Positions 1-34,231 of a DNA stretch of 34,231 nt are shown one piece after another (the stretch's first letter is position 1; each line of letters opens with the position of its first letter). Origin of the DNA: Candidatus Peribacteria bacterium RIFCSPLOWO2_12_FULL_55_15 (GTDB lineage Bacteria; Patescibacteriota; Gracilibacteria; Peribacterales; Peribacteraceae); assembly GCA_001789045.1 (NCBI GenBank), contig MFYG01000011.1, positions 1-34,231 on the forward strand. Reading direction: 5' to 3'. The translations under genes and the position numbers were made by a program. The notes under the pieces are model-generated. The model was not told the DNA's origin, did no database searches, and worked only from the letters and a program-made list of their open reading frames with translations.

Positions 1-111
1 CTTCCTCGTATGGCAGACATGAGGCTGTAGAGCTCTTTATCGTTAGAGGCCATTGGAGTGAGGGTCCATGTTTCTGGCATGGGAATAGAGAGGATGATAG
101 GGTAAGGAAGC

Positions 112-732
112 ATGATTGGAAATACCATTGGAACACTTTTTCTCTCCATACTTACCATCGCGGGGAATGCGGAGGAGTTTGTTCTTCCGCCAAACGATGG
201 CTTTATCACCGATCCCGGTGATGTTATTCCTCTCATGGAAGAGGAGGAACTCGAGCAAAAAATGGTAATGAAAATGGAGCAGACAGGACTTTCGTTCGTG
301 TCTGTCATCCTTCCTACGCTTGGGGGACGGGATATTGCTCATCTCGCCTGGGAACTACGGACAAAATGGGGCATCGAACAGAATGGAAGCGGCATACTGC
401 TCCTCATTGTGCGGGAAGAGGGGAAAACACTCATTGCACCGGGCAAAAGCCACGAAAACATACTGACCGACAGCATTCTTCAGGAGATTGTGGAAAGAGA
501 AATCCTTCCTCAGCTCCGCAAGGGCGAGTATGCCCTCGCCATCGAACAGGGAACCAGCGCAGTGCGGAAGCATCTGAGCGGTGAATATACGGAAAAACGC
601 CAGAAGGGCGGATTCCCTGCAAAAAATACAAGTTATCGCATTGTGATTCTCCTTCTCGTGCTTCTGGCATGCTCTGCATTGGTTCGGGCAAGGAGACGTA
701 ACGCTGGGCAGACAAAACACAGGTGCCGATAA
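112..732 (+). CDS. TPM-domain (YgcG-like) secreted, membrane-anchored protein
   Basis: The 206-residue product starts with a hydrophobic signal segment (about residues 5-20, ending near GNAE). A TPM domain follows at roughly 28-155, with the family's look: a 'D.G.V..L' entry (ITDPGDVIPLMEEEE), a central QNGSGILLLIV strand and a LRKGEYALAIEQG helix. A single membrane helix at about 174-191 precedes a basic tail. TPM proteins are extracytoplasmic; some are phosphatases and others help photosystem or membrane-protein repair, so no reaction is assigned. The start is supported by an AAGGAAGC Shine-Dalgarno-like stretch just before ATG 112. It is the first gene of a same-strand run with the lipoprotein 6 bp downstream and the PKD protein after it, suggesting an envelope operon. 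Family call fairly sure, function unknown. Confidence 0.75.
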   Translation: MIGNTIGTLFLSILTIAGNAEEFVLPPNDGFITDPGDVIPLMEEEELEQKMVMKMEQTGLSFVSVILPTLGGRDIAHLAWELRTKWGIEQNGSGILLLIVREEGKTLIAPGKSHENILTDSILQEIVEREILPQLRKGEYALAIEQGTSAVRKHLSGEYTEKRQKGGFPAKNTSYRIVILLLVLLACSALVRARRRNAGQTKHRCR

Positions 733-738
733 AAATAT

Positions 739-1443
739 ATGACACAGTTTCTCATCACGGGAATCCTTGTTCTTCTCCTTACGGCATGTCGGAGCATACG
801 GATTTTCACTCCCGAAGAAGTTCTCCAAAAGAGCATGCAAGCAAGTACGATTTTCTCCTCCGTTTCCTATACGATGCACGCAAAGCATACAGCGGGAAAT
901 GGTGACTATACAAACGTTCTCCTTCAGGGCAACCTTCACAGGGAATCACAAAAACACGATTGGCGCATGAGTGTCGAACGCAATGGCATGTTCGTAGGTT
1001 CCATTGCCGGGGTCCGCGCTGAACCTGGCGATCTCTATCTTCAGCTCCCTTTTCCTGCCACCCTCCTCAAGGTGGTGCAGGATCGCGGACGAACACAATT
1101 GGATAATCACGCGGTCTATCGATACGACGTGGTCTTGCGTGATGCGGAGGCAGAGAGCCTGCTCGATACACTCACAGAAAGTCCGTCTCAGCTGCCTATG
1201 TTTCGTTTCACAGGAACACTCTGGATTGACTCAGAATCATTCCTCATACGGAGGAGTACATGGGATATTACGATGCAAGACACTGATGAAATGATGAAAC
1301 TCGATGTTACAGTCAAGAACCATAACGCCGCACCGACAATGCAAATTCCCAATGTCACATCTGTCGAAAATATATTTGAAAATATTCCTACATCACTGTC
1401 TCTTCTTCTTGGGATACCGAAATTGATAGACGAAATGCAATGA
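739..1443 (+). CDS. Lipoprotein, LolA/LppX-like fold suspected
   Basis: The 234-residue protein opens with a lipoprotein signal peptide: a short hydrophobic run ending in the lipobox LLTAC, with Cys17 as the predicted lipidated residue. The rest is a series of alternating strands containing 'YTMHAKHTAGNGDYTNVLLQ' and 'RFTGTLWIDSESFLIRRSTW', a pattern resembling LolA/LppX/LprG-type half-barrels that carry lipids. That fold assignment is inference from strand texture only. The gene lies 6 bp after the TPM gene and 18 bp before the PKD gene, so it is probably co-transcribed and surface-tethered to the membrane. No Shine-Dalgarno is seen; the ATG follows an A-rich stretch. Alternative: an unrelated conserved lipoprotein of unknown role. 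Confidence 0.65.
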   Translation: MTQFLITGILVLLLTACRSIRIFTPEEVLQKSMQASTIFSSVSYTMHAKHTAGNGDYTNVLLQGNLHRESQKHDWRMSVERNGMFVGSIAGVRAEPGDLYLQLPFPATLLKVVQDRGRTQLDNHAVYRYDVVLRDAEAESLLDTLTESPSQLPMFRFTGTLWIDSESFLIRRSTWDITMQDTDEMMKLDVTVKNHNAAPTMQIPNVTSVENIFENIPTSLSLLLGIPKLIDEMQ

Positions 1444-1461
1444 GAAGGAAAACACGGTACG

Positions 1462-3420
1462 ATGTCCTCCGTATCTATGATCGATAAGAGCACACTGGTG
1501 GATGGAATGAAGCGTCTCCTCATCATAGGAGGCGGAGGTCTATATCTCTTCTACATTGTGTGGAGTTTTTTTCTGATGGGTTTCCTCCCGCGTCCAGCCG
1601 GAACGATGCATTGGCTTGTTTCTCTGGGAATATTCATTGCGCTCTTTTTTGGTGTTCTTCTTCTTGCCATAGGCGCTCTCGCACTCCTGCGCATCCGAAA
1701 TGCGGAAGATATTAATGAAGACGTACAGAAAAAAGCACTGATCAAAATCGGCATCGGCATAGGTCCGGGTCTTCTCTTGAGTGTCATCACGCCACTCATG
1801 GTCATGAGGGAACCAGTTCTACCGATTTCCATTGAAAGTCCAGTGCTGACAGAAGACTTTGTGGCGCCAGTTGCTGTCACGTTCAATCTTAAAGAGGCTG
1901 CCGAAATTCTTTCTCGTTATGGTCTGCAGGCACTCCAGTACGAATGGGACTTCGAGGGCGATAAAAAGGTAAACCAGCGGACGGTCCCACCATCGGCAAC
2001 AGCCGTCTACGATCGTGAAGGCATTTACAACGTCACAGCAAAGATCCTTCTTGGAAATGGACAAGTGAGAAAAGCGGCGCATCGTCTGGTGATTGGGCGA
2101 GCAGCGGTTGCCCTCACGCCGCCTGCCCCTATACGGGGAAAAGCAGTGGTATTCAGTCTTTCTCACATCGTTGATGACCCAAACCAAATTGTACAAATCA
2201 CCTGGGATTTCGAATCCGATGGGAATATCGATGACACGACAAAGACTACCGAGACAACGTACACCTACTATAGGAACGGGAGGTTTACCGTGACTGCCAT
2301 CATGCGAATGCAAAACAAAACGCAGTCACGCTATCAGCGTTCTTTCGAGGTAAAAGACCCTCCCAAACTTCCATTTCCTGTCACCATCATTACGGAACCC
2401 CGTCGTCTCATCAGTCCACCGCCATTCTCGGTACTCTTCCGCATAGAAACAGAGGAGCCTATCGCACAGGCGGACTGGTCATTCGGTGATCGCGCAAAAG
2501 AAGAAGGCATGCGTGTTGCTCATACGTATGAGCGGATAGGGACGTATCCTGTCGTGTCGAAAATCCGTTCCAAAAGCGGAGCACTGGCGGAACTGGTGAA
2601 TGTTGTGCGCGTGGGGGAGGAACTGAATCTTCCCGAGCTGACGTTCGAGGGATCTCATGAAGTCGTGCAAGGGAAAATCGAAGGAGAATCCCCGCTCAAG
2701 CTCACGCTCACGCCAAAATCACCGCTCCGAAATGTCGAATACGAATGGGAAGCTCCAGATGCAACAGAAGTTGCTTCAACAAAAACAAAACTTCAGGCTC
2801 TCTACCGCAACCCCGGGACATACACAATCGTCCTCGTCGCTGAAGACGCTGAACATCGCTCCGCGCGCATTTTCATCAACATCATCGTTGATCCTCCATC
2901 CTCCATCGTTGATTTTCGTATGGACAGAGAGGGGGGTATTGCTCCACTCACCGTCGTATTTGATGCGTCTATCACAAATATCCCCGGTGAAGACATTTCG
3001 GGGTTTGAGTGGTCATTTGGAGATGAAGGAACAGCGAGCTTCGCACAACGATCGGCCAGCACATCACACCGTTACGAAAAACCAGGAACATACGAAATCA
3101 CGCTCCGCGCCAGAACAGTCAGTGGAAACAATGAAGCAGAACAAAAGAAAACCATCGTTGTGCGCGAGCAGGTCTTCCGTGCATGTGCTATGCCAAGTCG
3201 TCTTTCCGGTACTGCTCCTTTGCAGGTCGCCTTTGATGGACGCTGTTCCACGGGAGTAGCAATCTACGAGTGGAATTTTGGGGACGGAACGGAGGACTCA
3301 GGAGAAACCATCTTCCATACATTTGAAGAACCGGGAGAATATCATGTTACGCTCACAGGGCGCGATATTGGGAAACGAGAAGATATCTGGAAGACGACCA
3401 TTTCTGTCAAAAAACCATGA
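1462..3420 (+). CDS. Membrane protein with about six PKD domains
   Basis: The 652-residue protein begins with three predicted membrane helices (about 18-38, 47-75 and 93-112). About six PKD/Ig-like beta-sandwich repeats follow, near 120-212, 214-297, 303-386, 390-478, 480-566 and 569-650. Signature PKD words recur: YEWDFEGD, ITWDFESDG, DWSFGD, FEWSFGDEG and YEWNFGDGTEDSG, each followed by a 'Y...G.Y.V' strand. PKD arrays act as extracellular spacers or adhesion modules; no catalytic domain is present. A purine-rich GAGAAGGAAA sits upstream of ATG 1462. The stop codon overlaps the ATG of a tiny downstream ORF (ATGA at 3417-3420). The expected topology is an N-terminal membrane anchor with an external PKD stalk. 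Confidence 0.85.
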   Translation: MSSVSMIDKSTLVDGMKRLLIIGGGGLYLFYIVWSFFLMGFLPRPAGTMHWLVSLGIFIALFFGVLLLAIGALALLRIRNAEDINEDVQKKALIKIGIGIGPGLLLSVITPLMVMREPVLPISIESPVLTEDFVAPVAVTFNLKEAAEILSRYGLQALQYEWDFEGDKKVNQRTVPPSATAVYDREGIYNVTAKILLGNGQVRKAAHRLVIGRAAVALTPPAPIRGKAVVFSLSHIVDDPNQIVQITWDFESDGNIDDTTKTTETTYTYYRNGRFTVTAIMRMQNKTQSRYQRSFEVKDPPKLPFPVTIITEPRRLISPPPFSVLFRIETEEPIAQADWSFGDRAKEEGMRVAHTYERIGTYPVVSKIRSKSGALAELVNVVRVGEELNLPELTFEGSHEVVQGKIEGESPLKLTLTPKSPLRNVEYEWEAPDATEVASTKTKLQALYRNPGTYTIVLVAEDAEHRSARIFINIIVDPPSSIVDFRMDREGGIAPLTVVFDASITNIPGEDISGFEWSFGDEGTASFAQRSASTSHRYEKPGTYEITLRARTVSGNNEAEQKKTIVVREQVFRACAMPSRLSGTAPLQVAFDGRCSTGVAIYEWNFGDGTEDSGETIFHTFEEPGEYHVTLTGRDIGKREDIWKTTISVKKP

Positions 3421-3503
3421 AATACCGCACTTTCGTTCGGCTGGTTGCCGTGCTCGGCATTCTCGGACTCGTGCTTGCGGCGCTCCTCCCCGCCTTGGGA
3501 TAG
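3417..3503 (+). CDS. Putative 28-residue single-pass membrane peptide
   Basis: An ATG overlaps the PKD gene's stop as ATGA, the classic sign of translational coupling. It opens a 28-codon frame ending in TAG at 3501-3503. The product starts with the basic segment MKYRTFVR and continues as an almost unbroken hydrophobic helix (LVAVLGILGLVLAALLP), exactly a one-span membrane peptide. I do not recognise the family with certainty. The coupled overlap, charge pattern and lack of another explanation for the interval favour a real gene. Chance translation of a GC-rich spacer cannot be excluded. Confidence 0.5.
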   Translation: MKYRTFVRLVAVLGILGLVLAALLPALG

Positions 3504-3507
3504 GTAC

Positions 3508-3546
3508 TTCCCTCTCCCTGTGGGAGAGGGTAGGGTGAGGGGCGTG
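3508..3546 (+). repeat. Dispersed palindromic GC-rich repeat, copy A
   Basis: Inverted arms CCCTCTCCC and GGGAGAGGG flank a 3-base loop, followed by the tail TAGGGTGAGGGG. The copy lies between the 28-codon ORF and truB. It contains the GTG (3544) that is the likely truB start, with GTGAGG in front acting as a weak Shine-Dalgarno. Relatives of the same element are found at 7224, 11008, 29090, 29501, 31451 and 34155. Confidence 0.85.
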
Positions 3547-4404
3547 CGTCACGGCTTCCTCCTTGTCCATAAGCCGAAAGGGCCGACGAGTCACGACATT
3601 GTCCTCACTGTGCGACATCTTCTTAACGAAAACAATATCGGACATCTTGGTACCTTGGATCCTGCTGCATCAGGACTTCTCGTTCTCGCGGTCGGCCAAA
3701 AAGCTCTGAAGGTGATCGAACTCTTTCAGAACCTTCACAAAGAGTACATCGCCTGTGTATATTTCGGTGCAATCAGTAGCACGTATGATAGCGAGGGGAA
3801 GATCGAAGAAACCTCTCTACGCCCAGGCTGGTCTCCGCCGGATTTTTCCACTCTACAACGACTCATCGAAACGCGTTTTCAGGGTGTCATCGAGCAGGCG
3901 CCTCCTGCATACTCTGCGGTCAAAATCGATGGTGTTCGCGCCTATCGTAGGGCGCGACAAGGAGTAGCGATCATGCCGGCTCCGCGACGGGTGGAAATCC
4001 AAACATGTGCTGTGGAAGAGTACGCCTATCCGTTTCTGAAATTGCGCATCTCCTGCGGCGCAGGGACATACATCCGTTCTCTGGCTCACGACATCGGTCA
4101 GATATTTCGGTGCGGGGGATATCTCCAGGATCTGAGTCGGACGAAGGCGGGAGAGTGGTCGATCGATACGGCGGTCGACCCGGAAAGCGTTAAATGGACG
4201 CAGGTCATTCCATTAAAAGAGATTCTCAAGCCCTTTTCGAGCATTTACCTCACGGAAGTCGAGGCAGAGAACATCCGCAACGGCCGCACCATTGCCCGCG
4301 AGGTAAAACCAAACACCATCGGTTGGTTTGATGAATTACCCATTGTCATTCTCGCTCCCGCCAAAGACGGCTCCCGCACCGCCCATCCGCGGAAGGTGCT
4401 GTAA
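3544..4404 (+). CDS. truB: tRNA pseudouridine(55) synthase TruB
   Basis: TruB isomerises U55 in the T-loop of tRNAs. The N-terminal core motif GFLLVHKPKGPTSHD is followed by GHLGTLDPAASGLLVL, whose Asp is the catalytic nucleophile. Further family blocks are 'QAPPAYSAVKIDGVRAYRRAR' and 'CGAGTYIRSLAHDIG', then a short C-terminal part. The open frame continues upstream to 3445, but those residues derive from the repeat and the preceding small ORF. GTG 3544, which gives a normal N-terminus about 5 residues before GFLLV and a product of about 286 residues, is the better start. The start codon and the GTGAGG ribosome-binding-like stretch both lie inside repeat copy A. tRNA-Lys follows about 65 bp downstream. 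Identification is very secure; the start is moderately secure. Confidence 0.93.
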   Translation: MRHGFLLVHKPKGPTSHDIVLTVRHLLNENNIGHLGTLDPAASGLLVLAVGQKALKVIELFQNLHKEYIACVYFGAISSTYDSEGKIEETSLRPGWSPPDFSTLQRLIETRFQGVIEQAPPAYSAVKIDGVRAYRRARQGVAIMPAPRRVEIQTCAVEEYAYPFLKLRISCGAGTYIRSLAHDIGQIFRCGGYLQDLSRTKAGEWSIDTAVDPESVKWTQVIPLKEILKPFSSIYLTEVEAENIRNGRTIAREVKPNTIGWFDELPIVILAPAKDGSRTAHPRKVL

Positions 4405-4468
4405 ACAAGTTTGTAGTTTATACTGACTGCTCGATTCTTCTTCCTGTCCTTTCTCACAATTAGTCTTT

Positions 4469-4544
4469 GGGTCAGTAGCTCAGTTGGTAGAGCAGGAGCC
4501 TCTTAAGCTCTTGGTCGTGGGTTCGAGCCCCACCTGACCCACCA
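4469..4544 (+). tRNA. tRNA-Lys (anticodon CUU)
   Basis: A full cloverleaf is visible. The acceptor stem is GGGTCAG/CTGACCC and the D-stem GCTC/GAGC. The anticodon stem GGAGC/GCTCT closes the loop CTCTTAA (anticodon CTT). The T-arm is GTGGG-TTCGAGC-CCCAC, with discriminator A and encoded CCA. A TATACT box at 4419-4424 lies about 45 bp upstream and could be its -10, but no good -35 is seen. Confidence 0.96.
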
Positions 4545-4546
4545 CC

Positions 4547-4951
4547 TCAAAAACTCTCCTTCCTGAAGAGCGAGCGCTCAAGGCTCCATGTGCCGGCACC
4601 GCGGGTGAAGAGGACGGTGAACGCCGCGATGTAGAGGAGCGCGAGTTCCCCCTTGTTCACAATGGGCAGGAATCCCTGTCCCGCATGGACCGTCACGTAC
4701 GCGCCTACGAGTAGAATGGTCCCGAGGAGAGCGACGAGGCGGGTCCAGAGCCCGATCACGAGGGCAAAGCCGCCGGCAAGTTCGCAGAGGCCGATGAAGC
4801 CCATGAACCCCTGCACGGCGAATGTTCCTTCGAGCATGCCGAGTTTCTGCAAGCCGTGCTGGAGGAAGAGAAAGCCTGTGAGGACGCGGAAGAGGACGTA
4901 GAGACAGTCGGCGTTGCGCGCCGCGATGCGGGAGAAGAGGGAGGAAGACAT
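4547..4951 (-). CDS. DoxX family membrane protein
   Basis: The 134-residue four-helix membrane protein carries the DoxX signature near its start (LFRVLTGFLFLQHGLQKLG). It continues with 'FIGLCELAGGFALVIGLWTRLVALL' and two further helices. DoxX proteins are linked to thiosulfate:quinone oxidoreductase subunits and, more widely, to membrane redox or thiol-stress complexes. The exact partner is unknown here. The gene sits 25 bp downstream of the DsbA-like gene on the same strand, fitting a small thiol-redox operon. Its 3' end is only 2 bp from the convergent tRNA-Lys. Codon use is GC-rich. Confidence 0.85.
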   Translation of the reverse strand: MSSSLFSRIAARNADCLYVLFRVLTGFLFLQHGLQKLGMLEGTFAVQGFMGFIGLCELAGGFALVIGLWTRLVALLGTILLVGAYVTVHAGQGFLPIVNKGELALLYIAAFTVLFTRGAGTWSLERSLFRKESF

Positions 4952-4976
4952 GTACGAAGAGGGAATTCCAACACTG

Positions 4977-5702
4977 CTATTCCTTCAGCATCCGGTCGAT
5001 CACCGTCTTGAAGTTCTGCACGGGCTGCGCGCCGGAGACGATTTCCCCCTTCTTCGTCTTCGGGTTGTAGACGATGTTCCCCGGCGTGCCGTCCACGCCA
5101 GCTTGCGAGCCGCCGTTCATCTGATCCTGCACGAATTGCTTGAACTTGCCGCTGTCGATGCAGCTCTTGAACTTCGCCTCGTTCAGGCCGATTTCCTTCG
5201 CGTGCGCGGCGAAGTCGAAGCCTTTCTCAAAGACGAGATCGGCGAACTGCCAGAAAGCGTCGTTTCCGCCAAGCTCATTGGCGCACTCAGAGGCTATGGC
5301 AGCGGGCTCCGCATTCTGGTGGAAACCCAAGGGGAAATGCCGGTAGACCCATGCCACCTTGCCGTCGTAATCTTTCACGAGTTGCTGCATGGTCGGATGG
5401 TGGCGCTGGCAGAACGGACATTCGAAGTCGGAGTATTCGATCACGAAGAGATCGGCGTTGCCATCCCCCTGAATGTGATCGATCTTTGGATCAACGGGGG
5501 GGACATCGCCGGCCGGGGGTGGGGGAGGAGGGGGGAGGGAATCCGAAGGAACAACCTGTGCGAGAGGAGCAATGCCCCCCACTGCAGAACCTCCCTGAAA
5601 ACTCGCGGCGGAGTAGCCGATCATAAGGCCCAAGAGGCCGAGAGTAACGGCAAACCATTGATTTCCTGTAGACCAGGCGGAAGGTGTATCAGAAGCAGCC
5701 AT
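4977..5702 (-). CDS. DsbA-like membrane-anchored thiol oxidoreductase
   Basis: The 241-residue protein has one N-terminal membrane anchor (about 17-35) and a proline-rich linker (57-70). A thioredoxin-fold DsbA domain then starts at about residue 75. The active site is the CPFC motif (Cys95, Cys98) in 'YSDFECPFCQRHHP', and the cis-proline loop is GVDGTPGN (Thr206-Pro207). The 'F.Y.HFPL' and 'A..A.ECA' blocks of the DsbA_4/thioredoxin_4 family are also visible. It probably forms or shuffles disulfides on secreted proteins outside the membrane. Extra cysteines at 140 and 181 may form a structural pair. It lies directly upstream of a DoxX gene on the same strand. Confidence 0.88.
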   Translation of the reverse strand: MAASDTPSAWSTGNQWFAVTLGLLGLMIGYSAASFQGGSAVGGIAPLAQVVPSDSLPPPPPPPAGDVPPVDPKIDHIQGDGNADLFVIEYSDFECPFCQRHHPTMQQLVKDYDGKVAWVYRHFPLGFHQNAEPAAIASECANELGGNDAFWQFADLVFEKGFDFAAHAKEIGLNEAKFKSCIDSGKFKQFVQDQMNGGSQAGVDGTPGNIVYNPKTKKGEIVSGAQPVQNFKTVIDRMLKE

Positions 5703-5765
5703 AAGAAAAAACGGGGAAAAGTGTCACCAGTATGTCAGAGAAGAGAATACTTGCAATCCATTTTC

Positions 5766-7133
5766 TCAGACATTTTTCTCGGCCGTCTGTTGCTCTACGA
5801 GTACTTGATTTGGAATACCCTTTTTATAGGAAGAAAGAATGACGTTCTCCTGCTCCTCACCGTCCGGACGAACGATGTGTTGAATCCACGCAATCTCCTT
5901 CTCCCGAAGTTTGCGTCCATGCACGAGAAGATCGTCGGGCACCGTTGCAGCAAAATAGGGTCCCTCAAGCGCCACATGACGTCCATCGGGAACACCGTAG
6001 ATGTTCACGATGGCGTCTTTTCCTTCTGTGGCCGCCTGCATGAGAAGATAGGATGATGTGTCGTTTGTGAAGACGAGATCCTGCGATCCCGGGAAAATCG
6101 TCGCATCGAGACCCACGCCGTACTTCTTGTAGTAGCCGACGTAGAGGCTATGACTCCGCCGCTGCAGCACGGGGAAGCCACCTGCGAGAATGGCACGGTA
6201 GACCGTCGTCGATGTTTGACAGAGCCCCCCACCCGGCGTGGGCCGAAGCTCATCCCCATTCTCAAAAATGCCGAGCGCTTCGTACCACCCGCGACTCTGC
6301 GTCACCGGGCCTCCAAGTGTTGCGTTGAAGGAGAACGTCGCTCCCGGAGGAATGAGGATGTTGTTCAAGTGTTCACGAACAGCCTTCTCGATATTCTTCT
6401 CGCGTCCCCAGGGCGAACCCGCGTAGTTGGAACGACCGGAGGAGAGGAGGACCAGACTGCCTTGCACCGGTTCCTGCGCGAAGGACATCCGCCCCTCCTC
6501 GTAGCGCAGTGGGATGGAAAGCGGGGAGGACGTTCCGGTTGCGAGAGCATGCGCGAGGAGGAGGGCGACGCCGTCGGAGTCGTACATCAGGCCGCTCGCG
6601 GGCGTGACGCCGTCGGTGGTTGCGCGCAGAACCTTGCCGTCTTCCGTGAAGCCGAGAATAGATCCATGCACCGGACGGGCCACGCCGGGAATGCCGAAGG
6701 TCGCGATATCCTCCCGGACGCGCTGCGCGTCGATGACGAAGCTGGCGGTATTGCCCGTGAGATCGAAGGTAAGCCACAGTGGATGCTGTTGCAGCGAAAC
6801 TGTCCAAGGTTCTGGAACGTCGATCGCGGAATGTCCGTCGACGGAGAACGTCGCCGTCAGCAACGTCGCGAAAAACTTCTGGCGTTCCCGGAGCGCCGCG
6901 CGGAGGCTCGCGAGCGACGGCGATCTCCCGAAGTGACGAGTGAGTCGTTGCTGCATTCGTTCGGCTTTCCGGTCAAGAGGATCGGCGGACGGCGCCGCCG
7001 TATGGGTGCCGAACATTGCTAACGTGAACGCCGACAGCGTAGGAATCCGCTCTCCGAGCCAGTCGAGGGAGAGTAATCCGACGAAAAGTACAGCGGCAAG
7101 ACTTCGGAGAATGTGTGTGTGATTCCGTTGCAT
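5766..7133 (-). CDS. VanW family protein with peptidoglycan-binding-like N-part
   Basis: The 455-residue protein begins with a membrane anchor or signal (about 8-27). Residues from about 60 to 220 resemble the PG_binding_4 type region that usually precedes VanW. The VanW domain follows at about 225-370: NIEKAVREHLNNILIPPG, FSFNATLGGPVTQSRGW, then the highly typical GGGLCQTSTTVYRAIL and 'AGFPV..R..HS..V.YY..G.DAT' blocks. A beta-rich C-terminal G5-like tail follows. VanW proteins occur in glycopeptide-resistance clusters and across Gram-positive-type envelopes, and their biochemical role is unresolved. A strong sigma70-type promoter lies just upstream, giving a leader of about 28 nt without an evident Shine-Dalgarno. 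Confidence 0.9.
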   Translation of the reverse strand: MQRNHTHILRSLAAVLFVGLLSLDWLGERIPTLSAFTLAMFGTHTAAPSADPLDRKAERMQQRLTRHFGRSPSLASLRAALRERQKFFATLLTATFSVDGHSAIDVPEPWTVSLQQHPLWLTFDLTGNTASFVIDAQRVREDIATFGIPGVARPVHGSILGFTEDGKVLRATTDGVTPASGLMYDSDGVALLLAHALATGTSSPLSIPLRYEEGRMSFAQEPVQGSLVLLSSGRSNYAGSPWGREKNIEKAVREHLNNILIPPGATFSFNATLGGPVTQSRGWYEALGIFENGDELRPTPGGGLCQTSTTVYRAILAGGFPVLQRRSHSLYVGYYKKYGVGLDATIFPGSQDLVFTNDTSSYLLMQAATEGKDAIVNIYGVPDGRHVALEGPYFAATVPDDLLVHGRKLREKEIAWIQHIVRPDGEEQENVILSSYKKGIPNQVLVEQQTAEKNV

Positions 7134-7168
7134 GTGTTTGTTTTTGATGGATGTAGAGGTGTATGATT

Positions 7169-7197
7169 ATTATATACTAAATATTGATAAAAAGCAA
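7169..7197 (-). promoter_or_regulatory. Sigma70-type promoter of the VanW gene
   Basis: On the minus strand -35 TTGCTT (7197-7192), a 17-bp spacer and a perfect -10 TATAAT (7174-7169) are present. Transcription is predicted to start near 7162, 28 bases before ATG 7133. Confidence 0.8.
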
Positions 7198-7223
7198 ACA
7201 AAAACCTCCTCCTGAACACCACC

Positions 7224-7260
7224 ACCCCTCACCCTGCCCTCTCCCCGCGGGGAGAGGGAA
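7224..7260 (-). repeat. Dispersed palindromic GC-rich repeat, copy B
   Basis: Same element as copy A in inverse orientation: CCCCTCACCCT, then CCCTCTCCCC-GC-GGGGAGAGGG. It sits between the LPKTG gene's 3' end and the VanW promoter. Its strong hairpin could terminate transcription of the upstream gene, although no U-run follows. Confidence 0.85.
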
Positions 7261-7272
7261 AGCGAGGAAAGA

Positions 7273-8790
7273 CTACGCCATGATCAACCTCCGATGAAGC
7301 GCGAACGGGAAAAGCGCGGAGAGGAAGCTTGCGGAGGCGAAGAGGACGTCAAAAGGAACGCCGGTTTTTGGGAGCGCCGTCAGAAGAGTGGAATGGACCG
7401 AGGCTACCCGCTCTGTAAGAGGAAGGGCACGAACCGCTTCCGGCCCCCCGAGGCTGAAAACAGCACGGAAATCTGTGCCGTGCGGGAGATTTTCCGGAAG
7501 ACGGAGAGCCACGCGCCCCGTCCAGCTCCCCCCCGGAGGAAGATCGGGAATCTGCCAAAGAATGCGCCCGGAACGGACTTCTGCACCCCCAGTCGAAAGT
7601 CGCGCAACCCGTGCGGTCTCCGGACTCAAGCGAGCGGAAACAGAGAGTCCGCTGAGTGTGTATGGAAAGGGATTGTGCAGGAGAGCGCTGAGACGGAGCA
7701 TCCCGCCCGGAACCGTTTCCGTGGCGTCGGTTCGTACCTGGAATACGCCGCGTGGCGCCTCTTGCTCCTGCGCGCGGTACGGCGAAGAATTGGTATTCAT
7801 TACGACGAGTGTTCCTCCCAATGCGACGGGATTGTCCTTTCGATGAGGAATGAGGGGGGAAACGCCGGGGGCGCGAAGGACGGCTACCGTTTCATCATGG
7901 GTGCGGACGGAGCCGACGTGCGCGCGTGCGCGCAGTGCGTATTCTTCTGGAACCGATCGATCGACGAGAACCGTGACTGCGAACACTCGTGTTTGCCATG
8001 GGGCAAAGGACATTTGGGGCCACGTGACCGTTCCCCGATCAACCGACGCTCCAACGGAAGCGTTGAGGAGAGTCGTAAAGGGGGGAAGCTGGAAGACGAC
8101 ATCGGCCGTTGCGGGGTGATAGTGCCCACGGCGAACCTCGAGACGATAGCGGATCGTGTCTGCGGGCTTTGCCTCGCGAAGGCCATCGCTGAGAACAAGC
8201 GAAAAGCGGCCCGTTTCTCCCGGTTCCGGTAGAGCGCGAACGTGGGTGGAATCCACCGCTGACACTCTGCCGCTGGTCACCTTTGCAAAGAGTTCCGCCC
8301 CGTCAGAAATCCCATGGCGTACATTTCCGAAAACCGTAAGGCGGTGCTGTCTTCCCTGGAACACAGTCACGCCGTTCCAATAGACGGTCCCATCGCGGAA
8401 AAATCCATTCTCGCTCGCGCCGAGAAAATCCACGCCGCCGGGAAGAGTGAACTGCACAGGAACATCGATAAACGGCGCGCGATCCTGCGCAAGAGTAATG
8501 GCATAGTTTAATGGGCCAGCAGGAGCGACATCGCTTCGTCCATCAGAAAGAGCGACAGTCACAAAAGATACGTCGCCATCTTCGCTCTCATCCTCGGCGC
8601 TCGCACATCCAGAATCTTGAGGATAATCGATATGGAGATCCAAATCATTATCGATCATATCAGTGCAGTCTGTATGACTGGCATTTCCAAGGGGGATTTG
8701 GAGCAAGACGCCACCAATGCCGCTCAGGAAGAGTAATGACAACGAGATGCTTACCATGCGCCATTCTCTTGAGAGAAAACGAGGAACCAT
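7273..8790 (-). CDS. Secreted surface protein with LPKTG sorting-type tail
   Basis: The 505-residue protein has a signal peptide (hydrophobic about 14-32). A Cys- and Asp-rich segment follows, with the calcium-loop-like word MIDNDLDLHIDYPQDSGC. Next come three or four DUF11/Ig-like beta domains, where 'NPFPYTLSGLSVSARL' and 'GRILWQIPDLPPGGSW' are typical. The C-terminus has the three-part form of a sortase substrate: LPKTG, a hydrophobic stretch (VPFDVLFASASFLSALFPFAL) and the basic end HRR. No sortase is encoded in the window. It shares the NDxD motif, the tail type and an identical 12-bp start-of-transcript sequence with the FPKTG protein at 15354-16946. Likely role: a cell-surface structural or adhesion protein. 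Confidence 0.8.
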   Translation of the reverse strand: MVPRFLSREWRMVSISLSLLFLSGIGGVLLQIPLGNASHTDCTDMIDNDLDLHIDYPQDSGCASAEDESEDGDVSFVTVALSDGRSDVAPAGPLNYAITLAQDRAPFIDVPVQFTLPGGVDFLGASENGFFRDGTVYWNGVTVFQGRQHRLTVFGNVRHGISDGAELFAKVTSGRVSAVDSTHVRALPEPGETGRFSLVLSDGLREAKPADTIRYRLEVRRGHYHPATADVVFQLPPFTTLLNASVGASVDRGTVTWPQMSFAPWQTRVFAVTVLVDRSVPEEYALRARAHVGSVRTHDETVAVLRAPGVSPLIPHRKDNPVALGGTLVVMNTNSSPYRAQEQEAPRGVFQVRTDATETVPGGMLRLSALLHNPFPYTLSGLSVSARLSPETARVARLSTGGAEVRSGRILWQIPDLPPGGSWTGRVALRLPENLPHGTDFRAVFSLGGPEAVRALPLTERVASVHSTLLTALPKTGVPFDVLFASASFLSALFPFALHRRLIMA

Positions 8791-8818
8791 AGGATGCGGG
8801 GGAAGAAAAAAGGTTAGA

Positions 8819-8847
8819 TTTATACTGCATAAAGTAATATTTGTCCA
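8819..8847 (-). promoter_or_regulatory. Promoter of the LPKTG protein gene
   Basis: Minus strand: -35 TGGACA (8847-8842), 17-bp spacer, -10 TATAAA (8824-8819). The sequence straight after the -10 is TCTAACCTTTTTT, shared with the FPKTG gene promoter. ATG 8790 lies about 22 nt after the predicted start. Confidence 0.7.
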
Positions 8848-8883
8848 GTACTGTTTTTTGTCGAGCTGGCAACACGGGAAAAA

Positions 8884-8909
8884 TGGACAAAAAGTCCAAA
8901 ATTTTGGAC
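8884..8909. promoter_or_regulatory. Cluster of TGGACA/TGTCCA inverted repeats
   Basis: TGGACA, AGTCCA and TTGGACA follow one another within 26 bp and include the perfect 14-bp palindrome TCCAAAATTTTGGA (8895-8908). The cluster lies about 40 bp upstream of the LPKTG gene's -35, which itself reads TGGACA. It may be an operator for that gene, or the hairpin end of the DoxX-like transcript. I cannot decide between these. Confidence 0.4.
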
Positions 8910-8935
8910 AATAGGCGGATAGCTATGCCAGTGTC

Positions 8936-9331
8936 CTATTTGAACCACTCTCTGAAGTTTTTGGGCCAACCCATCATCAAAAGAAGTGCCAGCGGTGCGC
9001 CCCAGTTAGCCCAACGTTCCACGAAATCCCAAATCGGCATGCCAATGATCGGCCTCAAGAGTGCGGTCCAAAATCCCCAAAAGACCATCCAAAGAAGCGC
9101 TGCGCGGATCGGTTTTAGGAGAAGGAGAATCGCGAGCGCCACATCTATTGTTCCGGTAAGGAAAAGAAGTTGTGTCGCCATGCCGGGGTCGGAGACTCCG
9201 AATTGAGCAAACCAACCAACCCACTCCTTCTTGCCTTGCAGGGCAAAAACACCATGACCGATGAACTCGCCGGCAATCGCTATTTTTAGAACCCACTCGA
9301 TCATTTTTTGATTATTCATAGTTCTACTCAT
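8936..9331 (-). CDS. DoxX-like small integral membrane protein
   Basis: The product of about 131 residues has four predicted helices: 'VLKIAIAGEFIGHGVFALQGK', 'MATQLLFLTGTIDVALAILLLL', 'AALLWMVFWGFWTALLRPIIG' and 'WANWGAPLALLLMMG'. The 'GEFIGHGVFA..G...W' opening is the DoxX-like pattern (compare LFRVLTGFLFLQHG in the gene at 4547). Function is unknown. Starts are possible at 9358 (TTG/ATG region), 9331 (MSRT) or 9319 (MNNQ), and none has a convincing Shine-Dalgarno. 9331 is chosen as a compromise. tRNA-Phe lies just upstream on the same strand, so both may share a transcript. Confidence 0.7.
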   Translation of the reverse strand: MSRTMNNQKMIEWVLKIAIAGEFIGHGVFALQGKKEWVGWFAQFGVSDPGMATQLLFLTGTIDVALAILLLLKPIRAALLWMVFWGFWTALLRPIIGMPIWDFVERWANWGAPLALLLMMGWPKNFREWFK

Positions 9332-9376
9332 ATGTATGGTAATGGTAGGTTGCAGCATGAGTGGTATGCAAGGGGA

Positions 9377-9451
9377 TGGTGGCCCAGGCCAGAGTCGAAC
9401 TGGCTACGCCTGCCTCTTCAGGGCAGCGCTCTACCGATGAGCTACCGGGCC
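9377..9451 (-). tRNA. tRNA-Phe (anticodon GAA)
   Basis: Minus-strand cloverleaf. The acceptor stem is GGCCCGG/CTGGGCC (one G-U) and the D-stem GCTC/GAGC. Anticodon stem CTGCC/GGCAG holds the loop CTGAAGA (anticodon GAA). The T-arm is GCCAG-TTCGACT-CTGGC, ending in discriminator A and encoded CCA. A TATACT box lies 14 bp upstream (9471-9466). Confidence 0.96.
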
Positions 9452-9561
9452 ACAGTCATACGTTGAGTATAGAAAACCATATAACCGAGCGCCAGTAATT
9501 TGATCACGTCCAGCCTAGCACATCTGAATTTCTCCAAAGACTTTCCCAGTTCATAGTCTTT

Positions 9562-9589
9562 TTGACAATATTTTTGTCACGCGTACACT
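9562..9589 (+). promoter_or_regulatory. Promoter of the coiled-coil gene, leaderless geometry
   Basis: Perfect -35 TTGACA (9562-9567), 16-bp spacer and -10 TACACT (9584-9589). ATG 9598 begins 8 bp after the -10, so transcription should start at or next to the start codon. Confidence 0.7.
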
Positions 9590-9597
9590 TCCAGTGC

Positions 9598-9882
9598 ATG
9601 GCGAAGAAGAATGGTACCAAGCGTGGCACAGGGGGCATTACCCTTAGTGATGTTGTCGTGCATATGGAACACATGGAGCAACGCTTATCCTCCAGAATAA
9701 CCGGTACGGAGATCGAGATGAAAGGTATGAGGATCGAGATGAAAGGTATGAGGATCGAGATGAAAGGTATGGAGGAACGTCTTACTGAGCGCATCGATGC
9801 AGTAGAGGAAGATCTCACAGCCACTATGCAGGATACCATGCGCATCCGCGCGCATGTTGGGATGCCCGTGCCGACGGAATAG
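9598..9882 (+). CDS. Small coiled-coil protein with heptad tandem repeat
   Basis: Starting at ATG 9598 (MAKKNGTKRGTGG) the product is 94 residues. An in-frame extension to 9562 would overlap the -35 box and is rejected. A basic N-terminus leads into a helix (about 20-85) that is almost all heptads: HMEHMEQRL, then three copies of IEMKGMR/E, then EERLTERIDAVEEDL. The central copies are encoded by a 21-bp direct repeat, so length could vary between strains by whole heptads. Such short parallel coiled coils are often oligomerisation modules, and the protein resembles many small CPR coiled-coil proteins of unknown role. No membrane segment or enzyme motif is present. Confidence 0.65.
   Translation: MAKKNGTKRGTGGITLSDVVVHMEHMEQRLSSRITGTEIEMKGMRIEMKGMRIEMKGMEERLTERIDAVEEDLTATMQDTMRIRAHVGMPVPTE
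9712..9774 (+). repeat. 21-bp tandem direct repeat, three copies
   Basis: Units at 9712-9732, 9733-9753 and 9754-9774 are identical except for the last bases of the third. Each encodes one heptad, IEMKGM plus R or E. Confidence 0.95.
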
Positions 9883-9886
9883 AAAA

Positions 9887-10069
9887 CTACTTGAAAAACT
9901 GTGGTGGGGGCTGCTGCGACGGCTGGACGATCCGGTTCGGCACGATTGTCAGTTGCTCCCGCGCGGTAAATTCGCGTAACTCTGTTTGCTGTGCCTGTAT
10001 GGAGAGCGCCTGTCTTTCTTCCTGCTCCGTAGACTTTCTCGTATAGATGATGACTCTCTGTCCTGTCAT
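9887..10069 (-). pseudogene. Serine-recombinase N-terminal remnant
   Basis: From ATG 10069 a 60-residue frame reads MTGQRVIIYTRKSTEQEER followed by QALSIQAQQTELREFTARE. This matches the start of large serine recombinases (pattern 'Y.R.S...Q...S...Q...L..ya'), with the catalytic serine in YTRKST. It then departs into a low-complexity QPSQQPPPQFF end and stops. The rest of the catalytic domain and the DNA-binding region are missing. It lies between two tRNA genes, a usual place for integration scars. Expression is doubtful, as no Shine-Dalgarno is present. Confidence 0.65.
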
Positions 10070-10197
10070 GGGAGCCAGTGTACCAAGGACGACGCAAAGG
10101 TGCGAAAAAATGGGCGCGGCGAGTGAAAGAGAATGCGGTGCACTACGAAGCCAAAATAGGGTGGCGCGTTTTGCGCGCCAACCCCAGAAGTCGTAAT

Positions 10198-10273
10198 TGG
10201 TGGAGCATACCGGATTCGAACCGGTGACCTCCGCAATGCGAGTGCGGCGCTCTACCAACTGAGCTAATGCCCC
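10198..10273 (-). tRNA. tRNA-Ala (anticodon CGC)
   Basis: Minus-strand cloverleaf. The acceptor stem is GGGGCAT/ATGCTCC and the D-stem GCTC/GAGC. Anticodon stem CCGCA/TGCGG holds the loop CTCGCAT (anticodon CGC). The T-arm is ACCGG-TTCGAAT-CCGGT, with discriminator A and encoded CCA. TATACT (10289-10284) lies 10 bp upstream. Confidence 0.96.
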
Positions 10274-10327
10274 AAATATGCGGAGTATACTGGAAGAAAA
10301 GACACACAAAGAATGAGAAAAATCCTG

Positions 10328-10356
10328 TTGAGTTCCATTTACATTTTCTCTACACT
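10328..10356 (+). promoter_or_regulatory. Promoter of apt, leaderless geometry
   Basis: -35 TTGAGT (10328-10333), 17-bp spacer, -10 TACACT (10351-10356). ATG 10365 follows after 8 bp, the same spacing as at 9584-9598. The mRNA is predicted to be leaderless. Confidence 0.7.
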
Positions 10357-10364
10357 GTTCGGAA

Positions 10365-10919
10365 ATGAATCTCCGACCATTTATTCACAGGGTGCCGGAT
10401 TTCCCCATTAAGGGGATCACCTTCTGGGACATCATGGACCTCCTCCGGCACCCAGAGGCGTTCGGCTGGACCGTTGAACAATTTGCGAAGCAATTCAAGG
10501 ATAATGCGATCGACACGGTCGCCGCTCCAGAGTCGCGAGGATTCCTCTTCGGGTGTCCCGTCGCGAAGGAACTCGGGATCGGCTTCGTCCCGATTCGTAA
10601 GCCGGGAAAGCTCCCACGCCAGACTATCCAGGAACGTTGTACGCTCGAGTACGGCGTCACCACGATGGAAATGCACGAAGATGCAATCAGCCCAGGGGAA
10701 CGTGTCCTTCTCATTGACGATGTCCTTGCCACCGGCGGAACGGCGCTGGCCTGCGCGTCTCTCATCGAGCGGCAGGGGGGAATCGTTGCGGGCATGGGCT
10801 TCCTCCTCGACCTGCAATACATCCCGCGAAAAGCAGCACTTGTACCATACGAAACATTTTCCCTTCTCACATTTACGGAGCAGGATGTTCATGGAAAACG
10901 CGAAATCGTCGCAGCGTAG
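10365..10919 (+). CDS. apt: Adenine phosphoribosyltransferase
   Basis: The 184-residue type I PRTase salvages adenine with PRPP to give AMP in the cytosol. The start MNLRPFIHRVPDFPIKGITFWD is the usual Apt opening (PDFP.GI.F.D). 'IDTVAAPESRGFLFG' is the Apt PESRGF motif, and 'FVPIRKPGKLP' the flexible loop. VLLIDDVLATGGTALA is the PRPP-binding loop, with both acidic residues present. Length is normal for the family. ATG 10365 lies 8 bp from a TACACT -10 box and has no Shine-Dalgarno, implying a leaderless message. Identification is secure. Confidence 0.95.
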   Translation: MNLRPFIHRVPDFPIKGITFWDIMDLLRHPEAFGWTVEQFAKQFKDNAIDTVAAPESRGFLFGCPVAKELGIGFVPIRKPGKLPRQTIQERCTLEYGVTTMEMHEDAISPGERVLLIDDVLATGGTALACASLIERQGGIVAGMGFLLDLQYIPRKAALVPYETFSLLTFTEQDVHGKREIVAA

Positions 10920-10941
10920 TGCTTGTCCATTCCCTCCATAG

Positions 10942-11045
10942 ACCCCATCTCCTGTATCCTCTCCTCTCGGGAGCGGACACTCATAGGAAAAGGAGTGTAC
11001 TCGAAAATTCCCTCCCACTTGGGGAGGGGGTAGGGTAATGGGGTG
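10942..11045 (+). repeat. Dispersed palindromic GC-rich repeat, copy C plus degraded half-copy
   Basis: The full copy at 11008-11045 reads CCCTCCCACTTGGGGAGGG followed by GGTAGGGTAATGGGGTG. Just before it (10950-10975) CTCCTCTCGGGAG looks like a decayed arm. The copy ends on the GTG start codon of murJ, as copy A does for truB. Confidence 0.75.
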
Positions 11046-12344
11046 AAAAGTCTCTTTAAAGGCACGGCTGTCCTTGCCATCACCCAGCTCGGCGCCTCCG
11101 TCGCGGGGCTCTTCCGCGACCGCCTCCTCGCGAGTACGTTCCCCGATCTCGCCGTCGTCGACGCCTACATCGCCGCCTTCCGTCCGAGCGACCTCCTCTT
11201 CCAGGTCCTCGTGATGTCGGCGATCGGCATGATCCTCGTCCCGCTCCTCACCAGGGAACACCATCGGGGGGACAAGGAAGGCATCGCCAATCTCCTCGGA
11301 GCTTCCATGGGACTCGGATGTCTTGTCTTCGGAACAGTGGCGGTCATCCTCATATTCACTCTTCCGATTCTCGCGCCGTGGCTCGTGGATTTTCGCGGAG
11401 AACAGTTACAACTCTACATCAATTTTGCGCGCATTGCGCTCATCGCCAATCTCTTCATGGTCATCGGGAATACCGCAGGGCAGGAACTCGTGAGGATCGA
11501 GCGCTATTGGGTGTATGGCGTCACGCCCATCGTCTACTCTCTCGGAACCATCGCAGGAACACTGTTTCTTACGCCATGGATCGGACCGTACGGTCCGATC
11601 GCCGGCACGGCTACGGGATCCCTGCTCTATGCCGTCTGGAGACTTCTTGCAGTTTCGTGGTCTGGGATACCGCTCCGCATCCGTCTGTGGCATGCGGCCA
11701 TCGCAGATATGGGATGGATGGCGCTTCCACGCATGGTGGCTCTCGGAACATTGCAAATCCGCCTCCTTATTCTCGACACGCTCGCGTCGTCCCTCCCGAC
11801 GGGAGCAATCACGATCAATGCCTATGCGCGCAACGTCCAGTCCGTCGTCGTCGGCGTCATCGGCATCGCCCTTGCGCAGGCCATTTTTTCCCCGATGAGT
11901 CAGGCGGCCGTTCAGGGGAACGAACGGAAATTCCAGGACTATCTTCGACGAGGCTCCTTCTTCATGCTCCTCCTCACCATTCCGAGCGCGCTCCTCCTCG
12001 CCCTTCTCCCGAATACCATCGCCGGTATCGTCAACCTCCACCACGTGGCGAGCACCTTCGCTCCCGTCCTCATCCTCTACGCAATGAGCACACCCGTCGA
12101 AAGCCTCAGTCACCTCTTCATCCGCGCATTCTTCGCAATGAAGAACACCAGTCTCCCCGCAATCGCCCACGTCACCAACGCAATTGTGGCTGTAGCACTT
12201 TCCTGGTCCCTCCTTCAAAAGTACGGTCTCCTCGCCATCCCAGTCGGCTTTATCGCCGGCCACGCAGTACAACTGGTGATTCTCTGGTGGAATCTGCCCA
12301 CAATAAAAACACCCTCCCAATTTATTTCTTCTTCACCTGAGTGA
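11043..12344 (+). CDS. murJ: Lipid II flippase MurJ (MviN)
   Basis: The 433-residue polytopic protein opens with the family start KGTAVLAITQLGASVAGLFRDRLLAS, broken across the first helix. The MurJ word 'DAYIAAFRPSDLLFQVLVMSAIG' follows, together with repeated MATE-like helices including 'NVQSVVVGVIGIALAQAIFSP'. MurJ flips lipid II for peptidoglycan synthesis across the membrane. At 433 residues it is shorter than the common length of about 500 or more, so it probably has 12 helices rather than 14. The GTG start lies at the end of repeat copy C. Its last 23 bp overlap the 3' end of nusG on the other strand. Confidence 0.9.
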   Translation: MKSLFKGTAVLAITQLGASVAGLFRDRLLASTFPDLAVVDAYIAAFRPSDLLFQVLVMSAIGMILVPLLTREHHRGDKEGIANLLGASMGLGCLVFGTVAVILIFTLPILAPWLVDFRGEQLQLYINFARIALIANLFMVIGNTAGQELVRIERYWVYGVTPIVYSLGTIAGTLFLTPWIGPYGPIAGTATGSLLYAVWRLLAVSWSGIPLRIRLWHAAIADMGWMALPRMVALGTLQIRLLILDTLASSLPTGAITINAYARNVQSVVVGVIGIALAQAIFSPMSQAAVQGNERKFQDYLRRGSFFMLLLTIPSALLLALLPNTIAGIVNLHHVASTFAPVLILYAMSTPVESLSHLFIRAFFAMKNTSLPAIAHVTNAIVAVALSWSLLQKYGLLAIPVGFIAGHAVQLVILWWNLPTIKTPSQFISSSPE

Positions 12345-12867
12345 AGTCTAGCTCCACAGGGGTCTCTCGATCGAAGATGATGAGAAGGACACTGAGTTTT
12401 CCCTTATTCACATCGACACTATCCACTGCCCCTTCGTAATTTTTGAATGGACCATCCGTGATCACCACAAGATCGCCAATCTGGAAATCACTCTTGAACT
12501 TAGCCTCCTGCTCACCTACCCGACGCTCAATAATCCCGTATTCCTCCGGTGTCACCGGAACAGGAATATTCCCTGAACCCACAAACCCTGTGACATTCGG
12601 GGTATTCCGAACGAGATACCACGACTCATCGGTCACAGTCATGTCAACGAGGACGTATCCCGGGAAAATTTTCCGCTCCTCTTCCACCGGTTGCCCCTTC
12701 TGAAACACGAGCTGTTTTTCCTTCGGCACCTCCGCATGAAACACATGATCCTGCATGCACATAGCCTCTGCTCGCTGCTTGATTGCCTGCGCGACACTAT
12801 CCTCATACCCAGCGTACGTATGGACGACGTACCAATTCCGCCCGGCTCTCGGATCCTGTTTAACCAT
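12322..12867 (-). CDS. nusG: Transcription termination/antitermination factor NusG
   Basis: The 181-residue protein starts at ATG 12867 (MVKQDPRAGRNWYVVHTYAGYED). The longer frame upstream overlaps secE and is rejected. The NGN domain covers about 10-115, with 'NWYVVHTYAGYE' and 'FPGYVLVDM' motifs and the 'NTPNVTGFVGS' block. The KOW domain follows at about 125-165 (FQIGDLVVITDGPFKNYEGAV). NusG joins RNA polymerase to Rho or the ribosome. secE lies 10 bp upstream, the classic secE-nusG pair. The expected rplK-rplA genes do not follow; murJ is convergent instead. Confidence 0.96.
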   Translation of the reverse strand: MVKQDPRAGRNWYVVHTYAGYEDSVAQAIKQRAEAMCMQDHVFHAEVPKEKQLVFQKGQPVEEERKIFPGYVLVDMTVTDESWYLVRNTPNVTGFVGSGNIPVPVTPEEYGIIERRVGEQEAKFKSDFQIGDLVVITDGPFKNYEGAVDSVDVNKGKLSVLLIIFDRETPVELDFTQVKKK

Positions 12868-12877
12868 AGGGATGAAT

Positions 12878-13069
12878 TTAGAGAGTAAAAGAGAGAAGAA
12901 GTCGGATCCCCTGTGCAAAAGCAAAGTCCAGGAGACCGAAGACTGCTGCCGAAACAGCAGTGAATCCAAGAACGATTGCCGAGAGCCGCACAGCCTGCTG
13001 ACGTGTCGGCCACCGAACATGGCGGAGTTCCTCGAGAGCCTCACGAACGTAATTTTGGAGAGTATCCAT
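12878..13069 (-). CDS. secE: Preprotein translocase subunit SecE
   Basis: The 63-residue single-span protein has the SecE hallmark amphipathic stretch ALEELRHVRWPTRQQ (pattern E..KV.WPtr.e), followed by one membrane helix (about 29-58). It clamps SecY in the Sec channel. The start is supported by AAGGA six bases before ATG 13069. A promoter with a TACACT -10 lies upstream, and nusG follows at once. Confidence 0.95.
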   Translation of the reverse strand: MDTLQNYVREALEELRHVRWPTRQQAVRLSAIVLGFTAVSAAVFGLLDFAFAQGIRLLLSFTL

Positions 13070-13110
13070 AGAATATCCTTCCTGAAAAACCCCTCCCAGG
13101 GCTACGAACC

Positions 13111-13139
13111 AGTGTATGGAATATGATGATTCACTACAA
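13111..13139 (-). promoter_or_regulatory. Promoter of secE-nusG
   Basis: Minus strand: -35 TTGTAG (13139-13134), 17-bp spacer, -10 TACACT (13116-13111). The -35 overlaps the lepB stop codon. The leader of about 35 nt carries AGGAAGG before secE. Confidence 0.65.
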
Positions 13140-13772
13140 GGGGTAATCTACCAGACCAAATGCGTGGATTTTTGTGATTGGAAGGGCGACAAACCATACA
13201 CGTCCTCGAATGGCTTCTTCAGAAACGTACGGCACGTGGGTCCCGTCTTTCGCGAAGAAACTCCGTGAATCAAGGCTACCTTGGCGGTTATCTCCGAGAA
13301 GGAAATAGTTCCCCTCCGGGACGATAAATACCTCCTCCGAAAAATCTCCTCCACCGGGAGGATGTCTGAAGGTCTGACCGGCATTGCGTTCATCCAGATA
13401 GAGCAACTCATCGAGTCGATGCTCTTTCTCCTCACCGGCCTTTTGAAGATGAACATATCCCCCACGCAGGATGACCCGATCACCAGGCAATCCAATGACA
13501 CGCTTCACGTAATACTTCCTGGTCTCCCCGGGCGGATGGAACACGACAATCTCCCCGCGATCAGGTTTTCCAATGTAGTACGCGAGCTTATTAATGATGA
13601 TGTACTCATTATCCTCCAGAGTGCTTGTCATGGAACTTCCCTCAACTTGAAAAGGGGAAACAAGGAATGTGCGAATACCGGCAACGATCGCCACAATAAT
13701 GACGATATTGAGCACCACATCGAGAAAGTGAAACCATAACTGCCGTTGTCGGTTCTCGGGAGTATCAGACAT
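13134..13772 (-). CDS. lepB: Signal peptidase I
   Basis: The 212-residue protein (start MSDTPENRQ at 13772) has one membrane helix (about 18-36) and then the S26 peptidase domain. Ser47 in VEGSSMTSTL is the nucleophile. Lys90 in YYVKRVIGLPGD is the general base, and the later GNYFLLGDNRQGSLDSR box is also typical. It removes signal peptides from secreted proteins, of which several are coded nearby. ATG 13772 lies 6 bp from a TACACT -10 that forms half of a palindrome shared with the divergent gene at 13796. No Shine-Dalgarno is present, so a leaderless mRNA is likely. Confidence 0.94.
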   Translation of the reverse strand: MSDTPENRQRQLWFHFLDVVLNIVIIVAIVAGIRTFLVSPFQVEGSSMTSTLEDNEYIIINKLAYYIGKPDRGEIVVFHPPGETRKYYVKRVIGLPGDRVILRGGYVHLQKAGEEKEHRLDELLYLDERNAGQTFRHPPGGGDFSEEVFIVPEGNYFLLGDNRQGSLDSRSFFAKDGTHVPYVSEEAIRGRVWFVALPITKIHAFGLVDYPL

Positions 13773-13778
13773 ACCACC

Positions 13779-13788
13779 AGTGTACACT
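13779..13788. promoter_or_regulatory. Shared palindromic -10 of two divergent genes
   Basis: The perfect palindrome AGTGTACACT yields TACACT on both strands. It lies 6 bp before the lepB ATG on minus and 7 bp before ATG 13796 on plus. -35 boxes are poor on both sides. If used, both mRNAs would be leaderless and the two promoters mutually exclusive. Confidence 0.5.
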
Positions 13789-13795
13789 ATCGCCC

Positions 13796-14398
13796 ATGCT
13801 CGATCGCCTGCTATTCATACGGCATCTGGAACCGGACGAGGAGCTCCAGAAAATCGTTCACAAACACTGGATCGTCATCCTCATCGCTATCCTCTGGCCA
13901 AGTGCATCTTTTCTCCTTGCGATCGTCACCATCGCTCTGCTCCCATACCGCCCCATCGTTCTCTTTACGGGATGCTGGGCAACCATCTCCATCATCTGGT
14001 GGATACGAAACTTCTTCGATGAGTACCTTGATGCATGGATCATCACTGACCGCGCCATCATCGATGTCGAGTGGTTCGGCTGGTTCCACCGCAAGTCAAC
14101 CCGCATTCTCTACAGCGACATCGAGGGCGTGAGTTATGAAATCCAAGGCATTCTCGCAACACTCTTTCGCTATGGCACGGTGAACATCGAACGGATTGCC
14201 AACGGCCAAATCGTCTCTCTGGATTATGTGCCTCACACACGAAGAGTCGAGGGAATCATCCTCCGAAGCATGGAGGAATACCTCCACAGCAAAAATTTGA
14301 AGGATGCCACGCACGTGCAGGATATCCTCAGCGTCATCGTCGCAGAGCAGCTCCAACTCAGTGACATCGAGGATGCGGAGGAAGAAGAGGTAGGGTGA
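13796..14398 (+). CDS. Membrane protein with bacterial PH (YdbS-like) domain
   Basis: The 200-residue protein opens with a cytosolic segment LLFIRHLEPDEELQKIVHKH. Two membrane helices follow (about 28-50 and 56-74), then a bPH2 domain (about 78-170) with 'DAWIITDRAIIDVEWFGWFHRKSTRILYSDIEGVSYEI' split over the first strands. The GILATLFRYGTVNIER motif is typical of this family. The C-terminus is acidic (EDAEEEEVG). The role is unknown; family members have been linked to envelope stress. A shorter relative is at 17014-17499. The next gene overlaps its stop by 4 bp (GTGA). Confidence 0.8.
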   Translation: MLDRLLFIRHLEPDEELQKIVHKHWIVILIAILWPSASFLLAIVTIALLPYRPIVLFTGCWATISIIWWIRNFFDEYLDAWIITDRAIIDVEWFGWFHRKSTRILYSDIEGVSYEIQGILATLFRYGTVNIERIANGQIVSLDYVPHTRRVEGIILRSMEEYLHSKNLKDATHVQDILSVIVAEQLQLSDIEDAEEEEVG

Positions 14399-14859
14399 GG
14401 ATTATTGTAACCTTTCCATTCCGAAATATGTGGCCTCTACTCCTCCTCGCTACCGTCGCCAGCCTTGTTCTCCTCATCGTCTGGATAGGTCTCCGGAAGA
14501 ACCGTCGTCGCCGCGCACAGATCGCCGTATGCGCATGGCAGCAATGGGAACATATGAACCGCATCTCTGACCAATCCCGCCGCGTTCTCGAGGCGGAGAA
14601 CATCCTCGATCACGTGCTCCGCGATCTCGGCCACCACGGCACCTTCGGTGAAAAACTAAAAAAAATGCAGAAGACTCTCCAGAACATCGATGCTGTGTGG
14701 CACGCCCACAAGCTCCGCAATCGAATTGCCCATGAACCTGGGATGCACATCAGCAGTACAGAGGCCACAGCAGCACTCGCCGCATTTGAAAAAGCCCTTA
14801 AGAATTTCTTACCTATGCAAAGCTCTGAGCCATCCGGCTCAAGTGCAAACCGACTATGA
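14395..14859 (+). CDS. Small membrane-anchored helical protein with HEPN-like RNxxxH motif
   Basis: The product is 154 residues from GTG 14395, which overlaps the previous stop as GTGA; ATG 14428 is an alternative. One membrane helix near residues 11-33 is followed by a basic patch (RKNRRRRAQ) and an all-helical domain. That domain ends with LRNRIAHEPG, an RN-x3-H motif like the catalytic motif of HEPN ribonucleases, and a helix AALAAFEKALKNFL. HEPN assignment is inference from this motif and the helical texture alone. The gene is sandwiched by 4-bp overlaps between the PH protein and pth, so all three are probably co-translated. Confidence 0.7.
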   Translation: MRIIVTFPFRNMWPLLLLATVASLVLLIVWIGLRKNRRRRAQIAVCAWQQWEHMNRISDQSRRVLEAENILDHVLRDLGHHGTFGEKLKKMQKTLQNIDAVWHAHKLRNRIAHEPGMHISSTEATAALAAFEKALKNFLPMQSSEPSGSSANRL

Positions 14860-15398
14860 AACCTTCTCTTATCATCATCGGCCTTGGTAACCCGGGAAAA
14901 TCATATGAAAAGACACGACACAACACCGGATTCTCAGCCGTCAGTGTCATCGCAAAGCACTTCGGAACCGGTCCGTGGAAGGACCGGCCAAAATATAATG
15001 CACACGTTGCCGAGGGGCGAATCCTTACGATGCCCATCCTGCTCGTACAACCACAAACGTATATGAATATTTCTGGAGAGACTGTTCGGAAAATGATCGA
15101 CTTCTACAAACTCCGCCCTACCGATCAAATGCTCATCATTTGCGATGATGTCGATCTCCCCTGCGGTACTATCCGACTGCGAAAGCAGGGGAGTGCCGGT
15201 ACTCACAATGGCCTCAAATCCATCGTCGAGCAGATCGGGGAGGAATTTCCACGTCTCCGTATCGGCATCGGCCCAAAGCCCGATGGGGAAGATCTTGCCA
15301 CCTGGGTGCTCAGTATTCCTTCAAAAGAGGAACAGGATCAAATAAACGATGCGTTACAGAAAATCCCCGACACTGTACAAGAATATATAATGGAATAA
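14856..15398 (+). CDS. pth: Peptidyl-tRNA hydrolase
   Basis: The 180-residue protein frees tRNA from prematurely released peptidyl-tRNA. The family start IIIGLGNPGKSYEKTRHNTGF contains the catalytic His within RHN. Later blocks are 'LVQPQTYMNISGETV', 'LIICDDVDLPCGTIRLRKQGSAGTHNGLKSI' and 'FPRLRIGIGPKP'. Start ATG 14856 overlaps the upstream stop (ATGA), indicating coupling. The last 45 bp overlap, tail to tail, the FPKTG surface gene. Confidence 0.95.
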   Translation: MKPSLIIIGLGNPGKSYEKTRHNTGFSAVSVIAKHFGTGPWKDRPKYNAHVAEGRILTMPILLVQPQTYMNISGETVRKMIDFYKLRPTDQMLIICDDVDLPCGTIRLRKQGSAGTHNGLKSIVEQIGEEFPRLRIGIGPKPDGEDLATWVLSIPSKEEQDQINDALQKIPDTVQEYIME

Positions 15399-16946
15399 TC
15401 TCCGCCCACCGCACAAACTCATGGTGGCAAGCAGTATCCAGAATGTTGCTCTCATCAAGGAAAGATCAACACCAGTCTTTGGGAAACGATGGAGCACACG
15501 GAGAAAGCCATCATCGCGGATGCTAACGAGACCACCAACACCGTCGAGGGAAAGTTCACCTCCGAAACGATTGCCATGGGAAAAACTCAAAGGAACACGA
15601 ACGTTATAAGATATACGGTGCAAAGTCCCTGGATCGATACGCGGAATATTCCATCGGATGCCATTTCCATCGAACACCCCACCACCCGCATCGAGAACAA
15701 CTGTTCCGGAAGATAGCCGATTCCAAAGAACAAGATTGGAAAGCAAACATCGCAGGGACGTGTGCCGGACAATAATGGTGTACCGCACAACCGATCCGGG
15801 AAACACTTCCTGCTGATTGGAAGTACGTTCGACGACTGCCTGTTCTTTTCCAATGCACATTTCATCCCACCCACCAAAAGACCCCAAACCGCCACCACCA
15901 GACCCCCCTCCATTTCCATTCCCTCCTCCCATGCCACCTCCACCAGAACCACCACCCGAACTTCCTCCTCTGCCTGAACCACCCAAACCAGTTCTTCCTT
16001 CACTGCCCCATTTGCTCCCATTACACCGAAGATCAATCATAATATCCTCCGCGTATCCCTGACCGACGTTGTTGTAACAACGGGGAATTGGGAGTGCCAG
16101 CCATGGCGTCCTTCCTTGAGGGAGGAGAGAGGCAGGCAGGGGTGGAGGATTCGTTGGTGTAGGGAATAGTGGAGGAGAGGAAGAGGGAGAGGAAGACAAA
16201 GGGGGAGAATACCAAGGAGGGGGAGGGGAGACAGGTGGAGAAGATGAGGGAAGATTAAATTCATCATTGTCCTGTCGACTGCTGCAGCCGGGATCCCATG
16301 GAAAATCGCTGAGCCCGTCACCATCATTATCGCGCCCGTCCTGGCACACCGCTTTGGGATAACGCTCGTCGCGATCGTTCGCGCTCAGGCATCCAAAATC
16401 CGAATTGCCCCAACTGTACGCGCTGTAGTCCAGAGCGCCGTCCCGGTCGTTATCAATGCCATCATTGCACTCGGTTGGAGGAGGGCAGGGGACCAGAGTC
16501 CGCACGGTTGCAGAATTATTCCCGAAGAGAGGATCGCTTCCACCAAACGAGAGTGAAGCGGTGACATCCACCGTGAGTGTGGAACAATATGAGAGCGTAG
16601 TGAGCGGACGGACAGTGAATGCAAGCGTGAGATTCGTGACGGTTCCCGCAGGAAGAAAACCAAGATCGCACGAGACGGATCCATAGGGTGCATTACAGCG
16701 GCTATCGGAGAAATTCGGTTCGAAGAGAAAATCGTACGGTGTGCTGCTCGTCATGCGCGCCTGCTCTGCCGCATCAGGACCGTTATTGGCAACCATCACG
16801 GTGTACTGGACCGTTTGCCCGCGATTGGCCGTCCCAAGCCCTTGCATGGCAACGACAAGATCGGAACCGGCAGCAGAGATGCCCCATGGAACTGCAAAGA
16901 GTCCCATGAGAGAAGCAATCCCGATAATGAGGAAACGGGCAGACAT
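15354..16946 (-). CDS. Secreted surface protein with FPKTG sorting-type tail
   Basis: The 530-residue protein starts at ATG 16946 (MSARFLIIG; a TTG two codons upstream is less likely) with a signal peptide. It has a DUF11 domain (about 28-135) and two Asp-rich, Cys-containing loops, 'CNDGIDNDRDGALDY' and 'CQDGRDNDGDGLSDFPWDPGC'. A Pro/Ser linker (about 220-270), a Gly-rich stretch (about 310-350) and a second DUF11-like domain follow. The tail is FPKTG, a hydrophobic segment (MRATFWILLATMSL) and basic GGRR, but it then runs on for 15 more residues (LFHYIFLYSVGDFL), which is unusual for a sortase substrate. The 3' end overlaps pth by 45 bp. It is paired by motif and promoter with the LPKTG gene at 7273-8790. 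Confidence 0.8.
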   Translation of the reverse strand: MSARFLIIGIASLMGLFAVPWGISAAGSDLVVAMQGLGTANRGQTVQYTVMVANNGPDAAEQARMTSSTPYDFLFEPNFSDSRCNAPYGSVSCDLGFLPAGTVTNLTLAFTVRPLTTLSYCSTLTVDVTASLSFGGSDPLFGNNSATVRTLVPCPPPTECNDGIDNDRDGALDYSAYSWGNSDFGCLSANDRDERYPKAVCQDGRDNDGDGLSDFPWDPGCSSRQDNDEFNLPSSSPPVSPPPPWYSPPLSSSPSSSPPLFPTPTNPPPLPASLLPQGRTPWLALPIPRCYNNVGQGYAEDIMIDLRCNGSKWGSEGRTGLGGSGRGGSSGGGSGGGGMGGGNGNGGGSGGGGLGSFGGWDEMCIGKEQAVVERTSNQQEVFPGSVVRYTIIVRHTSLRCLLSNLVLWNRLSSGTVVLDAGGGVFDGNGIRWNIPRIDPGTLHRISYNVRVPLSFSHGNRFGGELSLDGVGGLVSIRDDGFLRVLHRFPKTGVDLSLMRATFWILLATMSLCGGRRLFHYIFLYSVGDFL

Positions 16947-16968
16947 TGACAAAAATAAAAAAGGTTAG

Positions 16969-16997
16969 ATACTAACATAAAAGGAAAAACCATGCAA
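16969..16997 (-). promoter_or_regulatory. Promoter of the FPKTG protein gene
   Basis: Minus strand: -35 TTGCAT (16997-16992), 17-bp spacer, -10 TAGTAT (16974-16969). It is followed immediately by CTAACCTTTTTT, the same 12 bases that follow the -10 of the LPKTG gene. Confidence 0.6.
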
Positions 16998-17013
16998 GTG
17001 GCTCCAGACAAAC

Positions 17014-17499
17014 TCACTTCAGACCCATTGCCTGCTCAATGTCCTTGATTACACTGTTTGGGTGTGGCACGAGCGGCACATCCGTGCCACTCTCGAATTG
17101 CAGCGTTCCATACCGGAGAATTGTCTGGAGAACGCCATGTTTCCGAGCTTCTACTGTATTCATCTTATCAAAGGCGTACTCCATCATTTGTTCGTCGACG
17201 AACAGGAGATCATGCATCCAGACGACGCGGTGATTCGTGACAACAACATGCGTCGCTGATTCGCAGACGAGCGTGAGAAAGAACCAATGATGGGTGACGA
17301 GGAAGCAAATGAGCGCCACGACGAATGAGAGATGGGAAATCCACATAGAGTGATGCGTTGTCATGCCAGCGAGTATGAACAGGAGCAGACACACGGAAAG
17401 CAGCACGACATAGATGAAGACGGGGATGACATACTTGATCCAGTGCTGATTCACGATGCGAATGAGTTTCTCGCCATTGGTGGATGCAGAGCCAGTCAT
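17014..17499 (-). CDS. Small membrane protein with PH-like domain
   Basis: The 161-residue protein resembles the gene at 13796. It has a cytosolic start (EKLIRIVNQHWIKYVIP), two membrane helices (about 24-45 and 53-77), then a PH-like region with 'THVVVTNHRVVWMHDLLFVDEQMMEYAFDKMNTVEA', split over strands. The family motif GVLQTILRYGTLQFESG matches GILATLFRYGTVNIER in the paralog. Function is unknown. It starts one base after the stop of the 99-residue upstream gene, so the two are likely co-translated. Confidence 0.72.
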   Translation of the reverse strand: MTGSASTNGEKLIRIVNQHWIKYVIPVFIYVVLLSVCLLLFILAGMTTHHSMWISHLSFVVALICFLVTHHWFFLTLVCESATHVVVTNHRVVWMHDLLFVDEQMMEYAFDKMNTVEARKHGVLQTILRYGTLQFESGTDVPLVPHPNSVIKDIEQAMGLK

Positions 17500-17500
17500 G

Positions 17501-17800
17501 TCAGAGAATGTGCAGTTGAAAGACGAAGAAGAATGTCGTGAGCGCTGTCGTGATCAAGGTGAAGATGACATAGATCCAAAAGATGATATGCGACGTGCGC
17601 TCCACTCTCTCGTGCTGTCCGTTGCCGCCGATCGCACGAAAGAACAATGCATGCCTGTGCATCATCTGCCGGAATTCGTAGGATGCGAGCCACAGGAAAC
17701 CGAGCGATAGCAACTCCGCGAGCATAACCACGACGAAGACGGACACCATGCCCGGCGTCGAGAAGAATGCCTGCGGGTACCATCCTCCCATGTCCTGCAT
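17501..17800 (-). CDS. Small two-helix membrane protein, unknown
   Basis: The 99-residue product has two predicted membrane helices (about 17-39 and 73-95), separated by a polar loop rich in His and Arg (RQMMHRHALFFRAIGGNGQHERVER). I do not recognise a family. The close 1-bp junction with the PH-like gene downstream suggests they work together, perhaps as a membrane complex. Start ATG 17800 is the first in frame, and no Shine-Dalgarno is obvious. Confidence 0.6.
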   Translation of the reverse strand: MQDMGGWYPQAFFSTPGMVSVFVVVMLAELLSLGFLWLASYEFRQMMHRHALFFRAIGGNGQHERVERTSHIIFWIYVIFTLITTALTTFFFVFQLHIL

Positions 17801-17841
17801 TATAGAGCACGCTCCACACGGGACCGAAGACGCGCGTCACT

Positions 17842-18024
17842 TCACCCCATAAGCTGTTTTAACGCCGGAACTTCCTCTGTGGCCGTACACTCCCACAACC
17901 GCCCGTCGAAATCCCAGCGTGCGATTTTGGGCAGCATTTCCGGCGCGGGAAGGCGCATGAGGAGCGGTTGGATGTGTGAAAGAAACTGGAGCCGCTCTTC
18001 CGGATCGCGTCGAATCAATTCCAT
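17842..18024 (-). CDS. Short hypothetical protein
   Basis: The 60-residue frame (MELIRRDPEERLQFLSHIQP...) contains a predicted helix and a short strand region (WDFDGRLWECTATEE). A TATAAA box lies about 25 bp upstream of ATG 18024 on the same strand, and the leader contains a GAACA..TGTTC inverted repeat. No family is recognised. It sits between the ABC operon and the small membrane genes, all on the minus strand. It could be a real small gene or a remnant. Confidence 0.45.
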   Translation of the reverse strand: MELIRRDPEERLQFLSHIQPLLMRLPAPEMLPKIARWDFDGRLWECTATEEVPALKQLMG

Positions 18025-18065
18025 TGAACAAAAGTTGTGTTCTCTTTATATGAGTACAGCAACAC

Positions 18066-18085
18066 AGACGCGCACGTCGTGGCTG
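18066..18085 (+). repeat. 20-bp direct repeat matching the tRNA-Gln 3' flank (left copy)
   Basis: 19 of 20 bases match 28912-28931, which covers the last six bases of tRNA-Gln plus its flank. It is a candidate attachment-site pair spanning 10.8 kb. The match is short and could be chance. Confidence 0.4.
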
Positions 18086-18111
18086 AGCTGGCAGGCCTGA
18101 CCACAAAACAA

Positions 18112-19362
18112 TTACTCATACCGCAAGGCATCAATGGGATTCAATTTTGCTGCTTTGTAGGCAGGGAGAATACCGAAGAGAATGCCGACGCCTACCGAGA
18201 AGGTGAGTGCGAGAAGGATGGATCCAATGGCAATGATTGCCTGAAAGCCGGCGAAATAGTTAATGAGCAGTACGCCACCAAAACTGAGAAGGATGCCAAT
18301 CATCCCGCCGAGCACACTGAGAACGGTGGATTCTACGAGGAACTGCTGCAGGATATCCCGCTTCCTCGCGCCAATCGCTTTACGGATCCCGATCTCGCGG
18401 GTTCGCTCGGTCACCGAGACCAGCATGATATTCATGACGCCGATACCACCGACAATAAGGGAGATTGCCGCAATACCGCCTAACAGCAAGGTAAAAGTCT
18501 TCGTGACTTCGTTGAGTGTTTCCACAGCCTCCGCTTGGTTGAGCACATTGAAATCCTGATCAATGGTATCACGGATACGGTGTTCATTGAGGAGGACAGC
18601 GGTGATGAGCACCTTGACCTGTTCCGTGTGTTCCGGTCGTTCCACAGAAACATTGATGGCAGTCAACCGATCTGTCCCCTGGACCCTTTGCAGCATGGTA
18701 GTGAGTGGAATGAAGGCAATATCATCCAAGTTGCTGAACCCCTGTTGGCCCTTCTCTTCCATAATCCCCACGACAGTGAATATACCGTTTTCAATTCGTA
18801 CATCTTTCCCAATGGGGTTTTGCGTTCCGAACAGCGCACGGACAACCTCTTGTCCAAGAACAACAATTTTCTCCATGCCTTTCAGGTGTTTCTCTGTGAT
18901 GAAACTCCCAAATTGCACGTCGAAGTTGTTCACGGGCGGATAGGATGGCGTCACCCCCACCACGCTCGTTTGCATGTTCTGATTCCCAACGATGAGCTGC
19001 ATGCTGCGACGGTGTTCAGGCGAGAGAGCCCGGAGCCCGGAAACCTGTTTATTGAGAGCAAGAACATCGTCCGATGTGAGAGTACTTGTCGAACTCCCAC
19101 CTCCTCCACCCCCGCCTCCGAAACGGCGGAAGAACGCGCGTACGTCCGTTTGCACCGGGCGACCCGGCTGGATGATGAGGAGATTCGTCCCCATACTCTG
19201 GATGCGATCCGTTACTGTTTTTTGGGCGCCACGCCCAATGGCGACCATGAGGACAACGGACGCGACGCCGATGATGACGCCGAGCATCGTGAGTCCCGAT
19301 CGCATTTTATTGCTGCGGATCTCATCGAGGGCGCTGTGAAGAATCTCAAGGAAATACAGCAT
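18112..19362 (-). CDS. MacB-type ABC transporter permease (FtsX family)
   Basis: The 416-residue protein has the MacB permease layout. An N-terminal amphipathic start (LHSALDEIRSNKMRSGLTMLG) leads into helix 1 (about 22-43). A large external domain follows (about 45-280), including a Gly/Ser-rich insert (GGGGGGGSSTSTLTSDD) and 'QVVGVTPSYPPV'-like strands. Three C-terminal helices (about 288-312, 335-365 and 377-405) carry the FtsX signature ERTREIGIRKAIGARKRDI. It partners with the ATPase 4 bp upstream and the adaptor before that. Together they likely form an energised mechanotransmission exporter for peptides, lipids or toxic molecules. The substrate is unknown. Confidence 0.92.
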   Translation of the reverse strand: MLYFLEILHSALDEIRSNKMRSGLTMLGVIIGVASVVLMVAIGRGAQKTVTDRIQSMGTNLLIIQPGRPVQTDVRAFFRRFGGGGGGGGSSTSTLTSDDVLALNKQVSGLRALSPEHRRSMQLIVGNQNMQTSVVGVTPSYPPVNNFDVQFGSFITEKHLKGMEKIVVLGQEVVRALFGTQNPIGKDVRIENGIFTVVGIMEEKGQQGFSNLDDIAFIPLTTMLQRVQGTDRLTAINVSVERPEHTEQVKVLITAVLLNEHRIRDTIDQDFNVLNQAEAVETLNEVTKTFTLLLGGIAAISLIVGGIGVMNIMLVSVTERTREIGIRKAIGARKRDILQQFLVESTVLSVLGGMIGILLSFGGVLLINYFAGFQAIIAIGSILLALTFSVGVGILFGILPAYKAAKLNPIDALRYE

Positions 19363-19366
19363 ATGT

Positions 19367-20032
19367 TCACTGAGTGTGGATCAGACCATCAAGAATGTGA
19401 ATCGTGCGTTTGGCGTGCTCTGCGATATGCTGTTCGTGGGTGACAATCACGATGGTGACGCCCCGTGCATTCAGTTGATCAAGGAGAGCCATGATCTCCC
19501 CACCGGTGTGTGAGTCGAGGGCTCCCGTCGGCTCATCGGCGAGCATGAGGGCGGGATGGGTCACGAGGGCCCGCGCGATAGCCACCCGCTGCCTCTGCCC
19601 GCCGGAGAGTTCATTGGGGAGATGGTGCATCCGATCGGCAAGACCGACTGCCGTGAGCGAATCTTCAGCCCGTTTCTGTGCTTCCTGCCGGTTGGCGCCT
19701 TGGTATAGCAAGGGTTGCATGACCTGATGGAGCGCGTTCATGCGCTGGAGGAGATTGAACGCCTGGAATACGAAGCCAATGCGGCGGCTCCGCACGTGCG
19801 CCTGGTCTTTCTCGGACAGTCCGCTCACACTTTTCCCTTCGAGAGCGTAGGTTCCTGTTGTTGGCGTATCGAGCAGTCCGATAATGTTCATAAGGGTGGA
19901 CTTTCCCGACCCTGATGGGCCCATGATCGCAACGAATTCTCCGCTGTGGATCGTGAGGGAGATGCCCTTGAGCACGTGGAGCTCCTGTGATCCAAGGAGA
20001 TACGTCTTCGTAATGGCGTGGAGGGTAATCAT
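19367..20032 (-). CDS. MacB/LolD-type ABC transporter ATP-binding protein
   Basis: The 221-residue ATPase has all canonical motifs: Walker [10 protein letters not shown], the Q-loop at FVFQAFNLL, signature [15 protein letters not shown], Walker [14 protein letters not shown] and the H-loop at [10 protein letters not shown]. The '[26 protein letters not shown]' region is typical of the MacB/LolD/YknY subgroup. It energises the FtsX-type permease encoded 4 bp downstream. The adaptor gene ends 12 bp upstream, so the three form one operon. Confidence 0.95.
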
Positions 20033-20044
20033 GAGGGAGGCATT

Positions 20045-21967
20045 CTACCGGCTACGACCGCCTCCCCCGGTGCGCAAACCTCCGGCTCCACCAAATGGTG
20101 AGAGACCGCCGCGAGCCCCATTTTGTCCTTCTGTTGGGTTCTGCGTGGTAAGGGAAACATCGATCGACTGGATGCGGTCACTAGATTGCAAGCCAGAAAG
20201 AACTTCCGTGTACGTGCCATCCGTGAGTCCGGTCTCAATAGGAACGCGCGAACCATCTTCTCGTGTGACGAATGTCCTGTTCCCCTGCGTCCGCAGGGCG
20301 AGGTTGGGGACGGTAAGGACATTCTCCACCGATGCCGTCCGAATCTCCACCTTTGCGGTCATACCGGAAAGAATCGTGCGACCTGTCGGTTGGAGAGCAA
20401 TTTTCACCTCATAGGAGACAACGCCGGACGCTTGTATGGGGGTTGTGTCGATCATGTCGATCGTTCCGTCGAACGTTGCCGTTGGCAGTGCATCGAAGGT
20501 AATGGAAGCGCGCTGATTTTCCTTCACGTGCACGACGTCGACCTGGTCGAGTTGCACCGTCACGATGAAATGATCCGGATTCTCGAGGACAACGTACTTT
20601 GCCTCATTGGCATCGGCCAGGAGATTGTCGCCGACCTGGAAGTCGATGCGGTGGACTACGCCGTCGAACGGGGCACGAAGTTCGTACTTCTCCAATGCGC
20701 GTCGCGCTTTCTCCATAGCAACCTGCTTCTGCGCGAGAGCATTGCGTTGCTGCTCGATCTGGATGTCGACGCTCGTCTTGGTCTGTGTACGCTTTATGTG
20801 TTCTGCATCAAGGGCATCCTGGGTTTTTTCGATTGAGCGTGCCAGTTCATCGGCAGACGTGGCACTGTTTTTCTTCTGGGATTCGAGGAGTATGAGCGCT
20901 TCTCGTGCATTCTCCAAGTTCTGCGCGGCAGTATTAGTTCGTGTCCCTATCAGGGTTGCCTGCTTATCGCGGAGGGTATCCAGGAGTGCAACCGCCGTTG
21001 TCCGTGCAGTATTGGCGGTACCTTTGAGCGTCGTGATGTCAGACTCGGGATGAGTGCGGGATGGGGCGACGGAGAGAAGGAAACGATACGTTGAGTCCGC
21101 AAAATCCGCCGTCTTTTGGACCACCGCAATAGTATCCTTGAGCACGCCAGAGAGTTTCCGCGTGTCGGTTTCGTTCAGGATGGAAGGATAGGTGCTACGG
21201 AGTGTATCGTATAATTGCGTGACGTCGTAGTACGCAAATTCCGTTTGCTCTTTGAGGGAATAGTCGGTGGCGAAGAGATCGATTTCAAGGGATTTGTTTC
21301 TCGGAGAACCGCGAACTTTATTGTCACTGAGGATATCGTACAAGTCATCCAGAATATCGTCGGTATCTGCAATAGCATTCTCAATACTGACTGCCATGTT
21401 TTGTTGGGATTGCACGAGGGCCGCCTCTTTCTCCTTTACCGTTCGTTTCGCCTGTTCGATAGCGAAATCCACTCCCTGCTGTTCTGAGGGCAGTTTTCCG
21501 GTGGAATCCAGGAGCTGTCGTTCCATATCCCGCACAGCATTTTCCGCCGTGAGGAGCTGCTGGTCGCGACCGGCTTCCAGCTCTTTGAGCCGTAGGGAGG
21601 AGTCTCCAACGGCAAGTGCTGCTTGTTGAATATCTGCGAGGGTATCCGTTTTCTCTAGTTCCGCTATGAGAGTGTCCCGTTTCACGATTTCCCCCTCCTG
21701 CACATGGATCTTTTTCACTTTTCCGAGGATATTGAAACGGAGTTGCTGTTCGTTGGCAAGGGTCACGGTACCAAGTGCCTTAATAGCATTGGTAATGTCG
21801 CGGCGTTCCACGTTCACGATTTCTCCGACAATTTTCTTTTCCCCTGCGCTACCTCGCGAGATGGTACTGTACACTCCGGCAATGATGAGGATGGTAAGGA
21901 TGCCGAGAGCAGCGCTTCCCCATCGAATGTTGGAGAGCCGGCAGAGAGATGAAAGTGATACGGTCAT
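20045..21967 (-). CDS. MacA/HlyD-family adaptor protein, extended coiled coil
   Basis: The product is 640 residues from ATG 21967 (MTVSLSSLCRL). A longer reading to 22150 overlaps the upstream gene and is rejected. It has a membrane anchor (about 17-36) and a lipoyl-like half (LRFNILGKVKKIHVQEGEIV). A long helical hairpin (about 115-430) is much larger than in typical MacA of about 370 residues. The second lipoyl half (YELRAPFDGVVHRIDFQVGD) follows, with beta-barrel and membrane-proximal domains, then a Gly/Arg-rich tail (about 615-640). Without a known outer membrane, the long hairpin may span a thick wall or surface layer; that is inference. Confidence 0.9.
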   Translation of the reverse strand: MTVSLSSLCRLSNIRWGSAALGILTILIIAGVYSTISRGSAGEKKIVGEIVNVERRDITNAIKALGTVTLANEQQLRFNILGKVKKIHVQEGEIVKRDTLIAELEKTDTLADIQQAALAVGDSSLRLKELEAGRDQQLLTAENAVRDMERQLLDSTGKLPSEQQGVDFAIEQAKRTVKEKEAALVQSQQNMAVSIENAIADTDDILDDLYDILSDNKVRGSPRNKSLEIDLFATDYSLKEQTEFAYYDVTQLYDTLRSTYPSILNETDTRKLSGVLKDTIAVVQKTADFADSTYRFLLSVAPSRTHPESDITTLKGTANTARTTAVALLDTLRDKQATLIGTRTNTAAQNLENAREALILLESQKKNSATSADELARSIEKTQDALDAEHIKRTQTKTSVDIQIEQQRNALAQKQVAMEKARRALEKYELRAPFDGVVHRIDFQVGDNLLADANEAKYVVLENPDHFIVTVQLDQVDVVHVKENQRASITFDALPTATFDGTIDMIDTTPIQASGVVSYEVKIALQPTGRTILSGMTAKVEIRTASVENVLTVPNLALRTQGNRTFVTREDGSRVPIETGLTDGTYTEVLSGLQSSDRIQSIDVSLTTQNPTEGQNGARGGLSPFGGAGGLRTGGGGRSR

Positions 21968-21980
21968 GGTGGAGTGGACA

Positions 21981-22436
21981 TCACGGCTGCTCTTGACGAT
22001 GGTTGGGAAAGGGGAAGGTGAGATGAACGCCACGCTCCTCGGCAATATCGAGAAGTCTTTTCCCTGAAGAAAGTTCCTGCTGTAGTTCCTCCACAGGGAT
22101 CCCGAGACGGTCGGCCATACGCAGGAGGAAACTCTGACGCTTCTTTTCATTCATCCAACGGGGTGGCAACTTGATCTCTATCCCACGTTCCCCTGCGATT
22201 TCCATCATAGACCTTCCTTGCGAGAGCTCTTCACGGAGCTCTTCTCGCGTCAGGCCAAGCTGTTCGGCAATTCCTCGACCATAGGAATGCCTCTCCGGAG
22301 GCGCTCCATAGTGCATGCTGCGTTTCCAGGAGAACGATCCGAAGAACAGGATAGACACCACCAAGGCTGTCATGATGCCGGCAATAAAAGAAAAACGCTG
22401 CAACACTGTCCCATAGTACAACACCCAGGAAGGCAC
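21981..22436 (-). CDS. Membrane protein with two 'LG..EEL...L..GK...IA.E.GV' repeats
   Basis: The product is 151 residues from GTG 22436, which overlaps by one base the TAG of the 55-residue frame upstream. A longer reading to 22508 is open but runs through that frame. There is one membrane helix (about 15-33). Two copies of a roughly 28-residue helical motif follow: 'EQLGLTREELREELSQGRSM' and 'DRLGIPVEELQQELSSGKRL', each ending IA.ERGI/V. This motif is common in small secreted helical proteins (DUF2680-like). The gene is the first intact member of the ABC export operon, 13 bp before the adaptor, so an accessory or sensor role in export is plausible but unproven. Confidence 0.65.
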   Translation of the reverse strand: MPSWVLYYGTVLQRFSFIAGIMTALVVSILFFGSFSWKRSMHYGAPPERHSYGRGIAEQLGLTREELREELSQGRSMMEIAGERGIEIKLPPRWMNEKKRQSFLLRMADRLGIPVEELQQELSSGKRLLDIAEERGVHLTFPFPNHRQEQP

Positions 22437-22603
22437 TAGGAGCCCACGGGTACCTGCAGGCTGCCAGAGCCACGCCCTCTGCCCCCTTGTCGGAACCCTC
22501 CCTGCCACTCAACGCCGTGTTCTTTGAAGAGCTCCGGAAGGGCTTTCCCTGCACTGAGTTCCCGCTGCATATCCTCCACCGACATGTCCAATTGTTCGGC
22601 CAT
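22436..22603 (-). pseudogene. Truncated paralog carrying one copy of the helical repeat
   Basis: The 55-residue frame starts at ATG 22603 and ends at TAG 22438-22436. Its beginning, EQLDMSVEDMQRELSAGKAL followed by PELFKEHGVE, is a third copy of the motif found twice in the next gene. A Gly/Arg-rich tail follows. In-frame similarity continues upstream of the ATG (ERLQRMAEQL, like RQSFLLRMADRL in the neighbour) but breaks at an in-frame TGA 27 bp upstream, where a different sequence begins. The 5' part of a longer gene therefore seems lost. It could still be translated as a mini-protein. Confidence 0.55.
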
Positions 22604-22629
22604 TCTCTGGAGGCGTTCGGGGGCGGTCG

Positions 22630-22749
22630 CACATCAACGGCATCGAGGCATTCTGGAGCTTTGCCAAAGTCCGGCTGCATCGTCTCAAGGGCATTCACAA
22701 GCAGACCTTCCACTTGCATCTGAAAGAATGTGAATGGCGATTCAATCAT
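22630..22749 (-). mobile_element. Possible insertion-element-associated fragment
   Basis: A 40-codon reading from ATG 22749 (MIESPFTFFQMQVEGLLVN ... PDFGKAPECLDAVDV) resembles, from memory, short conserved frames of the type 'PF.F..VQ.E......LG..PE.LDAVDV' seen beside transposase genes in many bacteria. It ends exactly where the truncated paralog begins, consistent with an insertion that removed that gene's 5' end. No transposase or terminal repeats are seen, so the call is tentative. Confidence 0.35.
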
Positions 22750-22826
22750 CGCAAGAAAAACGTGTATACTGGTCTTCTGTCACTCATCCGAAAACACCCT
22801 CTTAACTAGTCATGAGCCTTGTTTAA

Positions 22827-23975
22827 ATGACCCCCGAGAAGGATCCACACATGCAGCTGGCGGAAACGGTCAATCAACTCGCACAAACAGTCGGTACGCT
22901 CGTCGTACGCATCGAAGAATCGCAGCAACCGGGAGTGATTCGACGTTGGACGCGCCGGGGTTTTCTTCTTGCTCTTGGGGGAGCCATCGGTGCCGGATGG
23001 GTTCTCCTTAAGCCCGGTAAAGATCCGGAATTATTCGAAAACCTCCCTCCGAATGAACGACGATATCGGACAAAGCTTATGACATGGCTCGATGACATCG
23101 TTAAACGATCGGGCAATCGCTTCACCGTGACGAATATCGACGATGCCGGATCTGTGTTCATCTCCCTCCAGCAGGGATTGCTACGGCAACAGGGAACAAC
23201 CGACCTCACGATAGAAACCGATCAACGGGGCAAACTGCTGCATCTATCCGAAAGGCAATTCGGGACAACACATCTCTCGAAAGAGCTCTTCCCGGAGAAG
23301 AAGGATATTCGGAAACAGACGAGTTTTATGGGAATAAACGGCGGGACACTCACGCAGTATGAATGGTACACGCAAAATGATGCGCTCTCGGGCTGGAAAT
23401 CCAGTGATGAGAGAATGCGCCGGATGCAAGTGGAGAGCGGCAATCAGACACAAACCATCGATCCAGAATCATCTCCGGATCTCCTTGCTCGGCAACTCGC
23501 TACCCCCCATCGCATCGCGCTCTTCCAAAAACTGTTTGGCACGTACGAGGGCCCGTCAGATTTCCTTGAACTCTTTGCCTCAGGAGAAATCCCGAAGGAT
23601 TTTCGCATCCCATTTGCCGAGTTCCATCGTCGAAAGTTCCACGGCAACTGCAATGACTTTGCCGAGATGGCCTGCGAGATCCTTGCCCGTCACCGCTACC
23701 ACATGCACCTCCTGACCATCAGTCCCGCTCTACCGCACGAAGCTCTCCAGCCATGGCACACCGTCGCGGCCATCCCACATGAGAACGGAGAACTTACGAT
23801 CATCGACAGCGGCGACCTCCTCCACGTGCACACAAAAGAAGAATATGCCGACAGGCAGAGTCGTGAATCAGGACAAGAGATGACGATCGCCCCCCAGCCT
23901 TTCGGCTACGTCGAATGGGAAAAAGTGGATTCCGCCATAGGGCGGTGGTTACAGCAGGTGGGAGTGAGGAGATGA
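22827..23975 (+). CDS. Tat-like exported protein with transglutaminase-like Cys-His-Asp triad
   Basis: The 382-residue protein has a helical start (AETVNQLAQTVGTLVVRIE) and a twin-arginine-like signal, IRRWTRRGFLLALGGAIGAG (residues 39-58). Its mature part of about 320 residues ends in a domain with FHGNCNDFAEMACEIL (Cys275), PWHTVAAIPH (His311) and LTIIDSGDL (Asp327). The Cys-36-His-16-Asp spacing fits transglutaminase-like cysteine enzymes. Such exported proteins can act as proteases or cross-linkers at the surface; the actual reaction is unknown. ATG 22851 with GAAGGA seven bases before it is a good alternative start. It is divergent from the ABC operon. Confidence 0.7.
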   Translation: MTPEKDPHMQLAETVNQLAQTVGTLVVRIEESQQPGVIRRWTRRGFLLALGGAIGAGWVLLKPGKDPELFENLPPNERRYRTKLMTWLDDIVKRSGNRFTVTNIDDAGSVFISLQQGLLRQQGTTDLTIETDQRGKLLHLSERQFGTTHLSKELFPEKKDIRKQTSFMGINGGTLTQYEWYTQNDALSGWKSSDERMRRMQVESGNQTQTIDPESSPDLLARQLATPHRIALFQKLFGTYEGPSDFLELFASGEIPKDFRIPFAEFHRRKFHGNCNDFAEMACEILARHRYHMHLLTISPALPHEALQPWHTVAAIPHENGELTIIDSGDLLHVHTKEEYADRQSRESGQEMTIAPQPFGYVEWEKVDSAIGRWLQQVGVRR

Positions 23976-23988
23976 AAGAAAATTCTCG

Positions 23989-24720
23989 CTATTCGTATGA
24001 ATGGGTAGCTTTGCGATAAATACACCACTCACAATTCTCCGAACCTTTCGGAGCCCGCTTCTTACAGAGGCACGCATGCGCATCTTGGAGAGCGCCGTCC
24101 ACCCACTTGTCCGACCCGTAGTAGGGAATGATCTGAACGGCGAACTCCAGCTGACCGTCGAATGCTGCTCTGTCCTTGCGGCCATTGACGTAGACGAAGT
24201 ACCCGCGCCTCGAAACTTTGAACCCGCGCTGCCGCAAGAGCCACTGATAGATCTCCATCTGACGCTTGTAGGCCTGCTTCCATTCGTCGTCCAGGGAAAT
24301 CTCTTTCTCGATTGCGGTCGCTTTGTAATCCACGACGATCAGCTTTCCGTCCTTGCCCTTCCATACATCGTCCACTGCTCCGGTGACGAGGAAATTCGTT
24401 TTCTTGTGGAGATATTGCACACCGGTAAAATTCGTCCGCCACTTGTCCAGATCGTCATGCGCAAACGGCACCGCGTCGATCTTGTACTTTCGCATGAGCG
24501 GGTGCGGCTTGCCCTTGGCGCGGTGGATGTCGAATTCCTTCTTGAGCAGATGGTCAACGGCGTTGTTGAGCGTGAACGGCGGCCCCGGCACCCGACCGAT
24601 GCCCAGCCGCCGGTCGAGGTAGAAGCAACGGGGACACTGAAGGAACAGTTCTATCTTGCTCCGGCTGAGCTTGAAGGGCTCTTTGGATTTTTGGTCGAAT
24701 AGGCGGCGGGTACGGGGCAC
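23989..24720 (-). CDS. PD-(D/E)XK nuclease with Cas4/AddB-like Fe-S cysteines
   Basis: The 243-residue protein opens with KLSRSKIELFLQCPRCFYLDRR. Catalytic residues are visible in FLVTGAVDDVW (Asp118/119) and LIVVDYKAT (Asp132, Lys134). The helix QAYKRQMEIYQWLL supplies the QxxxY motif. Cysteines C29/C32 near the start and C218, C220, C231, C234 near the end match the Cas4/AddB arrangement that binds a 4Fe-4S cluster. These are 5'-3' or RecB-like DNA exonucleases. With no cas genes nearby it is better seen as a stand-alone repair or defence nuclease. RhuM ends 30 bp upstream on the same strand. Confidence 0.85.
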   Translation of the reverse strand: MPRTRRLFDQKSKEPFKLSRSKIELFLQCPRCFYLDRRLGIGRVPGPPFTLNNAVDHLLKKEFDIHRAKGKPHPLMRKYKIDAVPFAHDDLDKWRTNFTGVQYLHKKTNFLVTGAVDDVWKGKDGKLIVVDYKATAIEKEISLDDEWKQAYKRQMEIYQWLLRQRGFKVSRRGYFVYVNGRKDRAAFDGQLEFAVQIIPYYGSDKWVDGALQDAHACLCKKRAPKGSENCEWCIYRKATHSYE

Positions 24721-24750
24721 GGAAGAAGCATATCAGATTTCCTTTTCGGA

Positions 24751-25752
24751 TCATTTTTTCACTGCCTGATCAAAATCAGAAATGTATTTTTTGTCTTGCT
24801 CTTTCCTGTATTTCAATAATTCGGTTTCTGCTTTTTCCTCCGCCATTGCCGCACTGATGGAACCGGCGTTTTCCAATAGCTTCTTTTCGCTGAGCTTGAG
24901 GAATTCATCGAGCTTGTTCACCCAATCGGCCATTTTCATCGGTCGTTCGTTGCTCGCCTGCAATTCCGCGAAATCCAGGTAGAGAGAAACAATGAGGTTC
25001 AGCTGTTTTAATTCTTTCTCGGACAGGTAGTTCTTCGCCACTTTGACATCGCCCGCCGTGATATACCTACTCTTGAAGCTCGTCAGTCCCATCATCGGTT
25101 TGGAACTGTCGGCTCGTTTATGGATGATCTCGGCAGCCGTATGCCCGTGAACGGCATAGTGCATCTTGTTCTGCACCGTCGCGAAGAACCGTTGCGTGAG
25201 GAGATCGTCTTTCCGGTAATCGATGCTCGTCGCATAAATATCCGTCACTTTCTGGTAAAAGTTCCTCTCGCTCGACCGGATATCGCGAATGCGCTGGAGA
25301 AGCTCCTCAAAATGCCGCGCCCTTCCTCCACCCTGTTTCAGCCGCTCATCATCCAGCGCGAAACCTTTCACGATGTACTCCCGGAGCCGCTGCGTCGCCC
25401 AGATGCGGAACTGCGTCGCTGTTTTTGATTTGATGCGATAGCCAACCGACAGAATGACGTCGAGATTGTAGCACTTAAGCGCCCGCTTGACCTCTCGCAC
25501 ACCTTCGGATCGAACTTGTAAGAATTCCTTACACGTTGCCGCTTCAGCCAGTTCTGCCTCATCATAAATGGAAGCGATATGCTGGGTGATGTTCTGCGGC
25601 GTTGTCTGAAACAACTCCGCTATCGCCTTTTGCGGAAGCCATACAGTTTCATTCTCCAACCGGACTTCGATACGCGTTGAACCGTCTCCAGACTGATAGA
25701 GGATGACGGCGCCAGTTGGCTCCTGGGGCGATGCGGGGGAGGGGTTTTTCAT
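24751..25752 (-). CDS. RhuM family protein
   Basis: The 333-residue protein matches the RhuM family closely. The N-terminal block 'TVWLPQKAIAELFQTTPQNITQHI' is DNA-binding-like. 'CYNLDVILSVGYRIKSKTATQFRIWATQRLREYIVKGF' follows (split over strand and helix), then a helical C-terminal half with 'LYLDFAELQA' and 'DWVNKLDEFLKL'. RhuM was named in Salmonella pathogenicity islands and is common on mobile islands near Fic and toxin-antitoxin genes. Its biochemical activity is unresolved. A strong promoter and a perfect inverted repeat lie directly before the gene, suggesting autoregulation. It stands between the nuclease and the Panacea pair, all on the minus strand. Confidence 0.92.
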   Translation of the reverse strand: MKNPSPASPQEPTGAVILYQSGDGSTRIEVRLENETVWLPQKAIAELFQTTPQNITQHIASIYDEAELAEAATCKEFLQVRSEGVREVKRALKCYNLDVILSVGYRIKSKTATQFRIWATQRLREYIVKGFALDDERLKQGGGRARHFEELLQRIRDIRSSERNFYQKVTDIYATSIDYRKDDLLTQRFFATVQNKMHYAVHGHTAAEIIHKRADSSKPMMGLTSFKSRYITAGDVKVAKNYLSEKELKQLNLIVSLYLDFAELQASNERPMKMADWVNKLDEFLKLSEKKLLENAGSISAAMAEEKAETELLKYRKEQDKKYISDFDQAVKK

Positions 25753-25767
25753 GGGAATCGTGAGTGA

Positions 25768-25796
25768 AGTGTACAGATGTACACCTTGAGAAGCAA
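25768..25796 (-). promoter_or_regulatory. rhuM promoter with operator-like inverted repeat
   Basis: Minus strand: -35 TTGCTT (25796-25791), 17-bp spacer, -10 TACACT (25773-25768). The perfect inverted repeat GTGTACAGATGTACAC (25769-25784) covers the -10 and half the spacer, an ideal place for repression. Predicted leader is about 9 nt. Confidence 0.7.
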
Positions 25797-25850
25797 GGAG
25801 GAAACTTTTTGTTAGGGTCCTGACCCCCTATGCCCTCCGATGAGTGAGAT

Positions 25851-26222
25851 TTATAAAAGATCTGTGACTCGTGAAAGAGCGAGTTTGTTCATATCCCTGT
25901 CACGGTAGTTATCGATGTGCGTTGAAATGCACAGGAATACAATCGTTGCCCCACTTTGCGCGAACAATATCCGCGGGTATTGATTCGGTCGCAAACCCGA
26001 ATGGATCACGGGTAGTTCAGTCTTCCACATCATCCACACTTCATTTTGCGTCACACGATGAAGCTTACCTGGCGCAATCCGCGGCTGCGGTGCGGTTGGG
26101 TGAAAATGAAGCTCGCACAATTGTTGGAAACCCTCCAGACTTTGTCTGATATGTCACATTCGTTTCCTCTCCAAAGCGGCGATTTCGATCTCGAAACCTT
26201 CATGAAATAGAAACGAAATCAT
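25851..26222 (-). pseudogene. Toxin-like gene coupled to Panacea antitoxin, interrupted by in-frame TGA
   Basis: ATG 26222 overlaps the Panacea stop as ATGA. Its frame reads MISFLFHEGFEIEIAALERK, then R-M-TGA at codon 23. It then continues without another stop for 100 codons: HIRQSLEGFQQLCELHFHP ... PNQYPRILFAQSGATIVFL ... STHIDNYRDRDMNKLALSR. The later part has the strand-strand-helix texture of RelE/ParE-type toxins ('PRI.FA.SG.TIVFL'), but I cannot name a family securely. A TTG at 26120 could restart an 89-residue product. Because Panacea antitoxins are normally encoded next to their toxin, a nonsense-inactivated toxin is the simplest reading. A base-call error or a real readthrough remain possible. 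Confidence 0.6.
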
Positions 26223-26710
26223 AGATCGCTGAAGTCCGTTCCTCGATAGTATGTGAATTCGTATGGTACCTCTTGGTTCGGCTTTGCGGCGGAATAGGGT
26301 GCTTCGGCGTGTGAGAGATCTTCCAGTTGCTTTCCAGTCAGTTGGCCGTAGCGAATGATGATCCTTTGGAGCATGCTTTTCTCATCCGGACTGAAAACCG
26401 AAAGATCCGGTGCGACGAGGCACCGATACACTTCTGTCGGGTTGTAGTCCGGACGTTCCTTCACCTGCTTCACAACAAGCATTTTCTTACTCACCATCTC
26501 CTCTGTCACCGACCCGAGAGCCGATGGCACAGGCCCCATAGGCAGCGCCTTGTATACATCGCCGGTAATCGATCGCTGGTGCTTCTCATAGAAATCAAAA
26601 TCCACAAAATACAGAAGCTTCGCAAGTTTTTTCTTCCCGCGCACCTCGCCCTGTAACTCCCGGCACGAGTACAGCACGGCATTCTGATACTTTTTCTTGT
26701 GGAGCGCCAT
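26219..26710 (-). CDS. Panacea (SocA/DUF4065) domain antitoxin
   Basis: The 163-residue protein shows the Panacea pattern 'KKLAKLLYFVDFDFYEKHQRSITGDVYKALPMGPVPSAL', written here as split blocks: the KL.KLLYF.D, G..Y.A...GPV and later F...E......I...YG..T...L..L.H...P motifs. Panacea domains neutralise many unrelated toxins by direct binding. This makes the immediately coupled downstream frame (ATGA overlap at 26222-26219) its likely partner. A 15-bp palindrome over the start codon and a promoter upstream suggest self-regulation. It sits divergent from fic. Confidence 0.88.
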   Translation of the reverse strand: MALHKKKYQNAVLYSCRELQGEVRGKKKLAKLLYFVDFDFYEKHQRSITGDVYKALPMGPVPSALGSVTEEMVSKKMLVVKQVKERPDYNPTEVYRCLVAPDLSVFSPDEKSMLQRIIIRYGQLTGKQLEDLSHAEAPYSAAKPNQEVPYEFTYYRGTDFSDL

Positions 26711-26749
26711 GATGTCATCATGATATCAACAATGGACAGTTTGTGCCAA
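26708..26749 (-). promoter_or_regulatory. Promoter and start-codon palindrome of the Panacea operon
   Basis: Minus strand: -35 TTGGCA (26749-26744), 18-bp spacer, -10 TATCAT (26725-26720), 9 bp before ATG 26710. The perfect 15-bp palindrome CATGATGTCATCATG (26708-26722) spans the start codon and part of the -10, a plausible operator for the antitoxin or complex. Confidence 0.55.
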
Positions 26750-26781
26750 GGGAAAAACTAAAAAAATGATAGACTGTAGTC

Positions 26782-27435
26782 ATGCTTTCTCGACACACAT
26801 CACATCCTTCGAGATATTCTGTTGGCGGAAGTGAAAATGAGTACATGGATAGGAAGAGAAAGATCATGAAAAATCTGAAGGGCGTCCGGAGCCTGCGATC
26901 GTTGCAGAAGGCCGAGGAAGATGCACTCGTTGTCGCCTATGACAAACTTTTTTCAACGGTACGCTCCGACACGCCGATGACCGTCGATCTGTTGAAACAC
27001 GTTCACAACTCCATCTTTGTTGATCTCTATACATGGGCTGGGAAATTCCGAACTGTCGCTATCAGCAAGCCCGGTGTGACGTGGCCTCCCCCGGATTATC
27101 TGGAAGAAGCCATGCGCTCATTCGAGCGGAACATCCTCCGAAAATATTCTGCTCATTCACTCAATGATGATGAACGCTTCTGTGAAGCAGTCGGGCATGT
27201 TCAAGGAGAATTTCTGGCCATCCATCCGTTTCGGGAAGGGAATGCCCGCACAATCAAGCTCTTCACGGATCTCCTCGCCGCGCAGCTGAAGCGTCCCATC
27301 CTCCGCTATGACATGACGAAGGAGGGACAACGGCAGTACATCGATGCGGCCAAGGCCGCGCTCCTGAAACAGAACTACATTCCCATGCAGAGGATTATCG
27401 AGAAGGCTCTTCGTCGGTCTACGCTCCTTTCGTGA
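26782..27435 (+). CDS. Fic/Doc family protein (AMPylase-type)
   Basis: The 217-residue protein has the Fic core, with the active-site motif AIHPFREGNART (His148; consensus HxFx(D/E)GN(G/x)R) preceded by a helix GEFL. The flap region 'WAGKFRTVAISKPG' is also typical. Fic enzymes transfer AMP or related groups to protein hydroxyls. No inhibitory (S/T)xxxE(G/N) helix is visible in the protein itself, so an outside antitoxin would be expected. The second half of the active motif has Ala where Gly is common, yet Arg is kept. Start 26782 follows TAGACT by 6 bp (leaderless geometry). ATG 26845 (MDRKRK) is an alternative. It overlaps the convergent downstream gene by 17 bp. Confidence 0.85.
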   Translation: MLSRHTSHPSRYSVGGSENEYMDRKRKIMKNLKGVRSLRSLQKAEEDALVVAYDKLFSTVRSDTPMTVDLLKHVHNSIFVDLYTWAGKFRTVAISKPGVTWPPPDYLEEAMRSFERNILRKYSAHSLNDDERFCEAVGHVQGEFLAIHPFREGNARTIKLFTDLLAAQLKRPILRYDMTKEGQRQYIDAAKAALLKQNYIPMQRIIEKALRRSTLLS

Positions 27436-27730
27436 GCTTCTTCATGAAGTGCTCTTTCCGCTCCTTCCCAAACCGCGGAAGCCCCTCGATAACGCTATTA
27501 CGCTCTGCTGCATCAACGATACGTCGTGCCCTCTCCTTCTTATCACGGAGGAAGGGTGAGTATTGCCGGAGGGTGAGTCCTTTTCCGAAGGTCATTACGT
27601 ACATGATAGCATGGATGAGGATCATTTGCTGTAGAATTTCGCATTCATGGGCGCATTTTCCATAGATCGGCTTGTATTGTTTCAGTCTCTCTTCCACGGG
27701 AGAGATGACGTCTTCGCGCGGTATTGTCAC
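27419..27730 (-). CDS. Small protein with VbhA-like C-terminal motif, candidate Fic antitoxin
   Basis: The 103-residue product comes from a GTG start. The N-terminal two-thirds are unknown helical sequence (EERLKQYKPIYGKCAHECEI...). The last 35 residues, RRIVDAAERNSVIEGLPRFG and onward, look like the inhibitory helix of VbhA-type antitoxins (pattern RR..A..N.S..IEGL.P), which blocks the Fic ATP pocket with a Glu. Here Asn stands at the usual Ser/Thr position, with Ser one residue later. Known class I antitoxins lie upstream of fic in the same direction; this one is tail-to-tail with a 17-bp overlap. Function is therefore a hypothesis. Its 5' end abuts the helicase/restriction stump. Confidence 0.5.
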   Translation of the reverse strand: MTIPREDVISPVEERLKQYKPIYGKCAHECEILQQMILIHAIMYVMTFGKGLTLRQYSPFLRDKKERARRIVDAAERNSVIEGLPRFGKERKEHFMKKLTKGA

Positions 27731-27989
27731 GCCATTCTTTTATCTTCACTCTGATTTTATTGATGAATTCATTTTCTTTCTGAAGCTCAACACCAAAAGC
27801 TCCGTCAGCAAGATTCAAGTCGAGTTGCTTCTGCTTTGTTTTTGCCCTCGGGACAGGAATGTAAAAACGGCTCGGGCGGCGACTATCCAATACTTCGTCT
27901 GTTAGGCCTCTCTCATTAGAGTCAAAATGTTTGCATGGCTCACTGTAGGGCGAGTTGAGAATCGGATTTTGAGTGAGTGCATCTGGCAT
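27723..27989 (-). pseudogene. 5' stump of a large helicase/type III-like restriction gene
   Basis: Eighty-nine codons from ATG 27989 contain NPILNSPYSEPCKHF, EVLDSRRPSRFYIPVPRAK and ENEFINKIRVKIKEWRD. These are the conserved N-terminal blocks of the roughly 1000-residue DEAD-box/restriction proteins of the BPTD_3080 type ('NSP..EP..H....G.T..i...RRpS.y.vPiP', 'N..in.iR..v..WR'). Homology stops at codon 89 and nothing of the helicase or nuclease parts follows. The gene is a deletion remnant. The frame runs on about 25 codons to 27645 without likeness to the family. Confidence 0.7.
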
Positions 27990-28092
27990 CGCTCAAACTA
28001 TAGCGTTTTCATCGATGGCCTGGAACTTTCACTTTTGTTGGCTGATTTGGAGAAGGGTTCTAGGTTGGCAGAAATAAAAACTCATGGGCTAC

Positions 28093-28332
28093 TCAGCCCG
28101 AGATATTACGAGGGTCATGGCCATACGAATCCTTTTGTTGGATCCTACCTTTCATGTCCTTGATAACGAGCTCTTCCTTGTTCCGGCGTGCAATATCACG
28201 GCCGATATCAACCGCATCCACCTTCTTCTCGGTGACGGCTGCTGCTCGCTGCGCGCCTGCAAGTTTGACGATCCATTTATCGTCATGTTTCCGATGAGAA
28301 ACGAAGCGTTGAGGAGTACATTTGAACCACAA
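28093..28332 (-). CDS. DUF2188 family small protein
   Basis: The 79-residue product matches DUF2188: FVSHRKHDDKWIVKLAGAQR, then AVDIGRDIARRNKEELVIKD and a KGRIQQKDSYGHDP end. The family consensus is 'h.dg.W.vk..ga..a......a...ar..a......l.ih..dG.i....syg.dp'. These are short alpha/beta proteins of unknown role, common near mobile islands. The only in-frame start is a TTG at 28332, and the similarity begins about ten residues later, so the original 5' end may have been replaced at the junction near 28330. Confidence 0.7.
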   Translation of the reverse strand: MWFKCTPQRFVSHRKHDDKWIVKLAGAQRAAAVTEKKVDAVDIGRDIARRNKEELVIKDMKGRIQQKDSYGHDPRNISG

Positions 28333-28550
28333 AGTACTATATGCACCTTCTGATTACAAAGACGATTCAACCTTTGTAAAGCTTGCAAGGAAAGTAAGTG
28401 ATTCTGCTACAAACGATGTGGGTGATTTAATCATTGTTAAGCCATCCGCAGAGACCACTATTACGCTCCCGAAGACATGATCTCTATTGAAGATAAACAC
28501 TGGCAGAATGGCAGCTTTACTGTTGGATTTAGCTTCAGTAATGGAATGGC
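28333..28550. other. AT-richer interval without a firm gene
   Basis: Base composition drops here relative to the flanks. A plus-strand reading from about 28334 (KVLYAPSDYKDDSTFVKL ... TITLPKT) ends in TGA and overlaps, as ATGA at 28477, a second reading (ISIEDKHWQNGSFTVGFS...) that runs into the next minus-strand gene. Both look protein-like, but neither has a clear start or family. The interval may be pieces of foreign genes. Confidence 0.3.
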
Positions 28551-28811
28551 TCATTGCGAAGGTTTCACAATGGAAACAGTTGTAAGTAATGCTTTAGAAC
28601 TTAAATTCTGCACATCCTTGGTCTCCTTGCGTCGGGCACCAAAGAACGCGGACCTGAAAATCTCCCCCAGAACGGTATTCTGAACCGCAGCCTCGATTTC
28701 GTTCACTTCCGCTACATCGGGGATGTACGGATTGAGCATGCGATCCCATATTGAAGAAACGTTCTGTGCCATGGGTAATGATTCTAGCTGCAAAAGTGCG
28801 TTCTTGGACAT
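28551..28811 (-). CDS. Hypothetical protein or fragment
   Basis: The 86-residue frame begins MSKNALLQLESLPMAQNVSS and continues with IWDRMLNPYIPDVAEVNEIE and an amphipathic helix (AAVQNTVLGEIFRSAFFGAR). I recognise no family. The last 20 residues (KALLTTVSIVKPSQ) lie in AT-richer sequence of different texture, so the gene may be fused to unrelated DNA after about residue 68. It is the first gene downstream of tRNA-Gln on the same strand. Confidence 0.4.
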   Translation of the reverse strand: MSKNALLQLESLPMAQNVSSIWDRMLNPYIPDVAEVNEIEAAVQNTVLGEIFRSAFFGARRKETKDVQNLSSKALLTTVSIVKPSQ

Positions 28812-28911
28812 CCGAAAAATTACCGTTTATAACACGAAGGCATCTGGGTATAGAACAAAATTTAAGATCAGATTTTTTGGCTAATGTAAGCTATAGCAAG
28901 CGGGTCTATAA

Positions 28912-28925
28912 AGACGCGCACGTAG

Positions 28926-28931
<6 letters not shown>
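28912..28931 (+). repeat. 20-bp direct repeat at the tRNA-Gln 3' end (right copy)
   Basis: Matches 18066-18085 with one difference (A for C). The last six bases are inside the tRNA 3' end. A possible attachment site for the island to its left. Confidence 0.4.
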
Positions 28932-29000
<69 letters not shown>

Positions 29001-29082
29001 ACGCAGATACCAGAGTACCATACCATCTCCGCATGCTTTCCCTCCGCGATCACAGTCGCAACCATCACCATAGCCACTGCCT

Positions 29083-29115
29083 GCCTGCAGGCAGGCTCTC
29101 CCCGGTGGGAGGGTG
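29083..29115. repeat. Palindrome pair: CTGCCTGCAGGCAG hairpin and repeat copy D
   Basis: GCCTGCCTGCAGGCAGGC is a perfect 18-bp palindrome. It is joined directly to CTCTCCCCGGTGGGAGGGTGA, a shortened form of the dispersed GC-rich element. It lies upstream of the rplU promoter. Confidence 0.7.
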
Positions 29116-29129
29116 ACAAAAAAAAGGCA

Positions 29130-29158
29130 TTGTTCGGCAGACATATCACGACTAGAAT
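29130..29158 (+). promoter_or_regulatory. Promoter of rplU
   Basis: -35 TTGTTC (29130-29135), 17-bp spacer, -10 TAGAAT (29153-29158). ATG 29170 begins 11 bp later, so the predicted leader is only about 5 nt. Confidence 0.65.
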
Positions 29159-29169
29159 CTCCTGGGACT

Positions 29170-29493
29170 ATGCAGCCATTCGCCATCGTCGACATTGCTG
29201 GCTTTCAGGAAAAGGTAGAGAAGGGGATGAAGCTCCATGTCCCCCACCTTTCTGGAGAAACAGGAACCTTCGTTAAATTCGAAAAGGTATTCCTCCTTGT
29301 AAACAGTGATGACGACATTCACATCGGGAAACCTACTCTCGCAGGAACAGTGGTAGAGGCTAAAATCCTCAGTCATGGAAAGGACAAAAAAATCCGTGTC
29401 TTCAAGATGCGTCGGCGCAAGCGCTTCCGCCGTCTCAAGGGGCACCGGCAACAGTACACAGAGATCGAAGTGACTGGGATCACGACGCCGTAA
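29170..29493 (+). CDS. rplU: 50S ribosomal protein L21
   Basis: The 107-residue protein starts at ATG 29170 (MQPFAIVDIAGFQEKVEKG); the frame further upstream lies in the promoter. L21 features are 'FAIVDIAGFQEKVEKGMKL', 'LVNSDDDIHIGKPTLAGTVV' and the rRNA-binding basic run KMRRRKRFRRLKGHRQ near the C-terminus (family consensus Kyk.rk.yrr..GHRQ..t.v.i). It usually precedes rpmA (L27), but here the next gene is tgt on the opposite strand, 12 bp away. The mRNA is predicted nearly leaderless. Confidence 0.92.
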   Translation: MQPFAIVDIAGFQEKVEKGMKLHVPHLSGETGTFVKFEKVFLLVNSDDDIHIGKPTLAGTVVEAKILSHGKDKKIRVFKMRRRKRFRRLKGHRQQYTEIEVTGITTP

Positions 29494-29500
29494 AGGAAAA

Positions 29501-29553
29501 CCCCTCACCCTTGCTCGCTACTGCTCGCTTCACCATCTCCCGCGGGGAGAGGA
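29501..29553 (-). repeat. Dispersed GC-rich repeat, copy E, with inner insert
   Basis: CCCCTCACCCT and CTCCCGCGGGGAGAGG are the two ends of the element. Between them lies TTGCTCGCTACTGCTCGCTT, a GCTCGCT-type direct repeat. Almost all of it is translated as the C-terminal 15 or so residues of Tgt (PLPAGDGEASSSEQG). Confidence 0.8.
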
Positions 29554-30656
29554 GGTTCTTTTACTTGCGCTATCCCTTCCCGCAACTTTTGAAAGAGATT
29601 GAGCGTCACCGCCATATTCTGTAAGCACGCGAGCGTTTCACCAAGCCGTTCGCCGCTGCGGAGGAGGTGGCAGAGGTACGCCCGGCTGTACTGCCGGCTC
29701 GAGAGGGCGGGGGAGTGGGCATCAATCGGTGTGTGATCCGAGAGATACTCCTGCTTCGTGATCCGAATGTGCGTTCCATCTGAAAGATAGAGAGTCCCAT
29801 GTCGCCCTTCCCGCATGGGAAGCACACAATCGAACATGTCGATCCCTTTTGCAATGCACCGAGGAATCTGCGAAAGCTTTCCAACACCCATGAGGTAGCG
29901 AGGCTTGTTCACTGGGAGGAGTGGGCACACGACATCGAGAATCTCATACATGTCTGCCTCACCCTCACCGACGGCAAGCCCCCCAATCGCATAGCCATCG
30001 AACTCCATCGCTACGAGTTCCTGTGCGCATTTCTCCCGCAAATCGCGCTCGAGGCCGCCTTGGACGATGGCAAAGAGAAGGGGAAATAAGATGTCACCCT
30101 GAGGGATCCGCCCGTACAACTCCTCATGCCATCTTTTACACTCCTCCGCCCATCGCAATGTCCTCTCAACCGCCACCACAATTTCACTCCGCTTTGCCGT
30201 CGACGGCGGGCATACATCAAGACACATGATCATGTCCGCTCCAAGCTTGTGCTGTATTTCCATGGCCTCCCGGGGACCGAGGAAACAGCGCGACCCATCG
30301 AGGTGGGAGCGGAATGTCACGCCGTCATCCGTGACGGACCGGCAATCGCGGAGGGAGAAGACTTGGAATCCGCCAGAGTCCGTGAGGATCGGCTTCGGCC
30401 ACCCGATGAATGCATGTAAGCCACCGGCATCATTGATCACCTGTTCCCCCGGTCGCAGATGGAGGTGGTATGTGTTACAGAGCATCGCCTGCGCACCGAG
30501 AGCAAGAATATCCTCATGACGGACCCCCCGCATCGCCCCACCCGTCGCAACTGGAAGAAAAAATGGGGTCTCGATGGTACCGTGCGGCGTCGTAAGATTT
30601 CCAAGCCGACCTGAGGGCGATGTTTGAAGAAGAGCAAAAGGCATACGGCGCGTCAT
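29505..30656 (-). CDS. tgt: tRNA-guanine transglycosylase lacking the zinc site
   Basis: The product is 383 residues from ATG 30656 (MTRRMPFALLQT), 7 bp after clpP. The fold is that of bacterial Tgt: TDSGGFQVFSL (base-binding Asp), the 'FAIVQGG' and 'GYAIGGLAVGE' motifs, and the nucleophile Asp in GIDMFDCVLP. Tgt swaps guanine-34 for preQ1 in tRNAs of His, Asn, Asp and Tyr. The zinc module is altered. Where relatives read CxCxxC before RxYSRAYLHHL, this protein reads SPALSSRQYSRAYLCHL, giving Ser, Ala and Ser; the fourth ligand His, 26 residues on, is Gln (CLQNM). All four ligands are gone while the rest is kept. The C-terminal tail is encoded by repeat copy E. Confidence 0.94.
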   Translation of the reverse strand: MTRRMPFALLQTSPSGRLGNLTTPHGTIETPFFLPVATGGAMRGVRHEDILALGAQAMLCNTYHLHLRPGEQVINDAGGLHAFIGWPKPILTDSGGFQVFSLRDCRSVTDDGVTFRSHLDGSRCFLGPREAMEIQHKLGADMIMCLDVCPPSTAKRSEIVVAVERTLRWAEECKRWHEELYGRIPQGDILFPLLFAIVQGGLERDLREKCAQELVAMEFDGYAIGGLAVGEGEADMYEILDVVCPLLPVNKPRYLMGVGKLSQIPRCIAKGIDMFDCVLPMREGRHGTLYLSDGTHIRITKQEYLSDHTPIDAHSPALSSRQYSRAYLCHLLRSGERLGETLACLQNMAVTLNLFQKLREGIAQVKEPPLPAGDGEASSSEQG

Positions 30657-30663
30657 ACCTCGT

Positions 30664-31260
30664 CTACTTTCCCCCCACAATCCGATCGATAAGTCCGTAC
30701 GCAAGCGCCTCCGCGGAACTCATGAATTTGTCACGCTCCGTATCGAGACTAACCTTCTTGATATCCTTCCCAGTATGCTTGGCAATGAGTTCATTGAGAA
30801 GATTCTTCATGCGGATGATGTGATCAGCATGGATCGCAATATCCGTTGCCTGCCCCTCCGCTCCTCCAAGAGGCTGGTGAATCATGATTTCACTATGATG
30901 AAGAGCAAAACGTTTTTTCTTTGCCCCCCCCATCAGAACAAGCGCCGCTCCCGACGCCGCCATCCCGAGACACACGGTCGATACATCCGGCTTCACGTGC
31001 TGCATCGTATCGTAGATGGCAAGGGTGGAACTCACCTGTCCTCCGGGAGAGTTGATGTAGAGCGTAATGTCCTTCTTCTGATCTTGCTTCTCGAGAAAAA
31101 GAAACTGAGCAATGATGGTATTCGCTACATCATCATTGATGGGAGTCCCGAGGAATACGATGCGCTCCTCGAGCAAGCGTGAATAGATATCGTACACACG
31201 CTCTCCGAACTGTGTTTTCTCGATGACCGTGGGAATGAGGAAATTTTGGAGTTGCTGCAT
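30664..31260 (-). CDS. clpP: ATP-dependent Clp protease proteolytic subunit
   Basis: The 198-residue protein starts at [10 protein letters not shown] (31260); the longer frame runs into miaA and is rejected. The catalytic triad is clear: Ser103 in [10 protein letters not shown], His128 in IMIHQPLGG and Asp177 in TERDKFMS, with exactly the spacing of E. coli ClpP (25 and 49 residues). YINSPGG is the substrate-strand motif. ClpP forms 14-mers that degrade proteins fed by Clp ATPases, none of which is encoded here. The gene is driven by an extended -10 promoter with leaderless geometry and is followed by tgt after 7 bp. Confidence 0.96.
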
Positions 31261-31267
31261 CTTCTGT

Positions 31268-31276
31268 ATTGTACCA
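31268..31276 (-). promoter_or_regulatory. Extended -10 promoter of clpP
   Basis: Minus strand TGGTACAAT: extended TG-N followed by -10 TACAAT (31273-31268), 7 bp before ATG 31260. No convincing -35. The mRNA would start at the start codon. Confidence 0.6.
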
Positions 31277-31297
31277 AAATCCGAGCTCCCATACAGT

Positions 31298-32116
31298 ATG
31301 CAAAATTGTATGAATATTGTATGGCAGCAACGCCTCGCATCACATCTTAAGAAAGCCAAAAAGCCCCTTCTTGTCCTCCTCGGCCCCACTGCGAGCGGGA
31401 AGACGGTGTTTTCGATTGAGGTGGCGAAGTGGGTGAATTCCCTCCCACATGCCCCTCATCCGAACCCTCTCCCGCGGGGAGAGTGGACTCAAGCCGAAAT
31501 CATCAACGCCGACTCACGCCAGCTCTACAAATATATGGACATCGGCACGGCAAAAATTACAACAGAAGAAATGGAAGACATTCCCCATCATCTTTTCTCC
31601 ATCCTTGATCCAAAGGAAAAAGTCACCGTCGGCTGGTACAAGCAAACGGCGGAGCGCACGATCGATGATGTTCTCTCCCGTGGGAATATTCCAATCCTCG
31701 TCGGCGGATCGATGCTCTACATCAGTGCGGTGACGGATGGGTACGTCTTCACGGGGAAGGGGGGGAAGCATGTTGTCCCCGTTCCCTACGATATCCTCAT
31801 CCTCGGTCTCTCACGGCCGCGGAGTGAGCTTGTACAGCGGATTGGGGAGAGGACGAGTCATCTATTGCAGAATGGTTGGATCATAGAGGTCGAATATCTC
31901 CTCACCCACGGCTATGCCGTGCACGACCTCGGCATGAAAAGCCATGGCTACCGAGAGATTGCAGAGTGGATTCTCGATGGGAAAAACGCAGAAAAGCTCC
32001 CCGTGCTCACGGAACAAATCAATGCCGCCACACGACAATATGCCAAACGGCAGATGACGTGGTGGAAGAGAGATGAGAGAATTCAGTGGATTCCATGCAC
32101 CTCACTACCCCCCTAA
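31298..32116 (+). CDS. miaA: tRNA dimethylallyltransferase MiaA with repeat-derived insert
   Basis: The product is about 272 residues from ATG 31298 (ATG 31310 also possible). The P-loop is [29 protein letters not shown] is the tRNA/DMAPP motif, and '[14 protein letters not shown]' and '[14 protein letters not shown]' follow. MiaA adds isopentenyl to A37. Between the P-loop helix and EIINADSRQ sits a foreign 17-residue stretch ([17 protein letters not shown]), encoded by repeat copy F, where relatives have 2-3 residues. The mid region between LYISAV and YDILILGL is unusually short, missing about 35 residues of the normal tRNA-contact insertion. It is divergent from clpP and overlaps recG by about 22 bp. 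Confidence 0.92.
31451..31487 (-). repeat. Dispersed palindromic repeat, copy F, inside miaA
   Basis: CCCCTCATCCGAACCCTCTCCC-GC-GGGGAGAG, written here in two arms, matches copies B and E. It is in frame within miaA and adds HPNPLPRGE to the protein. Confidence 0.85.
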
Positions 32117-34218
32117 AGGAAGTTCTCCACACCACCCGCGAGTACCTCGCAATACTCGAAGGCATGAACATTCGCACCGTGGAAGATCTCCTCCTCTACC
32201 TCCCGCGAACCCACGAAGATCTCTCCCATATCCAGACGATCGCCACGTCTAAACTGGGAGAAAAAGTGAGCATTCGGGGAACTATACGCGATGTAAAACT
32301 TGTCTTCATGCGCTCAAGGAAAAAACTCGTGACCGCCCGGTTCATCGACTGTGAAGAGGGCACAGCAGAACTAATCTGGTTCAACCAACCGCATGTGAAA
32401 CGGATACTTCAAGACGGTGCTGAGATCGTAATAACCGGAAAACTCATCGAAGACGGACGAAAAATCGTCCTCCAAAGCCCTCAATTCGAAGCCATCAGCA
32501 ATCGCCCACTCGTGCACACAGGCCGCCTTGTTCCCATCTACCCCCAACACGATATGATCACGAGCCGATGGCTGCGGGAAAAGATGGTCATCGTTCGCGA
32601 TGCAATAGATATTCTCCCGGAAACTCTGCCAGAGGACATACTCCGTGAAGAAAATCTCATGGGCCGCTCTGATGCAATCAAATCGCTCCACTTCCCAGAA
32701 AAGCCAGAAGATGTGGAACGTGCGCGTGACCGAATGGCCTTCGAAGAAATGTTCCGCATGCAGAAAGACGCCATCGAGCGGAAGATGGCATGGCAACAAG
32801 AACACCAGGAACGTCTGCAGATACCCATGCATCCGGAATGCATCCGACAATTCTTCGCCTCCCTAAAGTTCACGCCAACGGGAAGCCAGAAGATCGCGAT
32901 TTACGAAATCCTCAAAGACATGGAAAAGGATGTGCCGATGTCCCGCCTCCTCGAAGGTGATGTTGGATCAGGAAAAACTCTCGTTGCAACAGCCGTCATA
33001 GCACACACTATTGCAGCAAAAGGCCAGTGCGCCTTAATGGCCCCGACCGAAGTCCTCGCCAGGCAACATGCCCAAACGATCACACGCCTTCTCATTAACT
33101 TCTCAAACTATATGAGAACGAGCAACAAGCAACGAGCAACAAGCAACCCAACCATCGCTCTCCTCACTGGCTCCACGCCTTCTGCCGAAAAAGAATCAAT
33201 AAAAACGGGCCTGGCCAATGGAACAGTCGACCTCGTCATCGGCACGCACGCACTCATTGAGGAAGACGTGATCTTCAAGAATCTCCTCTTCACAATCATC
33301 GACGAACAGCACCGCTTCGGCGTCCTCCAACGCGAGAAGCTCAAAGAGAAAGGAGGTCCCCATGTTCTCGCCATGACCGCAACCCCCATCCCTCGCACTC
33401 TCGCTCTCACTGCGTATGGTGACCACGATCTCTCGGTGCTTACAGAAAAACCGGGAAATCGCCGAAAGATTCATACAAAAGTTGCAGGTCCAAAGGATCG
33501 TCGCACGATCGAAGCCTTCATCGACCGCAGCATAGGGGAGGGGAGGCAGGTCTTCGTGATTTGCCCGCTCATCGAGCCAAAGGAAGAAAATTGCCGGTCG
33601 CCCTTCGAGACGATCCCTCAGGGTGACATGACAATCCCTCTCAGTGATCTTAAATCCGTCGAAGCAGAAGTCTCTCGCCTCCGCACAGCCTTCCAACACC
33701 GCCGCATCACTTTCCTCCACGGTCAGATGGCTCCGAAAGAGAAAGAAGAAACCATGCGGCAGTTCAAAGAGAAACAGTGCGACATCCTCGTCTCGACCTC
33801 CGTCATCGAAGTGGGCATCGACGTCCCCAATGCCACGATCATTGTCATCGAAGGCGCTGAGCGTTTCGGCCTCTCCCAACTCCACCAGTTCCGCGGCCGC
33901 GTCGGCCGCTCCGATCACCAAAGCTACTGTTTCCTTTTTACGACAACTCCGGCACACGCCGACTCTCCCCGAATCAAAGCGATGGAAGAGCACGATTCCG
34001 GCTTCGTACTAGCCGAAATTGACTTGAAAATTCGTGGCCCCGGTGAACTCTTCGGCACACGCCAATCGGGTCTCCCCGATTCCATCCTCCAAAGTCTTTT
34101 CAATCCAGAACTAGTCGTTCGTGCACGGAGAGCCGCCGAGAAGTTTTTCGTCCCCCCCTCTCCTACCGCAGTGGGAGAGGGGATGGGGGAGGGGATCGTG
34201 CCTCATACCGTGCGGTGA
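32095..34218 (+). CDS. recG: ATP-dependent DNA helicase RecG
   Basis: The product is 707 residues from ATG 32095 (GTG 32086 also open). It has an N-terminal helical and OB wedge domain (about 50-160; VSIRGTIRDV, IVITGKLIEDGRK). Helicase motif I is LEGDVGSGKTLVA and Ia MAPTEVLARQHAQT. Motif II is DEQHRFGV, III AMTATPIPRTLAL, V STSVIEVGIDVPNAT and VI QFRGRVGRS. The RecG TRG-type region with GELFGTRQSG follows. RecG remodels stalled forks and Holliday junctions. Two foreign stretches are present: about 15 residues (NYMRTSNKQRATSN) between motif Ia and IALLTGS, from a 14-bp tandem repeat, and a C-terminal tail PSPTAVGEGMGEGIV from repeat copy G. Confidence 0.95.
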   Translation: MHLTTPLKEVLHTTREYLAILEGMNIRTVEDLLLYLPRTHEDLSHIQTIATSKLGEKVSIRGTIRDVKLVFMRSRKKLVTARFIDCEEGTAELIWFNQPHVKRILQDGAEIVITGKLIEDGRKIVLQSPQFEAISNRPLVHTGRLVPIYPQHDMITSRWLREKMVIVRDAIDILPETLPEDILREENLMGRSDAIKSLHFPEKPEDVERARDRMAFEEMFRMQKDAIERKMAWQQEHQERLQIPMHPECIRQFFASLKFTPTGSQKIAIYEILKDMEKDVPMSRLLEGDVGSGKTLVATAVIAHTIAAKGQCALMAPTEVLARQHAQTITRLLINFSNYMRTSNKQRATSNPTIALLTGSTPSAEKESIKTGLANGTVDLVIGTHALIEEDVIFKNLLFTIIDEQHRFGVLQREKLKEKGGPHVLAMTATPIPRTLALTAYGDHDLSVLTEKPGNRRKIHTKVAGPKDRRTIEAFIDRSIGEGRQVFVICPLIEPKEENCRSPFETIPQGDMTIPLSDLKSVEAEVSRLRTAFQHRRITFLHGQMAPKEKEETMRQFKEKQCDILVSTSVIEVGIDVPNATIIVIEGAERFGLSQLHQFRGRVGRSDHQSYCFLFTTTPAHADSPRIKAMEEHDSGFVLAEIDLKIRGPGELFGTRQSGLPDSILQSLFNPELVVRARRAAEKFFVPPSPTAVGEGMGEGIVPHTVR
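33118..33145 (+). repeat. 14-bp tandem repeat inside recG
   Basis: ACGAGCAACAAGCA occurs twice head to tail (33118-33131 and 33132-33145). It encodes TSNKQRATSN, a stretch absent from RecG relatives at this place. Confidence 0.9.
34155..34195 (+). repeat. Dispersed palindromic repeat, copy G, at the recG 3' end
   Basis: CCCTCTCCTACC.. and GTGGGAGAGGGGATGGGGG form the same arms and tail as copy A, in the same orientation. It is translated as the last residues of RecG (SPTAVGEGMGEG). Confidence 0.85.
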
Positions 34219-34231
34219 TAAAATCCCATGC

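Follow-up and report, generated by a model that had tools for sequence, protein, structure and literature searches.

The stretch of DNA analyzed here, referred to as the window, comprises 34,231 nucleotides and belongs to a family of very small, uncultured bacteria with named members 'Candidatus Peribacteria'. Near its end it contains the following genes:

29113 to 29493, plus strand: rplU (L21), convergent neighbor of tgt, kept in the family
29505 to 30644, minus strand: tgt, 379 aa, predicted zinc-less tRNA-guanine transglycosylase (Tgt), based on profile matches, the alignment to the Z. mobilis enzyme and the family alignment
30664 to 31389, minus strand: clpP, upstream of tgt on the same strand, the order clpP-tgt being kept in the family

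The longest open reading frame at the tgt locus (29505-30704, minus strand) opens with a TTG at 30704, while the family alignment begins at the ATG at 30644, located 19 bp past the clpP stop codon. The TTG is probably a too-early start, and the ATG is preferred. Searching this frame with the TIGR00430 profile gave 423.9 bits (cut-off 306.75) over positions 3-349 of the 368 profile positions, and PF01702 gave 432.5 bits, whereas archaeal TgtA (TIGR00432) reached only 120 bits against a cut-off of 350. Judged by these profiles, the frame is a full-length bacterial Tgt. It is the sole Tgt of the 896-kb source genome (96% complete), in which no second, zinc-bearing copy was found. The synteny clpP-tgt-rplU is conserved across the Peribacteria family; the neighbors of tgt are clpP, rplU and miaA, and dpd genes are not among them. 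QueC is absent from the source genome. The TIGR00430 score speaks to some degree against an identity as DpdA.

The catalytic machinery of the predicted enzyme appears complete:

29829 to 29831, minus strand: Asp272, the catalytic nucleophile (Asp280), conserved

Together with D272, the residues D89 and D143 (D280, D102 and D156 in Z. mobilis, where D102 is catalytic like D280 and D156 recognizes the base) are 100% conserved in the family, as are Q195, GGLAVGE, R278 and R281 (Z. mobilis Q203, G229-E235, R286 and R289). A preliminary description of the window had stated that the nucleophile Asp, the VQGG motif and the overall length were retained, and all three points agree with the alignments. 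The base pocket GGLAVG with Cys158 (Z. mobilis numbering) is of the preQ1 type in all family members examined; motifs distinguishing preQ1- from queuine-type pockets have been described (PMC10723273, PMC4425180). The queuine-type pocket GG[LS][AS]G, with Gly for Val233, is absent and was rejected, as all family members examined carry GGLAVGE. The combination Val233Gly and Cys158Val of the queuine pocket of eukaryotic QTRT1, a member of the same superfamily that matches the window Tgt at an E value of ~1e-80, was likewise not found in the Peribacteria Tgt. A structural prediction, which had been proposed as a check on the former zinc loop, gave a confident Tgt fold: the AlphaFold2 model has pLDDT values of 94-98 over residues 290-360, the former zinc subdomain, and can be superimposed from end to end, this subdomain included, on Z. 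mobilis TGT (Z 45.7, rmsd 2.0, 352 residues), although AlphaFold folds proteins confidently with or without need of a metal and the model is no proof of zinc-independent stability.

The zinc site has been described as a hallmark of TGT, found in the bacterial enzyme and kept in both eukaryotic subunits, QTRT1 and even the catalytically dead QTRT2 (PMC6165067, PMC4425180). The Peribacteria Tgt differs in this respect, as the window protein lacks the structural site CxCxxC...H. Ligand positions were read from a gap-free phmmer alignment of the window Tgt to Z. mobilis TGT, in which C318/C320/C323/H349 correspond to S311/A313/S316/Q342, and the numbering was checked separately:

29712 to 29714, minus strand: codon TCC, Ser311 at ligand Cys318 of Z. 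mobilis, Ser in 20/20 family genomes
29706 to 29708, minus strand: codon GCC, Ala313 at ligand Cys320, Ser, Ala or Val in the family
29697 to 29699, minus strand: codon AGC, Ser316 at ligand Cys323, Ser in the family, Gly in two members
29619 to 29621, minus strand: codon CAG, Gln342 at ligand His349, Gln in 20/20 family genomes

The claim that Ser, Ala, Ser and Gln occupy all four ligand places was thereby confirmed.

An alignment of Tgt across Patescibacteria, also proposed earlier as a check, revealed the same four-position loss throughout the family. Tgt was present in 20 of the 23 family genomes searched (exceptions G001, G007 and G016), and all four ligands were missing in each of these 20 genomes, which represent 20 genera, following the pattern S-[SAV]-[SG]-Q. 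Neither Ser311 nor Gln342 varies at all, despite a mean pairwise identity of ~65% in the family. With the zinc columns removed before tree building, the Peribacteria Tgts still form one clade (SH-aLRT 100). Sequencing or assembly error, or misalignment, as the origin of the unusual residues might be invoked for a metagenome-type genome in 24 contigs; as the substitutions are shared by 20 separate genomes and the flanking RxYSRAYL aligns without a gap, this explanation is virtually impossible and was dismissed, and the earlier caveat of sequencing errors in the region does not apply. From alignment and tree, the ligand loss in Peribacteria is one ancient loss that has become fixed, neither decay nor sequencing error.

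Queuosine metabolism in the family is sparse. QueA, QueG, QueH and QPTR/YhhQ are, like QueC, all absent from the source genome. Among the 23 Peribacteria genomes QueA occurs in 4 and QPTR/YhhQ in 11, always alongside tgt, and QueG and QueH were found in none of the 23. The queuosine pathways of Peribacteria thus stop short, at preQ1 or epoxyqueuosine. The end product of the family is likely preQ1-tRNA made from a salvaged base, and at most epoxyqueuosine in the four genomes with QueA, as far as gene content indicates. The proposed situation resembles that of Bartonella, where preQ1-tRNA is formed from a salvaged base (PMC10723273), and salvagers often have no recognised transporter (PMC11130926).

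This scarcity could mean that tgt is a decaying gene, kept by chance in reduced genomes stripped of most queuosine metabolism. Tgt is dispensable within Peribacteria, with three genomes lacking the gene and the copy of G002 being frameshifted, and QueA is missing from most family genomes. Against decay, the catalytic and base-pocket residues are fully conserved over the 20 genera at the identity given above, the replaced ligand positions are conserved in themselves, and QueA and YhhQ are found only where tgt is present. Decay is therefore quite improbable. The split Tgt of G002 (L026, G002:C51) extends over two frames, due to a frameshift or an assembly error, and still has the zinc-less motif.

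We also considered that zinc or another metal might be bound at a substitute site formed by residues such as H304, H319, H326 or C338. Only in this family is H304 invariant, 91% of the members have His at position 319, and C338 is common within the motif TIAC. Nevertheless, residue 319 is Tyr in the window Tgt, several members have Gln, Ser or Ala in place of C338, and H326 corresponds to the usual interface His that every Tgt has. H304 is thus the only family-specific conserved Cys or His near the old zinc site, and the family alignment contains no conserved replacement set of three or four Cys/His residues, nor any conserved trio, making a substitute site very improbable. The Cys of YLCHL (residue 325), named in the preliminary description as a potential stand-in ligand, varies in the family alignment; residue conservation there ruled out this and other Cys/His residues as filling the site.

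A general loss of zinc proteins was not supported either. In the same Peribacteria genomes L36 and DnaJ retain their zinc cysteines, and zinc scarcity therefore does not explain the ligand loss. The zinc ribbons of TopA (PF01396) were absent in 15/15 family genomes and also in 6/14 controls, a neutral result. Two genomes of the same class carry three topoisomerase I zinc ribbons (PF01396) each, and in most Peribacteria (L283, G000:C9 and relatives) L36 has an insertion of 4-5 residues that follows the CxxC and precedes the third Cys. In the ribosomal proteins L31, L33, L36 and S14, Cys-minus forms have lost the structural zinc ribbon while keeping the fold, and usually represent paralogue switches under zinc scarcity. 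The Peribacteria differ from these cases, having one tgt copy and other zinc sites intact in their genomes.

Loss of ligands is not restricted to this family. In a sample of 165 other Patescibacteria, non-random and mostly with one to a few genomes per family, 143 Tgts were CCCH, 12 lacked between one and three ligands, and 10 lacked all four. Full or partial losses occurred in at least five lineages besides Peribacteria. The zinc-less Tgts of Falkowbacteria (L031, SFLN) and of three further records (L156, SILQ; L174, QASA; L195, SLLN) likewise lost the ligands and kept the catalytic Asps; they represent lineages separate from Peribacteria, with unrelated replacement residues. In the larger of two trees eight changes of the state without ligands were required, all eight forced by well-supported branches, and in a mixture-model tree five such changes were forced outside Peribacteria; both trees were quick ones and the exact number is soft. 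Among the best matches of the query beyond Patescibacteria nearly all were intact (72 intact rows classed as 'other', including two named Uhrbacteria), and partial loss was seen in four, two from Erythrobacter (SCSH) and two from Verrucomicrobia. In the Erythrobacter Tgts (L090 and L103), members of a culturable group, two of the four ligands are now Ser. That the ligands were lost independently in other Patescibacteria suggests that the zinc site may be dispensable.

The preliminary description had argued that the four ligands went all at once rather than in turn. While the four-position loss holds for all 20 family members with Tgt, its simultaneity was not established: the argument fails in general because relatives of the same class show intermediate states, namely AGSH (L009), ICSH (L123), VHSH (L128 and L135) and SSCH (L142). 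On these sequences, stepwise and simultaneous loss appear equally likely.

In addition to the ligand positions, several residues distinguish the Peribacteria Tgt:

29637 to 29735, minus strand: family-specific residues around the old zinc site, H304, P312, H319 (Tyr here), R333 and E336, from a conservation comparison
29814 to 29816, minus strand: Met277 for Thr285, beside the nucleophile loop, with 22/22 rows of the family having Met
29868 to 29870, minus strand: Gln259 for Asp267, Gln in 22/22 family rows

The first of these, together with S311, S316 and Q342, form a cluster conserved only in the family, around the former zinc site and at the dimer interface. The substitutions T285M and D267Q lie near the nucleophile; they have become fixed in Peribacteria and are seldom seen in other Tgts. 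Thr285 is present in 98% of other Patescibacteria with an intact zinc site. The T285/D267 region contacts the tRNA anticodon loop. In other lineages T285M and D267Q are unlinked to zinc loss. M38 was at one point assigned to Val45 of the ribose-34 pocket; this was dropped, as the numbering gives Val51, beside the interface residue Lys52.

Compared with the Z. mobilis and E. coli TGT (TIGR00430), the Peribacteria enzyme shares the fold, ~42% identity, the catalytic Asp pair, GGLAVG with Cys158, and the interface residues Tyr330 and His333; it differs in the four missing ligands, T285M, D267Q and I340R, a Glu at A343, and His or Tyr at W326. Such differences raise the question of a changed specificity for tRNA or another nucleic acid, in which zinc loss would be accompanied by remodelling of the dimer interface and of the anticodon pocket and by different targets. 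The family-wide M277 and Q259 would fit this, as would R333, E336, H319 and M38 at or beside the interface positions W326, E339 and K52. However, R286, R289, Y330, H333 and all of the base pocket have changed little or not at all, and the other zinc-less Patescibacterial Tgts mostly retain Thr/Ser285 and Asp/Asn/Glu267; zinc loss therefore does not need T285M or D267Q. A change of targets as the main explanation is unlikely. The earlier suggestion of changed specificity thus found no support for the inserted base, GGLAVG and Cys158 being kept in the sampled members, but may apply on the tRNA side, where T285M and D267Q are specific to the family. A combined reading, a metal-free Tgt with a polar network in place of zinc whose remodelled interface and anticodon region (T285M, D267Q) would alter quaternary structure or tRNA choice, is tentative and rather unlikely.

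Judged from the alignments and the model, the protein has an intact Tgt barrel, a full complement of catalytic residues and a preQ1 pocket, with neither zinc ligands nor a substitute set, and this holds family-wide. We consider it probable that it represents a functional bacterial-type Tgt working without structural zinc. The preliminary description had favored zinc independence over decay, and the fixation over 20 genera, the invariant replacements, the active site, the synteny and the predicted fold speak for this. Against a functional zinc-independent enzyme count the dispensability of Tgt within the family, the lack of any recognised source of the base in the source genome, and E. coli Tgt, in which mutation of zinc ligands reduces zinc and activity. 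Zinc normally pins the C-terminal subdomain to the barrel, and tRNA binding and the homodimer interface rely on the scaffold so formed. In the zinc-less Tgt polar contacts may hold this subdomain instead: Ser311-Pro312 could cap a short helix, together with Ser316 and Gln342, and a pair of Arg333 and Glu336 on the adjoining helix might add to the hold. The enzyme would then act on GUN tRNAs, replacing their G34 by a 7-deazaguanine base obtained through salvage, most likely preQ1, via the usual covalent Asp mechanism.

In the freely accessible literature searched, nothing relevant was found on a zinc-less Tgt or on queuosine in CPR or Peribacteria, and the zinc-less Tgt appears to be new as a variant of a known enzyme. 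Peribacteria and the further lineages suggest that Tgt catalysis can do without the metal. Their Tgts offer natural constructs to address the role of zinc in folding, dimerisation or tRNA docking, and CxCxxC seems unsafe as a criterion for annotating Tgt in Patescibacteria.

Elsewhere in the window (26219-27435), a Panacea/SocA-like antitoxin gene on the minus strand is divergent from a Fic/DOC gene on the plus strand, and a RhuM-family gene at 24751-25752 joins this pair in a toxin-antitoxin-like cluster.
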